DNA of 64,000 bases, taken from contig NZ_LNUP01000002.1 in NCBI RefSeq assembly GCF_001512295.1, forward strand, positions 338,027-402,026, written 5' to 3'. The notes under the pieces are model-generated. The model did not search any database and had not been told where the DNA came from. It saw only the letters and a program-made list of their open reading frames with translations. The DNA is from Pseudomonas sp. EpS/L25 (GTDB lineage: Bacteria > Pseudomonadota > Gammaproteobacteria > Pseudomonadales > Pseudomonadaceae). Below are positions 1 to 64,000 of this stretch, piece after piece. Each line of letters opens with the position of its first letter. Position 1 is the stretch's first letter. The position numbers and the translations under genes were made by a program.

Positions 1-247
1 GTAGGCGCTCGAGAACTCGATCAAAGGTGCCGTCATCTCGCCAGTCACGAAACCGCTGATACACCGTCGACCAGGGGCCGAACCGCTCTGGCAGGTCGCG
101 CCAGGCAGCACCTGAACACAGGATCCAGAAGATGCCATTGAGCATCAGCCGGTCATCACTGCGTGGCCGCCCCCTCTTCTGCTCAGGCGAAACAACATCT
201 GCAATCAGCTCCCACGCTTCATCCGGGAGTTCGTAACGCTTTGCCAT
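1..247 (-). CDS. IS5-family transposase, N-terminal part
   Basis: Reading leftwards from the ATG at 247-245 gives 82 residues beginning MAKRYELPDEAWELI and continuing through RGRPRSDDRLMLNGI, SGAAWRDLPERFGPW and VYQRFRDW. This is the typical N-terminal region of IS5 (IS427-like) transposases, a helix-turn-helix domain preceding the DDE catalytic domain. The gene runs off the window, so the catalytic residues cannot be checked. Many IS427-group elements make the enzyme by frameshifting between two ORFs, which may apply here. The start lies about 45 bp inside the terminal repeat, as expected for a compact IS. Confidence 0.9.
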   Translation of the reverse strand, partial: MAKRYELPDEAWELIADVVSPEQKRGRPRSDDRLMLNGIFWILCSGAAWRDLPERFGPWSTVYQRFRDWRDDGTFDRVLERL

Positions 248-306
248 GCGGCCCTCCAGCCCCTCATGGTGCCAATTCTACTCGCTCGGATTTTTCGTAC
301 AGAGCC
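1..306 (-). mobile_element. Partial IS5-family insertion sequence (one end)
   Basis: The right-hand end of an insertion sequence whose remainder lies beyond the left window edge. It carries the start of an IS5-type transposase and ends in the terminal inverted repeat TTTTCGTACAGAGCC at 292-306, followed by TAG. The same repeat (GGCTCTGTACGAAAA read inward) bounds the small element at 15530-15671. The family call rests on the transposase; the far end and the target duplication cannot be seen. Confidence 0.85.
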
Positions 307-309
307 TAG

Positions 310-964
310 TAGCCGATTTGCTTATCATAGTGCTTCTTCTCTCGAACGTTGTCAGCTCCTCCCCTCTTGTAACATTGCATCGCCCTAGGCCAGCGCTACG
401 CTGAGCAGCGCAAGTTCTGCCGGCGGCTCTGCGCTTGCCTGCGACGCATATTCACTTCAAAATCTGTCATTGGCGGATCCGTTGGCCATCTGCTTGCCGT
501 AGCACCGCGGACACATCTCTAGCGATCATCCCTGATGCGAAAATGATCAAGACAACCCATTTAGCCGTGAGGCTGACGAGCTTTGGTCGACGGTCATCGC
601 ACGCACCCTACATTTAATAGCCTATTGAGTTCAGCCGGCAGCGAAAAATATATCGCCGCATCCAATACATATGACGAATTACAGAGAAATGACGAAAGAG
701 CATCTGAAAAATCACTCTAAACGCTTATCCACACTATCAATTAGCGCTTCAAGATACCGAGTTGAGCCTACATATAGCAGCAACAAGCTTAGCCAGCATA
801 CACCAAGAAAGAACGACGTTATGGGCTAACGCAACACTGACGACCCAACATCTAAAAAATCATATAAGCCCAAAGCGATTTACAAAAGGACTGACCCCTC
901 TAATAAGCCCAATCGCTCTTGGCAATGCAAATTCATAAAACCTGATCTTAGCAAATAGCCACCC
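310..964. other. AT-rich intergenic region without a convincing gene
   Basis: This stretch is clearly richer in A+T than the cyo region downstream. A possible 60-codon frame at 435-617 has no ribosome-binding site and no protein-like composition. I see no RNA gene or repeat. The shared composition with the gene at 965 suggests acquired DNA next to the IS. Confidence 0.5.
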
Positions 965-1810
965 ATGCTTGTACAAATACTAACCGACGTCACCACGAAT
1001 TTGCTCTCCGAAAAATTGAAAGATTACGCTTATATAGCGCTACTGATAACCACTCTAGCCCTGTCCGGATGGAATTTTTACAAGCGAAAAATCCAAGACC
1101 CACTCAAGGAGCCTACACGAAAGACATCAATCAAAGCACCCGTTAACTTCGACTACCCGGAACTTCAAGAGCTACAAAAAAGGGAGAGCACTCTAAAGGA
1201 CTTTCGGAAACAATTCAGATTCAACATCGGAGGCCTTGATCAGAGTAGAAGATTCTCCCGCTGGCTAATTGAAAACGACATCCCAGCACGAATCGCGAGA
1301 AGTTCAATAAACCATATTGACACAGAAAGCCTTATCATAAAAACAAAAAATATTGAGACAAAGAATAATTGGTGCTTCGCAGCCTCCATACTTCTGCTTA
1401 CAGCCCTTACATTGACACTCTCATTAATACCCTACCGATATGTAATCGCAAGCTTCCCAAACTCCCCGACATTTCACCTCAGTGAACAAGAGGCAAAGCT
1501 GGGTTTTTTTACTCTTGATACTCTTAATATTGAAAACTGCAGAAACCCCGAAGAGGTAAAGCGTCAAAGTCAGGCTCATCACTTCCCAATAGCAGAAGCG
1601 CAAGTCATCTGCTCGGCGCTTACAGACAACGGAGCAAAGAAATGGGTAGAAAAAAACATTATCGAACAACGAATAGCAATATTGATACTATCAATAACCT
1701 TTGCGCTTCCTCTGTATGAATTATTCACCGGAGTGGCTCGACTGAGCGCGGCCAGAGTAATCGAAGAGAAAATCAAAAAGAATATCGGAAAACCAACAGC
1801 TAAAAACTGA
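965..1810 (+). CDS. Hypothetical three-TM membrane protein
   Basis: A 281-residue protein that I do not recognise. Hydrophobic segments lie at about residues 20-40, 136-158 and 237-258, separated by charged lysine/arginine-rich stretches, which suggests an integral inner-membrane protein with a soluble region between TM1 and TM2. A second soluble segment (about 159-235) has two cysteines and could face the periplasm. Codons are much more AT-rich than in neighbouring chromosomal genes, and no Shine-Dalgarno is evident before the ATG. Its place beside an insertion sequence supports horizontal acquisition. It stands alone, with no operon partner. Confidence 0.7.
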   Translation: MLVQILTDVTTNLLSEKLKDYAYIALLITTLALSGWNFYKRKIQDPLKEPTRKTSIKAPVNFDYPELQELQKRESTLKDFRKQFRFNIGGLDQSRRFSRWLIENDIPARIARSSINHIDTESLIIKTKNIETKNNWCFAASILLLTALTLTLSLIPYRYVIASFPNSPTFHLSEQEAKLGFFTLDTLNIENCRNPEEVKRQSQAHHFPIAEAQVICSALTDNGAKKWVEKNIIEQRIAILILSITFALPLYELFTGVARLSAARVIEEKIKKNIGKPTAKN

Positions 1811-2289
1811 AATATTGACAACTCCATCGCCCACTACACACGCGACTACTGCCGATGTCAGACATGGAACCCTGGCGCTTTTGCGTCACACCAATCATGC
1901 CTATTATCAACTAAGCAACCGAATAAGCGTACAATAAAATGTACACCCCGGCAGATTACAGGAGCAGCGACTGCTTGCGAAGTTCGATCAGCGATAGGGG
2001 AATTCACTTATTTTCTCGGCAATTGGTCAGAGCGGAGAGTAGATTGGACGTGCTCGATCTAAACGCGGAACTAGGACCAGTCACTTTGGAATGCTGGCCA
2101 GTCTTAGTCGCCATTGACCGAGGATGCCGATAGGCGAGCCGACGCCTCAGATGCCATGCCTCGCCCAATATATGCCGGTCAGCAGGTGGTTGATATAGAT
2201 CTGATTGATAGGTGACGAGTGCCAAAGATATACATGAGCGTACCGTCACAACGCACGAGCTGGACGGAGCGAATTGGAGCCTTCTTCTC
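1811..2289. other. Intergenic region, no gene seen
   Basis: This separates the AT-rich orphan gene from the SDR gene transcribed toward it. Open frames at 1939-2133 (+) and 2004-2369 (-) lack ribosome-binding sites and protein-like composition, and the second runs into the SDR gene. Composition shifts from AT-rich to chromosomal GC across it, so the boundary of the foreign patch probably lies here. Confidence 0.4.
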
Positions 2290-3288
2290 TCAAGGCATCC
2301 CCTTCCCCCCAAACGCCCCCACCACCGTTCCCGTACTGAAGCTCGCGTCTTCCTCTGCCAACGCCACATACAACGACGCCAACTCCGCCGGCTGCCCTGC
2401 CCGGCCCAACGGCGTGTCCTGCCCGAACGCCTTCATCTGCCCTTCCAGCTGACCACCTGCCACCTGTAGCGGCGTCCATACCGGCCCCGGTGCCACGGCG
2501 TTGACGCGTATGCCCTTCCTGGCCAGTTGCTTGGCCATGCCCTTGGTGAGATTGAGGATGGCGGCCTTGGTCGAGGCGTAGTCGATCAGTTCTTCGCCGG
2601 GATCGTAGGAGTTCACCGAGACGGTATTGATGATGCTGGCGCCTGGCGGCAAATGGGGAATGGCTGCCTTGCTGAAGCGGAAGACGTGATAGACGTTGGT
2701 CTTGAAGGTGCGATCGAATTGCTCATCGGTGATTTCGAGGATATCGGCCTTGCTCTGCTGGTAGGCCGCGTTGTTCACCAGCAGATCCAGGCCACCGAGT
2801 TGCTCGAAGGCCTTGCTGACCACCTCTTCGCAGGCGGCTTGGCTACGGATGTCGGCTGGCAGGGTGATGGCCTTGCGGCCGGCCGCAACGATCAGCTTGA
2901 CCACTTCCTGGGCATCGGATTCCTCGTCGGGGTGATAGTTGATGGCGACGTCCGCCCCTTCGCGGGCGAAGGCGATGGCCACCGCGCGACCGATGCCGCT
3001 GTCGCCGCCGGTGATCAGTGCCTTGCGGCCGGTCAGTCGCCCCGAACCGTGGTAGCTGGTTTCGCCATGATCGGGACGCGGCTCCATCCTGCTGGTCAGG
3101 GCGGGCCACTCCTGGCGTTGCTCCTTGAAGGGCTCCCGGGTGTACTTGGTGCGCGGATCCTGCAGCGGCTTCGCGGGACGGCTGGCCGCGGTGCCATCTT
3201 GGGCGACGGCGGCGCCCGACGCGGCAGCGGCGATCCCTACGGCGGAGCCGACGAGGACGTGACGGCGGGTAAGGGAGTAGTCGGTCAT
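2290..3288 (-). CDS. SDR-family oxidoreductase with Tat signal
   Basis: A 332-residue short-chain dehydrogenase/reductase of the YghA-like group. Residues 1-30 form a twin-arginine signal (TRRHVLVGS with a hydrophobic stretch to AVAQ), implying folded export to the periplasm. The nucleotide-binding motif TGGDSGIG is at 93-100, NNAA at 172-175, and the catalytic set is Ser224, Tyr237 and Lys241 (YASTK). The family uses NAD(P)(H) to interconvert alcohols and carbonyls; the substrate cannot be inferred. It is monocistronic on the minus strand. The arrangement is complete and no key residue is missing. Confidence 0.9.
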   Translation of the reverse strand: MTDYSLTRRHVLVGSAVGIAAAASGAAVAQDGTAASRPAKPLQDPRTKYTREPFKEQRQEWPALTSRMEPRPDHGETSYHGSGRLTGRKALITGGDSGIGRAVAIAFAREGADVAINYHPDEESDAQEVVKLIVAAGRKAITLPADIRSQAACEEVVSKAFEQLGGLDLLVNNAAYQQSKADILEITDEQFDRTFKTNVYHVFRFSKAAIPHLPPGASIINTVSVNSYDPGEELIDYASTKAAILNLTKGMAKQLARKGIRVNAVAPGPVWTPLQVAGGQLEGQMKAFGQDTPLGRAGQPAELASLYVALAEEDASFSTGTVVGAFGGKGMP

Positions 3289-3580
3289 CGGAATCTCCAG
3301 AGCGGTGAGTCGTCAGGCACCAGCCTGAGCATCGGGAACGGATCGCGCCTTGCGTGACCTACCGAAATTTAGGTATGACAACCAGTGCGAAGGTTTCCCA
3401 GGTATCCGCGGCACCGACGAAGTGGGTCGGCAGCGCAGCTGACCGGCGGGGGGAGGCGTCTTTCGAAATGGCGTAGGGCGGCCCGCGCAATACTGCGACA
3501 CATCGCCACAGGCAGGTACGCCCTCAGGATCGTCAGACTTGCGCACGAAGCTGCCAGGGCCTTATCATCAAAAGCTTCGT

Positions 3581-3656
3581 GCCGGTGTAGCTCAGTTGGT
3601 AGAGCGGCGCATTCGTAATGCGAAGGTCGTAGGTTCGACTCCTATCTCCGGCACCA
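3581..3656 (+). tRNA. tRNA-Thr(CGT)
   Basis: A 76-nt cloverleaf with acceptor GCCGGTG, D-arm GCTC/GAGC, anticodon loop TTCGTAA (anticodon CGT, reading ACG codons), T-loop TTCGACT and an encoded CCA end. The acceptor stem has one T-T mismatch at pair 6-67 and the anticodon stem closes with a G-A pair, both tolerable. No integrated element abuts its 3' end. Confidence 0.95.
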
Positions 3657-4064
3657 CCTTCCCAACGCTTCTATCCTTATGCCTTTTCAAAGCCTTCAAG
3701 GCCTTAGCCGCCCTGGAGCGCGTCTTCCTGAGCGATTTTTCGGCCTCGCGAACGCCCAGCCGCGTCGTCGAAAGGCGTCCGCCAAACTGGCGGTCGTGCC
3801 CCGCTCGACTACTCTTACCCAGCGCATGACAGTGCCTTACGCCAGCGGTTTAGGCCTTTCTTGACGGCCGGCAATACCTGAATGGCGGCTGACCAAAGGG
3901 TCGAATATCCCTCCCCTCTGTGGCACCATACCGCGCTGCGAAATCCCGCAATTTCCGCAATCCATCAGCCTGCCGCACGGATGCCTGTCCGTTGCGGAGC
4001 GTGAGGCTGGCGACAGGCACGTTGAGAGAATAACCACGATGAGCCGCTCTACTGAGGTCGTGAG
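3657..4064. other. Intergenic region upstream of cyoA
   Basis: About 400 bp between tRNA-Thr and cyoA, expected to hold the cyo promoter. A Shine-Dalgarno-like GAGG precedes the cyoA ATG by seven bases. I could not pick out a confident promoter or an oxygen-responsive operator by eye, and the short open frames here look spurious. Confidence 0.4.
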
Positions 4065-4988
4065 ATGAAACTAACGAAGTATCTAAAACCAACCGGTTGG
4101 CTTCTAGCCGGTGCCGCCGCGCTGCTGCTCAGCGGGTGCGATGCCGTGCTGCTGGATCCGAAAGGCTCCATCGGCGTGCAAGAACGCAACCTCATCTACA
4201 CAGCGTTCGGCCTCATGCTGATCGTGGTGATCCCGGTCATCGTGATGACCTTCCTGTTCGCCTGGAAGTACCGCGCCGATAACAAGGAAGCCAAGTACAC
4301 CCCGAACTGGGCTCACTCCTACAAGATCGAAGCCGTGGTCTGGCTGGTCCCCCTGGCCATCGTGGTGTTCCTGAGCATCCTGTCCTGGAAGACCTCCCAC
4401 GAACTCGATCCCTTCAAGCCGCTGGATCATCCCGAGCAGCCGCTGGTGATCGAAGCCGTCTCGATGGACTGGAAATGGCTGTTCATCTATCCGGAGCAGG
4501 GCATCGCCTCGGTCAACGAGCTCGCCATCCCGGTCAACCGTCCGGTGCAGTTCAAGATCACCTCCGAGTCGGTCATGAACACCCTGTCGATCCCGGCCCT
4601 GGGCGGCATGATCTACGCCATGTCCGGCATGCAGAGCCAGTTGCACCTGATCGCCGATCATCCCGGCGTCTTCGAAGGTCGCTCGGCCAACTACAGCGGC
4701 GCCGGCTTCTCCGACATGATCTTCACCGTGCACGCGGTCCCCACCGCCGGCGACTTCGACGCCTGGGTGGCCAAGGTCAAGCAGTCGGGTGGCAAGACGC
4801 TGGACCAGGCGAGCTACACCGAGCTGGCCAAGCCCAGCGAGAAGCAGCCAGTCGCCTACTACTCGGCGGTCGAGCCGGACCTGTTCAGAACGGTCATCAA
4901 GAAGTTCATGAAGTCCGACTTCAGCAAGCAGACCGACCACGTGATGGACATGAGCCAGCACGCCGGTCAACACGGTACCGAGGAATAA
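4065..4988 (+). CDS. cyoA: Cytochrome bo3 ubiquinol oxidase subunit II
   Basis: A 307-residue subunit of the proton-pumping quinol oxidase that reduces O2 to water at the inner membrane. The N-terminus is a lipoprotein signal with lipobox LSGC (Cys25), followed by two TM helices (about 42-65 and 86-107) and a periplasmic cupredoxin-like domain. As in quinol oxidases, the CuA ligands found in cytochrome c oxidases are absent. It is the first gene of cyoABCDE, with three bases separating it from cyoB. Length and order match Pseudomonas cyo operons. Confidence 0.97.
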
Positions 4989-4991
4989 GTT

Positions 4992-6980
4992 ATGTTCGGT
5001 AAATTAACTCTTGCGGATATTCCGTATCACGAGCCGATCATTCTCGTGACGTTCGTCGTGGTCGCCCTGGGTGGCCTGGGGCTGCTCGGCGCGATCAGCT
5101 ACTACGGCAAGTGGGGCTATCTCTGGAAAGAGTGGCTGACCACCGTCGACCACAAGAAGATCGGCGTGATGTACTTCATCGTCGCGCTCGTCATGCTGCT
5201 GCGCGGCTTCTCCGACGCCATCCTCATGCGTAGCCAGCAGGCCATCGCCTCCGGCGGTGCCGAGGGCTACCTGCCACCGCATCACTACGACCAGATCTTC
5301 ACCGCCCACGGCGTGATCATGATCTTCTTCGTGGCGATGCCCTTCGTGGCCGGCCTGATGAACGTGGTGACACCGCTGCAGATCGGTGCCCGCGACGTGG
5401 CCTTCCCCTTCCTGAACTCGCTGAGCTTCTGGCTGTTCGTGGCCGGTGCCGTGCTGGTGATGCTGTCGCTGTTCGTGGGCGAGTTCGCCGCGACCGGCTG
5501 GGTGGCCTATCCGCCACTGTCAGGCATTCAGTACAGTCCAGGGGTGGGGGTTGACTACTACATCTGGGCGCTGCAGCTATCGGGTATCGGGACGACCCTG
5601 ACCGGTGTGAACTTCTTCGTCACCGTACTGAAGATGCGTACCAAGGGCATGACCCTGATGCGTATGCCGATCTTCACCTGGACGTCGTTCTGCACCGCCA
5701 TCCTGATCATGGCCGCGTTCCCGATCCTGACCGTGACCCTGGCGCTGCTGACCCTGGACCGTTACCTGGGCTTCCACTTCTTCACCGCGGAAGCCGGCGG
5801 CAACCAGATGATGTACACCAACCTGATCTGGGCCTGGGGCCACCCCGAGGTTTACATCCTGATCCTGCCGGCCTTCGGCGTGTTCTCGGAAGTGACCTCC
5901 ACCTTCAGCAAGAAGCGGCTGTTCGGCTACGTGTCGATGGTCTGGGCCACCGTGGCGATCACAGTGCTGTCCTTCATCGTCTGGCTGCACCACTTCTTCA
6001 CCATGGGCTCGGGCGGCAACGTCAACGCCTTCTTCGGCATCGCGACCATGATCATTGCGATCCCGACGGGCGTGAAGATCTTCACCTGGCTGTTCACCAT
6101 GTACCAGGGGCGCATCCAGTTCACCTCGCCGATGCTCTGGACCCTGGGCTTCATCGTGACCTTCAGCATCGGCGGCATGACCGGCGTCCTGCTGGCGGTG
6201 CCGGGTGCCGACTTCGTGCTGCACAACAGCCTGTTCCTGATCGCCCACTTCCACAACGTGATCATCGGCGGCGCCGTGTTCGGCTACTTCGCCGGCATGA
6301 TCTACTGGTTCCCGAAGGTGTTCGGCTTCAAGCTGAACGAGCGCCTGAACAAGCAGGCCTTCTGGTGCTGGCTGATCGGCTTCTATGTCGCCTTCATGCC
6401 GCTGTACATGCTGGGCTTCATGGGCATGACCCGTCGTCTGAACCACTACGACAACCCCGATTGGCATCCCTTCCTGGTGACCGCCGCCATCGGCGCCGGC
6501 ATCATCGCCCTCGGCATCCTGAGCCAACTGTGGATGTTCTACGTCAGTATCCGCGACCGCAATCTGCCGGAGAACGTGGACGTGACCGGTGATCCGTGGG
6601 ATGGCCGTACCCTGGAATGGTCGACTTCCTCGCCGCCGCCCTTCTACAACTTCGCTGAAGTGCCGGAAGTGCACGACATCGACGCCTATTGGGGCATGAA
6701 GGAAAAAGGCATCACCGAGAAGAAGGATGCGGACTACAAGCAGATCCACATGCCGCGCAACACCGGCGCCGGCATCGTGATCAGCCTCTTCGCCCTGATC
6801 CTCGGCTTCGCCCTGATCTGGCACATCTGGTGGCTGGCCATCGCCAGCTTCGTGGGCTGCATCGTCACTGCGGTCGTCCGCAGCTACGACGAAGACGTCG
6901 ACTACTACGTACCAGCGGAAGAAGTGGCGCGCATCGAAACCGCCCGCATCCAGTCCCTGGCGAAATTGAAGCAGGCCTAA
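4992..6980 (+). CDS. cyoB: Cytochrome bo3 ubiquinol oxidase subunit I
   Basis: A 662-residue heme-copper oxidase catalytic subunit with about 15 TM helices. Visible signatures include the N-terminal VDHKKIG, the high-spin heme/CuB region [17 protein letters not shown] near residues 279-295 (CuB His and cross-linked Tyr), the HHFFTMG pair, and [12 protein letters not shown] near 415. It binds low-spin heme b, high-spin heme o and CuB, oxidises ubiquinol and pumps protons. The gene is complete, full length and in the standard operon position. Confidence 0.98.
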
Positions 6981-6984
6981 CCCA

Positions 6985-7599
6985 ATGGCGAATCAAGTTA
7001 TGCATAATGAAGTCGCCCATGCCGAGGAGCATGGGCACCACGACGCCGGATCGATGAAGACGTTCGGCTTCTGGTCCTACCTGATGACCGACTGCATTCT
7101 GTTCGGGACGCTGTTCGCGACCTATGCAGTGCTGAGCGGGGCCCATGCCGATGGCCCCTCGCAGAAGGACATCTTCGAACTGTCGTTCGTCCTGGTGGAA
7201 ACCTTCCTCCTGCTGTTCTCCAGTATCACCTACGGCTTCGCCATGATCGCCCAGCACAAGGGCAGCAAGGGCGGCGTCCTGGGTTGGCTGGCGATCACCT
7301 GGCTGTTCGGTGCCGGCTTCATCGGCATGGAGGTCTATGAGTTCCATCACCTGATCGAAGAGGGCTACGGTCCGGATCGCAGTGCCTTCCTGTCGTCCTT
7401 CTTCGCGCTGGTCGGCACCCACGGTCTGCACGTGAGTTCCGGTCTGATCTGGATGATCGTGTTGATGCTGCAGGTCGCTTCCAAGGGCCTGACCACCACC
7501 AACGTGACCCGCCTGTCGTGCCTGAGCCTGTTCTGGCACTTCCTGGACATCATCTGGATCTTCGTCTTCACCATCGTCTATCTGATGGGGGTTCTGTAA
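6985..7599 (+). CDS. cyoC: Cytochrome bo3 ubiquinol oxidase subunit III
   Basis: A 204-residue polytopic protein (five predicted TM helices) of the heme-copper oxidase subunit III family, starting four bases after cyoB. A His-rich N-terminus ([11 protein letters not shown]) precedes the first helix. The subunit stabilises the complex and has no redox centre. Its stop codon overlaps the ATG of cyoD by one base, implying translational coupling. Confidence 0.97.
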
Positions 7600-7937
7600 T
7601 GGCGCACGACCATAACGCCCACGGGCACACCGCCGAGAGCCATGGCACTTTCAAGAGCTACATGGTCGGCTTCATCCTGTCGGTCATCCTGACGGTCATT
7701 CCCTTCGGCCTGGTGATGTTCCCCACCTTCTCCAAGGGCGCGACCCTGGCGATCGTGGTGATCATGGCGGTGGTACAGCTGCTGGTGCACCTGTACTTCT
7801 TCCTGCACCTGAACACCTCCGAAGAGCAGCGTTGGAACGTGATCTCCTTCGGGTTCACCGTGGTCATCGTCGGCATCGTGGTCGTGGGATCCCTGTGGAT
7901 CATGTACCACATGCACCAGAACATGATGATCCACTGA
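7599..7937 (+). CDS. cyoD: Cytochrome bo3 ubiquinol oxidase subunit IV
   Basis: A 112-residue, three-helix subunit beginning [10 protein letters not shown], of the size usual for the family (about 110 aa). It aids assembly of the CuB centre in the complex. The start is fixed by overlap with the cyoC stop (TAATG) and by the family N-terminus; a longer in-frame extension upstream lies inside cyoC and is rejected. Confidence 0.96.
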
Positions 7938-7951
7938 ACCGGGCCGACGTG

Positions 7952-8836
7952 ATGATCAAGAAGTACCTTCTCGTGACCAAGCCGGGCATCATCTTCGGCA
8001 ACCTGATCTCGGTTGCCGGCGGGTTCTTCCTGGCTTCCAAAGGAAGCATCGACCCGCTGTTGCTGCTGGCGACGGCCATCGGGGTATCGTTGGTCATTGC
8101 TTCCGGCTGTGTGTTCAACAACGTGATCGATAGGGACATCGATCAGAAGATGGAAAGGACCCGCAATCGTGCCCTGGTCCAGGGCACGATCTCCTCGAAG
8201 GTGGCGCTGGCCTATGCCACCCTCCTCGGCCTGGCCGGGGTAGGGCTGCTGTACGGGGCGACCAACCTGGTCGCCACCGCCTTCGCGGTGATGGGTTTCG
8301 TGGTGTACGTGGGGCTCTACAGCCTCTGGCTCAAGCGCACCTCGGTGTACGGCACCCTGGTCGGCAGCCTGTCCGGTGCCGCCCCGCCGGTGATCGGCTA
8401 CTGCGCCGCCAGCGGCCAGTTCGACAGCGGCGCCGCGGTGCTGCTGTTGATCTTCTGCCTGTGGCAGATGCCGCACTCCTACGCCATCGCCATCTTCCGT
8501 CTCAAGGACTACACCGCGGCCTCGATTCCGGTACTGCCGGTGGCCAAGGGCATCTCGGTGACCAAGCGGCACATCGTCTGGTACACCGTGGCCTTCCTGG
8601 CTGCCACCCTGCTGCTGACCGTGCTTGGCTACGCCGGCTACGTCTATCTGGCAGTGGCGTTCGTGATCGGTGCCTGGTGGCTGCGCCTGGCGTTCATGGG
8701 CTATCAGGCCGAGAACGATGCGCAGTGGGCACGCAAGCTGTTCGGGTTCTCCATCATCGCCATCACCGCGCTCTCCGTGATGATGTCGGTGGACTTCCAG
8801 ATCCCGGGCGACGTGCTGCTGACCTACGCGCGTTGA
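7952..8836 (+). CDS. cyoE: Protoheme IX farnesyltransferase (heme O synthase)
   Basis: A 294-residue UbiA-superfamily prenyltransferase with about nine TM helices. It converts heme B to heme O using farnesyl diphosphate, supplying the high-spin heme of CyoB. The Asp-rich motif [18 protein letters not shown] at about residues 55-72 is the prenyl-diphosphate/Mg binding site, and a second loop carries [11 protein letters not shown]. The start [13 protein letters not shown] was chosen by family match; a longer frame overlapping cyoD is not used. It is the last gene of the operon and is followed by a terminator. Confidence 0.97.
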
Positions 8837-8856
8837 GACGCATCGCTCCGTGAAGA

Positions 8857-8881
8857 AGCCCGGCCCGTGCCGGGCTTTTTC
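8857..8881 (+). terminator. Rho-independent terminator after cyoE
   Basis: A perfect 8-bp stem AGCCCGGC/GCCGGGCT with loop CCGT, followed by TTTTT. It ends the cyo operon and separates it from the convergent pilY1 gene. Confidence 0.9.
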
Positions 8882-8907
8882 ATGGGCGCTCGTCAAGCCA
8901 GCCCAGG

Positions 8908-11900
8908 CTAATCCTGGTTGCTGATGACCCGCCAGGTCTGCCGCCGACTGGGCGGCTGCCTGCCGGTCAAGCCCTCCGCCTGGGGGCCACCATCGCTGCC
9001 GAAAAGCGCCGAGTCGGCCAGGGTACCTTCCACGCTGAAATTGCCGTTGCCATAGAGGAAGGGCACGATGCCACCCAGCAGGCCGTCCAGCTGGATACGT
9101 CCGTAGGCCGTGTCCACCCCCAGGTTGAACAGTCCACTGTTGTTACCACCCGTGTAGGGATCCAAGGCATAGAGATAGGTGGTGACGCCAGCGGTACAGG
9201 CATCGGTGCTGGGTATCAGCGAACTCATCAGCAGGGTGCCGCTGAAGAGCTGGGGCTTGTTGATGACCAGCTCGCCGTTGAGCGGCAGGTTGAGGTACCA
9301 GCCCTGCTTGCCACTGGCGGCCGTCGCGGGGTCGTACCAACTGACCGAATTGGTGGAAACGACGTTCGCCGTGCTGCTCACACTGGAGCCACCGGCACCG
9401 GTATAGCTGATGCGCTGGTCGATCCCCAGGGTCTGCTGCTGCAGATTGGCCACCGTCAGGCTGGGCGTGCTACCCGCCGCCGAGCCATCGGTCTGGCGAT
9501 CCCAGATGCCGTAGAGGGTCATGGCCTTGCTGGGATTGGCGATGGCGTCACCGGTCTCCAGGTACTTGCCGGTACCGAAGATCACCAGATGACCCGTGCC
9601 GGTCGGATGGGCGATCACCGTCGGGCTGGCGGTGATGGGCTGGACCAGATTGGTGGTGCCAGGCGCCACGCTACTGGCCTGGGTGGTGTAAAGCGGCCGA
9701 CCACCGAAAGCGACGCGCAGGGTGTCCATCAGATCGAAACGCCAGAGGTTACCGTGCAGGTCGCCGGCGTAGACGTAGTCGGCGATCAGATCGCCGTCGA
9801 CATCGGCCACGAAGGGCGAACCCAGGCCGTTGGGAGTGGCCAGACCATCGGTCGCCGGCAGGGATTTGATCAGACTGCCATCGGCGACGTTCATCACGTA
9901 CAGCACGGCGTTGTCCCGGGTGCTGTTGTAGCCATTGCTCACCACCACCCCCCAGTCGCCGGAACGCAGGCGGGTGATGACCGGCCGGCCGTAGGTGAAG
10001 CCCAGGTCGGCGTAGTCGGCATCGCTGGCGGACTTTTCCCAGAGCAGCGTGGGTGCGTTCGGGTTGGTGATGTCCAGGGCGAAGATGCCCTGCCCTCCCC
10101 CACGCAGGGTACCGATCAGTACGGTACGCCACCGGCCGCCGCTGTAGACGTCACCCACCACCGGCGTGTTGTCGACGTAGGACTGGTGGCCACCGTTGTA
10201 GCCACGGTCGGTCAGCCTGTTGAGCGCCGGGATGACTGCACTAGGGATGAAGGCGAAGACCTCCGCGCCCTGATCGTTGAAGGCGTGCAACATGCCGTCG
10301 TTGGCCCCCACGTAGATACGCCGCTCGCGACTCAGGTTGGCGTTGCGGAAATCCGCGTAGGAGGCATCGCCAACCGTGGCGTTCATCAGGGCGATGGGAC
10401 TGTTGGGGGCACCGACCACCACGGGCGAGGAATTCACCATGTCACCGAGGATGTGGTTGCGTGGGCGGAAGGACGGCGTCACGCCAGGCGCCTCCTGGCT
10501 GCGGTCACCCCGCAGGTAGTCCACCCGGCGACTGCCGTAGGTATCTGTGGTGCCGGCTGCGGTGCGATTGAGATAACCCTGCTGGGTGGCGGTCAGGCTC
10601 GCCCAGGTGAAGGGGGTAAGGGCGCCGCGGCTGGCGAAGTAGATCGTCCGGTTGGCATAGCCGGTATTGCCCACAGGGAAACGGCTGTCGAGCTGTTGAC
10701 CCGCACTCCAGATGCGCGTCCGGTTGGTCGCCGTGCGCTGGTACTTGATCAGATCCCCGCTCCAGTCGGTGCTGGAGAAGGACGGTACATAGGTATAGAG
10801 CGCGGTGCTGTCGCCCTCCTGGGTCGGCGAGACGGTCTGGCTGGCACCAACGCTGGTGGACTGACTGATACGCGAGACCACTTCGCTGAGGGAGGTGATG
10901 AGATCGCTGGCGTTTTCCGCGCTGAAGAATTCCCCACGCGAGTTGATCGCCGCGTGCCAGAGATCGTAGACATTGTTCTGGTTGACCGAATTGTCCGCGC
11001 CGGCGACCGGCCAGGCCGTGCTGCCCGCTGCGAGCCCGGCATAACCCCCGGAGAAGGTATCGCCACCCCAGGCCGGGTTGACCAGGGCGCTGCTCAGGCC
11101 GATGCCGACGTAGAAGCCGGTGAGGTGCTGCCAGGTAGCGGGATCGTTGCGCGGATTCCAGTAGGGCGTGAGGGTGCGGCTGCCCTGGACTTCGTTACTG
11201 CTCACGGTGTTGTAGGGCGGCACCTTGTTGTCCAGGTTGGGCTGGGCGTCGGTACGCCAATAGAGGAAGGCCAGGTCCGCCAAGGTGCTGGCCGTACTGT
11301 CCTGGAAAGGCGCCTGCGGCGAATATTGCTGGCCATCCGGCAGGGTGGCGGCCGAGCCATCGACGTTGCTGCTGGTGAAGGCCGCGTTCCAGATACCGTC
11401 GGTCACCACCAGGCTGTAGCTGGCCCGGCAGCCATAGACCGGTGCTTCGCTGGTACCCGGCTGGAAGGCGTAGGGACTTTCACTGCCATTGGTCTTGAGC
11501 AGCTCCCCGACCCGGGCGACCGCCTGCAACAGGGGCGTGCTCTGGTTGTAGTAGACATCGCCCAGCCAGGTGAAGAAGGCAGCCCGGTGCGCGCCGGTGA
11601 ATGGCCGCAGGCGATTGTCATAGGTCGTCGTGCTGGTGCTGCCGATCCCGCGGCAGTTGGCATTGGTGGTCACCAGGATGCAGCTGTCGCTGGTGCCCAG
11701 CGCCTGCCAGCCGACCCGGATGTTTTCCGAGGCATCCGCCAGGGCCAGGTTGGTGGCGGTCTGCGCCGCCAGGGCACGGCTGCGATAGAAGGAATACCAG
11801 TTGGCGAAGTTCTGCCGCTCGTCCGTGCCGTTGGGACCCGAAGTGGCGCTGACCGCTATGCGCCGATAGCAGCCATCGGTCTGCAGGGACGCCGGGGTGC

Positions 11901-12792
11901 AGGTGTTCAGGGTGGTGTCGTAGAGATAGTAGTAGGCCGGGACGCCCGCGATGGCCGTCGAGGTATTGGTATTGGCGGTGATGGTATAGGTCACCGACGA
12001 AAACAAACCGCCCGCGTTGTAGTTCACATTCCGTGTGCAGGTCACGTTGCTGTAGCTGACCGACGTGGTGTTGGCGATGCTCGCCGTGCAACCTCCGGCC
12101 AGGGGCTGGGACTGGCCGCGCAACAGCCAACCGAGCAGGGACGAGTCGCTGATGGAGACCTGGGCGCCATTGATGGTTTCGGTGAAGCCGCCACCCAGGA
12201 GGATGTCCAGCAGCGTCACCCGACCATAACTGGCACTGGTCCCCTGGTAGGTACCCGTGCCTTGGAAATCCTGTGACGGATTCTCCGCCAGCATGCTCGG
12301 ACTGTTGTTCTGCAATCCCGGATTGCCGTAGGTGTTTCCGCGCGCCACATTGGGATCGGTGGTCACCAGGTTGGGGTTGTAGCTCCAGCTCACCCGGTAG
12401 TCGCTGGCGAGATTGACGCTGCCCAGGCCGGGCCGATAGCCGTTGATGTAGGCGCTGGAGAAACTGGTCGTCAGTCGCGTACGAGTCAGGCCGGAGGTAC
12501 TGCTATAGCTCACCGCGTAGGGCGCGGGATAGCTGATCGCCGGATTGTAGTAGAGGCTGTTGAAGGCCGCCGATTTGGCCCGCCGGGTCGGTCGGATGGC
12601 ATCGGTGTTGGAGGCATCCGGCACCACGGCCATCTGCATGCTGGTGGAGTTGTCCAGGGTGACGAAGAGATTGGGGCCGACGCTGTTGCTGAGGAACAGG
12701 GGCTGCTGACTGAGATTCAGGGCCGCGCCCTGGACGCCGCTGGTGACGACGGCGGCCAACAGGGCGGTGGATGCCAGTACGGCTCGGCTCAT
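8908..12792 (-). CDS. pilY1: Type IV pilus tip-associated adhesin PilY1
   Basis: A 1294-residue secreted protein with a Sec signal peptide (residues 1-23). The N-terminal part holds a von Willebrand A-like MIDAS start, DNSTSM (Asp47, Ser49, Ser51). The C-terminal part is a PilY1 beta-propeller with the calcium loop DVDGDLIADYVYAGD near residue 1000 and the following LHGNLWRFD. PilY1 primes pilus assembly with the minor pilins, acts as adhesin and mechanosensor, and Ca2+ binding tunes retraction. The gene overlaps pilX by four bases. Unlike the P. aeruginosa cluster, no pilE follows it; the operon ends against the cyo terminator. Confidence 0.95.
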   Translation of the reverse strand: MSRAVLASTALLAAVVTSGVQGAALNLSQQPLFLSNSVGPNLFVTLDNSTSMQMAVVPDASNTDAIRPTRRAKSAAFNSLYYNPAISYPAPYAVSYSSTSGLTRTRLTTSFSSAYINGYRPGLGSVNLASDYRVSWSYNPNLVTTDPNVARGNTYGNPGLQNNSPSMLAENPSQDFQGTGTYQGTSASYGRVTLLDILLGGGFTETINGAQVSISDSSLLGWLLRGQSQPLAGGCTASIANTTSVSYSNVTCTRNVNYNAGGLFSSVTYTITANTNTSTAIAGVPAYYYLYDTTLNTCTPASLQTDGCYRRIAVSATSGPNGTDERQNFANWYSFYRSRALAAQTATNLALADASENIRVGWQALGTSDSCILVTTNANCRGIGSTSTTTYDNRLRPFTGAHRAAFFTWLGDVYYNQSTPLLQAVARVGELLKTNGSESPYAFQPGTSEAPVYGCRASYSLVVTDGIWNAAFTSSNVDGSAATLPDGQQYSPQAPFQDSTASTLADLAFLYWRTDAQPNLDNKVPPYNTVSSNEVQGSRTLTPYWNPRNDPATWQHLTGFYVGIGLSSALVNPAWGGDTFSGGYAGLAAGSTAWPVAGADNSVNQNNVYDLWHAAINSRGEFFSAENASDLITSLSEVVSRISQSTSVGASQTVSPTQEGDSTALYTYVPSFSSTDWSGDLIKYQRTATNRTRIWSAGQQLDSRFPVGNTGYANRTIYFASRGALTPFTWASLTATQQGYLNRTAAGTTDTYGSRRVDYLRGDRSQEAPGVTPSFRPRNHILGDMVNSSPVVVGAPNSPIALMNATVGDASYADFRNANLSRERRIYVGANDGMLHAFNDQGAEVFAFIPSAVIPALNRLTDRGYNGGHQSYVDNTPVVGDVYSGGRWRTVLIGTLRGGGQGIFALDITNPNAPTLLWEKSASDADYADLGFTYGRPVITRLRSGDWGVVVSNGYNSTRDNAVLYVMNVADGSLIKSLPATDGLATPNGLGSPFVADVDGDLIADYVYAGDLHGNLWRFDLMDTLRVAFGGRPLYTTQASSVAPGTTNLVQPITASPTVIAHPTGTGHLVIFGTGKYLETGDAIANPSKAMTLYGIWDRQTDGSAAGSTPSLTVANLQQQTLGIDQRISYTGAGGSSVSSTANVVSTNSVSWYDPATAASGKQGWYLNLPLNGELVINKPQLFSGTLLMSSLIPSTDACTAGVTTYLYALDPYTGGNNSGLFNLGVDTAYGRIQLDGLLGGIVPFLYGNGNFSVEGTLADSALFGSDGGPQAEGLTGRQPPSRRQTWRVISNQD

Positions 12793-13394
12793 GGCACCTC
12801 CAGGGAAACGACGCTCTGCAGGATCACCGGGAAGCGGCCGCCGCGATCCTGGGCGATGGCGGTGACCCGGAACAGCTTGTTGGCCGGCGCGGAGACATCG
12901 ACGGAATTACTACCGATGGCGGTCACCACCCAGCGCGGCGTACGGGCGAACGTCGAGCTGCCATCGGAGCCGCTGTAGGCCACCGAACGCGCCGTCGGCG
13001 TCTTGTCGGTCGCCTGCAGGGCGGTCGCCGCCCAGGTTTGGGTCAGGGCACTGGTATTGAGGTCGCTGGCCTTGCCCAGGATGCACAGATCGCCACTGGA
13101 CGGCTTGGCAAAGGCCCCGCGGACGGCCGCCACACTTTCGCTACAGCTGGCGAATCCCGCGCTGAAGGCGGTGAAGGTCGGCTGCTGGCTGAGCGCGACC
13201 AGACGCCGCTCGCCTTCGCGCAAGGCCGCCTCCGCGGCATTGAACGCCTGGACATTCTCCAGGGCGGCGCCACCGCTACGGGTCTGCAGCAGGGTCTGAC
13301 GCATGCTGGACGCCGCCAGCAGCGACAGCAGGAGCAACATCACCAGGGTGACCAGCAAGGTCGCGCCCCGCTGCCCGAGCGGGATACGGCTCAT
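12789..13394 (-). CDS. pilX: Type IV pilus minor pilin PilX
   Basis: A 201-residue minor pilin-like protein with the PilX N-terminus RGATLLVTLVMLLLLSLLAASS, a hydrophobic helix after a short basic leader. It lacks the usual FTLIE processing site, as is common in PilX. It helps initiate pilus assembly together with PilV, PilW, FimU and PilY1. It overlaps pilW and pilY1 by four bases each, suggesting translational coupling. Confidence 0.93.
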   Translation of the reverse strand: MSRIPLGQRGATLLVTLVMLLLLSLLAASSMRQTLLQTRSGGAALENVQAFNAAEAALREGERRLVALSQQPTFTAFSAGFASCSESVAAVRGAFAKPSSGDLCILGKASDLNTSALTQTWAATALQATDKTPTARSVAYSGSDGSSTFARTPRWVVTAIGSNSVDVSAPANKLFRVTAIAQDRGGRFPVILQSVVSLEVP

Positions 13395-14185
13395 AGCGCG
13401 AGATTCCTCAGGGTGACGGTGCTCTGCACCATCTGCATGGGCCGGGTCGCCTCGTCGAGCTGCTGGCCAGTCAGGATCTGCCAGTTGGCCGCGGCATTGC
13501 TGGCGACATCGCCCGGTACCGCATCACTGGTGCTGAGCAGAGCGGCGTAGCGAACGGCCGGGGCGTCCGCCTTCGGCGGGATGGACCAGCGGAAATCCCG
13601 TAGCCCCTGCACCAGCACGGCACTGCCCTTGCGCGCCAGTGCCCCTGCCCGCTCGCTCCAGACGGTGCAACTCAGGGTTCCGGCACCGGGCGTGGCGCTC
13701 GCCAGGTAACGCAGCTTGAGCAGGACGTTGCCACCGGTGTTGAGGTTCACCCGGGGAATGAGGTTGCCGAGGCAATCCAGATCCTTGCCATCCAGCGCGC
13801 CCTGGTAACGAATGCAGACCCCCGTGGGAGCATTGACGCCATCGGTGGTGGCAGCGAAGGTGACCCCGGCAGCGAAGGCCGGGCAGCTGATGCCATCGGC
13901 ATCCGCCACGGCACCGACGGCAGGAAAGGCCGCCGCCAGACTGTTCTGGTAGCGGATATCGGCGCGAAAACCGGTGCGGGCCAGCTGTCGATCGAGCAAC
14001 TGCAGGGTCAGTTGGGCGTTGTTCCTGTTGCCGGTCTGCCCCTGCTGGAAGAGAAAGCTGCGCTTGTTGTCGAGGTAGATCTGCGAGACGCCCAGCACCA
14101 GGAAGGCGCCCACGGTCAGGGCGATCATCATCTCGATGAGCGAAAACCCCTTCAGCCGACCGCGCCTGGGAAACCGCTGATTCAT
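13391..14185 (-). CDS. pilW: Type IV pilus minor pilin PilW
   Basis: A 264-residue prepilin-like protein. The leader MNQRFPRRGRLKG is followed by the cleavage and methylation site G/FSLIE and a hydrophobic helix. It is a member of the minor-pilin priming complex at the pilus tip. The reading frame stays open far upstream, but the ATG at 14185 places the prepilin leader correctly and follows the pilV stop by two bases. Confidence 0.93.
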   Translation of the reverse strand: MNQRFPRRGRLKGFSLIEMMIALTVGAFLVLGVSQIYLDNKRSFLFQQGQTGNRNNAQLTLQLLDRQLARTGFRADIRYQNSLAAAFPAVGAVADADGISCPAFAAGVTFAATTDGVNAPTGVCIRYQGALDGKDLDCLGNLIPRVNLNTGGNVLLKLRYLASATPGAGTLSCTVWSERAGALARKGSAVLVQGLRDFRWSIPPKADAPAVRYAALLSTSDAVPGDVASNAAANWQILTGQQLDEATRPMQMVQSTVTLRNLAL

Positions 14186-14187
14186 GT

Positions 14188-14784
14188 TCAAGGCTCCGAA
14201 CGCAGGGCGTAGTAGCAGATGCCCCTGGGACAGTTCACCGAATCGTTGCTGGCGTCCTGCCAGGCGATTACCACCATCACCGCGGCACGCGCCGTGGTCT
14301 CGCAGGCATTGAGCGGCGTGGTGTTCCCCGAGGTATCGCTGGCCGGCAGGGGTGGCACCCCGGACGCCGGGCAGACGGCGAAACTGCTGGTGATCAGCGC
14401 GTCGGTCACTGGCAGCAGCGCCTTGACCTGGGCCAGCCAGCAGCCGAGATCCTGACCGGCGACCGTCTCCCCACCGGCCGAGCGATCCCGGGTCAGACAG
14501 GTCTTGCCGGCATCCAGCGCTCTGGTGCGAAAGTTGGCACCCGCCTGCTTGGCATAGACCCCATCGGGCTTGACCTTGTCGTTCGCCAGGACCTGATCGC
14601 GATTGCTGCGCATCAGCTCGAGCAGATCGTTGGCCAGTACCATGGCGTTGCTGCGCTGTATGGAATCCTGGGACAGGGCGACGCTGCGCGTCTGCAAGGC
14701 GACCATGCCCAGCACCCCGAGGCAGATGATCACCAGGCTGACCAGCACCTCGATCATGCTGAACGCCCGCTGCCCCCGCTTCAC
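14188..14784 (-). CDS. pilV: Type IV pilus minor pilin PilV (type IVa)
   Basis: A 198-residue minor prepilin with leader MKRGQRA and motif FSMIEVLVSLVIICLGVLG, giving Glu at mature position 5. It is part of the minor-pilin tip complex. It abuts the FimT/FimU gene upstream and pilW downstream. It is unrelated in role to the type IVb PilV at 42557. Confidence 0.93.
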   Translation of the reverse strand: MKRGQRAFSMIEVLVSLVIICLGVLGMVALQTRSVALSQDSIQRSNAMVLANDLLELMRSNRDQVLANDKVKPDGVYAKQAGANFRTRALDAGKTCLTRDRSAGGETVAGQDLGCWLAQVKALLPVTDALITSSFAVCPASGVPPLPASDTSGNTTPLNACETTARAAVMVVIAWQDASNDSVNCPRGICYYALRSEP

Positions 14785-15318
14785 CTAGCCACACCCCACG
14801 GCGCTGGCCCGGGTGGGCACGAAGTCGGTCACCGAGAGGACACCGCCGAGGCTAAGGGTGAATTGCTTGCCGGGAGTGAGCGCATTGGTGGCACAGACGC
14901 GCAGGATGGCATCCGCAGCGATGCGCACGCTGCCATTGGGCTGGAAGGTCAGTCTGGTCAAGGGGCTTCCTCCCACGCTGCCGGTACCGTTGACGCCGGT
15001 GCCCAGGCCGCCACTGTACTGGCGCAGCACCTCGGCCGTGGGCAGCACCACGGTGTTGACGGTGCTGATCTTCAAGGCGCCGGTCCAGCCGTTGGCATCC
15101 TCGGGATCGGTGGTGACGATGACGTTCACCCCCCTGCTCATGGCCTCGCTACGGGCGTAGTACAGGGCTCGCTGCAACTCCCCCGCCGCGGCCTGGATAC
15201 GATTGTTCTGCACCAGGCTGGCGAAGCCTGGCGCCGCCAGGGCAGTGACGATGCCCAGCAAGGCGACGACGACCAAGACCTCGATGAGGGTGAAGCCCGA
15301 GAGGTGTTTCGACCGCAT
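14785..15318 (-). CDS. GspH/FimT-family pseudopilin (FimT or FimU)
   Basis: A 177-residue prepilin with leader MRSKHLSG/FTLIEVLVVVALLGI and a GspH-like domain. It is the first gene of the minor pilin operon. Its position directly before pilV matches FimU in P. aeruginosa, while the sequence class also includes the DNA-binding FimT; only one such gene is present here, so I leave the symbol open. The start is preceded by a weak GGTGGA ribosome-binding site. Confidence 0.88.
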   Translation of the reverse strand: MRSKHLSGFTLIEVLVVVALLGIVTALAAPGFASLVQNNRIQAAAGELQRALYYARSEAMSRGVNVIVTTDPEDANGWTGALKISTVNTVVLPTAEVLRQYSGGLGTGVNGTGSVGGSPLTRLTFQPNGSVRIAADAILRVCATNALTPGKQFTLSLGGVLSVTDFVPTRASAVGCG

Positions 15319-15529
15319 TCCACCGCCCTGAAAACCGGATTCCTTGCTTGATAGTAGTCAGACGATCAGGGGTCACTACTACCGACTATCGCCTCGCTGC
15401 CGGCGAGACGCCGACCGAATCCAGGTGATAGCTGCAGATGAGCGGAGTAGAGCCCTTTCCCGGCCGGCGTCTTGGTCGACCACTTGCCGGTGAAGCGACC
15501 GAGCCGGCGGGCTCCTCGGCCCGAACCTA

Positions 15530-15671
15530 GGCTCTGTACGAAAAGTCGCCGAGCGAAGGTCAGGCGAGGCGAAAAAGGCCGAGGAAGCGGAGTTTACGAG
15601 CGGTAAATGAGCATTCCGAGTGCCTTTTTCAACGAAGCATCACCGAGCGCAGGCACTTTTCGTACAGAACC
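15530..15671. mobile_element. 142-bp MITE with IS5-type ends
   Basis: The ends GGCTCTGTACGAAAAGT and (inverted) GGTTCTGTACGAAAAGT differ at one base and are flanked on both sides by CTAG/TAG, compatible with a TA or CTAG target duplication. The interior encodes nothing convincing. The 15-bp end GGCTCTGTACGAAAA is identical to the terminal repeat of the IS at the left window edge, so that family's transposase could move it. Confidence 0.85.
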
Positions 15672-15762
15672 TAGTGATCGGCAGGCTCCGCCCCAGGTGA
15701 GACCGGAGTGCGGGAAGGCGCCTGTGAGACCTCAGGCGGGACGAGACAAGGGCCAGAAACGC

Positions 15763-15786
15763 AAAAACCCTCCTTGCGGAGGGTTT
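15763..15786 (-). terminator. Terminator of the tRNA-Lys gene (chromosomal side)
   Basis: On the minus strand a 9-bp stem GGAGGGTTT/AAACCCTCC... read as AAACCCTCC (15765-15773) and GGAGGGTTT (15778-15786) on the plus strand closes a TTGC loop, with a T run beyond it. It lies 10 bases past the tRNA-Lys CCA end, where the normal terminator of that gene would be. Confidence 0.8.
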
Positions 15787-15796
15787 CTGGTAAAAA

Positions 15797-15841
15797 TGGT
15801 GGGTCGTGCAGGATTCGAACCTGCGACCAATTGGTTAAAAG
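15797..15841 (-). other. ICE attachment site: 3' 45 bp of tRNA-Lys(TTT)
   Basis: On the minus strand this reads as the 3' part of tRNA-Lys, from CTTTTAACC (containing anticodon TTT) through T-loop TTCGAAT to the CCA end. Upstream of the anticodon stem the sequence no longer matches a tRNA, so this is a fragment. ICEs of the PAPI-1/pKLC102 class integrate into tRNA-Lys 3' ends and leave such a copy at the soj end, with the intact tRNA beside the integrase at the other end. Confidence 0.9.
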
Positions 15842-15912
15842 ATAACTGGTCGACAGCAGGGATTTAGGTATCGACCTAGGTTCCACGAGATGTAGAGCTG
15901 GGCCTGTAGCAG

Positions 15913-15940
15913 CAGCCTCTAATGAACCCATTAGAGGCTG
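15913..15940 (+). promoter_or_regulatory. Hairpin over the soj translation start
   Basis: A perfect 12-bp inverted repeat CAGCCTCTAATG/CATTAGAGGCTG with loop AACC. Its right arm contains AGAGG, the only Shine-Dalgarno-like sequence correctly placed (8 bases) before the TTG start of soj at 15946. Formation of the hairpin in mRNA would hide that site; as DNA it could equally be an operator. Confidence 0.7.
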
Positions 15941-15945
15941 CGAAT

Positions 15946-16806
15946 TTGAAAACCACATCCGAGATTTCTTCCAAGGGCGGTACCGGGAAAACCACGTCGG
16001 TTGCCAACCTAGGCGCGTTCTGCGCCGATGCAGGACTCCGCACGCTACTGATCGACCTCGATCCTGTCCAGCCTTCGCTGTCGTCGTATTTCGAGCTGAC
16101 GAAAACTGCGCCGTGCGGGATCTTCGAGTTGATCGCCAGCAACGAGACGGACCTCAGCCAGATTGTCTCCAAGACCTGTATCAACAACCTTTCGCTGATC
16201 TATTCCAACGATCCGCACAACCATCTGATCAACCTGCTGCTCCAGGCGCCTGATGGTCGTCTACGACTGGCTCATCTCAAGGAGGTCTTCCAAGAAGATT
16301 TCGACCTGGTGCTGATCGATACCCAGGGCGCGCGTAGCGTGTTGCTCGAGATGGCGATACTGGCCTCGGACCTGGTGGTGTCGCCCGTTCCCCCAGAGAT
16401 GCTATCCGCCCGGGAATTCAATCGCGGCACCCTACAGATGTTGGATGGCCTGCGCCCCTATGCTCGGCTAGGCCTACCTGTGCCGCCCATCAAGGCCGTG
16501 GTCAATAACCTCAAGTTGACCTCAGATGCGAGGCAGATCAACGAATCCATACGCTATGCCTTCCGCGGCCACCCCGACATCGAGGTGATCGACACCGTCA
16601 TTCCCCACGCCGTCGTCTATTGCGAATCAGCGACCCATGGCATCCCTGCGCACCGTCTGGACTATCGCCAACTCGCCGACCGTAAGGCTCCGCCCGCCCT
16701 GCAGGTCATCCGCGACCTGGCGATCGAGGTCTTCCCGGAGTGGACTGACCGCTTCACCGGCATGACCGAATCGGTCGTGCACGCACTGGTTCGAGAGGGC
16801 AAGTGA
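15946..16806 (+). CDS. soj: ParA-family partition ATPase Soj
   Basis: A ParA/MinD-type ATPase. From the TTG start (MKTTSEISSKGGTGKTT) the deviant Walker A KGGTGKTT is at residues 10-17, followed by LLIDLDPVQPS (motif A') and LVLIDTQGA (Walker B). In PAPI-1 the homologue is needed to maintain the excised element, and with the ParB-like protein at 22759 it likely partitions the circular form. The ATG at 15922 would add eight residues, but it lies inside a hairpin and has no ribosome-binding site; the TTG gives the family N-terminus and has AGAGG upstream. It is the first ICE gene beside the attachment site, so in the circle it is presumably read from across the junction. Confidence 0.9.
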   Translation: MKTTSEISSKGGTGKTTSVANLGAFCADAGLRTLLIDLDPVQPSLSSYFELTKTAPCGIFELIASNETDLSQIVSKTCINNLSLIYSNDPHNHLINLLLQAPDGRLRLAHLKEVFQEDFDLVLIDTQGARSVLLEMAILASDLVVSPVPPEMLSAREFNRGTLQMLDGLRPYARLGLPVPPIKAVVNNLKLTSDARQINESIRYAFRGHPDIEVIDTVIPHAVVYCESATHGIPAHRLDYRQLADRKAPPALQVIRDLAIEVFPEWTDRFTGMTESVVHALVREGK

Positions 16807-16807
16807 G

Positions 16808-17569
16808 ATGGCGATCTCTCAAAAGCCTAATCTGACCCAGGCCACAGGCATCACGGCAGAAGTGGTGCTGGAACAGGGAAAATTCTACGACGCGAAGGAT
16901 TTCCGCAAGGTGCAGACCGGGCTCTCCAGCGCGGCCCGCGAGCTTCGGGCACTGACCCAGTACGGTACGCTCTTAGGTCGCCTCGGCGAGCAGCTCTCCC
17001 ATGAGCAGCGCGAGCTGCTGAGCAACGCAGCCGCCCTGCTGGACTCGGTGAAGTACAACGTCGAGCACGCCAAAGAGCGCAAGGCGCGCGAAGAAAAGGC
17101 GGCTGCCAAGCTTCGCGAGCAACGAGAGCGACAAGCAAAGCAGCTGGTAGCTGAGCACTTCCCGCTGCCGGCCACGACGGTCGAGCAGCAGATCGAAGTG
17201 CTGAAGATGTACATCACAATCAGGCCAATCACCGATGGCTGGTTGCTGAAACGAGATGGTCACCTTCGCGACATGATGCAGTCCCGCGCTCCAAGCTGGA
17301 CGACCACCAAGAAATGGCGCCTGGACCAGGTAAACAGCCTCATCGCTGACCTGAAATCCTCAGTCGAATATCACCTAGTTTTCGTGGATCAGTCTCCCTC
17401 CCAGCGGCTTGAGTCCCTGCAGGAGCGCATCGCCGAGGTACAGGAAGCTCAGCTCTCGAAGCCGAGCGCTAAGGAGACCATCAAAGTCTGGACAGAGGTA
17501 CTTCAGGAAGTCGCACTGGGGTCGAACCCGGCACCGGCTACGGCCCCTTCGCAAGGAGGAGCTGACTGA
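16808..17569 (+). CDS. Conserved ICE protein, coiled-coil, unknown function
   Basis: A 253-residue protein starting one base after the soj stop, so probably co-translated. Residues about 75-110 are rich in Glu, Lys, Arg and Ala (KERKAREEKAAAKLREQRERQAK) and should form a coiled coil; no enzymatic motif is visible. It lies between soj and the DUF2786 gene, which suggests a role in element maintenance, but I do not recognise the family. Confidence 0.8.
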   Translation: MAISQKPNLTQATGITAEVVLEQGKFYDAKDFRKVQTGLSSAARELRALTQYGTLLGRLGEQLSHEQRELLSNAAALLDSVKYNVEHAKERKAREEKAAAKLREQRERQAKQLVAEHFPLPATTVEQQIEVLKMYITIRPITDGWLLKRDGHLRDMMQSRAPSWTTTKKWRLDQVNSLIADLKSSVEYHLVFVDQSPSQRLESLQERIAEVQEAQLSKPSAKETIKVWTEVLQEVALGSNPAPATAPSQGGAD

Positions 17570-18267
17570 TGGACGCCAACAAGCAGAAGATCCTGGAGCG
17601 CGTCGCCAAGTGCTTCGCTCTGGCGAAGGACGCCGGCGCCGCGCCGAACGAAGCCGAGACCGCGCTGCGTCAGGCCCGCAAGTTGATGCAACAACACAAT
17701 CTTCAGGAGGTGGAAGTCCACGCCGTACTGGCCTGCGAGGCATCTGTAGCAACCGGCACACGCCGAACCCCAGCCCACTGGCTTCATCAGCTAGCCCAGG
17801 TCTGCTCGGCCGCCTTCGACTGCGAGCATCTGGCCTACTTCGATCAGCGTCTGGGATGGGCTTTCAAGTTCGTCGGTGTGGGCGTCGGCCCCGAACTGGC
17901 CAGCTATGCCTACTCCGCCCTTCACCAGCAATTGCTGGCTGCACGGAAGATCTTCGTGCAGAGCCAGAGCCGCTGCAAGCTTGCAACGAAGCGGCGTCGC
18001 GGCCAGATCTTCGCCGAGGGCTGGATCGAAGCCGTGCGGGTGAAGGTCCAGGCATTCGCCCAGGGCAAGCCGGAAGAGACCCAGCGCGTCATCGATGCCT
18101 ATCTGGCTATCACTCATCCGAACCTGAAAACCTTCGAGCTGGAGTACATCGAAGCCAAGGGCCACGACACCCGCTCACGACTCCAGGGCTTCCAACAGGG
18201 CAAGACCGCGCAGCTACATCACGGGGTGAGTCGCCAAGGCGGCCTGGCACTGGGGGATCGAGTATGA
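17569..18267 (+). CDS. DUF2786 domain protein
   Basis: A 232-residue protein whose N-terminus (ILERVAKCFALAKDAGAAPNEAETALRQARKLM) is a recognisable DUF2786 segment, a domain of unknown function common on phages and ICEs. A basic central patch (ATKRRRGQ) could contact nucleic acid. Its ATG overlaps the previous stop by one base and its stop overlaps the dnaB start, so the four genes from soj form a tightly coupled operon. Confidence 0.85.
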   Translation: MDANKQKILERVAKCFALAKDAGAAPNEAETALRQARKLMQQHNLQEVEVHAVLACEASVATGTRRTPAHWLHQLAQVCSAAFDCEHLAYFDQRLGWAFKFVGVGVGPELASYAYSALHQQLLAARKIFVQSQSRCKLATKRRRGQIFAEGWIEAVRVKVQAFAQGKPEETQRVIDAYLAITHPNLKTFELEYIEAKGHDTRSRLQGFQQGKTAQLHHGVSRQGGLALGDRV

Positions 18268-19643
18268 ACCAAGCCCTGGTCTTACCCGACATCGAGCGGG
18301 TGGCCGGCGGTCTGGTGCCGGCTCACTCTCAAGAGGCAGAGCAAGCGGTGCTAGGCGGGCTCATGCTCGACAACAGCACCTGGGACATGATCGCTGATGT
18401 GTTGCAGGAGGAGGACTTCTTCTTCCGGCCACACCAACTGATCTTCCGGCGCATCGCCCTGCTTGCGGGTCAGTCGTCGCCCTTCGACGTGGTCACTCTG
18501 GCCGAGGTGCTACCCGAAGTGGAGGAGGTAGGCGGTATCGCCTACCTCGCCACGCTCGCCAAAGACACGCCTTCCGTAGCCAACATCGTGGCGTACGCAG
18601 AGATCGTCGCCGAGCGAGCACACCTGCGCCGGCTCACGCTGTTCGGCTTCGGCTGCAGCCGGGAGGCCAGTACTCCCGGCGCCAAGGCGGCTGAAGTGCA
18701 GGAGCAGGTCGAACAGCAGCTGTTCGCTCTAAGCCAGGACCGCAAAGGTGCCGAGTTCTGCAACGTACCGGCCGCCCTCGACAAGCTGATCGATACCATC
18801 GACGAGCGCTTCAACAACCCGACGCTGGTCACGGGGGTGCCGACAGGGCTCACCGACCTGGACACCCTGACTTCAGGGTGGCAGGACACGGATCTGATCA
18901 TCGTCGGCGCCCGTCCAGGCATGGGAAAAACCAGCTTTCTCCTCAATTGCATTGATGCTGCTTTACAGCGCGACCTGCAGAAGTCTGTGCAGGTATTCAG
19001 CCTTGAGATGCCGGCCGAGCAACTATTGCTTCGCCAACTAGCGATCCTCGGCAAGCTGGATGCCCAGAAACTCAAGCTTGGAAGGCTCGAAGACGAGGAC
19101 TGGACCAAACTCACCTACGCCGTCGACCGGATCAATAAGTACGGCGACCGCCTGGTGATCGATGACCAGGCCGCAGTTACCCCAACGCAGCTTCGGGCTC
19201 GCTCCCGTCGCGCCGCCAAGCGATTCGGCCACCCTGCGGCAATCTTCGTTGACTACCTGCAGATGATGCAGTGCTCCGGAAAAGAAAACAGGGCCAACGA
19301 GATCAGTGCCATCACCAGCTCACTCAAGGGTCTGGCCAAGGAAATGAGGTGCCCCGTCATTGCGCTGTCGCAACTCAACCGGGAGCTGGAGAAGCGTGCG
19401 AACAAGCGGCCCATCAATGCCGATCTGCGCGACGGGGGCTCGATTGAACAGGATGCCGACGTCATCCTTTTCCTTTACCGGGAGGAGTATTACCACCCCG
19501 AGACCGAGCACAAGGGCACTGCTGAGCTGATCCTGGGTAAGCATCGCTCGGGGCCTCTGGGCACGGTGTACGCAGCCTTCATCGCCCAGCAGACCCGCTT
19601 CGAGAATCTCAATGCCCAGGTCTGGCGGGAGATGCAGTCATGA
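18264..19643 (+). CDS. dnaB: Replicative DNA helicase, DnaB-like
   Basis: A 459-residue hexameric helicase with a DnaB N-terminal domain (LPDIERVAGGLVPAHSQEAEQAVLGG) and a RecA-type ATPase domain: Walker A GARPGMGKTS near residues 213-222, Walker B region IFVDYLQMM, and SIEQDADVILFLYR near the C-terminus. It probably unwinds the element during autonomous replication of the excised form. The start is set by the ATGA overlap with the DUF2786 gene; a longer upstream frame is noise. Confidence 0.95.
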   Translation: MNQALVLPDIERVAGGLVPAHSQEAEQAVLGGLMLDNSTWDMIADVLQEEDFFFRPHQLIFRRIALLAGQSSPFDVVTLAEVLPEVEEVGGIAYLATLAKDTPSVANIVAYAEIVAERAHLRRLTLFGFGCSREASTPGAKAAEVQEQVEQQLFALSQDRKGAEFCNVPAALDKLIDTIDERFNNPTLVTGVPTGLTDLDTLTSGWQDTDLIIVGARPGMGKTSFLLNCIDAALQRDLQKSVQVFSLEMPAEQLLLRQLAILGKLDAQKLKLGRLEDEDWTKLTYAVDRINKYGDRLVIDDQAAVTPTQLRARSRRAAKRFGHPAAIFVDYLQMMQCSGKENRANEISAITSSLKGLAKEMRCPVIALSQLNRELEKRANKRPINADLRDGGSIEQDADVILFLYREEYYHPETEHKGTAELILGKHRSGPLGTVYAAFIAQQTRFENLNAQVWREMQS

Positions 19644-19830
19644 ATCCCCGCGCTTGCAGTTCAATGCCGCACCTCCTGTGGTCTGGGTGGTTTTGGTTCG
19701 CACCTTCGACCTTACCACCGGATGCATCCGGCACCCTTTCGCACCTGCCGGCCATCGCCAGCAGGTCGCTGCTCATACCCTGCCCTTCCCTCCGATCGTT
19801 CGCCGGCGGGAGCCGGCAAGGAGTTGCTCG

Positions 19831-20154
19831 ATGAGCCCGCAAGCTATGTTGTCTGGGGTCACTCACCAGTGCCGCCACTGCGGCCATCACCTCTGCCGTC
19901 GCCTACTGACCTCTCAAGAGTCTTTGGTCTGCAGCGTATGCCACTCTCCGGATGTGGAGCTGCTGCAGCAGGTCGAGCAAGCAGAGGCTGGCCCCTACCA
20001 CGACACCACCGTGGTCTTCCGCGTCTCCGGCTCCAGCGAGGACGCTGCAGGCCTGTTCAAGACCCTGGATTTGTTGTTCAGGGATGACGGGTTAGCGGAG
20101 ATCGTCGCCATCGAGTCCGGCAACCAGCTCCAACATCCGGCGGGAGGGCAATGA
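19831..20154 (+). CDS. Small zinc-ribbon-like ICE protein
   Basis: A 107-residue protein with CRHCGHHLC (Cys14, 17, 22) and CSVC (Cys34, 37), a likely zinc ribbon, followed by a mixed domain. The start at 19831 has AAGGAG eight bases upstream; the frame is open further 5' but without cysteines or a ribosome-binding site. Function unknown; it may bind nucleic acid or a partner. The next gene begins one base after its stop. Confidence 0.7.
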   Translation: MSPQAMLSGVTHQCRHCGHHLCRRLLTSQESLVCSVCHSPDVELLQQVEQAEAGPYHDTTVVFRVSGSSEDAAGLFKTLDLLFRDDGLAEIVAIESGNQLQHPAGGQ

Positions 20155-20155
20155 G

Positions 20156-20578
20156 ATGCTGCCTTTTCACCAACCAGAAACCGACTTGCCCATTTCAGAC
20201 CTGACAACGCGCGCGCGTGAACGCGAGTGGCTGGAACGGGCCCTCGCCGAATTCGAAGCGAAGGGCGGCAAGGTCCAGGTCGTCGAGACCACCAAACGGT
20301 CGGCCTCAGCTCCCGCTTTCGTCATCAGCGCCCGGCGCGAAGAAGCCCTTGAGGCGGAGCGACAAGAGGCCACTGGAGACTCAGCAGCAGCCACCGCCGC
20401 GGAGCAGCTATCGGACGAGGCTCTCGTTGCTCTGCTGCGCGCCCGCGCCCTCGTGGGAGATACGTTGCGCACAGCGTCGAGGCGACTGCGTCAGCCACTG
20501 GAGCGCTGCCATACCCTGGCCCGCACTCATCGCCTGCCCTTCAAAGTCGGGTATGTGAAAGGGGGTAGCCGCTCATGA
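20156..20578 (+). CDS. Hypothetical ICE protein
   Basis: A 140-residue, charged, Ala/Arg-rich protein with likely helices (REREWLERALAEFEAKGGKVQVVE near the N-terminus). The C-terminal part (about 115-135) resembles a short helix-turn-helix-like segment (RQPLERCHTLARTHRLPFKVGYVK), which I would not press. It starts one base after the zinc-ribbon gene and overlaps the HD gene by four bases. I do not recognise a family. Confidence 0.7.
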   Translation: MLPFHQPETDLPISDLTTRAREREWLERALAEFEAKGGKVQVVETTKRSASAPAFVISARREEALEAERQEATGDSAAATAAEQLSDEALVALLRARALVGDTLRTASRRLRQPLERCHTLARTHRLPFKVGYVKGGSRS

Positions 20579-21342
20579 GCTGGATCCTCACGGCAACTGG
20601 CCGCCGCCTTGACCTTACCGGAAGCATGGCCGACGACATCGATCCGCTGGACCTTGCTCGGGGCCTTTCAAGAGCCTGTCGCTTCGCAGGCCAGACCACA
20701 GCGTTCTATTCGGTCGCCCAGCACAGCGTCCTGGCCAGCTATCACGTCCCTCCCGAGGACGCCTTGCCCGCGCTGCTGCACGATGCCGCCGAAGCCTACC
20801 TGGGCGATCTCACCGGCCCTCTCAAGCGCCTATTGGTCAGTTATCACCAGGCGCTGCTGACTAGTGCGGCCGACGTCGCGGGGATGGAGCCGGCGAGCTT
20901 CATCGAGAAACTGGGTTATCTGCTGCCCATGAACTGGACTATGCCTGTCACCACTCACTCTATGGGCCTGCACGCCAACCGGCCTTTCTACCACCAGCTC
21001 GAGCGTCACTTGCTTGGCCTGGTCGCCGAGCGATTCGACATTTCGAAGCGCTACCCCGCGAGCGTGGCGGCCATCGACCTGCGACTACTGGCCACAGAAC
21101 GGCGCGACCTCATGCCGCGAGATGAGGAGGTGTGGGAGTGCCTGGAAGGCATTGAGCCGTTGCGCATACGGATCGACCCCTGGTCGGCAGAAACGGCCGA
21201 GCTGAAGTTTCTGCAGCGCCTTGCTGAACTTACGGATCCACCGACCATGGTTCAGGCGTTGCCTTCCCAGGCCGTCCAGGGCGTGGCCTCAATGACATGC
21301 ATTGAGGCCCAACTGCTGAAAGCGGGAGGGTCGACTCGATGA
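20575..21342 (+). CDS. HD-domain phosphohydrolase (YfbR-like)
   Basis: A 255-residue HD-superfamily metal-dependent phosphohydrolase. The metal ligands are visible as His50 (SVAQHSV), His69-Asp70 (LLHDAAEAYLGDL) and a later Asp78. The pattern is that of YfbR-like 5'-deoxynucleotidases common on phages and ICEs, which may adjust nucleotide pools during replication; the substrate is inferred only. Its stop overlaps the next start (ATGA-type). Confidence 0.85.
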   Translation: MSWILTATGRRLDLTGSMADDIDPLDLARGLSRACRFAGQTTAFYSVAQHSVLASYHVPPEDALPALLHDAAEAYLGDLTGPLKRLLVSYHQALLTSAADVAGMEPASFIEKLGYLLPMNWTMPVTTHSMGLHANRPFYHQLERHLLGLVAERFDISKRYPASVAAIDLRLLATERRDLMPRDEEVWECLEGIEPLRIRIDPWSAETAELKFLQRLAELTDPPTMVQALPSQAVQGVASMTCIEAQLLKAGGSTR

Positions 21343-22046
21343 AACTCAGCCCATTAGCACAAGCCGCCTATGACCGTGCCGGGGAGCGCCTTCGTCGCAG
21401 GTCGACCACACCACAACGGCGCCCCTGGACACATGCCGAAGAAGAGATGTTGCGTCGGCGGTATCCCAGCGAAGTTGCCCGTGTCTTGGCCGACGAACTT
21501 GGCCGGGCCGTCTATCGCATCCACGCAAAAGCCAAGCGGTTGGGACTCAGCAAAAGCGAGGACTTCCTCGAGAGTAAGGAATGCCACCGGCTGGATGGAT
21601 CTCAAGGCCTGAGCTGCCGCTTTGCCAAAGGCCATCAGCCCTGGAACAAGGGCTTGAAAGGAGTTGCGACCGGCGGCCACGCGACTCGTTTCAAACCTGG
21701 GCATAAGCCGCAGAACTGGTTACCCATTGGAAGTCTGCGCCTGAGCCAAGAGGGCTACCTCCAACGAAAAGTGACCGATACCGGCTATCCCCCTCGCGAC
21801 TGGATTGGTGTGCACATCCTTCTGTGGGTAGAGGCCTACGGTCCCGTGCCGGCCGGTCACTGCTTGAGCTTCCGGGATGGCAACAAGCGACACATCACCC
21901 TGGACAATCTTGAGCTGGTCAGCCGCGCCGAGCGTATGCGCCGCAACACCATCCATCGCTACCCGCCAGAACTCAAGGACGCAATCCGCACCCTTGGGCG
22001 ACTCAAGCGTGCCATTCAGGAGGCTGCCGATGAAGAACAAGCTTGA
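21339..22046 (+). CDS. HNH-type endonuclease-like protein
   Basis: A 235-residue protein. Residues 27-72 look like a Myb/SANT-type helix-turn-helix (PWTHAEEEMLRRRYPSE with RIHAKAKRLGLSK), followed by a glycine/proline linker and an HNH_3-like region (VHILLWVEAYGPVPAGHCLSFRDGNKRHITLDNLELV). The central catalytic His of the canonical DH is replaced by Phe (LSFRDGN), as in several phage HNH proteins. It may bind rather than cut DNA, or act as a homing-type nuclease. It overlaps the following small gene by 17 bases. Confidence 0.8.
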   Translation: MKLSPLAQAAYDRAGERLRRRSTTPQRRPWTHAEEEMLRRRYPSEVARVLADELGRAVYRIHAKAKRLGLSKSEDFLESKECHRLDGSQGLSCRFAKGHQPWNKGLKGVATGGHATRFKPGHKPQNWLPIGSLRLSQEGYLQRKVTDTGYPPRDWIGVHILLWVEAYGPVPAGHCLSFRDGNKRHITLDNLELVSRAERMRRNTIHRYPPELKDAIRTLGRLKRAIQEAADEEQA

Positions 22047-22248
22047 AGACCTACGTAACCATCTCTTCGTGGCCATTGAAGGCCTGCTTGATAGAGAGAA
22101 TCCGTTGGAGATCGAGCGCGCCAAGGCAGTGGCCCATGTCGGCTCGGTTCTTATCGAGACCGCAAAAGTCGAGGTAAAGGCTATCGAAGTTCTGGGCGGA
22201 ACTGGCGGGAGCGGGTTTCTCCAACTGAGCCAGGAGAGGAAACCATGA
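22030..22248 (+). CDS. Small conserved ICE protein
   Basis: A 72-residue protein (MKNKLEDLRNHLFVAIEGLLD...) that looks fully helical with balanced charges, consistent with a small phage- or ICE-type protein of unknown function. The ATG at 22030 follows AGGAGG by a few bases inside the end of the HNH gene. It overlaps the next gene by four bases. Confidence 0.75.
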   Translation: MKNKLEDLRNHLFVAIEGLLDRENPLEIERAKAVAHVGSVLIETAKVEVKAIEVLGGTGGSGFLQLSQERKP

Positions 22249-22487
22249 GCCACTCTCCCTCGCTGTCGGTACGCGCCACACACAAGAACGTTCGAGCCCT
22301 AATTGCATTTGCCGTCGACGAGGGCTGGGTAGTCACCCGAACCAAGGGTGGCCACCTCAGGTTCACCAAGACCGGCTGCGCACCGATCTTCACCTCTTCA
22401 ACGCCCAGCGATTGCCGCGCCGGACTCAATGCCCGCGCGCAACTTCGCCGCGCCCAGCCTACGAATGACCTGGACCAATCCCTATGA
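22245..22487 (+). CDS. HicA-like toxin-family protein
   Basis: An 80-residue protein with a double-stranded-RNA-binding-like fold signature of HicA: GWVVTRTKGGHLRFTK with the conserved His, then SSTPSDCRAG. HicA toxins are mRNA interferases. No HicB antitoxin is adjacent; the next gene encodes an Arc-type DNA-binding protein instead. Family recognition is reasonable, but toxin activity in this context is uncertain, since similar orphan HicA-like genes are frequent on phages. Confidence 0.75.
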   Translation: MSHSPSLSVRATHKNVRALIAFAVDEGWVVTRTKGGHLRFTKTGCAPIFTSSTPSDCRAGLNARAQLRRAQPTNDLDQSL

Positions 22488-22762
22488 CTACAGTCTCAAA
22501 GCGCAGGCAAGCCGCACGCAAACCTGCAGTAAAGGATGAAAAGTTCGTCGTCCGCTTTCCCGAGGGACTGCGCTCTCGGATCGCTGAAGCGGCCAAGCAA
22601 GCCAATCGCTCCATGAACAACGAGATCGTTCTGCGTATGGGCCGCACGCTCGAACTGGAGGATGAGGTCTTTCGCCTGAAGCGCGTCATCGACCAGCTGC
22701 TGGCGGCGAATGATGGCCCTGGTCGGCACGTATCACGTCCTGCCCTGGAGATCCATGCATGA
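22484..22762 (+). CDS. Arc-family ribbon-helix-helix DNA-binding protein
   Basis: A 92-residue protein with an Arc-type RHH domain (EKFVVRFPEGLRSRIAEAAKQANRSMNNEIVLRM at about residues 19-52): a beta strand followed by two helices. It should bind DNA as a dimer or tetramer and could repress this operon or partner the HicA-like protein, with which it overlaps by four bases. It also overlaps the parB-like gene by four bases. Confidence 0.85.
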   Translation: MTTVSKRRQAARKPAVKDEKFVVRFPEGLRSRIAEAAKQANRSMNNEIVLRMGRTLELEDEVFRLKRVIDQLLAANDGPGRHVSRPALEIHA

Positions 22763-24528
22763 GCAAGCCCAGCAACGATATGGTCGCTCAGCGCCTATTG
22801 GCAGGTGGCTTCCCAGGAGCCAGCACGCCCGTCACCCGCCTGGCGGATCCGATCAAGGAAACCCCCATGGTCCTGACCCTGGACCAGATGGATCCGTACA
22901 ACCATAACCCGCGCACCACCCGTAATCCGCTCTATGACGAGATCAAGGCCTCCATCCGGGCTCGGGGGCTGGACCAGCCACCTCCGGTGACCCGACGCCC
23001 AGGCGAGGAGAAATACATCATCCGCACCGGCGGCAATACGCGCCTGGCGATCCTCAATGAGCTATGGCGGGAAACCAAGGAAGAGCGCTATTTCCGCATC
23101 AACTGCCTGTTCCGTCCTTGGTCGGACCGCGGCGAGATCGTCGCGCTGACCGGCCACCTGGCCGAGAACGATATGCGAGGTAACCTCATGTTCATCGAGC
23201 GCGCCGTCAGCCTCGAAGCAGCGCGCCAGCTCTATGCTCAGGAAGCGGGCAAGGACATCTCCCAGCGCGAGTTGGTCAAGAAACTCGCCGACGATGGCTA
23301 TCGGATCTCGCAATCTCATATCAGCAAGATGCAAGAGACGTTGCGCACCTTGGTACCGGCGATTCCTGGCTTGCTTTATTCGGGCCTTGGCAAACACCAA
23401 GTCGAAAAGCTTCTGACATTGCGCAGCGCAGCCCTGAAAGCCTGGATTCACTTCAATGGCGAGGAGGCTGACTTCGAGCTGCTGTTCCAGGAAGTGCTCA
23501 ATGGCTTCGACGGTCCAACCGACAACTTCGTCTTCGATTCCGTCCAGGACAAGCTGATCGGGCAGATCCGCACGGCGCGGCATGTCGGCTATGAGGAGGT
23601 GCTCAAGGCGATCGTCGATCATCAGGACAGCAGTCGTCGTGCGCAGCTGGTCGGCGTCCAGATGCCCGATGGGCTCATGCCCCAGATTCCTGAGGTTGCC
23701 CTCATACCCGCGATACCCGGGCTGCCGGCGTCGCAACCGGGCGACGGTGGTCAGCAGACACCTACGAACAAACAGACGCCCAAGGCGGGACCTCCCGCGC
23801 CCCCACCATCGCTGCCCGAACGGGTTTCGGGGGTTAGCAAGGTGGACGCCGTTGAGCCCCAAACGCCTGCGCGGCAGACTCCGCCCGATCCTGAGCAGCT
23901 CTCTGATGAAGAACGCACAGCGCGCTTGAACGGCCACATCGTCACCCCGGATGGCATTGGCCAGAAGGTGCGCGAGGTGCAACGACGGATCGCCGCCGAG
24001 AGCGGCGAAACCCTCCCCGATTTCAACAGCGATGCCCTGCGCGCCATTCCCGTGCAGGTCGGTGGCCTCCATGCGATCTCCGATGTCTGGTACATCGAGC
24101 GCAACCTCGATGACCCAGAGTCCTTGCGCAAGGTGCTGCGCATGCTCGCTTTCGAAATCGCAGAACTCTCTGACGTGCCGGGTGAGGTGCTCATCTCGAC
24201 CGAGCTGGGGTTGGGCTTTGCCCTGATCAGCCCTCGCACCGAGCTGAGCAAGCGCGGCATTACCACCTGGCAACTCCTGCAATCGCTGGGCGGCATGTAT
24301 CGCTATGCCGTCTCGCGCGAGCCGGACGCAGCGGCGGCGCTTGCCGCAAGCGTGGCCGAGGAAACCGCCACCTTCGCGCTGACCCTCGGCCAGTTGCTGA
24401 TCGGTAACCCGCTCTTTGACAGCTCGCCCGCCAGCCTTGAAGGCCGCATGCCCGATGTTGCCGTCGTGAAGCTGTTCCGGGTGATCCGTCTCGCTCGCCG
24501 TCTGATCGAACTCGAGGCCGGGCACTAG
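22759..24528 (+). CDS. ParB-family partition protein (PFGI-1 ICE type)
   Basis: A 589-residue protein. After a 35-residue lead there is a ParB/Srx-like N-terminal domain (LDQMDPYNHNPRTTRNPLYDEIKASIRARGL, and the phosphate loop IIRTGGNTRLAILNEL), a central helix-turn-helix (ISQRELVKKLADDGYRISQSHISK), a proline-rich linker near 315-370 and a C-terminal domain. It matches the ICE-specific ParB family of PFGI-1-like elements. It should act with Soj on a centromere-like site; the palindromes at 26.0-27.0 kb are candidates. Confidence 0.9.
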   Translation: MSKPSNDMVAQRLLAGGFPGASTPVTRLADPIKETPMVLTLDQMDPYNHNPRTTRNPLYDEIKASIRARGLDQPPPVTRRPGEEKYIIRTGGNTRLAILNELWRETKEERYFRINCLFRPWSDRGEIVALTGHLAENDMRGNLMFIERAVSLEAARQLYAQEAGKDISQRELVKKLADDGYRISQSHISKMQETLRTLVPAIPGLLYSGLGKHQVEKLLTLRSAALKAWIHFNGEEADFELLFQEVLNGFDGPTDNFVFDSVQDKLIGQIRTARHVGYEEVLKAIVDHQDSSRRAQLVGVQMPDGLMPQIPEVALIPAIPGLPASQPGDGGQQTPTNKQTPKAGPPAPPPSLPERVSGVSKVDAVEPQTPARQTPPDPEQLSDEERTARLNGHIVTPDGIGQKVREVQRRIAAESGETLPDFNSDALRAIPVQVGGLHAISDVWYIERNLDDPESLRKVLRMLAFEIAELSDVPGEVLISTELGLGFALISPRTELSKRGITTWQLLQSLGGMYRYAVSREPDAAAALAASVAEETATFALTLGQLLIGNPLFDSSPASLEGRMPDVAVVKLFRVIRLARRLIELEAGH

Positions 24529-24567
24529 CCCGGTCGCCTTCTGGACCTACGCATTAGGAAGTCGCCA

Positions 24568-25338
24568 ATGTCCACGAAGTACAACTCTATGAACCAGGCG
24601 TTGATGGACCTGATCCTCAACCATCTGCGCAACGGTCAGGTCCAGCGCTGCCTCGACATAGGTCTGGACATCGAGGTCTTGAACCAGCTGCGTCAGCCAC
24701 AGGCGCACAGCATCCTGAAAAATGCCCCCGCGCGCTGGTGCAAGATCCAGATCGATCTCGACATGGTCAAGCGCCTGCTGGAGAACTGCGAGCGGGATGA
24801 GCGCGAGACCCGCCTGGTCCATCGCGCCATCCAGTTGGGCGCCACCAACGGCATGATCCGCGAGTTCTTTGGCATGGGGCCCAGCGAGATCAGCGTGCTG
24901 CGTCAGCTGCTGAATGTTCCAGGTCGCTCCGGCAGGGTGGCGGGGCTTAGCGACACCAAACAGGTCTGGTATCGCTTCCTCGACCTCATGAAAACCCATG
25001 GAGTCGACTATAAGGACCCCGTGGCGCTGCTCGACATCTGCATGCTGATCACGGAGGAGCTCAACGGCCCCCTGGAGTCCATCAAGGACAAGCATGACCA
25101 GATCACCCTTGCCCTGATTTGGAACCTCGTACAGACCTGGATTAACGAGGGCCTCTACCCATCGAAAATCGCTAAGGCGCCGTTGCTGCTTATCGCTGAT
25201 GCACGGCGGCGACGTGACAGCCAGTTGCCGGACGAGCAACCGGGACTGTACGCCATACCCCCGGTGGACGAACAGGATGACGGACTCGGGCAACTGAGCC
25301 TGATCGAGCTGGATTCGGTAGAAGGCGATAACAGGTGA
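24568..25338 (+). CDS. DUF2857 domain protein
   Basis: A 256-residue, mostly helical protein of the DUF2857 family, conserved between parB and the STY4528-type gene in this ICE class. Residues about 70-115 (LVHRAIQLGATNGMIREFFGMGPSEISVLRQLL) resemble a helix-turn-helix, suggesting DNA binding during replication or maintenance. It overlaps the next gene by four bases. Confidence 0.85.
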   Translation: MSTKYNSMNQALMDLILNHLRNGQVQRCLDIGLDIEVLNQLRQPQAHSILKNAPARWCKIQIDLDMVKRLLENCERDERETRLVHRAIQLGATNGMIREFFGMGPSEISVLRQLLNVPGRSGRVAGLSDTKQVWYRFLDLMKTHGVDYKDPVALLDICMLITEELNGPLESIKDKHDQITLALIWNLVQTWINEGLYPSKIAKAPLLLIADARRRRDSQLPDEQPGLYAIPPVDEQDDGLGQLSLIELDSVEGDNR

Positions 25339-26633
25339 AGACCCCTGCTCCACGTGGCTCCTCTCTGATCAGTCGCGCCTTGGACATTGCCGCCTCTCAT
25401 TTGAATGTCCATGTCCAAGCCCAGCGCGACCATAAGCAAAAGACCGGCGAAGACCTACCAAGGGACTTCGCCGGCATCGTATTCAGCGGCAACCCCCACG
25501 AGACCGTTCCGCGTCGCCTGCTGCTAGATGATCGACTTTCTCCACTAGAGCGCAACGCCTGGCAGGTGTTTCGCCTGCTCATGAACGGCGACGGTGTCAC
25601 GGCGTTCCCCACCTATGACCAGTTGCGACCGTACCTCGGCAACAACCCCGGCCGGCCGGCTTCTCGCGAGACGGTGGCCAAGGCCCTGATCGTCTTGCGC
25701 CTGACGCGCTGGCTGAGCCTTGGGCGCCGTGTCCGCGATGCGATCACAGGTCATGTCCAGGGCAACATCTACATCCTGCACGACGAGCCGGTGGCCTATT
25801 CGGAAGCCATCCAGCTCGATCAGGACTTTCTCCCGCTGGTGGCCAACGGCCTTGAGCATGCAAACAGCGCCGTCCGCGAGATCGCCGGCCTGACCTTTGA
25901 CGAGATGTTGGTCAGCGAGACCCAGGAGTTGCCCACCCGAGTCGAGGTGTTTAGAGAGCGCTTTCGTGTCCAGGGGCTCGAGGATCCAGCCCGCGCGGCC
26001 ACGCCGCCGCCTGAGTTCGGAATCCGAACTCAGGCGGCGGTCACCATGAATCCGCAGAGTTCGGATTCCGAACTCGGTCAAAAAAGCCCGGCGGACCCGC
26101 TCTCAACCCTCAGTTCGGATTCCGAACTCAGTCCAAATCAGAGGGTTTCGCCCTTAGTTCGGAATCCGAACTCATCTAGTACGAATACAAATACAGATAC
26201 TGATGTATGTAAAAGCTCTGTACAGCGTGAGCAGGCGGACGCGACTTGGGTTTGGCCTGCTGCCTATCAGCAGCTGACGGCCGAGCAGCAACAGCACGCC
26301 CAGCGGGCAATCTCGACTGTCAGCGTTGAGTCTCGGGCGTCGGTGGTCAGGCAATGGGGTGCTCGCTGCGCCGCTGGTGGAGTCGCCAAACCCCTTGGCT
26401 ACCTGATGAAACTAGTCCAGAAGGCCCTGACGGGAGACTTCAACGCCCAGTGGCAGCCCGCCACCGTGCCTAGAGCCACGCCTCCTCGACCTGCCCCGAT
26501 ACCACCTGCGCACCCCGCCATGCATCGCTTTGAGCCGACGGCTGTTCAGCCCAAAGCGGTAGGGGATGCCCAGACCGGGCGCGACGCCTTGAAGGGCATT
26601 CGGAAAATGATGGGCCGGGGAGGTGCAGATTGA
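25335..26633 (+). CDS. STY4528-type island replication protein
   Basis: A 432-residue protein of the STY4528 family of island replication-associated proteins. The N-terminal half includes a winged-helix-like region (LSPLERNAWQVFRLLMNGDGVTAFPTYDQLRPYLG, then SRETVAKALIVLRLTRWLSLGRRV at about 72-140), reminiscent of initiator DNA-binding domains. The middle (about 225-295) is low-complexity and Ser/Asn/Thr-rich; there the DNA carries four copies of a frame-independent palindrome. The C-terminal part (about 300-365) is a compact helical domain. Its TGA overlaps a downstream ATG. Confidence 0.85.
   Translation: MKTPAPRGSSLISRALDIAASHLNVHVQAQRDHKQKTGEDLPRDFAGIVFSGNPHETVPRRLLLDDRLSPLERNAWQVFRLLMNGDGVTAFPTYDQLRPYLGNNPGRPASRETVAKALIVLRLTRWLSLGRRVRDAITGHVQGNIYILHDEPVAYSEAIQLDQDFLPLVANGLEHANSAVREIAGLTFDEMLVSETQELPTRVEVFRERFRVQGLEDPARAATPPPEFGIRTQAAVTMNPQSSDSELGQKSPADPLSTLSSDSELSPNQRVSPLVRNPNSSSTNTNTDTDVCKSSVQREQADATWVWPAAYQQLTAEQQQHAQRAISTVSVESRASVVRQWGARCAAGGVAKPLGYLMKLVQKALTGDFNAQWQPATVPRATPPRPAPIPPAHPAMHRFEPTAVQPKAVGDAQTGRDALKGIRKMMGRGGAD
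26004..26172. repeat. Four palindromes inside the replication gene
   Basis: The 17-bp palindrome AGTTCGGAWTCCGAACT occurs at 26014-26030, 26058-26074, 26112-26128 and 26156-26172, with start-to-start spacings of 44, 54 and 44 bp. The first copy extends to a perfect 37-bp palindrome, 26004-26040. Relative to the gene the copies lie in all three phases (EFGIRT, SSDSEL twice, VRNPNS), so conservation is at DNA level. They are probably protein-binding sites. Confidence 0.9.
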
Positions 26634-27196
26634 TGGTTGATCACCTCTTTTGCGCTGAGAGTGATTCCACTGGAATCACTTCCAACATCGACACTCTGGG
26701 TGATTCCACTGTAATCACTGCCAGCACCGAAGCTGTGGGTGATTCCCGAGGAATCACTTCGGCTACCATCTCCCAGGGTGATTCCCGGGGAATCACTTCG
26801 GCCACCGTCTTCCAGGGTGATTCCCGGGGAATCACTTCGGCCACCGTCTTCCAGGGTGATTCCCGGGGAATCACTTCGGCCACCATCTCCCAGGGTGATT
26901 CCCGGGGAATCACTTCGACCACCGTCTTCCAGGGTGATTCCCGGGGAATCACTTCGGCCACCATCTCCCAGGGTGATTCCCGGGGAATCACTTCGGCCAC
27001 CATCTCTCAGGGTGATTCCCGGGGAAGCCCGTTAAACAGCCAAACTCCCGGTTGTGCCGCGGGTATCGCCAGCTTCGAACTAGTCCGCAAACAACCTCCA
27101 CGGACGGAAATACGGTTTCCCGCTGCCACCCGGCGTCAGTCTCGGCACCCTGCCCGGGCATCATCTCTCAATCTAAGGAATCCTTCTCATGGCTGA
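26633..27196 (+). CDS. Doubtful ORF made of 13-residue repeats
   Basis: An open frame overlapping the previous stop (TGATG) with GGAGG nine bases upstream, encoding repeats of GDSRGITSATISQ. The frame is open because the underlying DNA repeat is exactly 39 bp; the other plus frame and the minus strand stay open for the same reason. Differences between units (ATCTCC versus GTCTTC) change amino acids, so there is no sign of protein-level selection. It could be translated through coupling, but it is more likely a by-product of the site array. Confidence 0.3.
   Translation: MVDHLFCAESDSTGITSNIDTLGDSTVITASTEAVGDSRGITSATISQGDSRGITSATVFQGDSRGITSATVFQGDSRGITSATISQGDSRGITSTTVFQGDSRGITSATISQGDSRGITSATISQGDSRGSPLNSQTPGCAAGIASFELVRKQPPRTEIRFPAATRRQSRHPARASSLNLRNPSHG
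26661..27030. repeat. Array of ten 39-bp units with central palindrome
   Basis: Ten units with exact 39-bp period begin at 26661, 26700, 26739, 26778, 26817, 26856, 26895, 26934, 26973 and 27012. Each starts with a 19-bp palindrome of form GTGATTCCCGGGGAATCAC (9+1+9); the first three have variant centres, the second has one arm mismatch, and the last has a broken right arm. Spacers read TTCGGCCACCATCTCCCAG with small changes. The regularity fits iterons or a centromere. Confidence 0.95.
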
Positions 27197-27989
27197 CACC
27201 TTTCAGCTCAACCTGGGCTCGCTCAGATCGAGCATCGATCTCACCCTACACACCCACCATGCCTCGCGGCTCTGGTTCGGGCGGCAGCGCTCCGACAACA
27301 AGCCCGGCATGATCGGGCTGTCCGGCTTTGCCAACGTCATCAACCGCATCTCTACTGGGGCCTCCAAAGACGATCCTTACTCCGATCTCTTCCTCATCAT
27401 CATCGAGGACAAGATCGAAGAGTCGGAGCAGCAGCTGACCGCGATCGACGAACGACTGGACCAGGCGATGGCCCTCTTGCCCAAGCAGCTCGATGTGGGG
27501 ACCAACCTGTCGCTGCAACCTCTCAAGCTGCCGCTGTATCTGAACTCCCCGCTGGCCTTCAAGGGCGTCTACCTGCTGACCCGGTATGACGAATTGGTAC
27601 GCCGGATCCTGCTCGCCGCCCACATTGGCCTGATCGATAGCCGTTCCAGGGAAATGTGGCTCGACGAAGGCGCCGCCGTGCTTCGCCGGCTGTATGGCGT
27701 GGGCCAACGCTACAAGGGTTATAGCGGTGCCTCGCGCGATGACATCGCCGCCAACAACGCCCGGGCCATCAACGCCCAGCAGATGTACGCCTTCCTCGAC
27801 ATGCCCCAGGACGTTCTCGAGGGCACCCGTCGCAGCAAGTTCGCCCCCGCGATTCAGCGCGCAGGCGAGGCTCCGACCAGCCCCCGGAGCGGCGATGACG
27901 ACTTCGGTGACAGAGATAGCGCCGGCGAGGATGAGCCCTTGGGTGCATTGAGCCGCGTACCGAGCACCAGCGTGATCGGTGAGACTTGA
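27189..27989 (+). CDS. ICE protein of TIGR03761 (PFL_4669) family
   Basis: A 266-residue backbone protein of PFGI-1-type ICEs, recognised by the N-terminus (FQLNLGSLRSSIDLTLHTHHASRLWFGRQRSDNKPGMIGLSGFANVINRI) and the conserved middle (DEGAAVLRRLYGVGQRYKGYSGASRDD). Function is unknown; its fixed place between replication genes and ssb points to DNA processing. The C-terminal 35 residues are acidic and probably disordered. It overlaps the next gene. Confidence 0.9.
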   Translation: MADTFQLNLGSLRSSIDLTLHTHHASRLWFGRQRSDNKPGMIGLSGFANVINRISTGASKDDPYSDLFLIIIEDKIEESEQQLTAIDERLDQAMALLPKQLDVGTNLSLQPLKLPLYLNSPLAFKGVYLLTRYDELVRRILLAAHIGLIDSRSREMWLDEGAAVLRRLYGVGQRYKGYSGASRDDIAANNARAINAQQMYAFLDMPQDVLEGTRRSKFAPAIQRAGEAPTSPRSGDDDFGDRDSAGEDEPLGALSRVPSTSVIGET

Positions 27990-27994
27990 CGACC

Positions 27995-28657
27995 ATGGCA
28001 CTGCAACAGTCCAGTCGCAGTTCAAGCGCAGCAGACCTGCAACAGGCCGCCTTCCAGCCCCTGCAACAAGGTGACTTCGCGACCCTGCAACACGCGCCCT
28101 TCTTCAAAGGGCTTTTAAAACCCTTTAAGGGACCCTTTAAAGGTAAGGGGGAGCTGGACCATTTGGCTGAGCAATGCCGTTCCCTTGAGGCTGACCTGAA
28201 CGTCCTGGCTCAGGAGCGGATCCTCGCCCAGGCCAGGCGGTTTCCCTTCAGCCTGCTGCCCATCCGCATGACTCATCAACACACCTCGGCGGGCCCCGTG
28301 TTCCTGCGCTGGCAGCAGAGCGGAACCCGCAAGATGGGCGTGGGGCTGTGGGCCCAGCTCTGCCGTGATCCCCGGACACCCGAGACGCTGCTTGCAGACC
28401 TACTCGCCCTGGAGCGGCAGCGCATCGCGTTGAACATGCAAATCAGCCTGGTCCACACCATCGGCCGGCAGGCCGCCGAGTGCGCCGAGAAGATGGCCCA
28501 GGCCGATGCCGTTTACACAGAACGGCTGCAACAGATCACTCAATCCCGCGGCACAGACGCCGCATCCCAGCAGGAGGCCAAACATGGGCACAGCAGTAGT
28601 GTGGGAAGGCAACATCGGCTCCGATCCGGAGTACCGCAAAATCCAGAAAGGCAATAA
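27995..28657 (+). CDS. DUF3158 family protein
   Basis: A protein of about 220 residues, conserved next to ssb in this ICE class (DUF3158). The core includes ARRFPFSLLPIRMTHQHTSAGPVFLRWQQSG. Near residues 36-50 it has a local repeat (FFKGLLKPFKGPFKGKG), encoded by DNA with repeated CCCTTTAAAG-like words. A TTG at 27986 would add three residues; the ATG at 27995 is preferred. Function unknown; it overlaps the start of ssb. Confidence 0.85.
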   Translation: MALQQSSRSSSAADLQQAAFQPLQQGDFATLQHAPFFKGLLKPFKGPFKGKGELDHLAEQCRSLEADLNVLAQERILAQARRFPFSLLPIRMTHQHTSAGPVFLRWQQSGTRKMGVGLWAQLCRDPRTPETLLADLLALERQRIALNMQISLVHTIGRQAAECAEKMAQADAVYTERLQQITQSRGTDAASQQEAKHGHSSSVGRQHRLRSGVPQNPERQ

Positions 28658-29042
28658 CGAGCCTCGGCATCTGCTGCGGCTCAATGTCTACTTCGACCGC
28701 AGCATTCGGCTCGCGGACGGCAGCTACGAAGACCGGGGAGGATTCTGGGCAAACGTCGAGTGGTGGCACCAGGATGCAGAAAGCTACAGCAGTCTGTTCC
28801 AGAAAGGGATGCGTGTACTGGTCGATGGGGTAGCGGTCATGGATCGCTGGAAGGACGCCAACGGGTTGGAGCAGGCGGCATTGAAGCTTGAGGCCTCGCG
28901 CGTGGCCATCCTCCCGCACCGGCTGGTCTCGGTGGAACTGGGCCAGCGTTCGGGCAACGGCCAGGCGCGGCAGAGCACTGCTCCGCAGCCGGCACCGGCG
29001 GCGCCGACTTCGGACGACTTTGACGACGACATCCCCTGTTAG
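28584..29042 (+). CDS. ssb: Single-stranded DNA-binding protein
   Basis: A 152-residue OB-fold SSB of the ICE-encoded type (GTAVVWEGNIGSDPEYRKI, later GFWANVEWWHQDAESYSSLFQKGMRVLVDG). The C-terminal tail ends DDFDDDIPC, an acidic tip like the usual DDDIPF except for Cys in place of Phe, which could alter partner binding. AGGAGG precedes the ATG. It protects single strands during replication or conjugative transfer. Confidence 0.92.
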   Translation: MGTAVVWEGNIGSDPEYRKIQKGNNEPRHLLRLNVYFDRSIRLADGSYEDRGGFWANVEWWHQDAESYSSLFQKGMRVLVDGVAVMDRWKDANGLEQAALKLEASRVAILPHRLVSVELGQRSGNGQARQSTAPQPAPAAPTSDDFDDDIPC

Positions 29043-29078
29043 GGGTCTTTGAAATTGGCGCCGCCCCTACGTGACGCT

Positions 29079-29207
29079 TCAGGTGATGGGAGGCCCGTTC
29101 AACGTGAGCCTCCCGTTCCGCAGGCCTGGCTCGCTGGGGAAAAAAATCGCCAGATCGTGAAGCTGCTGGTAGAGGCGAAGCGACTTGTTCGGGGCACTCT
29201 CGGCCAT
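29079..29207 (-). CDS. Small divergent hypothetical protein (42 aa)
   Basis: On the minus strand an ATG at 29207 preceded by GAGGAGATGAGGC opens 42 codons (MAESAPNKSLRLYQQLHDL...) ending at TGA. Composition is protein-like and the ribosome-binding site is strong, so I consider it probable although short. The 3' part lies on a 7-bp hairpin (GGGAGGC/GCCTCCC) just after ssb. Divergent from the Rmf-like gene. No family recognised. Confidence 0.45.
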   Translation of the reverse strand: MAESAPNKSLRLYQQLHDLAIFFPSEPGLRNGRLTLNGPPIT

Positions 29208-29291
29208 GCCTCATCTCCTCGGACCAGGCATTTGGGGCGCGCCTCGACGTGAAACTGCTGGACCAGTCGACTTCCTCAGCGGGGCACTGCC

Positions 29292-29498
29292 ATGGCGAAG
29301 AGAGCTGCTGCAGAAACGAAACTCAAACCGCATGACCGACGTTCGGGCGCCCTCGCCCATGCGGCCACAGCGAAGGCCGGCGCCGAGGCAGCCATGGCCC
29401 GGGCGGGATTGCACACCTGCCCCTATACCCACCCGCCGTTTCGGGCATCGTGGTTGAAGGGCTACCAACGAGCGGCTCAGCTGACGCTCGATGTCTGA
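29292..29498 (+). CDS. Rmf/CrpP-family small protein
   Basis: A 68-residue basic protein. The C-terminal half (ATAKAGAEAAMARAGLHTCPYTHPPFRASWLKGYQRA) follows the ribosome modulation factor pattern: G/A-rich helix, CPY, FR..W..GY. The Rmf/CrpP family includes Rmf, which dimerises 70S ribosomes in stationary phase, and plasmid CrpP, reported to affect fluoroquinolone susceptibility. Whether this copy does either is unknown. It sits in a small cargo patch after ssb, not coupled to its neighbours. Confidence 0.7.
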   Translation: MAKRAAAETKLKPHDRRSGALAHAATAKAGAEAAMARAGLHTCPYTHPPFRASWLKGYQRAAQLTLDV

Positions 29499-29624
29499 CT
29501 CGTGGTCTAGTACGGATCGACCTTGGCGAAAATCGCACTATCGATCTCCGTAGCGCTAGCTAGACCACAAACGCGAACTGATCGACACTTTGTCCCTCTA
29601 TCGCGAGCTGCCGAGGCAACGTTC

Positions 29625-29951
29625 ATGAGTTTTCATACTGAATTATGGATCCAGCTGGAGGAAGGCCGGGCGGCGGATGTCGAAGGCATCCGTGATCACC
29701 TGACAAGCTACTTGGATCGGAACGCGCTTCATCACGTCGTTTACAACGACCTGATCACCGCTTTCTCGTCAGGCAACTCAATCTTCAATCTGGATGGCTG
29801 GTCTGTGCGAGCACTGCTCGCCGAAGTTTCGAAGCAACTACCCAAACTTGAGTTCGCAGCCCGAGGCGTAGGTGAGGAAATAAGGGACACTTGGGTTCGT
29901 GAATTCGCTGGAGGTGAGCAAAGCTTCGAGGCTGGCCCCTGGAACGAGTAG
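29625..29951 (+). CDS. Hypothetical cargo protein
   Basis: A 108-residue acidic protein (MSFHTELWIQLEEGRAADVEGIRDHL...), with GAGG eight bases before the ATG; an upstream extension to 29523 lacks a ribosome-binding site. Base composition is lower in GC than the backbone genes on both sides, suggesting separate acquisition. No family recognised; predicted soluble. Confidence 0.65.
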   Translation: MSFHTELWIQLEEGRAADVEGIRDHLTSYLDRNALHHVVYNDLITAFSSGNSIFNLDGWSVRALLAEVSKQLPKLEFAARGVGEEIRDTWVREFAGGEQSFEAGPWNE

Positions 29952-30020
29952 CTTAACCGGCGGCAACCTAACGGCGGCAGGTTGAGGTTGTAGCTTCCAT
30001 CGCTCAGCTGAACCTCTGAT

Positions 30021-30044
30021 CCTCCGCGGCATTGAACGCGGAGG
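30021..30044 (+). promoter_or_regulatory. Shine-Dalgarno-sequestering hairpin
   Basis: A perfect 8-bp inverted repeat CCTCCGCG/CGCGGAGG around an 8-nt loop. The right arm contains the GGAGG that serves the ATG at 30051 (spacing 6). Upstream, CAACCT/AGGTTG and GAGGTT/AACCTC could form alternative helices, giving the look of an RNA switch. Confidence 0.6.
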
Positions 30045-30050
30045 TCCCTC

Positions 30051-30143
30051 ATGCTGCTTTTCGTCGCGGTGCTATTCGGCTGTTTGATCGGGGTCGACGT
30101 TAACCACCTGAGGCCCCAGTACTTATCGCCGAGCAAAAGATGA
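30051..30143 (+). CDS. 30-residue membrane leader peptide
   Basis: MLLFVAVLFGCLIGVDVNHL... is one hydrophobic helix followed by a short basic tail. GGAGG lies six bases before the ATG and its stop overlaps the helicase start (ATGA), so its translation probably feeds the helicase gene. It could be a regulatory leader or a genuine small membrane protein. Confidence 0.55.
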   Translation: MLLFVAVLFGCLIGVDVNHLRPQYLSPSKR

Positions 30144-32104
30144 GGCAACCCTCGCTGCGCAATGCGGCAGGTACCTCCCAGTTGCTGCAGCGGGCCGTCT
30201 GCGACGGCTACGACTTCGGCCTGAAGATGCCCTACATCGAGGGCGCCAACCGCCTGCTCACGGCCCGCGGTGGATCCTTCATTCGCCGAGGCGAGCACCC
30301 GTTGTGGCGGTTCTGGCGGGTGCCCCAGCGTCGATTACTGGACGACCTGGAGGTGCTCTTCCACCAGTTGGTGGAGTTGGCCGATGGCCGTTTCGCCCAG
30401 GACTGGTCCGTCTTCAGCCGCAAGATCGCCGATGCCCAAGCCGACGTCCGGAGGGATCTCTTCATCTGGGGCATGCGGCTACGGATTGCGCCGCTGTCCG
30501 GTGGGGGTGTGGTGCTGTCCGGTGACTACCACCCGGGGTGCGTCGCCGTGGCCAAGCGCATGCGCGGCGCCTTCCTCTCCAGCAGTCGCGCCTGGCGGGT
30601 GCCGGCGTCAGCGGAGCTGCTGCGAAGCAACCTCATCCTGGAGCTGGGACTGCTCGAGGAGCAGTTCGAGATGCTCGACGTGCTCCAGGAGCTGCTGTCA
30701 GACGGCTCCATCAGCACGGCGCGGGACGTCACGTCGATGTCGATTGGCGGGCCGCCCCAGGAGCGAGCGTCGTGCTCGGTCGAAGAGGGCAGTGAAGCGG
30801 ATGTCTACCTGGCCGCGGTACCGGACATCACGACTACCAGCTGGACGCTGGAAGCCATCGACGCCGAGCTCAAGCCGTTTTCACTGATGTCGCACCAGCC
30901 GGCCGGCATCCGGCACCTGCTGCAGCGGACCAGCGCATTACTGGCGGACGATATGGGGCTGGGCAAGAGCCGTCAGGCGGTGATCGCCGCCGGCATCCAG
31001 TCCGCAGGTCGCCCGATCCTGGTGGTGGTGCTAGCCAGCCTGGTAATCAACTGGGAGCGGGAGATCCAGGCGGTCTATCCGGACGCGCGGATCGCCCGGC
31101 AGCGGTATCTGGCGGACGCCCAGTGGGTGATCGTCAATTACGAACGCTTGGGCGACTTCGTGGCCATCGCCGGTCAGTTCGCCGTGATGATCGTCGATGA
31201 GGCGCACCGGCTGAAGGAGCCAACCGCGGCCTGGACCCGCAATGGCTTCGACATCGCCGCCAAGGTGCCCAACCGCTACCTTCTGACCGGGACGCCGGTG
31301 CTCAACCGGGAGTCGGAACTGCATACGCTGCTGCGCCTGTCCGGCCACCCCATCGGCCAGCTGCCGCTCAAGGACTTCTGTGAGCGCTTCGCCGGCAGTC
31401 CTGAATTCCGCCAAGCGCTGCGCGCCGAGATCTGCGACTGGATGCTGCGCAGGCGCAAGGACGTCCTCCCCGACCTCAAGGGCAAGCAGCAGCAGACCGT
31501 ACCGGTGGTGCTCGATGAGCGGCAGCAGCATGAGTACAACGCTATCCGCACTGCGGATCGACCCGTCTTCGCGCGACTGGGACAACTCAGGCAGTTGCTG
31601 GAGCGGGTCAAGGTGCCGGTGGTGATGGAGCTGCTGACCGAGCTGGAGCCTGACGACAAGGCGATCCTGTTCTGTGAGTACAAGGAGACGGTCGCCACGT
31701 TGCAGGCACTGTGCGCAGCCGCTGGCATCTGTTGTGTCACGCTGGTGGGGACCGACAGCGTGACCAAGCGGCAGAAGGCGATCGATCACTTCCAGCAAGA
31801 CGCCGACTGCCGGGTCTTTATCTGCACCACGTCAGCAGCCGGCACCGGCAACAACCTGACTGCGGCCAATTACGTGTTCTTCCTGGGCTTGCCCTGGACG
31901 CCCGGCCAGCAGGACCAGGCCGAGGATCGGGCGTATCGCAACGGCCAGCAGCGGCTGGTGGTGGTGAAGATCCCGCTGGTGGAGAACAGCATCGATCTGC
32001 AGCTGTGGCAGATGCTCCAGGACAAGCGGCGGATCGCCTCTGATCTGATTGAGCCTGATGCCATTAAGCGCGTGCAATCCGAGCTTGCAGGTAGCTTTTC
32101 CTAG
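30140..32104 (+). CDS. SNF2-type DEAD/DEAH helicase
   Basis: A 654-residue superfamily 2 ATPase. The N-terminal 230 residues are an accessory domain; the SNF2 core shows Q motif-like MSHQPAGIRHLL, Walker A DDMGLGKSRQ near residue 270, DEAH (VDEAHRLKE) near 352, LTGTPVLN, and C-terminal motif VI QAEDRAYRNGQ near 594. Such proteins translocate on double-stranded DNA and remodel protein-DNA complexes. Homologues are backbone genes in this ICE class. It is translationally coupled to the small peptide upstream. Confidence 0.92.
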   Translation: MRQPSLRNAAGTSQLLQRAVCDGYDFGLKMPYIEGANRLLTARGGSFIRRGEHPLWRFWRVPQRRLLDDLEVLFHQLVELADGRFAQDWSVFSRKIADAQADVRRDLFIWGMRLRIAPLSGGGVVLSGDYHPGCVAVAKRMRGAFLSSSRAWRVPASAELLRSNLILELGLLEEQFEMLDVLQELLSDGSISTARDVTSMSIGGPPQERASCSVEEGSEADVYLAAVPDITTTSWTLEAIDAELKPFSLMSHQPAGIRHLLQRTSALLADDMGLGKSRQAVIAAGIQSAGRPILVVVLASLVINWEREIQAVYPDARIARQRYLADAQWVIVNYERLGDFVAIAGQFAVMIVDEAHRLKEPTAAWTRNGFDIAAKVPNRYLLTGTPVLNRESELHTLLRLSGHPIGQLPLKDFCERFAGSPEFRQALRAEICDWMLRRRKDVLPDLKGKQQQTVPVVLDERQQHEYNAIRTADRPVFARLGQLRQLLERVKVPVVMELLTELEPDDKAILFCEYKETVATLQALCAAAGICCVTLVGTDSVTKRQKAIDHFQQDADCRVFICTTSAAGTGNNLTAANYVFFLGLPWTPGQQDQAEDRAYRNGQQRLVVVKIPLVENSIDLQLWQMLQDKRRIASDLIEPDAIKRVQSELAGSFS

Positions 32105-32861
32105 CAATTCCAGGCCTTTGACTAAAAAAACTGAAGGTCACGGGGCCAGAATGCCACAGTCGCCTTCTAACGTTTTCTTATGCTCGCAAAGTTGTTCATA
32201 CCGATCCGGTATATCTGTCGACGTCCCTGGCACTAAGGGTGAACTCGGATGTACGTTATTCGACCACCCCTCTCTAAACCCAGCATTTACGTGCCCCGGC
32301 TCGGTTCGGTCCTCAGGATACCCCCACTACCGAACAGCTTATCCACGTATTATCCACAGCCACAAACGTGAAAAACGCGACATCTAGTGGCGTTTGCCTG
32401 CCAATACCACCATATATAGCAGTTGATCGCTATGACCTGGGACGGCGAAACACCCCCCTGTCAAGACTGTCTCTCCCTGCAACAGGGGCTTATTCTGTCG
32501 CCCATACATGAGGTTAAAGACACCGTCATGACACGGATCAAAAACTCCACTTATTGTGCTGTAGATACCCAAAGGCACTATAGGTAGCATTTGAGATGAA
32601 AGGGCCACCTCAGCTGAGGAGGCTCGGCAGGGATGCCGATAATGAGGGTGGTCAAAAGCCATCCTGGAGATAGGATACGGGTGGACTGCGACTAGCTTCC
32701 GACGGCGCACCGCAGCCACCCGTGGCTCCGAAATGACACTGGTGAGCAGCACTTCGGAAGGCCGTATTTAACGCCCAGCGTGATTATCACGTCAACGCGT
32801 TTTACTGACGGCTGAGGGATCGCTCACCCTCCGAAAACGTCTGGACCACGAGGAATCAGAC
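32105..32861. other. Hairpin-rich gap with DnaA boxes, candidate origin
   Basis: A gene-free stretch of about 750 bp. It has DnaA-box-like TTATCCACG (32339-32347) and TTATCCACA (32350-32358) in direct orientation 11 bp apart; a perfect palindrome CCTCAGCTGAGG (32608-32619); a long hairpin GGGTGG-CTGCG/CGCAG-CCACCC (32679-32721); palindrome CGTGATTATCACG near 32780; and CGTTTT/AAAACG plus GTCTG/CAGAC helices before the gene at 32862. A minus-strand frame of 122 codons here lacks protein character. It may be an origin, a transfer site or a regulatory RNA region. Confidence 0.5.
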
Positions 32862-33026
32862 ATGAGCAATATCTCTCGACGTCGCCGTATTCGGCGCATT
32901 CCACGCATCAGAACCGTACTCGTCCACCGCTATCGGCGCTTCCGCTTTGGCCGCTGGGAGGACGTTTGCCAGCACTACCGCAGCCTGCCTCAGCCACAGC
33001 TTGTCTTCGATTTTGGGGACGCATGA
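32862..33026 (+). CDS. Small arginine-rich protein
   Basis: A 54-residue, very basic protein (MSNISRRRRIRRIPRIRTVLVHRYRR...), with GAGGAA eight bases before the ATG and its stop overlapping the start of the DUF3892 gene. The basic N-terminus suggests nucleic-acid or membrane binding. The ribosome-binding site lies in the loop of a GTCTG/CAGAC hairpin. No family recognised. Confidence 0.6.
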   Translation: MSNISRRRRIRRIPRIRTVLVHRYRRFRFGRWEDVCQHYRSLPQPQLVFDFGDA

Positions 33027-33241
33027 GCATGGCCAAGCATATTCGTGGAAACGGCGACGGCCCCAATGGGGAAAACCAGTCCTACACCATACAAGGCCGT
33101 GGCACCGTGTCGCGGCCCCAATTGGTGAAGGAAGTTGAGGCAGGCAAGCATCCCGACTTTGGGATCATGACCCGCAACGGAACGCCCTATGTTCGAGCTC
33201 ACCCTGATGGACAGAAAGGCAACAACGTAGATCGGGATTGA
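33023..33241 (+). CDS. DUF3892 domain protein
   Basis: A 72-residue protein matching DUF3892 (QSYTIQGRGTVSRPQLVKEVEAGKHPDFGIMTRNGTPYVRAHPDG). Two close starts, 33023 (MSMAK) and 33029 (MAK), are possible; the first overlaps the previous stop as ATGA. Function unknown. It is followed by a 6-bp hairpin AGGCCA/TGGCCT at 33252-33267 without a T run. Confidence 0.8.
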   Translation: MSMAKHIRGNGDGPNGENQSYTIQGRGTVSRPQLVKEVEAGKHPDFGIMTRNGTPYVRAHPDGQKGNNVDRD

Positions 33242-33364
33242 GCAATCTGTAAGGCCAGGGATGGCCTACTCCTAACCTCTTTCGCTCTAGTTACGGTTAT
33301 CTCCTGCTTTCAGTTAGGCGCGCTGGCACCGTGACCCCCATCACGAATTGGGGCCACGCCGCAC

Positions 33365-34591
33365 ATGACCTGGAAGCTATCCTCCCTCCCTCCGCTGGCA
33401 CTCGCCGCCGCTCTGGCTGGCTGCGTTGCGCACGAATCCGCCCCGCCGGCTGCCGGCCCCGACAGCTCGCGCAATCCTGAGCTGCTACAGCCCGATCTCT
33501 ACCCGAAAGGCGCTGTGTCAGAACCCCAGGTCCGGTACGGCCGTTATACCCTGGTAAATACCGCGCCGGAGACCGAGCAGCGGGACCTGATGGCCCAGAT
33601 CATCGACGTAAACATCCCGGCCAACATGAAGCCGACCGTTCGCGACGCGATGCAGTACGTGGTCAATCGCTCCGGTTATAGCCTGTGCGGCCCCGAGCAG
33701 GGACACGTCAATATCCTCTTCACCCGCCCGCTGCCGGCGGCCCAGTACAAGCTGGGCCCCATGAGCTTGCGCAACACCCTGCAGGTGCTGGCCGGCCCGG
33801 CCTGGCGGGTCAAGGTCGACGAGGTTGTGCGGTCGGTGTGCTTTGTACTGCGCCCGGGCTATCAGCTGCCGGAAACGTCGCGCCTGGCCACGGCGCCCAC
33901 TCTGCCAGCCGCGACGGCGCGGACCTCGGCTCCTCCGGCCACGCCCACCGCCTCCACTGTCACGACGTCCGCAGTGGTCGCCAGCACTCCCCTGCAGGTG
34001 CAACCAGCGTCCACGGCTACGCAATCGGCGCCCCCTCTAACCGCGGCCAAGGGCACGGCAGCCCTGGCCGCCACCGAGCACCATCGTGCGACTCCGGCCA
34101 AGGACGGCCCTTCTCATTCCGCTCCAGCGACTGGCCTGTCTGGGCAGGCAGTGTCTACCCGTGCACAGCCGTCCACCACCCAGCCCTCAGCGGCGTCTCG
34201 CGCCAAGTCCAACGCAGTGGCAACCGCGCCGAGACCCGCTACGGCGTCGAGCAGTTCGACGACCAGCAGTCTCTACGGCCAGCCCTCGGTCCGGCTGACC
34301 GAGCCGGCGTCCGCCATGAGCGAGACCTGGGATGCGCCTGTGGGCAGCACGCTCAGGCAGTCGGTCGAGGCGTGGGCCAAGCGGGCCAGTGGGCAAGGAC
34401 CCAGTTGGCGAGTGATCTGGGAAGCTGCTGACCTCGACTATCCCATCGAGGCCGCCCTCCACTTCCGCGGCACCTTTGCCGAGGCCATCGCCCAGATTTT
34501 TCCGCTCTACGACGGCGCCCGTCGCTCGTTCGTCGTCGACGTCAACACCAGCCAGCGCTTCGTCGCCGTGGCCGAGAGGAAAAAGCTATGA
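33365..34591 (+). CDS. pilL: Type IVb conjugative pilus protein PilL
   Basis: A 408-residue lipoprotein with lipobox LAGC (Cys20). An N-terminal PilL domain (VRYGRYTLVNTAPETEQRDLMAQIIDVNIP...) is followed by a long Ala/Thr/Pro/Ser-rich linker (about 170-315) and a C-terminal TcpQ-like domain (WDAPVGSTLRQSVEAWAKRASGQGPSWRVIWEA). It is the first gene of the pilus operon used for mating contact. Just upstream, GTGACCCC/GGGGCCAC (33331-33357) can form a hairpin over the start region, and no clear ribosome-binding site is left free. Its stop overlaps pilN. Confidence 0.92.
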   Translation: MTWKLSSLPPLALAAALAGCVAHESAPPAAGPDSSRNPELLQPDLYPKGAVSEPQVRYGRYTLVNTAPETEQRDLMAQIIDVNIPANMKPTVRDAMQYVVNRSGYSLCGPEQGHVNILFTRPLPAAQYKLGPMSLRNTLQVLAGPAWRVKVDEVVRSVCFVLRPGYQLPETSRLATAPTLPAATARTSAPPATPTASTVTTSAVVASTPLQVQPASTATQSAPPLTAAKGTAALAATEHHRATPAKDGPSHSAPATGLSGQAVSTRAQPSTTQPSAASRAKSNAVATAPRPATASSSSTTSSLYGQPSVRLTEPASAMSETWDAPVGSTLRQSVEAWAKRASGQGPSWRVIWEAADLDYPIEAALHFRGTFAEAIAQIFPLYDGARRSFVVDVNTSQRFVAVAERKKL

Positions 34592-36324
34592 TCCACTCCC
34601 TTCGCATTAGCGCTCTTGCCGCGGCGTTTCTTCTCACCAGCTGCTCGGTACAACGGGTCGACCAGTCAGCCCAGCGGGCCGAGGACGATGCGGCAATCGC
34701 AGGCCAGTACACCGCGCTGCTGCGCAATCAGCAGCAACAGCCCAGCCGCGAAACCGTCGTGTTCAGCGACAAGCCCTGGGTCTCGACCCAGCCGGTGGTG
34801 GCCAAGCGCGGTATGCCTTCGGCCCAAGACTGTGAGCTCAGCTATCGCCCGTCAGGCAGTGTCGGCATCACCGAAATCGCCCAGTTCATCACCAGCCAGT
34901 GCGGTATCGCCGTCCTGGTGTCGCCCGATGCGCTGAATCCTAACGCGGCCTCAGTCGGGACACAGCCAGCCGGCTCTGGCCCTGCACCAATCGGAAATCC
35001 AAGCCCTGATAGCCTGGCGGGCCTGCTGCCTGCAGGCGTCATCACCAATCCGGCCACCATGGGCGCAGCCACTGCCAGCGCCGGTGTCGGGTATCGGGGG
35101 TCCGACTTCACAGGTTTTGGCGGCAGTAGCCAGGTCAGCGGTCTCAAGTACAGTGGCAAAGCGTCGGGTCTGCTTGATGAGGTAACCGCGCGCCTGGGCC
35201 TGGGCTGGCGGTACTCGCCCGTCGAGCGAGCGATCAGGATCAGCTACTTCGAGACACGGGTCTTCGATGTCTGGTCCTTCGGTGACAAGCAGGTCATCGC
35301 CAGCACCGTGAAATCCGGCATGGCCACGGCCGCCGGCACCAGTGGGTCGACCTCTGCTGGATCGAGCACCAATGCGGGCGTGTCGGGCGACTCAGGCAGC
35401 AACCAGAGCACCACCGTGACACTGGAGTCCTCGATCCTGCAGGACATCCAGAACAACGTGAAGGCGATGCTCAGCGTGGCCCCTGCCGGGCGCATGTACC
35501 TGGCGCCCTCTACCGGCACCCTGACGGTCACCGACCGGCCAGAAGTCCTCTCACGTATCGAGGCTTACCTCAACGCTACCAATCGCAGCATCACTCAACA
35601 GGTGCTATTCAATGTGAAGGTGTTCGAGGTCACGCTGACCGATTCGGACCAGCTTGGTCTCAACTGGGCAGCGGTCTACCGGTCACTAAATGCCAAATGG
35701 GGCCTGTCCCTTTCCAATACGGTATCCGGCATCAGCACCAATGCGGTCGCTGGCTCGGTGGGTATCGTCAATACCGCCAAGTCGGCCTGGGCCGGCTCCA
35801 ATGCGATAGTCAAGGCGCTGGCCGAGCAGGGCCGGGTATCCAACGTACGCTCGCCATCCGTCACGACCCTGAACATGCAGCCGGCACCGCTGCAGATCGG
35901 CAATGTTCAGGGCTATCTGGCGTCAAGCTCAACCACCACCACGGCATCGGTCGGCTCCAGTACCTCACTCACGCCAGGGACCATCACCAGCGGCTTCAAC
36001 ATGACGCTGCTACCGCGCGTACTCGACAACGACGAGCTGCTGCTGATGGTTTCGATCAACATGAGCAGCAAGCCGACGTTCCAGACGTTCACGAGCAATG
36101 GGTCGAGCGTCCAGTTGCCGGACTACGATGCGAAGTCGCTCTCTCCCAAGGTTAAGCTTCGTAGCGGGCAGACACTCATCCTGTCGGGGTTCGAAGAACT
36201 CAGCGAGAACGCCAAGAAATCCGGTGTGGGCGACCCTGGCTTCTTCGGACTGGGCGGTGGCCGGACGCGCACCTCGGGCCATAGCGTCCTGGTCGTGCTG
36301 ATCACGCCTATTGTGACGGGCTGA
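34588..36324 (+). CDS. pilN: Type IVb pilus secretin PilN
   Basis: A 578-residue outer-membrane secretin lipoprotein (lipobox LTSC, Cys19). The N-terminal half contains the N-domain and a Gly/Ser/Asn-rich stretch (about 245-275); the C-terminal secretin domain shows NVKVFEVTLTDSDQLGLNWAAV, VRSPSVTTLNMQPAPLQIG and the closing LILSGFEE. It forms the channel for the conjugative pilus. It overlaps pilL by four bases. Confidence 0.93.
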   Translation: MIHSLRISALAAAFLLTSCSVQRVDQSAQRAEDDAAIAGQYTALLRNQQQQPSRETVVFSDKPWVSTQPVVAKRGMPSAQDCELSYRPSGSVGITEIAQFITSQCGIAVLVSPDALNPNAASVGTQPAGSGPAPIGNPSPDSLAGLLPAGVITNPATMGAATASAGVGYRGSDFTGFGGSSQVSGLKYSGKASGLLDEVTARLGLGWRYSPVERAIRISYFETRVFDVWSFGDKQVIASTVKSGMATAAGTSGSTSAGSSTNAGVSGDSGSNQSTTVTLESSILQDIQNNVKAMLSVAPAGRMYLAPSTGTLTVTDRPEVLSRIEAYLNATNRSITQQVLFNVKVFEVTLTDSDQLGLNWAAVYRSLNAKWGLSLSNTVSGISTNAVAGSVGIVNTAKSAWAGSNAIVKALAEQGRVSNVRSPSVTTLNMQPAPLQIGNVQGYLASSSTTTTASVGSSTSLTPGTITSGFNMTLLPRVLDNDELLLMVSINMSSKPTFQTFTSNGSSVQLPDYDAKSLSPKVKLRSGQTLILSGFEELSENAKKSGVGDPGFFGLGGGRTRTSGHSVLVVLITPIVTG

Positions 36325-36328
36325 CGCC

Positions 36329-37663
36329 ATGGCTATCGCTACTGCTGCCACTGCCGTGCCCCAGCAGAACGTCCAGATCCTGAGCTATCACGGCCGGCAG
36401 TTCGTCTCCGGCCTGGACTGGCACCCCCTGGACAGCCCCACCGCCTACATGAAGGAAGCCCGTGAGTACGGGCGCCGCCACAAGATGGACATCATCGCCA
36501 TCCGCCGCGCGCGCAACGTCATCCAGGCGGGCTTCGTCGCGCGCAGCGCGGGCGCCATGAAAGGCATGTACTCCCTGGCAGCGACCCTCGCCGGTCAACT
36601 GGGCGACTCCTGGCTGGCTGCCTGGCGGATCGCTCCGGACGAACCGCGCTATGCGCTGGTCGCCGTCTTGGATGGGGCGATCATCCCAAACGCTGACCTG
36701 GTGGCCTCGGCCGCAGATGTGCAGAAGCGCGTCGCCCAGTTGCTGAGCCGCTCCATCACCTTCGATGCCATGTTCTTGCCCGAGGAATTCGGGCTAGGTG
36801 GTCAGCTGCTGGACATCGAGGCGCTGCTGCAGCCGGGCAATCTCAAGCGCGAGTACGCCCTGCGCCCACTCGCCTTCGGCATGAGCACAGGCGAATGGGT
36901 CAAGGTGGGCGTCTTGGGTCTGGCGGTGACGGCGGGCGCCGTCGGTTACCTCCAGTGGCAAGCACACAAGCAAGAAGTGGCTCGCCGGGCAGCAGCGGCG
37001 GCGGAGGCTGCTCGCCTGGCAGAGCTACAAGCCCTGAGTCAACGATCAGGAGAGCAACTGCCGGTGCAGGCCCTGGAACACCCCTGGGCGAAACGTCCTG
37101 GGGTCGCCACCTTCCTGCAGACCTGTAACGGCGCCATTGATCGGCTGCCGCTGGCGATAGCCGGCTGGCGGTTCACGTCCGCCCAATGTGATGGCGTGTT
37201 GCTGTCCACCAACTACAGGCGCGAAGGCAACAGCACCGCTGTCGATTTCCTGGCCGCCACCGAGGGGCATTTCGCTGACCAGCCAGCCTTCTTCGATGAA
37301 GGCAACGGCGCCGCCCTGAAACTGACCTTCGAACCGCCGTTGGCGGGTGACGATGAGCTGCTGGAGGCGTCCCCAGCCCTGGCCGACCTGACCTCCTGGC
37401 TCCATGGCCAAGGCCTGGCACCGACCATCAAGGAGATGGCGGTCGTGGTGCCGATGCCAGAGCCCTTACCTGGCCAGCCGGCCCCCCAGGCACCGCCGCC
37501 GCCGGACTTCAAACACTTCGAGCTGAGCTTCAACACCGCGCTGCCGCCGGCCATCGTCCTCCAAGGCATACCCAACCAGGGCCTACGGCTGCGTGAGATC
37601 AAGACCCTTCTGCAAAGCGATCAGCTGGCCTGGTCGGTGACTGGTGACCTCTATGTCAAATGA
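36329..37663 (+). CDS. pilO: Type IVb pilus protein PilO
   Basis: A 444-residue PilO2-type protein with a cytoplasmic N-terminal domain (about 1-180), one TM helix near 190-208 (WVKVGVLGLAVTAGAVGYLQW) and a periplasmic domain with a coiled-coil start. It is an inner-membrane assembly component linking motor and secretin. It overlaps the pilP start. Confidence 0.9.
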   Translation: MAIATAATAVPQQNVQILSYHGRQFVSGLDWHPLDSPTAYMKEAREYGRRHKMDIIAIRRARNVIQAGFVARSAGAMKGMYSLAATLAGQLGDSWLAAWRIAPDEPRYALVAVLDGAIIPNADLVASAADVQKRVAQLLSRSITFDAMFLPEEFGLGGQLLDIEALLQPGNLKREYALRPLAFGMSTGEWVKVGVLGLAVTAGAVGYLQWQAHKQEVARRAAAAAEAARLAELQALSQRSGEQLPVQALEHPWAKRPGVATFLQTCNGAIDRLPLAIAGWRFTSAQCDGVLLSTNYRREGNSTAVDFLAATEGHFADQPAFFDEGNGAALKLTFEPPLAGDDELLEASPALADLTSWLHGQGLAPTIKEMAVVVPMPEPLPGQPAPQAPPPPDFKHFELSFNTALPPAIVLQGIPNQGLRLREIKTLLQSDQLAWSVTGDLYVK

Positions 37664-38297
37664 GCTTTCCCGCGCCGTGATCGGCGCCCTGATGCTGACA
37701 CTGGCCGGGCCGCTCCTGGCCGCAGAGGCGAAGTCGTCCGCCCCGGACGGCATCACAGTGGGCGAGCTGTCGCAGGTACAGAGCGAGACGATCCTCTACA
37801 AGGCCCAGGTCGAGCGGGCCAAGGCGCTGCGCGAGCTCAACGGCGACGGCGCTCAAGCCGCCACGGCCACGCAACCCCGCTACCTACCGCAGCCTGTCGC
37901 GACGCCAGGCAATCGCATGAACGGCGCCACTGAGCAAGGCGGCGCGGTCGAACAGTTGCCGGTAGTCAAGCTGGTCTACAGCGCTGGCCACGCGCTGCAT
38001 GCAACCCTGCTCTACAGCGGTGGCTTCGAGATCGATGCTTCCCTGGCGTCGACCGACCTCCCGGGCGGCTACCGCGTCGCCAGCCTGAGCTTGGACAGCG
38101 TCGTGCTGAGCAAGGGTGGCAGACGCTTCCCGCTGGGTTTCTCCAATCGCCCGCCGAGCTATCCCGTCGCCGCAGCTCCGCAAGCCTCGCCGTTGCCGGT
38201 GACCTTCACACCCATGACTTCAACGCCTCCGGTCCCGGTTGAGCCGCCGTCACCCATTGCACTGCCCGGCTCCTTGCCGACCGACCTGAAGCCTTGA
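37653..38297 (+). CDS. pilP: Type IVb pilus protein PilP
   Basis: A protein of about 214 residues with a Sec signal (MSNELSRAVIGALMLTLAGPLLAAEA), then the PilP pattern GELSQVQSETILYKAQVERAKAL and a C-terminal beta domain with a proline-rich tail. It is periplasmic and probably couples the inner-membrane complex to the secretin. A GTG at 37644 would add three residues; I prefer the ATG at 37653. Confidence 0.88.
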   Translation: MSNELSRAVIGALMLTLAGPLLAAEAKSSAPDGITVGELSQVQSETILYKAQVERAKALRELNGDGAQAATATQPRYLPQPVATPGNRMNGATEQGGAVEQLPVVKLVYSAGHALHATLLYSGGFEIDASLASTDLPGGYRVASLSLDSVVLSKGGRRFPLGFSNRPPSYPVAAAPQASPLPVTFTPMTSTPPVPVEPPSPIALPGSLPTDLKP

Positions 38298-38307
38298 GAC
38301 GCCAACC

Positions 38308-39930
38308 ATGAGCACTATCACCCCTATCGAATCCATTCCCGATGAGCTGCACGACCATGCTCGGGCGGCTGGTGAGCAGGCCGCTACCGACCTGGCCAGC
38401 GCGCTCGCTGCAGTGCCGCGCCAGACACGCCGTGTTCTGACCGCTGAGGGCGCCCCCTGGGGGGAGATCAAGACGGAGTTACGCCAGTTACTCGCTCTCG
38501 TCGAAGGCCCGCGCACCACCGATGATCCTCAGTTGTTGGTCTCGGCCCAACACCTGCGCGACCCCTACGTTCTGGCGTTTATGGGTCAGTTGGACCGGGC
38601 CGGTCTCGACTACCAGGTGGTGCCCAGCACCCTGAGTGAGATCCAGGCGCTGTACCAGGTGGAGGCGGCCGGGGGCCGTGTCTCGGCAACCATCGATAGC
38701 ACCTCGCGTCAGCAGGATGTAATCCGCCTGCTGGGCGAAGCGCACGCCCGAGGTGCCTCCGATGTTCACTTCGTCGTTGGCCGCCACATCACTCGGATCC
38801 GCTTCCGGATCCACGGCCTCATGAGCGAGTACGGCCAGATTCAGAGCCACGATGGCCGAGAACTCTGCTCAGCGCTGTACAACTCGATGTGCGATGTCGC
38901 CGAGGAGCACTACCAGTCGGAAATTCCTCAGGACGCCCGGGTCAAGCATACCTTCGTCGCTCAGTTGGGTCTGTTCGGCGCGCGGGTTGCGACCCGTCCG
39001 CTGGTAGACGGGCCGCTCATGGTGCTTCGCCTGCTATCTGATGACCAACGCAAGCAATCGTTTCAAGAGCTGGGCTTCCTGCCCGAACAGGACGCTCTCC
39101 TCGCTCGTCTTCGCCGGCTGCCCTACGGCGTAAATCTCATTACCGGACCAACCGGTTCGGGCAAATCGAAAACCCTGCAGGTCACCCTCAACCTGATCGA
39201 GGAGGAAACCGGGGGCACCCGGCATATCCTGACCGTCGAGGATCCGCCGGAGTATCCGATCAAGGCAAACCAGTCCCCGCTTGGCCACAACGAGACCTGG
39301 GACCACGCCATCTCCAACCAGCTACGCCTGGATCCGGACATCATGATGCCGGGTGAGATACGCGATCTGCTTTCCGCCCTGGCAGCTTTTCGAGGCGGCA
39401 TGACGGGTCACCAACTGTGGTCGACGCTGCATACCAACAATGCGGTGGCCAGCCTGCAACGGCTGATCGACATGGGCGCTGATCCTAACCTCGTGACTGA
39501 TCCTGCGTTGCTGACAGGGATCATCAACCAGTCGCTGCTGCCAGTGCTCTGCCCTCATTGTTCATTACCGCTCGACAGCCATCGCGCGGGGCAGGAGCAG
39601 GCCCTCCTTGAACGTCTGGATCTGGTGATGGACCCGACTCACGTGCGTCTGCAGGGTCCTGGTTGCGAACACTGCCGCCACCTGGGTGTGACCGATCGTA
39701 GCGTTGCAGCGGAGGTTCTGCTGCCCAGCTACCGCTTCATGCGGATCTTCCGCGAGAAAGGGGCGGGTGAAGCACGTAGCCACTGGGTGAAGGAAATGGG
39801 CGGGATCACCAAGATCCAGCACGCCATTCGTAAGGTGGCCGCCGGCCAGGTCGATCCGCGGATGGCCGAGACCATCGTCGGCCCGCTGGACTTCGATCTC
39901 TTCGTCCTGGAGCAGACCCATGCTCAGTAG
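38308..39930 (+). CDS. pilQ: Type IVb pilus assembly ATPase PilQ
   Basis: A 540-residue GspE/PilB-type secretion ATPase. The nucleotide-binding core has Walker A GPTGSGKSKT near 279-288, an Asp-box region LTVEDPPEYPI and a His-box (LWSTLHTNNA). A four-cysteine zinc element follows (CPHC and CEHC). It powers pilus extension during mating. It overlaps pilR by 11 bases. The name follows the R64/PAPI-1 scheme and is not the secretin PilQ of type IVa pili. Confidence 0.93.
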   Translation: MSTITPIESIPDELHDHARAAGEQAATDLASALAAVPRQTRRVLTAEGAPWGEIKTELRQLLALVEGPRTTDDPQLLVSAQHLRDPYVLAFMGQLDRAGLDYQVVPSTLSEIQALYQVEAAGGRVSATIDSTSRQQDVIRLLGEAHARGASDVHFVVGRHITRIRFRIHGLMSEYGQIQSHDGRELCSALYNSMCDVAEEHYQSEIPQDARVKHTFVAQLGLFGARVATRPLVDGPLMVLRLLSDDQRKQSFQELGFLPEQDALLARLRRLPYGVNLITGPTGSGKSKTLQVTLNLIEEETGGTRHILTVEDPPEYPIKANQSPLGHNETWDHAISNQLRLDPDIMMPGEIRDLLSALAAFRGGMTGHQLWSTLHTNNAVASLQRLIDMGADPNLVTDPALLTGIINQSLLPVLCPHCSLPLDSHRAGQEQALLERLDLVMDPTHVRLQGPGCEHCRHLGVTDRSVAAEVLLPSYRFMRIFREKGAGEARSHWVKEMGGITKIQHAIRKVAAGQVDPRMAETIVGPLDFDLFVLEQTHAQ

Positions 39931-41008
39931 ACTCTTGGACGGTTGGACGGCCTTCGCCGATGGTTGGTACGCGAAGCAGTTTGGCGCCAAGGAGCGCATC
40001 CAGTTCTACGAGAGCCTCTGTGCGCTCCTGGAGAACGGCGTCGGCATCGACGATGCTCTGGAGGAGGTGCGCGACATCTTCAGCGACAACGGCAAGCGGA
40101 GTCGCGATCCGACCGCGCTGGCCACCTCGGGCATCATCCAGGCGGTGCGTAACGGCAGATCGTTCGGCGAGGCCTGTCAGCGCTGGATGCCCTATCAGGA
40201 GACAGCCATCATCGCCGCCGGCGAGCGCTCTGGGGCACTGGTTCAGGCCTTCCTGGATTGCGTGAAGATGATCGAAGCACGCGGTCGGATCCTGTCGCTG
40301 ATCCTGTCTGTGACCGTGTATCCGGTGATGCTCTGGGCGATGATGGCCTACCTGCTCCACGTCATCGCTTCGCGCATGGTTCCCGCCATGACCCGCGTCT
40401 CCAACCCGGAAGGCTGGACAGGCATTCCCTACCTGCTTTACCTGGTCGCCACCTATGTCAACAACTGGGGCCTGCTGACCCTCATCAGCGTGCTCAGCGT
40501 GATCACGCTGGCCATGGGCTCGCTGCCCTATCTCACCGGCCCCATACGCGTCAGGCTGGACCGTCTGCCGCCCTGGTCCATCTACAAGGCGCTGTACGGC
40601 TCAACGTTCCTGCTCAACGTCTCGGTGATGCTCAAGGCCAACATCAATCAGATCGAGGCCTTGCACTCCCTCCAACGCGGCGCCAATCCCTGGCTGCGAG
40701 AGCGGCTGGTCGCCGCCATCTACGGGGTCAACCAGGGCAAGAACTTTGGCGAGGCCCTGCGTCTGGCAGGCCACGAATTCCCCGACAAGACCGCCGTTCA
40801 GTTCCTTTGCGTGCTGGCTTCCCGGAAAGGCTTCTCCGAGGCGATCCACCGCTTCAGCAACCGCTGGATCGAGCAAACGCTCAAGCAGGTGGAGCGCTAC
40901 ACCAAGGCTTTCCTCACCTTCTCGACCATCGCCATGGGGCTCTTGATGCTCCTGGTCGTCAGCGGCGCATTCAGCCTGCAGAGCAACGTTGCCAGCCTCC
41001 ACCACTAG
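39920..41008 (+). CDS. pilR: Type IVb pilus platform protein PilR
   Basis: A 362-residue T2SF-family (GspF/PilC-like) inner-membrane platform protein with two T2SF repeats and TM helices near 120-140, 170-205 and 335-355. The repeats begin YESLCALLENGVGIDDALEEV and LLNVSVMLKANINQIEALHSL. It connects the assembly ATPase to pilin addition. Confidence 0.92.
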   Translation: MLSRLLDGWTAFADGWYAKQFGAKERIQFYESLCALLENGVGIDDALEEVRDIFSDNGKRSRDPTALATSGIIQAVRNGRSFGEACQRWMPYQETAIIAAGERSGALVQAFLDCVKMIEARGRILSLILSVTVYPVMLWAMMAYLLHVIASRMVPAMTRVSNPEGWTGIPYLLYLVATYVNNWGLLTLISVLSVITLAMGSLPYLTGPIRVRLDRLPPWSIYKALYGSTFLLNVSVMLKANINQIEALHSLQRGANPWLRERLVAAIYGVNQGKNFGEALRLAGHEFPDKTAVQFLCVLASRKGFSEAIHRFSNRWIEQTLKQVERYTKAFLTFSTIAMGLLMLLVVSGAFSLQSNVASLHH

Positions 41009-41030
41009 ACCCACCACCCAAGGAGCCACC

Positions 41031-41618
41031 ATGAGCCAACCCTGCACCAGCCTCACTTCCGCCGACGTTGAAGCGTCGCACAACACGGTAGAGTCCAAGC
41101 CATTTCGCCTGCCGCCGCGTCACCGGCAGCGTGGCGTCTTCAGCCTGGAAATGATGTTCGTCCTGATCATCGCCGTGGTCGCCCTGGGCTACATCATCTA
41201 CAACGGCGGCAGCCTCATGGGCTCCCAGGATGTGACCAACGAGCAGTCCAACATCGGCACCCTCATCGCCAACACCCGTAAGCTCAAGGCCAGTAGCGGC
41301 TACGGGACTTCAGGTACCAGCCTGGTCTCCCAACTGGTGGCCAGCAAGGGCCTGCCCAACATGAGCGTCAATGGCAGCAACCTGTACAACGCCTGGGGCG
41401 GTTCGGTCACCGTGGTATCGAGCGGCATGACCTTCACCATCACCGAGAACGCGCTGCCTCAGGATGCCTGCGTCACCCTGGCCACCAAGATCAGCCGCGG
41501 CACCAAGGTCACCACCGCCATCAACGGCGGCACTGCGGTCACCGGCGAAGTGGATCCCGGCACCGCCACCAGCGGCTGCAGCAAGGACAGCAATGTCGTG
41601 GCCTGGACGGTTTACTGA
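41031..41618 (+). CDS. pilS: Type IVb major pilin PilS
   Basis: A 195-residue prepilin. Cleavage is predicted after Gly35 (RQRG/VFSLEMMFVL), giving a long 35-residue leader and a non-Phe first residue with Glu at position 5, typical of type IVb pilins. Two cysteines in the C-terminal region (QDACVTL and TSGCSKD) may form the D-loop disulfide. AAGGAG precedes the ATG. Forms the conjugative pilus fibre. Confidence 0.93.
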   Translation: MSQPCTSLTSADVEASHNTVESKPFRLPPRHRQRGVFSLEMMFVLIIAVVALGYIIYNGGSLMGSQDVTNEQSNIGTLIANTRKLKASSGYGTSGTSLVSQLVASKGLPNMSVNGSNLYNAWGGSVTVVSSGMTFTITENALPQDACVTLATKISRGTKVTTAINGGTAVTGEVDPGTATSGCSKDSNVVAWTVY

Positions 41619-41624
41619 GTTCGC

Positions 41625-42560
41625 ATGAGCCTGATCACGCAAGCCAACTTCGTCGACCTCTTCCTCGGCCCGGACTTCTCGGACGTCAAGGGTCTAGACG
41701 GCTCCGGCAGCCGGCGGGAATCTGCGCCGGCTGCCTGGAGCGCAGAGCTGCAGGCGCTGCGCGAGCAATGCCAGGCAAAGTCGATTGAGTTTGGCGACCC
41801 GGAGTTCTCGCTGGTCCAGGACGGCATCGTCCTGCGGGTGACGCAGATCAAGGACGCTTTTTCGGAAGACGTCTTCATCATCCGCAAATCCAATGCCCAG
41901 ATCCGCCCCTTCCACATGCTGGGGTTTCCCGAGTCGCTGGCCACGGCCATGCTCAATGACCAGGTGCGCGGCCTGGTGATCTTTTGTGGCGAGATGGGCA
42001 CCGGCAAAACCAGCAGCGCCGCCTCACTGATCGCCGCACGCCTGCAGGCCTGCGGCGGCACGGCGCTGGCCATCGAGGATCCGGCCGAGACCAATCTCAA
42101 TGGTCTGCACGGCGAGGGACGCTGCATCCAGATGCAGGTATCCCGTCGCACGGGGGGTTACGAAGAAGCGCTGCTGCGCGCCCTGCGCACCGGTGCCGAC
42201 ATGATCCTCATCGGTGAGATCCGAGACATCCCGACTGCTGTTCAAGCGGTACGGGCCGCCATCAATGGCGTCTTCGTGGCAACCACCTTCCACGCCGGCA
42301 ACCCTACCCAGGCGCTTGAACGAGTCCTGGCCCTGGCCAGTAACGAGATCAAGAACGCCCGCGAGATCCTGGCTCAGGGCCTGGTGGCGGTGGTGGCTCA
42401 AACGCTGGAAACCCGTAATGACCGCCGCATCCTCAAGGTGCGCAGTCTGCTGGTCACCGGAGAAGACGGGCCCAGCATCCGCGAGAAGATCCGCGCCGGA
42501 CAAATCGCGCAACTGGACCAGGACATCGACAACCAACTCAAACGAGACCTCTGGGGATGA
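41625..42560 (+). CDS. pilT: Type IVb pilus retraction-type ATPase PilT
   Basis: A 311-residue PilT/PilU-like ATPase: Walker A GEMGTGKTSS near 122-131, AIEDPAETN, and Walker B region LIGEIRD with TTFHAGNPTQ. It probably drives pilus retraction to bring recipients close. Its stop overlaps the pilV start (ATGA). Confidence 0.92.
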   Translation: MSLITQANFVDLFLGPDFSDVKGLDGSGSRRESAPAAWSAELQALREQCQAKSIEFGDPEFSLVQDGIVLRVTQIKDAFSEDVFIIRKSNAQIRPFHMLGFPESLATAMLNDQVRGLVIFCGEMGTGKTSSAASLIAARLQACGGTALAIEDPAETNLNGLHGEGRCIQMQVSRRTGGYEEALLRALRTGADMILIGEIRDIPTAVQAVRAAINGVFVATTFHAGNPTQALERVLALASNEIKNAREILAQGLVAVVAQTLETRNDRRILKVRSLLVTGEDGPSIREKIRAGQIAQLDQDIDNQLKRDLWG

Positions 42561-43990
42561 ACACCTCACGCCGCTACGCCGCACAGCGGGGCTTCATCGC
42601 CCTGGACATGCTTTTTGGGCTGATCGTCTTGGCGGCCGTCATGACCGGAGCCGCGGTCATGATCGCCAACCAGATGGACTCCCAGAACTACCAGATCGCG
42701 GCTGACCAGCAAAAGCAGGTTGCCGACGCCGCGGCCAAGTACCTGAAGGACAACTTCGCCACGGTCTATGCTGCGGCCGGTACCACGACGCCGGCACAGA
42801 TCACCCCGGCGATGCTGCGCAACACCAACTACCTCCCTGCTGGCTTCACCGATGCCAACGCCTTCGGCCAGACCTTTGTGGTGCTGGTCAGGCGGGTGGC
42901 TACCAACCAGCTCGAATCCATCGTGCTCACCACCGGTGGCCAGACCATCGATGAGATGGGCACCCGCGAGATCGCCGAGAATCTCGGCGCCCCGGGCGGC
43001 TTCGTGCCGGTGTCGAACACCGGCATCATCCAGGGCGTGCGCGGGGGCTGGTCGTTGACGCTCAGCAACTACGGTGTGAACCCAGGCGCGGGCCATACCG
43101 CCAGTGCCCTGTTCCTCCAGGATGGCACCCTGGCCAACGACTATCTCTACCGCAATGCCATCGCCGGCAAGCCAGAACTGAACCGGATGAACACTGCGCT
43201 CAACATGGGCGGCAACGACCTGAACAATGCGGCCAACATCACCGCCTCCGGTACCGCCAGCATCAGCGGCGATGTGAACGCTGGCCGCAACGTCAACGCT
43301 ACGGGCAACGTGAACCTCAACGGTACGGTTACGGCCGGCGGAGACCTCCGGGCTGGCTCGATGTACCTGCAGGGCAATGCGTCCATGAACGGCACTGCTA
43401 CGGTCGGGGGGAATGTCGCTGTCACAGGAGACACAACTACCGGCTCGATGTATGCGCGTGGCAACGTCCAGGGCGTCACCGCCAGCATGTCGGGGGAGAC
43501 CTACACCACGGGCTGGTTCAGGACCCGAGGGGACACCGGCTGGTACAGCGAGAAGTGGGGCGGCGGCTGGCACATGACCGACAGCGACTGGGTACGGGCC
43601 TATGCCGGCAAGAGCGTTTACACCTCAGGCCAGATGCGCGGGAACAGCCTCTTTTCTGACGGCAGGACCTATGTCGGCGAATACATCCAGCTGATTGGTT
43701 CAGCCAACGAAAATTGGGGTTGTAGCCCCAACGGGCTGGTGAGCCGCGACGGCGCCGGTGCACTGCTCTCCTGCGAGAGCGGCCTGTGGCGCAGGCCTAA
43801 GGCAAAAACACCAACCTGCACGGCCTACACCATTCCTGGCTACGATCCGAACGACGTGACAACTCGGGCGTGTCCGGTAGGCACGAAGGTAGGCTGGGAT
43901 ACGGGCGGCAGCGGGCAGCGCTGGGCATCTACGCCCAACATCGCCATCGGCCAGAACGATTATGCGACCATCTTCTGCTGTGAATTCTGA
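42557..43990 (+). CDS. pilV: Type IVb minor pilin/adhesin PilV
   Basis: A 477-residue shufflon-type PilV. The prepilin leader ends at Gly12 (QRG/FIALDMLFGL), with Asp rather than Glu at mature position 5. The middle is a run of Gly/Asn/Ala/Thr repeats (GDVNAGRNVNATGNVNLNGTVTAGG...), like a beta-helical stalk; the C-terminal domain (NGLVSRDGAGALLSCESGLWRRP and a Cys-rich end) is the tip that binds recipient LPS in R64/PAPI-1 relatives. No shufflon repeats or recombinase gene are seen nearby, so the tip looks fixed. Confidence 0.92.
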   Translation: MNTSRRYAAQRGFIALDMLFGLIVLAAVMTGAAVMIANQMDSQNYQIAADQQKQVADAAAKYLKDNFATVYAAAGTTTPAQITPAMLRNTNYLPAGFTDANAFGQTFVVLVRRVATNQLESIVLTTGGQTIDEMGTREIAENLGAPGGFVPVSNTGIIQGVRGGWSLTLSNYGVNPGAGHTASALFLQDGTLANDYLYRNAIAGKPELNRMNTALNMGGNDLNNAANITASGTASISGDVNAGRNVNATGNVNLNGTVTAGGDLRAGSMYLQGNASMNGTATVGGNVAVTGDTTTGSMYARGNVQGVTASMSGETYTTGWFRTRGDTGWYSEKWGGGWHMTDSDWVRAYAGKSVYTSGQMRGNSLFSDGRTYVGEYIQLIGSANENWGCSPNGLVSRDGAGALLSCESGLWRRPKAKTPTCTAYTIPGYDPNDVTTRACPVGTKVGWDTGGSGQRWASTPNIAIGQNDYATIFCCEF

Positions 43991-43999
43991 GGTAGACGC

Positions 44000-44218
44000 A
44001 TGTACGACATTCCGACCCTTCTAGCGCTACGCCTTCTGGCCAGCGCTGTACGTGTTCAGCAGCAGACGCTGGAAACCATGGCACGCGACGAGCCAGGAAC
44101 TCATCAGGCCCGTGAGCTGTTGCGCCAAGTCGACGCCTTGCTCGAAGAGATGATTGATCCGGAGCAGCTCCAGACCCTGGTTGATGAACAGCACCGCCTG
44201 AGCCGGAAGGTGGGCTGA
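44000..44218 (+). CDS. Small helical protein between pilV and pilM
   Basis: A 72-residue protein with GAGG seven bases before the ATG. It is predicted to be all-helical (TLLALRLLASAVRVQQQTLETMARDE...LLRQVDALLEEM), possibly a small coiled coil. It lies inside the pilus operon, three bases before pilM. No family recognised. Confidence 0.7.
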   Translation: MYDIPTLLALRLLASAVRVQQQTLETMARDEPGTHQARELLRQVDALLEEMIDPEQLQTLVDEQHRLSRKVG

Positions 44219-44221
44219 GCC

Positions 44222-44659
44222 ATGCCCATGCTGTGGGTCATCTTGGTCGTGATGCTGGCAGGGGCTGGCTTGCTGAGCGAGCAGCTGCAGCGTAGTGACA
44301 ACCGGCGTCAGACCGTGGACGTTTCCGCACTCGCTCACAATCTGCTGATCTACCGAAACGCGCTGGCCGAGTACGCCTACAACAACCCGGGCATCTCTGG
44401 CGCGCCGGCAGATTCCGCGCTGGCCTTGCCAAGCTGGTGGGTACACGCGGCAGGGGTAAGCGGTTATGTGCAGGCCGGATCTAGCTATGCCTACGTCGCG
44501 GCACCGCCCAACGGCCTGGTCACGACGCTGGCCGAACTCACGGAGTCTACTGCGGTGGGCTATGCCACGAACGGGCAACTCGTCAGCCCTTCGTCTGGCG
44601 CCACCGGGATTGCCCTGCCAGCAGCCGTGCCCACAGGCGCAGCCGTGGCCTACCGCTAG
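44222..44659 (+). CDS. pilM: Type IVb pilus protein PilM
   Basis: A 145-residue protein with an N-terminal TM helix (MLWVILVVMLAGAGLLSEQL) and a small periplasmic domain (SALAHNLLIYRNALAEYAYNNPGISG). It matches PilM of R64/PAPI-1-type conjugative pili. It is the last gene of the pil operon. Confidence 0.85.
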   Translation: MPMLWVILVVMLAGAGLLSEQLQRSDNRRQTVDVSALAHNLLIYRNALAEYAYNNPGISGAPADSALALPSWWVHAAGVSGYVQAGSSYAYVAAPPNGLVTTLAELTESTAVGYATNGQLVSPSSGATGIALPAAVPTGAAVAYR

Positions 44660-45018
44660 ACGAGCAGCTCAGCAAACAGGGCAACGCCACCGGCCAAAGC
44701 GGCGCCAACGGTCAGGGTCAGAGCTATCATCAAACCACTAGCGGTCGCCGCGATCTGTCGGTGGGATGGTCTTCGGTATCCATGATGAAACCCATTTGGA
44801 GAGTTCGCTCTGGATCGGTTGGGTAGCACGGAAATTCCGTTAGGACGCCTAAAATTAGGATCAATGGAAACTTCCGGGGCGTGACTGGTACGGCTGGATC
44901 AGAGCTGAAAGGCGAGCAGTGACGAGCGATCCCATATAGGCGCGTAAAGTGACGTTTCGGTCGCGAGGCGCCCCTATGCCCAGTACACTTTCATGGCGTC
45001 AAGAATGGACCTTTCGCT
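44660..45018. other. Intergenic region after the pilus operon
   Basis: About 360 bp. Near 44840-44875 there are overlapping short inverted repeats (GGAAATTCC; TTAGG/CCTAA around ACG) that may be a regulatory site for the glycosyltransferase genes. A minus-strand peptide of 24 residues with one hydrophobic helix (MIALTLTVGAALAGGVALF...) ends at the pilM stop, but it lacks a good ribosome-binding site. No terminator with a T run is seen. Confidence 0.4.
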
Positions 45019-45936
45019 ATGCAAGCTCTCCCCCTCCCGCGCATGTCACCGGATGATGATGCCCTGAGGCATCTGCCCCTGATTTCCGTGATCGCTCCCT
45101 GCTGCAACGCAGGTGCTTATCTTGAGGAAGGCCTGGCCAGCATCTACGCCCAGGACTACCCGCGCTTCGAAGTCATCGTGGTCGACGATGGATCAACCGA
45201 CGACAGCGTGCAGCGCCTGGTCGCGCTGCAGGAGCGTTTTGATTTCAAGCTGGTGACCCAGCCCAATGCCGGCGTCAGCGCTGCATTGAATACCGGTCTC
45301 GCCCATGCCCGAGGCAAATACGTCGCGACTCCTGACTTGGATGATCTGATGCTGCCGCAGTCCTTGCGAATCCGCGCGGCCTACCTGGAAGAGCATCCCG
45401 AAGCGCCTTGTGTGGGCGCCCTGGTCAGCTTTATGGATAGCGCCGGCAACTGGCTCAAGGACCAGCACGCCGTAGGCGTTCAGCTGCTGGACTTCGATGA
45501 GATCCTGCGCAAGACCCGAGTGGTGGGCGCGCCGGTTGCGCTCTATCGCAAGGCGGTACTCGACCAGTTCGGTGGCTACGACCCGGCGATTCGCGTCCAG
45601 GACTTCCAAATGACGCTCAAGGTCGCGGCACTAGGTCAGCCCATTGCGATCTTGCCTGTTACGGTCACCCGCTATCGACGCCATGCGGGCAATCTCTCTC
45701 GACGATACCGGCTGCTGCTCGAGGCGGATCTGCTGGCGATTGCGCCCTATCAGGATCACCCTGGCTATCGGCAAGGACATACCTCAGTCGTCAACAAAGC
45801 CCTGAAATACGCTGTACGGCACGACAAGCTGGAGGCACTGCGCATGCTACGGCTGATCCCGCTGCGGGCCATGGATCGCACCACCCTTCACCGCGTCCGT
45901 CGCCTGCTCACGCCTTACCGGCCTTCCAGGAAGTAG
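45019..45936 (+). CDS. Family 2 glycosyltransferase
   Basis: A 305-residue GT-A fold glycosyltransferase: LISVIAPCCNAGAYLEEGLASI, VIVVDDGSTDDS and the nucleotide/metal-binding PDLDDLM, then a C-terminal ligand region (GGYDPAIRVQDFQM). It transfers a sugar from a nucleotide donor, probably to LPS core or pilin. It is not part of the conserved pil set. It is followed four bases later by a second glycosyltransferase, so they form a pair. Confidence 0.9.
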   Translation: MQALPLPRMSPDDDALRHLPLISVIAPCCNAGAYLEEGLASIYAQDYPRFEVIVVDDGSTDDSVQRLVALQERFDFKLVTQPNAGVSAALNTGLAHARGKYVATPDLDDLMLPQSLRIRAAYLEEHPEAPCVGALVSFMDSAGNWLKDQHAVGVQLLDFDEILRKTRVVGAPVALYRKAVLDQFGGYDPAIRVQDFQMTLKVAALGQPIAILPVTVTRYRRHAGNLSRRYRLLLEADLLAIAPYQDHPGYRQGHTSVVNKALKYAVRHDKLEALRMLRLIPLRAMDRTTLHRVRRLLTPYRPSRK

Positions 45937-45940
45937 CGCC

Positions 45941-46816
45941 ATGATCTCCATCGTCATCTGCTCGGTGAAGCTTGAGCTGCTGGAAGCGGTGACCCACAAC
46001 ATTGAAGCCACAATCGGCGTGCCCTACCAGTTGATCGCCATCGACAACCGGCAGGCCAACCGCGGGCTTTGCGCCGTCTACAACGAAGGCGCCCAACGTG
46101 CTCGGCACGACATCGTCTGCTTCATGCATGAGGATCTGGAGTTCTTGGAGGCGGACTGGGGACTTCGCGTGATCGACCACTTCCAGGACGATCTCCAGCT
46201 CGGTGCGATCGGCATTGCTGGGGCCCGCTTCAAGAGCCGTGGCCCCTCGGGCTGGATGGCCGCCGGCAAGGCCGAAACGAACTGCATGCGTCTGTACCAG
46301 CGGCATCGTGACGGTACCGATAACCTGTTTTACCTTCGCCCTGCAGGTGATGATCGTCCGCGCCAGCCCGTCTGCACGCTCGATGGTGTCTGGATCTGCG
46401 CGCGCCGCGAGGTGGCGCTGGAGTTGCCGTTCAACGAGGCCCTTCCTCCCTTTCATTTCTACGACATCGATTTCGCCCTGCGGGTAAGCCGGCGGTATGG
46501 GGTTGCCGTCGTGTATGACGTTGGCCTACGCCACTTCTCGGAAGGCCATTTCGATGCACGCTGGATGCGAGCGGCATTGGACTACCAGGCGCTGCGCGAG
46601 GAGTCGGTGGCCCGTGTGGCAATGGGTGCCCAAGACCTATCCGTGGCCACGCTGGAGCAACGTGGCGCGCGCTTCTGGATGAAGTTCCTGCGCAAGGTGA
46701 AGGCGCCGTGGCGCCTACGGTGGGAGTGGGTGCTGGCCAGTGGCGCGCTGGGCTATCCCAAGCTGTGGTGGTTGGCCGCCAAGTTTCTCTGCTACTACCC
46801 GCTGAAATTTCGCTAA
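45941..46816 (+). CDS. Glycosyltransferase-like protein (GT-A fold)
   Basis: A 291-residue protein starting MISIVICSVKLELLEAVTHNIEATIG, with AIDNRQANRGLCAVYNEGAQRARHDIVCFMHEDLEF, a degenerate GT2-like donor site in which HED replaces the usual DxD. FHFYDIDFALRVSRRYG resembles the acceptor-side motif of rhamnosyl/glucosyltransferase-like families. Likely acts on LPS or pilin glycans together with its neighbours. Confidence 0.82.
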   Translation: MISIVICSVKLELLEAVTHNIEATIGVPYQLIAIDNRQANRGLCAVYNEGAQRARHDIVCFMHEDLEFLEADWGLRVIDHFQDDLQLGAIGIAGARFKSRGPSGWMAAGKAETNCMRLYQRHRDGTDNLFYLRPAGDDRPRQPVCTLDGVWICARREVALELPFNEALPPFHFYDIDFALRVSRRYGVAVVYDVGLRHFSEGHFDARWMRAALDYQALREESVARVAMGAQDLSVATLEQRGARFWMKFLRKVKAPWRLRWEWVLASGALGYPKLWWLAAKFLCYYPLKFR

Positions 46817-46831
46817 GCCAGCCAAGCCCTG

Positions 46832-47650
46832 CTACGAGGCCTGCGTTCGGTGGGGGCTGGCCAGTTCACGCTGTACCTGCTGCGGGCACGCCCGGGGGAA
46901 AACTTCCGCAGGTATCAAGCTCTGCTGGGACAAATTGATCACACGTCGACCTTCCGCTTCCAGCACGTTAGCGGCCAGCTCCATCGCCGGCAGGATGCGC
47001 GTCAGCAGGTGCTGATCCAGGCCGCAGGGGGCCGACTGGCCGGGGGTGGCCTCATAGAACCGTGGGGCCTGGACGTTGAGATCCACCCCGGCCAGGTAGA
47101 TCTCGTCAAACCCCAGGTGATAGGCCAGCTGCAGGCAGATGTACGCCACCGTGCGCACGTCGAAAACGCCGTAATCCATGTCCTTGCTGAAGCCGATGTC
47201 CCGAGCGCGCTTGCTGAATGGCGAGACCAGCCGCACGGCCTGGCCTTGGTCACGCCCGAAGTAGTCGCGAAAGCTCGCCCGGGGCGCCTTGCGCAGCGCG
47301 TAGGTCTTGCCAACGTAGCGGCGGGAGAGCCGCTGAATGTCCTCAGGCCATAACGCCAGGCGCTGCGCCTGTTCGACCGCTGCTTCGTAGAGCGCTGGCT
47401 GCTGCTCCTGGAAGCTGCGATCACTGCAGACGTAGTACAGCGGCCGAATGGAGGCTTCGAGCAGCTTGGTGACCGCGCCGTTCATGGTGATGATCGGCAG
47501 GTGTGCCCAGCAACGGATGTCGAGTTCCGCAGCCGAAGGACCGGACGCCAAGATCAGGACAGGGCCTCGATAAGCATTTTTTTGTGACGAGAAAGCGCTT
47601 CCCACGTGGACAGCCTCCATAGGCGGACCAGACAACTTGACCTTGGCCAA
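46832..47650 (-). CDS. LPS/sialyltransferase-like (MptE/DUF115-type) protein
   Basis: A 272-residue protein convergent with the two glycosyltransferase genes. The N-terminal nucleotide-binding pattern GPVLILASGPSAAELDI, then LPIITMNGAV and EIYLAGVDLN, recall DUF115/MptE-like proteins and bacterial sialyl- or core-LPS transferases. The catalytic assignment is uncertain. Together the three genes form a glycan-modification cassette between pilM and topB. Confidence 0.7.
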   Translation of the reverse strand: MAKVKLSGPPMEAVHVGSAFSSQKNAYRGPVLILASGPSAAELDIRCWAHLPIITMNGAVTKLLEASIRPLYYVCSDRSFQEQQPALYEAAVEQAQRLALWPEDIQRLSRRYVGKTYALRKAPRASFRDYFGRDQGQAVRLVSPFSKRARDIGFSKDMDYGVFDVRTVAYICLQLAYHLGFDEIYLAGVDLNVQAPRFYEATPGQSAPCGLDQHLLTRILPAMELAANVLEAEGRRVINLSQQSLIPAEVFPRACPQQVQRELASPHRTQAS

Positions 47651-47936
47651 GCGCGAATAGGGATCGGAAAGAAGGGCTTGTTGTTATTGAAAGCGAGGGG
47701 GCCGTTGCAGAAAACCACCTTGGGAAGCAGGAAAAACTGGCAGTTGGTGTGCGCTAAAAATTGACCCAGGTCACAATAATCGCAAACCTGGCCCTTCGCC
47801 CGCAATGATCGTTAGCGGGACAACTATTCCCAAGTTGTAACCATATCTGGACTAGATTCGGTTAGGCGCTGCCCTTGTATGCCGCACCTGCCACCGTTCG
47901 CCCTGTAGGCCATTCGGCCATCGACAGGGGAATCCC
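47651..47936. promoter_or_regulatory. Divergent promoter region upstream of topB
   Basis: The region between the minus-strand LPS-type gene and topB. It carries an inverted repeat ACAACT/AGTTGT (47820-47838) suited to a dimeric regulator. A hairpin before topB, CCCTGT (47901-47906) with ACAGGG (47924-47929) plus an inner GGCC/GGCC, covers AGGGG, the only Shine-Dalgarno-like stretch before the ATG. Confidence 0.45.
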
Positions 47937-49973
47937 ATGCGTGTGTTTTTGTGCGAGAAGCCCAGCCAGGGCAAGGACATTGCCCGGGTGCTCGGCGCTA
48001 CCGGGCGCGGTGAGGGCTGCATTCGCGGCCAGGGGGTCGTGGTGACCTGGGGAATCGGCCATCTCCTCGAGCAGGCGCCACCCGAGGCCTACGATCCGCA
48101 GTTGAAGTCGTGGTCGCTCGATGCCCTGCCGATCCTGCCGGCGAGCTGGAAGGTTGAGGTCAAGCCCAAGACCAGCAGCCAATTCAAGGTGGTCAAGGGC
48201 TTGCTCAAGGAAGCGACCGAACTGGTGATCGCCACCGACGCCGATCGCGAAGGCGAGATGATCGCCCGCGAGCTGCTGGAGCACTGCGGCTATCGCGGAC
48301 CCGTCCAGCGGCTGTGGCTATCGGCTTTGAATGACGCCTCGATTCGCCAGGCGTTGGCCAGTCTCAAGCCGGGCGCCGAGACCTTCCCCCTGTATCATTC
48401 GGCGCTGGCTCGCTCCCGGGCCGACTGGCTGATCGGCATGAACTTCACTCGGCTATTCACTCTGCTCGGGCGCCAGGCCGGCTACAGCGGGGTGCTGTCA
48501 GTAGGACGAGTGCAGACGCCTACCCTGCGCCTGGTGATCGATCGCGATCGGGAGATCGCCCACTTCGTCCCTGTGCCGTTCTGGAGCCTGGAGGTGCTGC
48601 TGGCCGCCAACGGCCAGACCTTTACCGCGCAGTGGCGACCCGGTCGCGACATCACGGATGACGAGGGCCGCTGCCTGGACCAGCGACATGCGCAGGCGGC
48701 CCAGGCGCGCCTAACCGCGGGATCTACAACTATCGCCGTCTCAGTTGAAACTGAGCGGGTCAAGGAGGTGGCGCCTCTGCCCTTCGATCTGGGCACGCTG
48801 CAGGAGATCTGCTCGAAGAAGCTTGGCCTCGGGGCACAGGAGACGCTGAACGTCGCCCAGTCACTGTACGAGACCCATAAAGCCACGACCTACCCCCGGA
48901 CCGACTGCGGCTATCTGCCCACCAGCATGTTGCCGGAAGTGCCGGCCGTGCTCGAGGCGATCCGGCGCACGGATCCCTCCATTGCCCCGGTGCTCGCCGG
49001 CATCGATCCGGCACAGCGCTCGCGTGCCTGGAACGACGCCAAGATCACCGCGCACCACGGCATCATCCCGACCCTGGAGCCCGCCAACCTGGCGGCCATG
49101 AGCGACAAGGAACGTGCGGTCTACACCCTGATCCGCGCGCACTACCTTGCCCAGTTCATGCCCCACCACGAGTTCGACCGGACGGTGGCGGATTTCGACT
49201 GCAACCAGGTGGCGTTGAGGGCGGTGGGCAAGCGCATCGTCGTGCCGGGCTGGAAGACGCTGTTCCAGGCAGTTCCTGCAAGTGAGGACGATGAGGACAG
49301 CAAGGAGAAGGACCGCGCGCAGATCCTGCCACCGCTGCAGAACGCCTCTCGCGCCCAGGTGCAGCAGGCCCAGCTCAAGGCGCAGCAGACGCAACCACCC
49401 AAGCCCTATACCGAAGGCGATCTCATCAAGGCGATGAAGACCGTGGCCAAGCTGGTGACCGACCCGCGCCTGGCCGCCAAGCTCAAGGAGACCACCGGCA
49501 TCGGCACCGAGGCCACCCGGGCCAGCATCATCCAGGGCCTGATCGATCGTGGGTTCCTGCTCAAGAAGGGCAAGGCAGTGCGGGCATCCGACGCCGGCGT
49601 CTCGCTGATTGCCGCGGTGCCGCCGGCAGTGGCCGACCCTGGCACTACCGCCATCTGGGAGCAGGCCCTGGACATGATCGAGGCCGGCACCATGCAGCTG
49701 GATGACTTCATCGCCAAGCAAGGCGCCTGGATCGGCAAGCTGGTCGCTCAGTACCGCCAGACCACGCTCAGCATCAAGGTCCCAGAAGGTCCGTCGTGCC
49801 CGCTCTGCCAGGGCAAGATGGCGCAGCGAAAGGGCAAGAGCGGCGACTTCTGGTCCTGCCTGCGTTACCCCGACTGCAAAGGCCTGGTGAACATCGAAAC
49901 GTCAAAAGGGAAAGGCAAGGGCGGCACAGGTAAGGCGAAACCGTCGACGCGGACAGGTGGCCACTTAGCTTAA
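47937..49973 (+). CDS. topB: DNA topoisomerase III
   Basis: A 678-residue type IA topoisomerase. The Toprim domain shows the catalytic Glu in LCEKPSQGKDIARVLG and TDADREGEMIARE; SVGRVQTPTL follows, and the active-site Tyr lies in TYPRTDCGY near residue 320. A C-terminal zinc element (CPLC...CLRYPDC) and a basic tail close it. It relaxes or decatenates single-stranded regions, probably at the end of replication or transfer. Homologues are standard in PAPI-1/PFGI-1-type ICEs. Its start region is in a hairpin. Confidence 0.96.
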   Translation: MRVFLCEKPSQGKDIARVLGATGRGEGCIRGQGVVVTWGIGHLLEQAPPEAYDPQLKSWSLDALPILPASWKVEVKPKTSSQFKVVKGLLKEATELVIATDADREGEMIARELLEHCGYRGPVQRLWLSALNDASIRQALASLKPGAETFPLYHSALARSRADWLIGMNFTRLFTLLGRQAGYSGVLSVGRVQTPTLRLVIDRDREIAHFVPVPFWSLEVLLAANGQTFTAQWRPGRDITDDEGRCLDQRHAQAAQARLTAGSTTIAVSVETERVKEVAPLPFDLGTLQEICSKKLGLGAQETLNVAQSLYETHKATTYPRTDCGYLPTSMLPEVPAVLEAIRRTDPSIAPVLAGIDPAQRSRAWNDAKITAHHGIIPTLEPANLAAMSDKERAVYTLIRAHYLAQFMPHHEFDRTVADFDCNQVALRAVGKRIVVPGWKTLFQAVPASEDDEDSKEKDRAQILPPLQNASRAQVQQAQLKAQQTQPPKPYTEGDLIKAMKTVAKLVTDPRLAAKLKETTGIGTEATRASIIQGLIDRGFLLKKGKAVRASDAGVSLIAAVPPAVADPGTTAIWEQALDMIEAGTMQLDDFIAKQGAWIGKLVAQYRQTTLSIKVPEGPSCPLCQGKMAQRKGKSGDFWSCLRYPDCKGLVNIETSKGKGKGGTGKAKPSTRTGGHLA

Positions 49974-50162
49974 GGAGGACTCTTGCGAGTCTTCTTTGCC
50001 GTCTTGTGGCCAGGGATGAGGCGCTTGGAGTCGCGTCTGAAGCAGATCCGCGTACTCATGTGCTTCCCCTTCGCTCGCGAAGTAGGCATCCGCACCAGGA
50101 ATCGAGACACGCCAAGGTTGTGCATTACCGTCAGCGAGATGCTGGATTGTTACCGCGCTCAT
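49965..50162 (-). CDS. Small hypothetical protein convergent with topB
   Basis: A 65-residue minus-strand frame (VTIQHLADGNAQPWRVSIPGADAYFASEGEAHEYADLLQTRL...) with protein-like composition, overlapping the topB end by nine bases. The pattern of a short beta sheet followed by a helix looks like a small regulatory or antirestriction-like fold, but I do not recognise it. The ribosome-binding site is weak, which limits confidence. Confidence 0.5.
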   Translation of the reverse strand: MSAVTIQHLADGNAQPWRVSIPGADAYFASEGEAHEYADLLQTRLQAPHPWPQDGKEDSQESSLS

Positions 50163-50950
50163 GAGTCGGCCCTGCCGCAGTGATATCTACGGCTGTTGGT
50201 GGACACCGCAGGTGTCCTAATAGGGTCCGACTCCAAGGGTGCTAGGTCGTGCGATATTGCTTTACCCAGAAGTCACCCCCCATAATGCAAATGTTCCACC
50301 CCGCTCGCGCACTGGCGGTCATCAGTGGCAACCCCGGAGTTTCTCGACCTGGTCTTGAAGTTTCACCCCCAAGAGCACGCTAAGCATCGGGTAGGGCGTG
50401 TAGATCTTTGCGTGATGCTCTCCCTGTGTCTCCCTGTTCTGCAGCAGACACGCAGCCGTCTAACTCGTGATAAGCGGGTTCACAGGCACATAGGGCTCAC
50501 AGAAGGTTCGGTGCACACTGTACCTCGGGCCAACCTGGTGTGTTGGCCCACACTGTTCCTCCCCTTCAGCTGCATTCGAAGGGTAGCCTGGTCCTCTCGG
50601 CATCGCCTGGTGGACGAGGCTACCCCTCGGGTAGCCCTCCTCTCTGCCGGTGCCCGCCGGCGCAAAAATGGGATCCCTTTGTGCGCGGATGCGTGCCTTG
50701 CGATTACTGGCCCTAGCCACGATAACGGGTCGGGTGAATGCGACGATCATCAGGACGGTAGGTCAATGCCCAGGGACCACCAGTGCCGGTGCTCACGCTC
50801 ACAGGTGGCATCTTTGTCTTGAGCTCCACTAGCCTCACCCTCGCCGAGGCGCCTTGCTGCTAGACCCAGCGTTGCGCCTGGCGCGCTTCTCCTGCTTCCC
50901 CCTCGCTCTACCGCCGCTTCCGCTCCTGCCTTGCTCTGCCCTCCTTCTGC
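50163..50950. other. Gene-poor, hairpin-rich region after topB
   Basis: Nearly 800 bp without a convincing gene; the frame at 50325-50822 and its antisense lack ribosome-binding sites and protein character. Visible RNA-type structure includes GCCAAC/GTTGGC near 50530, and GGGTAGCC near 50580 that can pair with GGCTACCC near 50621, itself followed by a second GGGTAGCC, a mutually exclusive arrangement. It may hold a regulatory RNA or a transfer site. Confidence 0.35.
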
Positions 50951-50980
50951 TTGACAGCCCTATCCGCCGCCTCCGATGAT
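50951..50980 (+). promoter_or_regulatory. Possible promoter before leader block 1
   Basis: TTGACA at 50951-50956 with a weak -10 (GATGAT, 18-bp spacer). It stands 38 bp before the structured block, as the better promoters do in the other copies, which is the main support. Confidence 0.45.
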
Positions 50981-50993
50981 TGCCCCATGTTCC

Positions 50994-51134
50994 GCTGACG
51001 TCGTCAGCAACATGCCCAGGCAGTTCTGGATCTCAAGACTGCAACGTGGTTACCCACGTCGATCCGCACCCATAGTTCGCCAAGCTTCCGGAGGCGCGAA
51101 CGGTTGACCGGTTGTACCGGTTGATGGAAGCACC
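50994..51134 (+). promoter_or_regulatory. Long structured leader RNA, copy 1
   Basis: First of four related blocks. Helices seen: GCTGAC/GTCAGC; GCAGT/ACTGC; loop GGATC with downstream GATCC; ACGTGG/CCACGT; GTTCGC/GCGAAC; ACCGG/CCGGT; and loop GCTTCC with GGAAGC at the 3' end. Two of these are pseudoknots. It leads directly into the short leader of the gene at 51221. Confidence 0.8.
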
Positions 51135-51149
51135 GTTCACAGCAGCTTC

Positions 51150-51220
51150 ACCCACCCAGCGGGGACACTCCCCGCCAGGGTCAGTGTTTCTCCGCATTCA
51201 GCCTTTGCAGGAGAGACATC
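51150..51220 (+). promoter_or_regulatory. Pseudoknot/SD-hairpin leader of the 51221 gene
   Basis: Hairpin GCGGGG/CCCCGC (51159-51175) with loop ACACT, which can pair with AGTGT at 51183-51187. Then TCTCC-GCA (51189-51196) pairs with TGC-A-GGAGA (51206-51214), burying the Shine-Dalgarno GGAGA. Confidence 0.8.
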
Positions 51221-51706
51221 ATGGCCGCTATCACCCAGCGTTTTTTCGGCATCCTCGGTTCCGCACTGAGCTTCGTGGCCATACCGCTACGGCGCCCCGT
51301 CGTCGCTGAACCCATTGACCTCTGCTCAACAAATCGCGAACCGGAGCTGGAGCATCCCCCGGTACTCGAAACGTGGAGCGAATCTACTGATGATGCACCC
51401 GTCGAGCCCGAGCAACTCAGCATCGAGGCGCAAGTCGACGAACTCTTCCACCAGGCGTGCCTAAGCTATCCCACGTACGAGGTGATGGTGAATAAGGCGT
51501 TCGCCGCCTCCATGCGGAGGGTCTTCGGTGACGACGAGCAGGGCAGCGAAGACGCGATCAAGGCCTTTGCTTATGCACGTGAGGAGTTCTACTACCTCAG
51601 CCCTGACGAAGAGGAGCATCTCGACCAAGAGAACGCAGCTAATGGAATCTGCGGCCACGGTTTGGACAACCGGATCTGCCCCCGCGGATGCGGCGAGATC
51701 GATTGA
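51221..51706 (+). CDS. Acidic conserved ICE protein, unknown function
   Basis: A 161-residue protein with a hydrophobic N-terminal helix (residues 6-26), a very acidic middle and a Cys/His-containing C-terminus (NGICGHGLDNRICPRGCGEID) that could bind a metal. It is alone between a structured leader and a terminator, so it is its own transcription unit. No family recognised. Confidence 0.75.
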   Translation: MAAITQRFFGILGSALSFVAIPLRRPVVAEPIDLCSTNREPELEHPPVLETWSESTDDAPVEPEQLSIEAQVDELFHQACLSYPTYEVMVNKAFAASMRRVFGDDEQGSEDAIKAFAYAREEFYYLSPDEEEHLDQENAANGICGHGLDNRICPRGCGEID

Positions 51707-51716
51707 CGCCCCTTAC

Positions 51717-51740
51717 AGCCCTCCTTCTGGAGGGCTTTTT
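51717..51740 (+). terminator. Terminator after the 51221 gene
   Basis: 8-bp stem AGCCCTCC/GGAGGGCT with loop TTCT followed by TTTT. Confidence 0.9.
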
Positions 51741-51753
51741 CATGGAGTGGCAA

Positions 51754-51782
51754 TTGACAACGGCAGCGGCCCTGAACATTCT
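51754..51782 (+). promoter_or_regulatory. Sigma70-type promoter before leader block 2
   Basis: TTGACA (51754-51759), 17-bp spacer, CATTCT (51777-51782). Transcription would begin near 51789, just before the structured block. The spacer end CGGCCCTGAA is identical in the promoter at 52880. Confidence 0.75.
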
Positions 51783-51795
51783 CAAGGAGTGTTTA

Positions 51796-51937
51796 GCTGA
51801 CGTCGTCAGCAACATGCCCAGGCAGTTCTGGATCTCATGACTGCGATGCGCCTCAAGCGTATTGATCCAAACCCATAGTTCGCCAAGCTTCCGGAGGCGC
51901 GAACAGTTGGCCGGTACCCCCGGTCGATGGAAGCACC
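51796..51937 (+). promoter_or_regulatory. Long structured leader RNA, copy 2
   Basis: Same helix set as copy 1. Changes preserve pairing: ATGCGC/GCGTAT replaces ACGTGG/CCACGT, and the CCGG hairpin keeps pairing through a G-T. Loop GCTTCC and 3' GGAAGC are retained. Leads into the 52026 gene leader. Confidence 0.8.
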
Positions 51938-51952
51938 TTGCACTACTGCTCT

Positions 51953-52025
51953 ACCCACCCAGCGGGGACTCACTCCCCGCCCAGGGTCAGTGTTTCTCCG
52001 CGATTCCACCTGCAGGAGAAACACC
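51953..52025 (+). promoter_or_regulatory. Pseudoknot/SD-hairpin leader of the 52026 gene
   Basis: Hairpin GCGGGG/CCCCGC (51962-51980) with loop ACTCACT, whose CACT can pair with AGTG (51989-51992). TTTCTCC (51993-51999) pairs perfectly with GGAGAAA (52015-52021), covering the Shine-Dalgarno. Confidence 0.8.
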
Positions 52026-52448
52026 ATGACCCCTACCACCCTGAGCTTTCGGCTTGGTGAAGCGGCCGGTACTGTCGTGCGTGAATGCATGCGGTCCATG
52101 CGCAACGCCCAGTCTCAAACTGTCGAAGTCGCTCAATCGGCTGCAAGCACTCCGGCCCTGCGTCTCGTGGAGTTTCCGAAGCCGACTCTCTCGGTCGAAG
52201 AACTCGAGAAGATGGATCACACCCCGGCGATTGTCAGGCTGCGTGGCGTGAACCTGAACGACTGGTATGCGGCAAACACTCGCGAAGCCCAGGCTGAAAA
52301 GCCGAAGCGTCCGCGTAAGCCACGCAAACCCAAGGCTGTAGCTCCAGCGCCTGAGCCTATCGCTCCGGCTCCTACGCGCGTGCTGCGTCCGGGCCCCCTG
52401 GACCAGTTGCTTGGCCCGGTCGACCTTGAAGTCGACATGGCTGGCTGA
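52026..52448 (+). CDS. Conserved ICE protein with basic, Pro-rich C-terminus
   Basis: A 140-residue protein: a helical N-terminal part, a middle with HTPAIVRLRGVNLNDWYAAN, then a Lys/Arg/Pro/Ala-rich stretch (AEKPKRPRKPRKPKAVAPAPEPIAPAP) resembling DNA-binding tails. The start follows GGAGA in the leader hairpin. First gene of the unit 52026-52828. No family recognised. Confidence 0.75.
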   Translation: MTPTTLSFRLGEAAGTVVRECMRSMRNAQSQTVEVAQSAASTPALRLVEFPKPTLSVEELEKMDHTPAIVRLRGVNLNDWYAANTREAQAEKPKRPRKPRKPKAVAPAPEPIAPAPTRVLRPGPLDQLLGPVDLEVDMAG

Positions 52449-52456
52449 TCCACACC

Positions 52457-52524
52457 CTACCTACCCCTGTCGGGAAACCTCCCGTCAAGGCGGTTTTCCT
52501 GATGCCACAATCGAAAGGAAAGCT
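52457..52524 (+). promoter_or_regulatory. Pseudoknot/SD-hairpin leader of the 52525 gene
   Basis: Hairpin CGGGA/TCCCG (52471-52484) with loop AACC pairing GGTT (52492-52495); TTTCC (52495-52499) pairs with GGAAA (52517-52521), which holds the Shine-Dalgarno. The two pairings share base 52495. Confidence 0.75.
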
Positions 52525-52701
52525 ATGGCGTCGAAACGACTCGCTGCAATTGCAGACGACTTCCGTAAGGTTGGTACCACCGCCATGGGCGCGGCTCTGA
52601 TCGGTGTGTTCCTGAGCGATCACCAGATCCTCACGGTCTATACCTTCATGTCCGGTGCTATACTCTGGCTCATTGGTATCTGCCTCACACGGGAGGACTG
52701 A
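52525..52701 (+). CDS. Small two-helix membrane protein
   Basis: A 58-residue protein with a basic start (MASKRLAAIADDFRKVG) and two hydrophobic segments (about 20-32 and 37-53), a likely helical hairpin in the inner membrane. It is followed one base later by another small membrane protein, so the pair may act together. Function unknown. Confidence 0.7.
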   Translation: MASKRLAAIADDFRKVGTTAMGAALIGVFLSDHQILTVYTFMSGAILWLIGICLTRED

Positions 52702-52702
52702 C

Positions 52703-52828
52703 ATGGACCAAACCACTTTTGGCGTTCTTATGTTGAGCGGCATGCTGGTGTTCTTTAGCGCTGTAGCGGTTTGGGCCGACTGGCCCAACGTGAAGCAGAA
52801 GGCACAGAAGCTGATCCGCTCGCATTGA
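52703..52828 (+). CDS. Small single-TM protein (41 aa)
   Basis: MDQTTFGVLMLSGMLVFFSAVAVWADW... is one TM helix followed by a basic tail. GGAGG lies seven bases upstream, at the end of the previous gene. It is the last gene of its unit, before a terminator. Function unknown. Confidence 0.65.
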   Translation: MDQTTFGVLMLSGMLVFFSAVAVWADWPNVKQKAQKLIRSH

Positions 52829-52842
52829 TGCACCGCTCTACC

Positions 52843-52866
52843 AAAGCCCTCCTCGGAGGGCTTTTT
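52843..52866 (+). terminator. Terminator after the 52703 gene
   Basis: Stem AAAGCCCTCC/GGAGGGCTTT with a TC centre (effectively CTCG loop) and a T run. Confidence 0.9.
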
Positions 52867-52879
52867 CATTTCCAGGGTA

Positions 52880-52908
52880 TTGACAAGCGATACGGCCCTG
52901 AACATTCT
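52880..52908 (+). promoter_or_regulatory. Sigma70-type promoter before leader block 3
   Basis: TTGACA (52880-52885), 17-bp spacer, CATTCT (52903-52908), 13 bp before the structured block. Confidence 0.75.
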
Positions 52909-52921
52909 GAGGATGTATGCC

Positions 52922-53063
52922 GCTGACATTGTCAGCAACATGCCCCAGGCAGTCTCGGATCTCACGACTGCGATGCGCTCCAAGCGCATTGATCCAAACC
53001 CAAGTTCGCTAAGCATTCGGTAGCGCGAACGATTGACCGGCCCCCCCGGTTGATGAATGCACC
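52922..53063 (+). promoter_or_regulatory. Long structured leader RNA, copy 3
   Basis: Same helices. Compensatory changes: ATGCGC/GCGCAT, and the 3' pseudoknot now pairs GCATTC with GAATGC instead of GCTTCC with GGAAGC. The first hairpin loop is ATT instead of GTC. Confidence 0.8.
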
Positions 53064-53065
53064 TT

Positions 53066-53127
53066 CCACCCACCCTCGACGGGACTACCCGTCAGGGCCG
53101 GTCTCCGTCTAAACCTGGAGACCTTCC
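53066..53127 (+). promoter_or_regulatory. SD-hairpin leader of the 53128 gene
   Basis: Hairpin GACGGG/CCCGTC (53078-53093, loop ACTA), then GGTCTCC (53100-53106) pairs perfectly with GGAGACC (53117-53123), which is the Shine-Dalgarno. The loop-to-downstream pairing is the weakest of the set here (only ACC with GGT). Confidence 0.75.
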
Positions 53128-53346
53128 ATGAAAAGCGGTCTTGCGTTGTACCAGGCATTGCGCTCCATCGATGTCCCTGATGACAAAGCAACTGCTGTTG
53201 TCGATGCTCTGGAGTCCGATATGCAAACTCACCTTGCTACCAAGGCTGATCTCGCACAGCTCGAACTCAAGCTCACCATCCGCATGGGCGTCATGATTTC
53301 TACTGCTGTCGGCATCCTGCTGGCCGCGATGAAATTCATGCACTGA
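53128..53346 (+). CDS. Small coiled-coil/TM protein (DUF1640-like)
   Basis: A 72-residue protein with a helical, coiled-coil-type N-terminal two thirds (VVDALESDMQTHLATKADLAQLELKL) and a C-terminal TM helix (MGVMISTAVGILLAAMKF). The layout resembles DUF1640/CCDC90-type membrane-anchored coiled coils. First gene of the long unit 53128-57175. Confidence 0.7.
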   Translation: MKSGLALYQALRSIDVPDDKATAVVDALESDMQTHLATKADLAQLELKLTIRMGVMISTAVGILLAAMKFMH

Positions 53347-53376
53347 CCTGGCACCACCCTTTCTGGCTACACCCAC

Positions 53377-53449
53377 CCACGCGGGGAATACTCTTCCCCT
53401 CCCGGGCAAGGTGTTCTCCGTTTTCACCTATTGAAACTGGAGAGTCACC
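53377..53449 (+). promoter_or_regulatory. Pseudoknot/SD-hairpin leader of the DUF3577 gene
   Basis: Hairpin GGGGAA/TTCCCC (53383-53399), loop TACTC. AATACT (53387-53392) can pair with GGTGTT (53410-53415) using two G-T pairs. TCTCC-GTTTT (53415-53424) pairs with GAAAC-T-GGAGA (53433-53443), burying the Shine-Dalgarno. Confidence 0.8.
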
Positions 53450-53980
53450 ATGAGCAACCAAGCCAACGAAAGCCAATACTTCGACCTGCACACCACCGGT
53501 ATCGGTTACCTCAACCGCATCCGCGAAGTGAAACCCAAAGGCAGAGGCGCAAAGCCGTTTTTGGCCGTCTCCGTAGCAGCCCTGTGCGGCAGCAAAGACG
53601 ATGTGGAATACCGCTACATCGACTGCAATGTCGTCGGCGCCGAAGCTGAAAAGCTGATTCGCCGTTGCATTGATGCCGTCGACGCTGAGAAGAAGGTCCT
53701 CGTGTCCTTCCGCATCGGTGATTGCTGGGCTGATCCCTTCACCTACTCCTCCGGACCGAAGCAGGGACAACACGGCGCAAGCCTGAAAGGTCGTCTCCTG
53801 TACATCGGCTGGATCAAGGTCGATGGGGAAATTGTCCACCAAGCCAAACCGCGCGAAGCAGCCCCGGCTGCACCGCAAGGCGAGGAAGTGACTCCTGCCA
53901 ACGAAGAGAGCCAACCGGCCCACTCTGAGGTGACTGAACAACAGCAACCCCCGCGTCGTCAGCAACGTCGCCGCGCCTGA
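53450..53980 (+). CDS. STY4534-family ICE replication protein (DUF3577)
   Basis: A 176-residue protein of the DUF3577/STY4534 family: YFDLHTTGIGYLNRIREVKPKGRGAKPFLAVSVAALCGSKDDVEYRYIDCNVVG, then a Gln/Pro/Arg-rich tail (PPRRQQRRRA). It is annotated as replication-associated in genomic islands; the mechanism is unknown. An SSB-like or OB-type fold is conceivable. Preceded by a structured leader and followed by a terminator inside the operon. Confidence 0.9.
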   Translation: MSNQANESQYFDLHTTGIGYLNRIREVKPKGRGAKPFLAVSVAALCGSKDDVEYRYIDCNVVGAEAEKLIRRCIDAVDAEKKVLVSFRIGDCWADPFTYSSGPKQGQHGASLKGRLLYIGWIKVDGEIVHQAKPREAAPAAPQGEEVTPANEESQPAHSEVTEQQQPPRRQQRRRA

Positions 53981-53992
53981 AATAACACCCTG

Positions 53993-54012
53993 AGCGCCTT
54001 CGGGCGCTTTCC
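53993..54012 (+). terminator. Terminator inside the long unit, after DUF3577
   Basis: Stem AGCGCC/GGCGCT with loop TTCG and a short T-rich tail (TTTCC). No promoter is evident before the next gene, so transcripts must read through for downstream expression. Confidence 0.7.
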
Positions 54013-54022
54013 TTCTCTTCGC

Positions 54023-54094
54023 ACACCCATCCGGGGGCACCATCTCCCGGACCGGGCGCATGGTGATCTCCATAGCTGAATTTTGGAGCCCATC
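54023..54094 (+). promoter_or_regulatory. Pseudoknot/SD-hairpin leader of the 54095 gene
   Basis: Hairpin CCGGG/CCCGG (54031-54050) with a 10-nt loop containing CACCAT, perfectly complementary to ATGGTG (54060-54065). CTCCA (54068-54072) pairs with TGGAG (54084-54088), the Shine-Dalgarno. Confidence 0.8.
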
Positions 54095-54262
54095 ATGCAA
54101 GTCATCGCCACCATCAAGTCCGAGCTGCCCGCCCTGCCCATCGTTGCCGAAGTCTCCTATGACGACGTCACCGAAGAGCTGCTGAGCAGCGACCTGTTCT
54201 GCGACAACGCCTGGTTCCTGTTCGAGATGAACGCCACCAGCGCCGACCGCGTCCAGGCCTGA
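54095..54262 (+). CDS. Small conserved ICE protein (55 aa)
   Basis: MQVIATIKSELPALPIVAEVSYDDVTEELLSSDLF... ends at a TGA at 54260-54262. It is acidic with a short beta start and a helix; protein-like composition, a clear ribosome-binding site and a leader of the common type make it a probable gene. Between two terminators. Function unknown. Confidence 0.65.
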   Translation: MQVIATIKSELPALPIVAEVSYDDVTEELLSSDLFCDNAWFLFEMNATSADRVQA

Positions 54263-54277
54263 CTGACCACACCCTAT

Positions 54278-54304
54278 AGGCGCCCTCGGGCGCCTTTGTC
54301 TTTT
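54278..54304 (+). terminator. Terminator before the 54314 gene
   Basis: Stem GGCGCC/GGCGCC (extended by A-T) with loop CTCG, then TTTGTCTTTT. It lies immediately upstream of the next ribosome-binding site. Confidence 0.75.
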
Positions 54305-54313
54305 GGAGGCCCC

Positions 54314-54562
54314 ATGGCTACCGATACCCCTGCAGGCTTCGGCCGGCTCGCCTTCGAATCCGAAGGCAAACACTTTCCCCTTCAAGTACTGCGCAGCAAC
54401 GCGGGCTACTACATCGGCACTGTCGATGAGGATGGCTTTCCGCTGAGTCGCGAGTCGAAGGAGTACTTCCGCAAGCAGGCCGAGGCTGACCAAGCCCTGG
54501 CAGAAGGCACCTGGACCCAGCACGTTTTGTCGTCGCTCGTTCCTGCCTTGCTTGGCTTCTAA
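54314..54562 (+). CDS. Small hypothetical ICE protein
   Basis: An 82-residue protein (MATDTPAGFGRLAFESEGKHFPLQVLRSNAGYYIGTVDEDGFPLSRES...) with GGAGG five bases before the ATG. The beta-rich first half suggests a small compact domain. No promoter lies between it and the terminator just upstream. No family recognised. Confidence 0.7.
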   Translation: MATDTPAGFGRLAFESEGKHFPLQVLRSNAGYYIGTVDEDGFPLSRESKEYFRKQAEADQALAEGTWTQHVLSSLVPALLGF

Positions 54563-54573
54563 CCCGCTTCGTC

Positions 54574-54634
54574 TACCCTTAAGGGATTCGTCATCCCTTG
54601 AGGGCATGATGGATCCAGGGACGTTGGAGGCATC
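54574..54634 (+). promoter_or_regulatory. Pseudoknot/SD-hairpin leader of the 54635 gene
   Basis: Hairpin AAGGGAT/ATCCCTT (54581-54599), loop TCGTC. CGTCAT (54589-54594) can pair with ATGATG (54606-54611). GATG...TCC (54608-54616) can pair with GGA...CATC (54626-54634) around the Shine-Dalgarno. Confidence 0.7.
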
Positions 54635-55192
54635 ATGGAATTGATTATTCAACACTTCGAAGGCCAGGCTTTCGTCAGCAACCCGTACGCACCTGGTACG
54701 TCTCTTCGCCAAGACCTCTTCGAGCGGCAGTTCACCATCCTCCTGCATGGGTCGATGGAGCTGTTTGAGGACTCCGGTCGCGGCACCTTCCACATCGATG
54801 GCTACGTCCAGCTCGGCCAGTGCGGCCTGCTTGATGACATCCTGCCCATCGCCCTGGACGCAGTCCGACAAGACCGCTATCCGGCACCTGCAGCAGCCCT
54901 TACCTTCTGCCCGAAGCGGATCTCCGTTTCCGATCGCCACGGCCACCTGGTCATGGCTGGCAAGGTGGATCGTGAGAGCCGCAGCATCGACTGGATCGCC
55001 CCCTGCCGCACGGCCGAGGAAGAGAAGGTGGTGCTGGCTCAGATCCAGCTGTTGCGTTCGCGCTCTGCGTTCCAACACGGCTGGGACAACTTCAGTACCT
55101 CACGACTGCTAGATACCGACGCTGACCTACTCAAGGGCCGGCTGGTCCACAAAGCCTGGCGGCCGCACGTCCGTGCCCTGCTAAGCGCCTGA
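54635..55192 (+). CDS. Hypothetical ICE protein
   Basis: A 185-residue protein (MELIIQHFEGQAFVSNPYAPGTSLRQDLFERQFTILLHGSMELFED...) with alternating beta and helix pattern and no catalytic motif that I recognise. The start has GGAGG five bases upstream. It has its own structured leader within the long unit. Confidence 0.75.
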   Translation: MELIIQHFEGQAFVSNPYAPGTSLRQDLFERQFTILLHGSMELFEDSGRGTFHIDGYVQLGQCGLLDDILPIALDAVRQDRYPAPAAALTFCPKRISVSDRHGHLVMAGKVDRESRSIDWIAPCRTAEEEKVVLAQIQLLRSRSAFQHGWDNFSTSRLLDTDADLLKGRLVHKAWRPHVRALLSA

Positions 55193-55199
55193 TCTCACC

Positions 55200-55261
55200 C
55201 ACACCCATCAGGGGACACCGTCCCCTAGGGGCGGTTGTCCGCCAACGCTTTGGAGACAACC
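55200..55261 (+). promoter_or_regulatory. Pseudoknot/SD-hairpin leader of radC
   Basis: Hairpin AGGGGAC/GTCCCCT (55210-55226). GGACACCG can pair with CGGTTGTCC (55232-55240) with one bulge. GGTTGTC (55233-55239) pairs perfectly with GACAACC (55255-55261) around the GGAG. The two downstream pairings use the same bases and exclude each other. Confidence 0.8.
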
Positions 55262-55762
55262 ATGACCAACGTTCACACGCTCGACAGTACCTCGGCCATA
55301 CGCGCTCGTGAAGACGCCATCATCGCCGAAGCCAAGGTCATCTTGGACCAGCGGCTCTTCACCCGCGGAAGGCGCCTCAACAGTCCTGACGATGTCCGCA
55401 GCTACCTGAAGCTCAAGCTCGCTCCTGAGCCTAACGAAGTCTTCGCCGTCATCTTCATGGATTCCCCATTTCGGGTGATCGCGTTCGAGATCCTGCAGTA
55501 CGGCACCATCGACAAGGCCTTGATCAGTCCTCGACACGTTGCCCAACGCTGCCTGAAGCACAACGCCGCCGCGGTCATCGTGGCGCACAATCACCCCTCC
55601 GGTAATCCTGAGCCTAGCGAGGACGATTACAGCCTCACTGAACGTCTGCGGGACGCGCTAGCGCTGCTGGATATCCAGCTGCTGGACCACTTCATCGTGG
55701 GCAAAGGCCAACCGCTCTCGATGGCGGAAGCCGGACGTTTCACCTTCGCCACCTCGGGCTGA
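55262..55762 (+). CDS. radC: RadC/JAB-domain protein
   Basis: A 166-residue RadC-type MPN/JAB domain protein. The metal site is intact: the HNHPSGNPEPSEDD motif, with Glu in the preceding strand region (NEVFAVIFMD). It lacks the N-terminal helix-hairpin-helix of chromosomal RadC, as is typical for ICE- and phage-borne copies. Its role is unproven; a DNA-repair or antirestriction accessory function has been proposed for such proteins. The ATG at 55262 is fixed by the leader structure. Confidence 0.92.
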   Translation: MTNVHTLDSTSAIRAREDAIIAEAKVILDQRLFTRGRRLNSPDDVRSYLKLKLAPEPNEVFAVIFMDSPFRVIAFEILQYGTIDKALISPRHVAQRCLKHNAAAVIVAHNHPSGNPEPSEDDYSLTERLRDALALLDIQLLDHFIVGKGQPLSMAEAGRFTFATSG

Positions 55763-55788
55763 TACAGCCCCTAGCACTACACCTTCCA

Positions 55789-55844
55789 TTCACCTACCCA
55801 GAGGGGCTGACCCTCTGGGCAGCTCCTCGTCTGAGGAGTCGTCA
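55789..55844 (+). promoter_or_regulatory. Pseudoknot/SD-hairpin leader of the 55845 gene
   Basis: Hairpin CAGAGGG/CCCTCTG (55799-55817), loop GCTGA. GCTG pairs CAGC (55820-55823). CTCCTC (55823-55828) pairs perfectly with GAGGAG (55833-55838), the Shine-Dalgarno. The two share base 55823. Confidence 0.8.
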
Positions 55845-56204
55845 ATGAACAATTCGTCCACTTCCACCGCCCAGTCGGTAACCGAACACAGCGGCCTGGT
55901 AGCCGTCCTGACCGATCTACAACGCCAAGGGTGGCGCGCCTCTGAGCTGTGGGATGGCGAGGCCTGGGGGCCTATCCACGCCATCTGGTCCGCTGATGAG
56001 ATCGCTAAGCACGCGGCAGAAACCGAGTTGGCCAAGCTGCGCTTCCTATCAGAAAGCACCGCCGGCCACGAAGGTGTGATGCTGCTGGTATGGGGCAATA
56101 GCCCTATCGAGCTGATCGCCGACATGACCATGGCGAACGGCTTCGGCGAAGCCGTCGAGCTGGCCCAGCGAAGCGTTTGGCCGCACTACCCGGAGGAGGA
56201 ATAG
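55845..56204 (+). CDS. Hypothetical ICE protein
   Basis: A 119-residue acidic protein (SGLVAVLTDLQRQGWRASELWDGEAWGPIHAIWSADEIAKHAAETELAKLRF...). The alternating pattern suggests a small alpha/beta domain. Two bases separate its stop from the ATG of the broken zinc-ribbon gene. No family recognised. Confidence 0.75.
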   Translation: MNNSSTSTAQSVTEHSGLVAVLTDLQRQGWRASELWDGEAWGPIHAIWSADEIAKHAAETELAKLRFLSESTAGHEGVMLLVWGNSPIELIADMTMANGFGEAVELAQRSVWPHYPEEE

Positions 56205-56206
56205 CC

Positions 56207-56397
56207 ATGTGCTGGACCTGCCCGCAGTGCGGCTCTGCTGAGGTCTCAGCCGAGGGGGAGTGATACCACCTCGACCCGACATCGATGCGCCCGAGGACGC
56301 TGAGTCCGACTGGGACGACACCTGCAAGATGACCTGCAACACCTGCCAACACCAGGATCTCTCGATGTTCTTCGCGAGTGACCTGGAACAACCCTAA
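56207..56397 (+). pseudogene. Frameshifted small zinc-ribbon gene
   Basis: From ATG 56207 the frame reads MCWTCPQCGSAEVSAEGE then TGA (56261). One base shifted, the sequence continues IPPRPDIDAPEDAESDWDDTCKMTCNTCQHQDLSMFFASDLEQP to TAA at 56395, supplying a second CxxC. Restoring one G at GGGGGAG (56255-56261) joins the frames as EGEVIPPRPD. Either a real 1-bp deletion, a sequencing error in a G run, or a programmed shift. Confidence 0.6.
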
Positions 56398-56423
56398 CCC
56401 TAGCTCTGCTGAGCTCCATCAAC

Positions 56424-56470
56424 CACCACACCACCCAGACTGGGCGGCTCCCCTTCCTGAGGAGAGCCCC
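56424..56470 (+). promoter_or_regulatory. Variant SD-hairpin leader of the 56471 gene
   Basis: A short first hairpin CCCA/TGGG (56434-56444), then GGCTC (56446-56450) pairs with GAGCC (56464-56468) with inner CC/GG, covering the GGAG. The loop pairing seen in other leaders is not clear. Confidence 0.6.
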
Positions 56471-57175
56471 ATGACCACCCCTAACCCCTTCATTCGCGGC
56501 TACCAGGACCTGTTTATCCGCCGCGAGCTGCTGATCACGTACGACGAGCACTTCGAGCCTTGCTACCGACAGATAACGGCCGAGCAGCAGGATGCAGCCG
56601 ACGACCAACTGGTAGGGCACTACAGTGTCTTCAACGGAACCCATGCCCTGGCTATCGAGCCGGAGGAAGTCACTGCTGACCAGCACACGCTCTACCCGGC
56701 CAATGGCCAGGTACGCGCGGTTGTCTATGCGCTTCGTGCCATTGAGAATGGCGAGGAGATTCACCTCGGTGACACTGAGACTCTGGCTAGGGCCCAAGGC
56801 CTGCTTAAGCGGATCCAGTTCGAAACCGGCTTCTACAGTCGAGCCTTCGAGATCACCTCGTCCCATCTGCCCTATGACGAGTGGGATGACCTGCAGGACC
56901 TGGTGCAGCACGCTGACACCGACCAGCTGATGTTCGAGTGCTTCACCCTGCCAGACAGCGACGCCGTCGGCTTCAAGCTGCACGGTACGCCTTGGACGGA
57001 TGAGCACCTGAACCAGCTTGAAGGGTTCGGACTATCGGCCCTGCAAGCCAAGCAACACGAAGAAGGCTTCATGCCTGAGACCATACGGGTGCTCGGCCTG
57101 GCAGGCCAGGCCGACGTCAGGATTCTGATCCTTGATCCCAACGGTTGCCTCCTCGAACGACTGCCCCAGTTCTAG
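56471..57175 (+). CDS. Hypothetical ICE protein
   Basis: A 234-residue acidic protein (MTTPNPFIRGYQDLFIRRELLITYDEHFEPCYRQITAEQQDAADD...). Segments such as AFEITSSHLPYDEWDDLQDLV and VRILILDPNGCLLERLPQF suggest an alpha/beta fold. GAGGAGAGCCCC precedes the ATG. It is the last gene of the long unit, before a terminator. No family recognised with confidence. Confidence 0.75.
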   Translation: MTTPNPFIRGYQDLFIRRELLITYDEHFEPCYRQITAEQQDAADDQLVGHYSVFNGTHALAIEPEEVTADQHTLYPANGQVRAVVYALRAIENGEEIHLGDTETLARAQGLLKRIQFETGFYSRAFEITSSHLPYDEWDDLQDLVQHADTDQLMFECFTLPDSDAVGFKLHGTPWTDEHLNQLEGFGLSALQAKQHEEGFMPETIRVLGLAGQADVRILILDPNGCLLERLPQF

Positions 57176-57185
57176 CCTCTATATC

Positions 57186-57207
57186 AGGCGCCTTCGGGCG
57201 TCTTTTT
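57186..57207 (+). terminator. Terminator of the long unit
   Basis: 7-bp stem AGGCGCC/GGCGTCT (one G-T pair) with loop TTCG, followed by TTTT. Confidence 0.85.
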
Positions 57208-57273
57208 CTTGTCATTTCAAGTCTCAAAAGCACGCATCTATTCTGCCTCAAATCTATTTTTAATCAGAAGCGT

Positions 57274-57501
57274 TCAGCCATTGGCCCAGTCAAGTACTGC
57301 CTGATCGTATGACATCAGCCCTCCGTTGTGCAGCCGACACTCCTCGGCTGCTTTCCGGCAGTTAGCTTTCAACTGGTCAATAGTAACCCCATGTGCCTCT
57401 GCAACATGATTAGCAACTTTTGCCCCTCCACCGTTACGTACCGCAAGGTACTGCATATAGTACGAAGGAGCATCTTGAAATGGATCTTTTCTATCAACCA
57501 T
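57274..57501 (-). CDS. Hypothetical cargo protein
   Basis: A 75-residue minus-strand protein (MVDRKDPFQDAPSYYMQYLAVRNGGGAKVANHVAEAHGV...), with AAGGAG eight bases before the ATG at 57501; the longer start at 57525 lacks this. Helical, soluble. More AT-rich than the ICE backbone. With the next minus-strand gene it may form a cargo pair. No family recognised. Confidence 0.65.
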   Translation of the reverse strand: MVDRKDPFQDAPSYYMQYLAVRNGGGAKVANHVAEAHGVTIDQLKANCRKAAEECRLHNGGLMSYDQAVLDWANG

Positions 57502-57603
57502 ACCCTCAACTCCTTTATCGCACAATCAAGACTGCCTTTTACCCGCATAAAACGACGAGCTGCATTTAAGCCAAACGCTCTTAGACTGAAAAAGATTTCT
57601 TTC

Positions 57604-57849
57604 TTAATCGATCCCTACACCCTGATTACAACCATCGTCCAAATCAAGCAGAAAGCGAAACGCTTTTTTAATAATAACCTGATTTTGTTTATTTTCGATA
57701 AGGCACAAGCCAAGCATATAATGGAGATCTTGGGACTCTAATCGTCCTTTGCACTCTTCGATCTGTCGCAGCAAACACACAATGTGATCCTCCTGTATAG
57801 CGTATCGCTCAAGAAGATCTAAGCCATGTTTGCGATTTTCCTGGTTCAT
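57604..57849 (-). CDS. Hypothetical cargo protein
   Basis: An 81-residue minus-strand protein (MNQENRKHGLDLLERYAIQEDHIVCLLRQIEECKGRLES...), with AAGGAGG seven bases before the ATG. Predicted helical, possibly coiled coil. AT-rich codons. It is upstream of the 57274 gene on the same strand. No family recognised. Confidence 0.65.
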   Translation of the reverse strand: MNQENRKHGLDLLERYAIQEDHIVCLLRQIEECKGRLESQDLHYMLGLCLIENKQNQVIIKKAFRFLLDLDDGCNQGVGID

Positions 57850-58003
57850 TCATACACCTCCTTTTTGCAATTTTCAGCGGCGATCCATTTTTGCGAGCCG
57901 GCTGTCGGCGTAAATGAAAATACTGCCCCAAAAATCACAGCTTAGCCTAGCCTCATAGCAGCGACGGGCTGCCTAGCGATTCTATAGACCTAAGGTAAAT
58001 GCA

Positions 58004-58252
58004 ATGAAAGGCTTGGCCCAGATCCTGGAAGCCCTCGATCCCCCGGTAAAGCATCTTGCGGAGTGGCGCACTGAAGGCTTGTTTTTGACATTGCTTGACC
58101 CTGGGGTACCGGCCAAAGTCACGCGCTTTATCTCAAGAAAGACGTTAGCCGATGCGGATACCCTGAACGTAGTCGTCCTCTATGCCGTCAACGAGCTCCG
58201 CCTGAAGGGATCGCATATCCCGTTGGAGCCCGGTACTCTACTCATACGGTAG
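58004..58252 (+). CDS. Hypothetical cargo protein
   Basis: An 82-residue protein (MKGLAQILEALDPPVKHLAEWRTEGLFLTLLDPGVPAKVTRFISRKTLADADTLNVVVLYAVNELRLKG...), divergent from the pair at 57.3-57.8 kb, with AAGG nine bases upstream. Protein-like composition. Function unknown. Confidence 0.55.
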   Translation: MKGLAQILEALDPPVKHLAEWRTEGLFLTLLDPGVPAKVTRFISRKTLADADTLNVVVLYAVNELRLKGSHIPLEPGTLLIR

Positions 58253-58278
58253 CCCTCGCCCTCGCCCTCGCCCTCGCC
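58252..58278. repeat. Hexanucleotide repeat GCCCTC
   Basis: Four and a half tandem copies of GCCCTC, just after the stop codon of the 58004 gene. Its number could vary by slippage; no coding effect is expected in the current frame. Confidence 0.85.
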
Positions 58279-58988
58279 TATGGTGGCGCTTTCCCTCGTT
58301 AGCACATCCCACGAGGCGTCAAATTGAAGAAACCAGGATTACCTTAACTCATAGGCTTAATGCTATTGAATTGGTTTTCGCTGATTCACCCGCAAGGCTG
58401 GGGCTGTGGGTTTAATTCTTTCTAGAAAAAAAATTAAGCGAAACGCTTGATACATAAAACCAGCGGCACAACGACACACCAGGTACGTCTTGGCACAAGT
58501 GAACGCAAGCGGTCTACCTCACAACTCTTCACAAAAAATTCGGCATCGACATTAAAGCTGTTTCGCCGCGACGATTTGACGAGCAGGATGTTGAGATTCT
58601 TATTGCCGCACACTTTGGGATTCCATGTCGAAAAGCAACGCACTTGGCGAGGGCGTGCTGTGCTTCATCGTGGGAGGCACCCTTGCGATCATTCTACTTT
58701 CAATCGTACTATTCGATTTTTGGTGATCTAACGTGCCAAGTGGAAATGAAGCTGGATCGGCGTGGGCCTTGTTAGGCTGTTACGCATCTGTCCCCGCGTC
58801 CTGAATTCTCAAAACGAATGCTCGCAGATGCAATGTTCGCAGATGCAAGACGCTATAAAGAGCCTAATTACGGCGATCACACTTTATTCTTGCCACGTAG
58901 CGGATTGCCTAGCAGACCTGTCACTTTTGTTTACTGAAGAGATACCCAAGGCGATCCTCTGACACTCAAGCGGTGACGATTCAAACGC
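58279..58988. other. AT-rich stretch without a convincing gene
   Basis: Frames at 58434-58643 (-), 58447-58731 (+) and 58762-58962 (+) lack ribosome-binding sites and have irregular composition. The decamer-like CTCGCAGATGCAATG/TTCGCAGATGCAAG is repeated in tandem near 58821-58848. Probably decayed cargo. Confidence 0.4.
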
Positions 58989-59222
58989 TTATAGAGTTTC
59001 TCGAAGCACTTCCAGATAGAAATAAGTATCTATACCAATAATCGCAACACAGTTGAATAGCTTGGCGGCCCTCCCTCTGCCGAAGTACAAAACTTGCAAC
59101 CCCCAATACAGCATAATCAAAAAAGACATTACCAAGCAGGAGACTACTGCAGCAGCATGCCCTTTAAATATAAAAAAACGCCAAAGCTCAGGTAAAAAAT
59201 TACGCTCAAAACACATATCCAC
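58989..59222 (-). CDS. Small two-TM membrane protein
   Basis: A 77-residue minus-strand protein. A GTG start at 59222 has GAGG about eight bases upstream; ATG at 59216 is an alternative. Hydrophobic segments at about 24-46 (AVVSCLVMSFLIMLYWGLQVLYF) and 55-70 suggest an inner-membrane hairpin. AT-rich cargo composition. Function unknown. Confidence 0.55.
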   Translation of the reverse strand: MDMCFERNFLPELWRFFIFKGHAAAVVSCLVMSFLIMLYWGLQVLYFGRGRAAKLFNCVAIIGIDTYFYLEVLRETL

Positions 59223-59386
59223 CAGTCAGGCCTCACCATCTCCGGTCGCAGCTCCTGACGGAATTTTTAGATGCCAAAGCGTTCTCCAAGACGTTGTCAA
59301 GAATCATAGATAGAGTCTTCACATTAGAGCGGCTGCATCCGATCGAGGCTCGTCGATACTTAGATGAAACCTTTCCAGGATAATTA

Positions 59387-59415
59387 TTGACTATCTCTCA
59401 ATCTGATTTCAGAAT
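59387..59415 (+). promoter_or_regulatory. Sigma70-type promoter before leader block 4
   Basis: TTGACT (59387-59392), 17-bp spacer, CAGAAT (59410-59415), 14 bp before the structured block, the same geometry as at 51754 and 52880. Confidence 0.7.
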
Positions 59416-59429
59416 CCATCACACATGCC

Positions 59430-59554
59430 GCTGACGTTGTCAGCCATGCACAGGTGGTCAGGATCTCAAGACCACGGCGCCCCGCGCTGATCCAACCCCT
59501 AAGCTTGCCGAGCATCCGGTAGCGCAAGCGGTCGGCCCCGCCGATGGATGCACC
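59430..59554 (+). promoter_or_regulatory. Long structured leader RNA, copy 4 (divergent)
   Basis: The most diverged copy, and the most informative. GTGGTC/GACCAC replaces GCAGT/ACTGC; GCTTGC/GCAAGC replaces GTTCGC/GCGAAC; TCGGC/GCCGA replaces ACCGG/CCGGT; the 3' pseudoknot pairs GCATCC with GGATGC. GGATC/GATCC and GCTGAC/GTCAGC are kept. Confidence 0.8.
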
Positions 59555-59568
59555 TCTCACCGTTTTCT

Positions 59569-59626
59569 TCCACAGGGTACCCATCCCCTGTCGGGCATGG
59601 CGTGCCCCCTATTCACGAGGACCGCC
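59569..59626 (+). promoter_or_regulatory. Pseudoknot/SD-hairpin leader of the DUF3275 gene
   Basis: Hairpin ACAGGG/CCCTGT (59572-59591) with loop TACCCATC; CCAT pairs ATGG (59597-59600). GGCG (59599-59602) pairs CGCC (59623-59626) next to the start codon, enclosing the Shine-Dalgarno GAGGA. Confidence 0.7.
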
Positions 59627-60259
59627 ATGATCAAGATCCCCGGCCACCTGGCCATCCGCACCATCCAGGGACGCAACGGCGCTTTTAACGTCGGCCGGCT
59701 CTCTACCTCTATCGGCGAATTCGTCATCAAGGACGCTGTGCTCGAGCAACACGTCGAGGGCAAGTACCGCGGCGAGTTCGTCATCACCGAGATCCGTGCA
59801 TCGTCCTACAGCTCCGGCGGCCGCCTGGTCATCGAGATTCGCGCGCGCCTGGACAGCATGGTGCTCGAGGACCTTGATGCTCTGACGGCCTACGACAACG
59901 CGCAGATCGATGCGCAGTCGCCGGATCCGCTCGATGAAGAGCAATCTGTCGCGGCACCGCCGCCAAAGGCTCGACCACAACCCTCTCGCCCCGCCAGGCC
60001 TGCCAGCGCTCCGGTAGCGCCTGCACACGACAACGCACCCTTCGGGATGCCGCCATCACCAGCAGTTGCTCCGGTAACGCCTGCGCCTGATGTCGATGAG
60101 GCTGACCAGGAGCTCTTCGGTACGGTCTGGCCACTTGGCGAGACCGTACGGCTGGACTCCACGGTCGACCGGCACCGCCTCCGGCAGCAATGCCAGCGGT
60201 TGGGCGAGCTGGGCTACGCCATGGACTTCAAGTCGCAGGCCTGGAACCGCGCGGCCTGA
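59627..60259 (+). CDS. DUF3275 family protein
   Basis: A 210-residue ICE backbone protein: N-terminal DUF3275 domain (IKIPGHLAIRTIQGRNGAFNVGRLSTSIGEFVIKDAVLEQHVEGKYRGEFVITEI), a Pro/Ala-rich linker (about 108-158) and a C-terminal segment (FGTVWPLGETVRLDSTVDRHRLRQQCQRLGELGY). Function unknown. First gene of the fourth leader-controlled unit. Confidence 0.9.
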   Translation: MIKIPGHLAIRTIQGRNGAFNVGRLSTSIGEFVIKDAVLEQHVEGKYRGEFVITEIRASSYSSGGRLVIEIRARLDSMVLEDLDALTAYDNAQIDAQSPDPLDEEQSVAAPPPKARPQPSRPARPASAPVAPAHDNAPFGMPPSPAVAPVTPAPDVDEADQELFGTVWPLGETVRLDSTVDRHRLRQQCQRLGELGYAMDFKSQAWNRAA

Positions 60260-60269
60260 CCTTACCCTC

Positions 60270-60334
60270 ACAACCACACCCGGCTGGGACTTCTCCCAGC
60301 GGGAAGGCCTGGCCGTCACCTAAAGGACCTTCCT
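60270..60334 (+). promoter_or_regulatory. Pseudoknot/SD-hairpin leader of the 60335 gene
   Basis: Hairpin GCTGGGA/TCCCAGC (60283-60300), loop CTTC, which pairs GAAG (60303-60306). GGAAGG (60302-60307) pairs CCTTCC (60328-60333) just before the ATG. The two pairings use the same bases and are mutually exclusive. Confidence 0.8.
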
Positions 60335-60580
60335 ATGCAAGAACCTGTACGCCTGGTCGTGGACATCAGCGGCGGAGCTATTAATGGCACCTACGCGGGT
60401 CTTCCGGTAGAGATCATCTTCGTCAGCAATGACTCGGACGACATCGAGTGCGCCGATCACGTCGTCGCTGATGAAGAGGGCAAAGACACTGCCGTATGGC
60501 TTCATTTCGCCGGCGGCGATCAAACCGTTGTCGATCATTTCTTCACGCAGATGGCCGCTTTCCTACCGCCATCCCGCTGA
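60335..60580 (+). CDS. Small conserved ICE protein
   Basis: An 81-residue acidic, beta-rich protein (MQEPVRLVVDISGGAINGTYAGLPVEIIFVSNDSDD...). It probably folds as a small beta domain; no motif recognised. Second gene of the unit, with its own leader. Confidence 0.75.
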   Translation: MQEPVRLVVDISGGAINGTYAGLPVEIIFVSNDSDDIECADHVVADEEGKDTAVWLHFAGGDQTVVDHFFTQMAAFLPPSR

Positions 60581-60585
60581 CCTAT

Positions 60586-60640
60586 CACCCACCTCGGGGC
60601 AACCGCCCCGTAGGGGCGTTGCCTCCACAAGGAGCTGACG
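60586..60640 (+). promoter_or_regulatory. Pseudoknot/SD-hairpin leader of the 60641 gene
   Basis: Hairpin CGGGGC/GCCCCG (60595-60610), loop AACC. GGCAAC (60598-60603) can pair GTTGCC (60618-60623). CTCC (60623-60626) pairs GGAG (60631-60634), the Shine-Dalgarno. Confidence 0.75.
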
Positions 60641-61219
60641 ATGCCCCTCTACCCTATCGATGAGTGCCCCGATCTGCTGGTGGACGCCTGCGTCTGCGAT
60701 GAAGAACGGCGGCTGATCTTTCTGTCGGCCTGGGGCCGCGACACCGCCGTCCAGGAATTCCTGGCCAGGCTCACCCTGGGACGCAGCGAAGGCGGACTCG
60801 AGCAGTTTCACCTGGTCCAGAGCGGCCGCAGCCTGCCGGTCTTTCCGGACGCTGAGAGGCTGGAGAAGCGCACGACCCGCCAACTGCGCGGCACCCTGTT
60901 CGGCAGCCTACTTCACGTCTGGCTGTTCGACGGGCGCTGCGCGGTACCGGATCGCGCCAATCACCTGGCCTACGCCCTGGTGCGCGACAACATCGACCCC
61001 CTAGCCAGCCTCTGGCCACTGGTGGTCGATACCTGCCCACTCCCGCTCCTGCCGCACTGGCAGAAATCGGTCATGGAGCTGCTCCTGCAGGAGCAGATGC
61101 TCGAGCGCCTACCCGGCGCCCTGGGCGACCTGGCCGGCTGGCGACTCCGTCTCAAGCTCGATGAGCTGCAGGTCCACCTTGGCCAGCGTATCCGCGCCGG
61201 TCAGCTCACCACCTCCTGA
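60641..61219 (+). CDS. Hypothetical ICE protein
   Basis: A 192-residue protein (MPLYPIDECPDLLVDACVCDEERRLIFLSAWGRDTAVQEFLARLTLGR...), alpha/beta in pattern, with Leu-rich C-terminal helices. No known motif. It precedes the DUF6094 gene by 53 bases, where a GGGCCGC/GCGGCCC hairpin and a CTCC/GGAG pairing hint at a degenerate leader of the same type. Confidence 0.75.
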   Translation: MPLYPIDECPDLLVDACVCDEERRLIFLSAWGRDTAVQEFLARLTLGRSEGGLEQFHLVQSGRSLPVFPDAERLEKRTTRQLRGTLFGSLLHVWLFDGRCAVPDRANHLAYALVRDNIDPLASLWPLVVDTCPLPLLPHWQKSVMELLLQEQMLERLPGALGDLAGWRLRLKLDELQVHLGQRIRAGQLTTS

Positions 61220-61272
61220 TCGGGCCGCACGCGGCCCCTCTCCTTCACTTTCCCAACACTGGAGCTCCAACC

Positions 61273-62724
61273 ATGGCCCTGATGTTTCCGCGCCTGGCGC
61301 GCAACTTCGCCAAGAACGGCTATTACCCCACCGACGAGGTCACGCTCGAACGTACCCTGCAGGCCCTGACCCCTGCCTCCACCGGCTCCATGCGGATCCT
61401 CGATCCGTGCGCCGGCGAAGGTGTGGCTCTGGCGGAAGCTGCTCATACCCTCGGGCGTGAGCGCGTCCAGGCCTACGCGGTGGAGTACGACCGGGAACGT
61501 GCCGAGCACGCCCGTGGCCTGCTCGATCGCGTCCTGCAGGGCGACCTGATGGACACCATCGTCACGCGGCAGGCCTTTGGGCTGCTCTGGCTCAACCCAC
61601 CCTACGGCGACCTGGTCGCCGACCACAGCGGCGCCACCCAATATCAGGGCAGCGGCCGCCGGCGACTGGAGAAGCTGTTCTATCAACGCTCGCTACCGCT
61701 GCTGCAATACGGCGGGACCCTGGTGCTGATCGTGCCTCACTACGTCTTGGACGATGAGCTGTATGGCTGGCTCTGCAACCACTTCACCAGCCTGCAGATC
61801 CACGCGGCCGCAGATCCGACCTTCAAGCAGGTGGTGATCTTCGGTATCCGGATTCGCCGGCAGGACCTGGCGAGACCCGCTGACGTCAAGGCAACCCGGG
61901 AGTGTTTGCGTGCGATCGGCAGCGGCGAGGCCTCGGCCGACCCGCTACCGGAGGTATGGATCGGGGAACCCTATGGTGTGCCAGCCGCCGTCACGGAGCT
62001 GGAGCACTTCTACCGCGTCACCCTGGAGCCCGAGCAGCTCACCCTGGAAACAGGTCGACTGGGCGGACTCTGGAGCGACTTCACCCTGCACTTTGGCCAG
62101 GCTGGCCAAGTACCACGACCACCGGTCAAGGCGCTGTCGCAATGGCACCTGGCCCTGGCTCTCGCGGCCGGGGCGATCTCGGGCGTGGTCACCTCTCCCA
62201 ACGGGCGCGTCTTGGTACTCAAGGGCGACACCTATAAGGAAAAGGTCAGCCGCACCGAATTCACTGAGGATGAGGACGGCAACGTCTTGGAGTCGCGCAT
62301 CCTGACCGACCGTTTCGTGCCCGTGATCCGGGCTTGGGACATGACACCGGGATCTCAGACGCTGGGACAGGTCCTGACCATCACCTCGGCGCCGGCAGCG
62401 GCCGAGCCACCACCACCTGCAGCACCTGAACCGCTCCGGCTACCGGCTGGACGCTTCGACCCTGGTCGGATCGTCATGACGGCAGCCGTAAGCGAGCTGG
62501 TGGAGCGCGGTGAGCTCAACCCCGTGACCTACCTGCGGCGTCACCTGCAGGCGGACTGGGGCGAGCTTGACCAAGAGGACAAGCACAGCAACGACCAGGC
62601 CCTGCGCTTGGGCAATCGGCTGTTCTCCAGCTACGACACCCCAATGTCCGATGAGCCCCAGCTCTGGATCATCACCGAAGCCGATCGCAGCGTGACCACG
62701 CTGCTGTTGCCCTCAGACTACTAG
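61273..62724 (+). CDS. DUF6094 class I SAM-dependent methyltransferase
   Basis: A 483-residue protein with an N-terminal Rossmann methyltransferase: motif I ILDPCAGEGVALAEA near residues 43-57 and catalytic NPPY (LWLNPPYGD) near 107, as in N6-adenine DNA methyltransferases. The C-terminal half (about 210-483) may recognise the target. Members are common in this ICE class and could protect the element or modify host DNA; no restriction partner is adjacent. Confidence 0.88.
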   Translation: MALMFPRLARNFAKNGYYPTDEVTLERTLQALTPASTGSMRILDPCAGEGVALAEAAHTLGRERVQAYAVEYDRERAEHARGLLDRVLQGDLMDTIVTRQAFGLLWLNPPYGDLVADHSGATQYQGSGRRRLEKLFYQRSLPLLQYGGTLVLIVPHYVLDDELYGWLCNHFTSLQIHAAADPTFKQVVIFGIRIRRQDLARPADVKATRECLRAIGSGEASADPLPEVWIGEPYGVPAAVTELEHFYRVTLEPEQLTLETGRLGGLWSDFTLHFGQAGQVPRPPVKALSQWHLALALAAGAISGVVTSPNGRVLVLKGDTYKEKVSRTEFTEDEDGNVLESRILTDRFVPVIRAWDMTPGSQTLGQVLTITSAPAAAEPPPPAAPEPLRLPAGRFDPGRIVMTAAVSELVERGELNPVTYLRRHLQADWGELDQEDKHSNDQALRLGNRLFSSYDTPMSDEPQLWIITEADRSVTTLLLPSDY

Positions 62725-62837
62725 CTGACTTGCTTGGGTAACCCAGCGGCCCAAAAGTCAATGAAAATAACGAAGAGGAAGCCACTGATATTTCCTGCGG
62801 CCAGCACGCTCAAGATCAAATCGAGATGGATCGTCAT
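62721..62837 (-). CDS. Possible 38-residue membrane peptide
   Basis: On the minus strand, ATG 62837 with GAGGG nine bases upstream opens MTIHLDLILSVLAAGNISGFLFVIFIDFW... to a TAG at 62721-62723. A single TM helix is predicted. It fills the gap between the methyltransferase and helicase genes. Short length limits confidence. Confidence 0.4.
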   Translation of the reverse strand: MTIHLDLILSVLAAGNISGFLFVIFIDFWAAGLPKQVS

Positions 62838-62923
62838 TAGCCAAACCCTCGGCACTGATACTTCATAGACTCACTGCGCCTTCGCCGCTTCAGACCTGCA
62901 ATTTCACCTTTTGCTCAACCATT

Positions 62924-62991
62924 AACCCCACTGGGTACGCCGATACCCATCCGGGGTCGGCCGTGCCCGTTTCTCATTTCAGGAGATCCAC
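62924..62991 (+). promoter_or_regulatory. Pseudoknot/SD-hairpin leader of the helicase gene
   Basis: Hairpin TGGGTA/TACCCA (62932-62949), loop CGCCGA. GCCGA (62939-62943) is perfectly complementary to TCGGC (62957-62961). TCTC (62972-62975) pairs GAGA (62983-62986) at the Shine-Dalgarno AGGAGA. Confidence 0.75.
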
Positions 62992-64000
62992 ATGACCGAC
63001 CTCAACGCTGGCCAACCGGCCCTGCTCACCACCGTCAGCCTGACCGACTTCATCGCCGAGTTCGGCGAGGGTCTGCTCGACTCCCTCAACCGCTCCAACC
63101 CACCGGTCTATGCCGGCGCTGCTCATCCCGGACGCCAGGCCGTGATGGCGGATCTCAAACGCACTCCGTTCCCTGCTCAAGTCGATGTCGTCCAGGCGAT
63201 CGCCGCGCTGCTGCTCGACCGCGGCGAACAGGCCGGCATCATCAACGCCGAGATGGGGACCGGGAAAACCATGATGGCCATCGCCGTGGCAGCTGTACTC
63301 CACGCGGAAGGCTACCGCCGCACCCTGGTCGTCTCGCCGCCCCACCTGATCTACAAGTGGCGGCGCGAGATCCTGGAAACCGTCCCGGGCGCGCGCGTCT
63401 GGGTACTCAACGGGCCTGACACCCTGGTGAAGCTGCTCAAGCTCCGCCAGGCCCTCGGCGAGCCGTACGATGGTCGTCAGGAGTTCTTCATCCTGGGCCG
63501 CGTGCGGATGCGGATGGGCTTTCACTGGCGGCTGGCGTGCGGTACGCGCCGCGCCGCCGGCGGACGGAGACTGGCCTGCTGTACGGACTGTGGTCGCGTG
63601 CTCGAGGACGAGGAAGGCAACTCCCTCACCCTGGAGGACTTCCAGCGCGAGGAACGGCGCCGACATTGTCCGAAGTGCAAGGCGCCCCTCTGGACGCTGA
63701 TGCGCCCGGGCAAGGCCGCGAGTGGTGACAGACGCAGCGTGATCCTCAAGTCGATGTGCCGCATACCCACCATCGGCCCCATCCGGGCCGAGAAGTTGGT
63801 GACGGACTTCGGCGAAGAGTTTCTCGCCACGATGCTGGCTGACAACGTCCACGAGTTCATCAATCTGATGGACGCCAAGGGCAACTTCGTCTTCAGCGAC
63901 CGCCAGGCCAAGCGCATGGAGCGGGCGATGGCCAACCTGGAGTTCGGCTTCGGCGAGGGCGGCTACCAACCGACCGAGTTCATCAAGCGCTACCTCCCGG
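62992..64000 (+). CDS. DEAD/SNF2-type helicase, N-terminal part
   Basis: At least 336 residues, cut by the window edge. Walker A AEMGTGKTMM near residue 88, followed by LVVSPPHLIYKWRREI (motif Ia), as in SNF2/type III-like helicases. An insertion with zinc-binding cysteines (CCTDCGR and CPKCK, about 196-230) follows. DEAH and motif VI lie outside the window. A backbone gene adjacent to the DUF6094 methyltransferase in related ICEs. Confidence 0.88.
   Translation, partial: MTDLNAGQPALLTTVSLTDFIAEFGEGLLDSLNRSNPPVYAGAAHPGRQAVMADLKRTPFPAQVDVVQAIAALLLDRGEQAGIINAEMGTGKTMMAIAVAAVLHAEGYRRTLVVSPPHLIYKWRREILETVPGARVWVLNGPDTLVKLLKLRQALGEPYDGRQEFFILGRVRMRMGFHWRLACGTRRAAGGRRLACCTDCGRVLEDEEGNSLTLEDFQREERRRHCPKCKAPLWTLMRPGKAASGDRRSVILKSMCRIPTIGPIRAEKLVTDFGEEFLATMLADNVHEFINLMDAKGNFVFSDRQAKRMERAMANLEFGFGEGGYQPTEFIKRYLP

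What the first reader, a model, noticed from the sequence alone, without database searches (positions are those of the whole stretch)
50994..59554. Four copies of a covarying, multi-pseudoknot 5' RNA in one ICE
Blocks at 50994-51134, 51796-51937, 52922-53063 and 59430-59554 share helix order while sequence drifts. Compensatory sets: GCAGT/ACTGC to GTGGTC/GACCAC; ACGTGG/CCACGT to ATGCGC/GCGCAT; GTTCGC/GCGAAC to GCTTGC/GCAAGC; ACCGG/CCGGT to TCGGC/GCCGA. Two long-range pairings from hairpin loops, GGATC with GATCC, and GCTTCC/GGAAGC changing to GCATTC/GAATGC and GCATCC/GGATGC, look like pseudoknots. Three copies start 13-15 bp after a TTGAC-N17-(CATTCT/CAGAAT) promoter; the first has a weaker one. 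Such covariation is strong evidence for a selected RNA structure. It could be a riboswitch, a protein- or sRNA-binding leader, or an antitermination RNA.
Basis: partly seen in the sequence, partly recalled or inferred. Interest (0 to 1): 0.95.

Follow-up and report, generated by a model that had tools for sequence, protein, structure and literature searches.

The report
radC RNA caps on ICE transcripts
Four stretches of a likely mobile element in a Pseudomonas-family genome match radC RNA, a known RNA family whose function is unexplained; paired mutations across 134 relatives support a predicted fold with two pseudoknots, and the RNA likely forms the first bases of each message, where it would slow the message's decay.

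Summary
All four blocks match Rfam RF01754, radC RNA (86.5 to 102.4 bits, cut-off 40), so this is a new member of a family published in 2010 without a known function. On that alignment the untrained pairs hold in 91.2% of cells, against 31 to 40% for slid partners. Where my scan found a sigma-70-like promoter (61 of 132), its -10 box ends 3 nt before the RNA in 46 of 61, so the RNA probably begins at +1. ICEclc carries five radC RNAs; three head transcripts that a published study calls highly abundant in stationary phase, and Northern sizes suggest these end before the next unit, which speaks against processive antitermination. I commit, at modest confidence, to a structured 5' cap that slows mRNA decay; a translational switch is the main rival. 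In passing, a roughly 690-nt conserved structured RNA with radC RNA as its 5' domain turned up in relatives; Rfam 15 has only its radC part.

The parts
50984..51133 (+). radC RNA copy 1
   Evidence: RF01754 102.4 bits at 50976-51131; own model R1 131.4 bits
51786..51936 (+). radC RNA copy 2
   Evidence: RF01754 86.5 bits at 51778-51934; R1 121.9 bits
52912..53062 (+). radC RNA copy 3
   Evidence: RF01754 90.5 bits at 52902-53060; R1 123.7 bits
59422..59553 (+). radC RNA copy 4
   Evidence: RF01754 90.8 bits at 59414-59551; R1 96.4 bits
50986..51014 (+). copy 1 helix P1: outer CATG 50986-50989 with 51011-51014, inner GCTGAC 50994-50999 with 51003-51008
   Evidence: outer 89.6% and inner 99.1% of cells paired
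51020..51042 (+). copy 1 helix P2 (51020-51025 with 51037-51042)
   Evidence: 97.7% of cells paired, 5 of 6 pairs with change on both sides
51028..51065 (+). copy 1 pseudoknot PK1: GGATC 51028-51032 with GATCC 51061-51065
   Evidence: not in the trained model; 76.4% of cells in fixed register; with free register 105 of 132 have 5 or more bp, own score 13.1, permuted maximum 10.2
51044..51059 (+). copy 1 helix P3 (51044-51049 with 51054-51059)
   Evidence: 93.0% of cells paired, 6 of 6 pairs with change on both sides
51075..51101 (+). copy 1 helix P4: GTTCGC 51075-51080 with GCGAAC 51096-51101
   Evidence: not in the trained model; 98.2% of cells paired, 6 of 6 pairs with change on both sides
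51084..51131 (+). copy 1 pseudoknot PK2: GCTTCC 51084-51089 with GGAAGC 51126-51131
   Evidence: not in the trained model; 97.5% of cells paired, 4 of 6 pairs with change on both sides
51107..51121 (+). copy 1 helix P5 core (51107-51111 with 51117-51121)
   Evidence: 92.1% of cells paired, 8 of 8 pairs with change on both sides
50951..50980 (+). promoter-like TTGACA-N18-GATGAT before copy 1
   Evidence: not tested
51754..51782 (+). promoter-like TTGACA-N17-CATTCT before copy 2
   Evidence: read; second hexamer too weak for the scan
52880..52908 (+). promoter-like TTGACA-N17-CATTCT before copy 3
   Evidence: read; second hexamer too weak for the scan
59387..59415 (+). promoter-like TTGACT-N17-CAGAAT before copy 4
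51184..51219 (+). copy 1 helix H7 that would occlude the ribosome site: GTGTTTCTCC 51184-51193 with GGAGAGACAT 51210-51219
   Evidence: population tests
51990..52024 (+). copy 2 helix H7: GTGTTTCTCC with GGAGAAACAC
53100..53123 (+). copy 3 helix H7: GGTCTCCG with TGGAGACC
51717..51736 (+). terminator-like hairpin between unit 1 and the promoter of copy 2
   Evidence: 9 such sites found, shuffles 7.1 +/- 2.2
52843..52864 (+). terminator-like hairpin between unit 2 and the promoter of copy 3
51221..51706 (+). first ORF after copy 1, 161 aa
   Evidence: no Pfam or NCBIfam match
52026..52448 (+). first ORF after copy 2, 140 aa
   Evidence: no Pfam or NCBIfam match
53128..53346 (+). first ORF after copy 3, 72 aa
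   Evidence: no Pfam or NCBIfam match
53450..53980 (+). second ORF after copy 3: DUF3577, STY4534 family ICE replication protein
   Evidence: PF12101 6.3e-53; NF040584 4e-52
55262..55762 (+). RadC-like JAB protein, later in the same direction as copy 3
   Evidence: PF04002 2.6e-42
59627..60259 (+). first ORF after copy 4: DUF3275
   Evidence: PF11679 2e-69

Best explanation
The four blocks are copies of radC RNA (RF01754), a leader with two pseudoknots predicted from covariation, which likely begins at the first transcribed base of each transcription unit and would act as a structured 5' cap that slows decay of the message. Shown by calls: family membership, covariation of all helices including P4, PK1 and PK2, the + strand bias, and the fixed spacing to a -10-like box. 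Inferred: that transcription starts there (no start site was mapped in the window), that helix P1 buries the 5' end, and that this hinders 5'-end-dependent decay. A second, gene-level layer, a helix H7 over the ribosome site, is conserved behind most copies but is predicted only. Internal copies, as before radC in the conjugation operon, would have to act after cleavage.
For: Strand: G-U cells exceed A-C cells 283 to 69 in the trained helices, 28 to 2 in PK2, 13 to 2 in P4. In PMC2892462 (abstract, Results and Discussion read) the transcripts of ORF81655, ORF87986 and ORF84835 are called highly abundant in stationary phase; primer extension put the ORF81655 start about 250 bp upstream of its start codon, where RNA4 begins 227 nt upstream, and 5'-RACE failed there although the transcript is abundant. 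PMC9286271 (passages): read coverage before ORF81655 is the highest of all, yet its GFP fusion is no brighter than that of the integrase promoter, which its authors take as post-transcriptional control. The same RNA heads a roughly 690-nt RNA with no start codon nearby, which a translational switch would not explain.
Against: No half-life has been measured. 40 of 132 RNAs show neither promoter pattern, among them the radC-gene class, where the RNA overlaps the 3' end of a thioredoxin-like gene inside the conjugation operon, so a primary 5' end is not general. The fixed spacing may partly be common descent. Nearly invariant unpaired bases (CCC before P2) suggest a specific partner rather than passive protection. 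In PMC2892462 the distal genes of the same ICEclc transcripts, and ORF53587 of the radC-led one, are scarce. RNA-seq steps before ORF84835 and ORF89247 without promoter activity were read by the authors as incomplete fragments or processing; by eye I see promoter-like motifs there.
Confidence: 0.38

Rival explanations
1. A translational switch: the RNA binds a small molecule or protein and opens or closes helix H7 over the ribosome site of the first gene.
For: H7 is conserved in 100 distinct linkers: mean score 16.1 against 11.7 when the upstream part is shuffled, 52% against 16% at 15 or more; it covaries, own 15.3 against permuted mean 13.2, maximum 14.1 of 200. No terminator stands in the leaders that I read. 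Nearly invariant unpaired bases.
Against: Predicted pairing of the ribosome site does not beat shuffled upstream sequence clearly (mean 0.89, n 99, against 0.84, n 60). H7-like helices also stand before some genes of the window that have no radC RNA. In the 690-nt form the start codon lies about 600 nt away. No ligand known; the 2010 paper marks riboswitch as '?' (PMC2864571, passages).
Confidence: 0.27
2. An operator for an ICE-encoded single-strand-binding protein (DUF3577/STY4534), as the phage T4 gene 32 protein binds a pseudoknot in its own leader (recalled, no call).
For: DUF3577 is the commonest family behind the RNA: 15 of 48 first genes chosen for variety. Its model resembles SSB-type OB folds, which fill most of the 50 rows shown. 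Among 398 genomes, 73 of 78 with DUF3577 have radC RNA.
Against: 60 of 133 genomes with radC RNA lack DUF3577. Co-occurrence follows from sharing one element. The model is middling (mean pLDDT 76.2, pTM 0.61), only one match has E below 0.001 and that one is an RNA-editing protein.
Confidence: 0.1
3. A processive antitermination RNA that lets polymerase pass terminators in the operon, like put RNA or EAR (recalled).
For: It stands at the start of transcription units, and terminator-like hairpins lie inside unit 3 (53992-54009, 54278-54295).
Against: Terminator-like sites are not above shuffles (9 against 7.1 +/- 2.2). ICEclc units led by RNA2 and RNA3 give Northern bands of 3.0 and 2.6 kb, against 2.7 and 2.3 kb calculated from ORFs (PMC2892462), which fits leader plus genes and an end before the next unit.
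Confidence: 0.1
4. A structure of the single DNA strand during transfer, or an independent trans-acting small RNA.
For: The genes are conjugation genes, and the 2010 paper raised the single-strand DNA idea for STAXI (PMC2864571, passages).
Against: G-U over A-C bias and the promoter spacing fit transcription from the + strand; an SD-led ORF starts 50 to 130 nt behind 103 of 134 distinct RNAs.
Confidence: 0.08

Closest known systems
radC RNA, Rfam RF01754 (Weinberg et al. 2010, PMC2864571)
   Same: All four copies pass the gathering score over the full model length. The paper's table rates it certainly RNA, probably cis-regulatory, riboswitch uncertain (passages).
   Different: The Rfam structure line shown by cmscan lacks P4, PK1 and PK2 and pairs three bases that compete with PK2 and P4. 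PMC7657543 already lists radC/RF01754 among families whose covariation supports pairs missing from the database structure, without saying in the part that I read which pairs, so these may not be new.
STAXI motif (PMC2864571, passages)
   Same: Tandem pseudoknots near mobile-element genes for DNA handling.
   Different: No STAXI match in the window at gathering score; the pseudoknots here are of two different sizes with inserted hairpins, not repeats of one unit.
T4 gene 32 leader pseudoknot (recalled)
   Same: Pseudoknot in a leader upstream of a gene for an SSB-like protein, in about a third of the first genes sampled.
   Different: Several unrelated genes share the RNA; no binding shown.

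Membership tests
radC RNA RF01754 | Score above the curated cut-off over the whole model | tested here: met
   86.5 to 102.4 bits, cut-off 40, model 1-149 of 149, four of four
radC RNA RF01754 | P1, P2, P3 and P5 with covariation | tested here: met
   89.6 to 99.1% of cells paired per helix on 134 distinct sequences; alignment was fitted to these
radC RNA RF01754 | Location upstream of radC and other mobile-element genes | tested here: met
   First genes: RadC 6, DUF3577 15, DUF3275 1 of 48 scanned; in the window radC itself is not the first gene
riboswitch | Binds a metabolite | not testable with these tools
   needs in-line probing
riboswitch | Expression platform behind the aptamer | tested here: inconclusive
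   H7 conserved and covarying, but occlusion not clearly above composition
processive antitermination RNA | Transcripts read through terminators | tested here: inconclusive
   published Northern sizes for ICEclc units suggest normal ends; terminator-like sites in the window not above chance; not assayed
STAXI | Match to an Rfam model | tested here: not met
   only radC and a tRNA at gathering score in the window
5' stabilising leader | Structured element at the very 5' end of the mRNA | tested here: inconclusive
   -10 box spacing; start sites not mapped
5' stabilising leader | Longer half-life with than without it | not testable with these tools
   none

The most novel reading that the evidence does not exclude
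radC RNA is a portable 5'-end module, a double-pseudoknot cap fixed at +1, that conjugative elements put in front of whatever they need in bulk at transfer: short leaders of replication, RadC and conjugation genes, and an undescribed structured RNA of about 690 nt that precedes YfjI/DUF3987 or integrase genes. Cap and cargo are read independently of the gene that follows.
Probability: 0.3. Interest if true: 0.78.

Novelty: new member of a known kind. Interest (0 to 1): 0.5.

Why it matters
radC RNA has been on file since 2010 without a function. Placing five copies on ICEclc, a well-studied laboratory element with published transcript maps, makes it directly testable, and the promoter spacing narrows the possible mechanisms. 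If a 5' cap is right, it would be a mobile-element way to hold mRNA in starving cells. The 690-nt radC-headed RNA is a candidate new large bacterial RNA.

Tried and rejected
Viral contigs: an exact pattern of the P1 region found 0 of the IMG/VR collection. Papers: 'radC RNA' and 'radC motif' in 0 papers of the held library; 'RF01754' in 2; a four-term search in 0; so nothing on its function was found in these searches, which cover only open-licence PMC papers. PMC7423338 and PMC13098234 were searched for terms with no hit. A sequence search of DUF3577 against solved structures gave only weak matches (best E 0.21). Ribosome-site occlusion by plain folding was not decisive. Processive antitermination and a DNA-strand role were considered and ranked low for the reasons in the rivals. 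For PK1 the fixed-register count is only 76.4% because the strand slips by one column in the GGATC group; I tested it again with free register. In the 690-nt block one of five covariation measures, further pair types, was no higher than in shuffles (49 against 49.9), and that structure was derived from the same alignment.
Full report
What it is. The genome has no other copy. Among 13 genomes of the genus 7 have it, among 398 of the family 133, and among 369 of the class 2, counting the window's own; large searches scored at most 7 or 8 candidates per genome, so copy numbers are lower bounds.

Structure. I aligned 32 copies and built model R1 with P1, P2, P3 and P5 only, leaving out P4 and both pseudoknots so that they could be tested. 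R1 searched 100 of the 143 loci then held and gave 146 matches, 134 distinct. On this alignment P4 pairs in 98.2%, PK2 in 97.5% and PK1 in 76.4% of cells; together 91.2%, against 78.6 +/- 0.5% in shuffles and 31 to 40% for slid partners; 264 double-change cells against 67 +/- 11. With a free register, PK1 reaches 5 or more pairs in 105 of 132, mean score 13.1 against a permuted mean of 9.5 and maximum of 10.2 in 500. Twelve of 134 rows lack P4 and P5, one because the contig ends; the others carry domain I alone. The Rfam model lacks these three elements as printed by cmscan. PMC7657543 had already noted that covariation in radC supports pairs missing from the database structure (section read in part), so I do not claim the pseudoknots as new.

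Strand and start. G-U cells exceed A-C cells in every element, as expected if the + strand is the folded RNA. In 61 of 132 copies a sigma-70-like promoter stands directly upstream, in 31 another motif by a loose pattern of mine, and in 40 neither. In the first group the -10 box ends 3 nt before the model in 46 of 61. Counting any NANNNT hexamer, the offsets 12 and 13 before the inner P1 helix hold 39 and 75 of 133, other offsets 0 to 14. With the usual 5 to 9 nt from -10 to start (recalled), transcription would begin in the 5' strand of P1. Terminator-like hairpins lie within 160 nt upstream in 34 of 132, as before copies 2 and 3 here.

What follows. An SD-led ORF starts 50 to 130 nt behind 103 of 134 distinct RNAs; 5 had no ORF in reach, mostly at contig ends. 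Of 48 first genes chosen for variety, 15 are DUF3577, 6 RadC, 2 KfrB-like, 1 DUF3275, 1 AIG2-like and the rest match nothing. The leaders carry a helix H7 over the ribosome site which covaries, is weaker in 18 chromosomal genes of the window (mean 6.7), but also appears before some genes of the element without radC RNA, and which plain folding does not separate from composition.

ICEclc. That it is P. knackmussii B13 is my inference. R1 finds five radC RNAs there, four with their own upstream motif and one, before radC (ORF58432), overlapping the end of the thioredoxin-like ORF59110; in that part the numbering is shifted by 15. PMC2892462 (abstract, Results, Discussion) reports for these units: highly abundant stationary-phase transcripts for ORF81655, ORF87986 and ORF84835; at 72 h the four highest of its 21 probes are ORF81655, 87986, 84835 and 75419, all in radC-led units; Northern sizes of 3.0 and 2.6 kb against 2.7 and 2.3 kb from ORFs; a weak primer extension end about 250 bp before ORF81655 and no 5'-RACE product. 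Against my reading, distal probes of the same units and ORF53587 are low. PMC9286271 (passages) lists ORF88400, 81655 and 58432 among nine bistable promoters (3 of 9 with radC RNA), and coverage steps without promoter activity before ORF73676, 84835 and 89247 (2 of 3 with radC RNA).

Mechanism. One RNA per transcription unit, at a fixed distance from the -10 box, independent of the gene that follows, on transcripts that accumulate in stationary phase: this fits best a 5'-terminal structure that protects mRNA, for which 5' stem-loops are an established way in bacteria (recalled). The conserved unpaired bases and the internal copies do not fit easily, so I give it 0.38. A translational switch through H7 comes next.

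A larger RNA. In part of the family, radC RNA is followed not by an ORF but by about 520 conserved bases. A DNA search found this block in 85 of 398 genomes, 81 of them at E 1e-25 or better and 4 only as short pieces. Of 50 loci fetched, 44 have a radC RNA directly before it (30 of 30 and 14 of 20). Rfam finds only radC there. On 34 of the 44, indels are rarely multiples of three (9 of 182) and variation shows no codon phase; 15 of 90 predicted pairs outside the radC part change on both sides, with 85 such cells against 26.8 +/- 5.8, while one measure does not exceed shuffles. A DUF3987 or integrase-like ORF follows, as in a P. putida plasmid (YfjI family gene 20 bases behind the match). Of 133 radC-positive genomes, 73 have DUF3577, 77 have the block and 4 neither.

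Verdict. Known family, real and well supported; function still open but now testable in a laboratory element.

Noticed in passing
L153:1346-2040, L177:1339-2026 and relatives (L153-L202): A roughly 690-nt conserved, apparently non-coding structured RNA with radC RNA as its 5' domain, before DUF3987 or integrase-like genes; Rfam 15 matches only the radC part in the five loci scanned.
   Followed up: partly
L057:1546-1645, L091:753-852, L097:1841-1940, L107:3524-3619, L041:2880-2980: Short radC RNAs with domain I only (P1, P2, P3, PK1), before a 265-270 aa gene, weakly KfrB-like in two cases.
   Followed up: partly
L144:19999-20145; L024, L032, L054 and similar: Before radC in conjugation operons the RNA overlaps the 3' end of a thioredoxin-like gene, whose stop codon lies in the 5' strand of P2.
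   Followed up: partly
window:53450-53980: DUF3577 (STY4534 family) has a predicted SSB-like OB fold; double-domain versions occur in relatives.
   Followed up: partly
window:51140-51220, 51940-52025, 53065-53127, 53370-53449, 54024-54093, 55196-55261, 55790-55844: A recurring gene leader, CACCCA-type stretch, G/C hairpin and helix over the ribosome site, also before genes of the element without radC RNA.
   Followed up: partly
L146:5570-12117: An Enterobacter ludwigii plasmid carries four strong radC RNAs and one weak one on the other strand.
   Followed up: no
L152:6001-6124: An unannotated, unverified record named Bacteriophage sp. holds a radC RNA-like stretch at 77.8% identity.
   Followed up: no
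upstream of L048, L051, L089, L107 and of RNA1-RNA4 in ICEclc: A second upstream motif of the form AANNCGG, about ten bases, CCGATT, about 28 bases before a CATNCT box; possibly the 27-bp motif of PMC9286271, whose letters I did not see.
   Followed up: no
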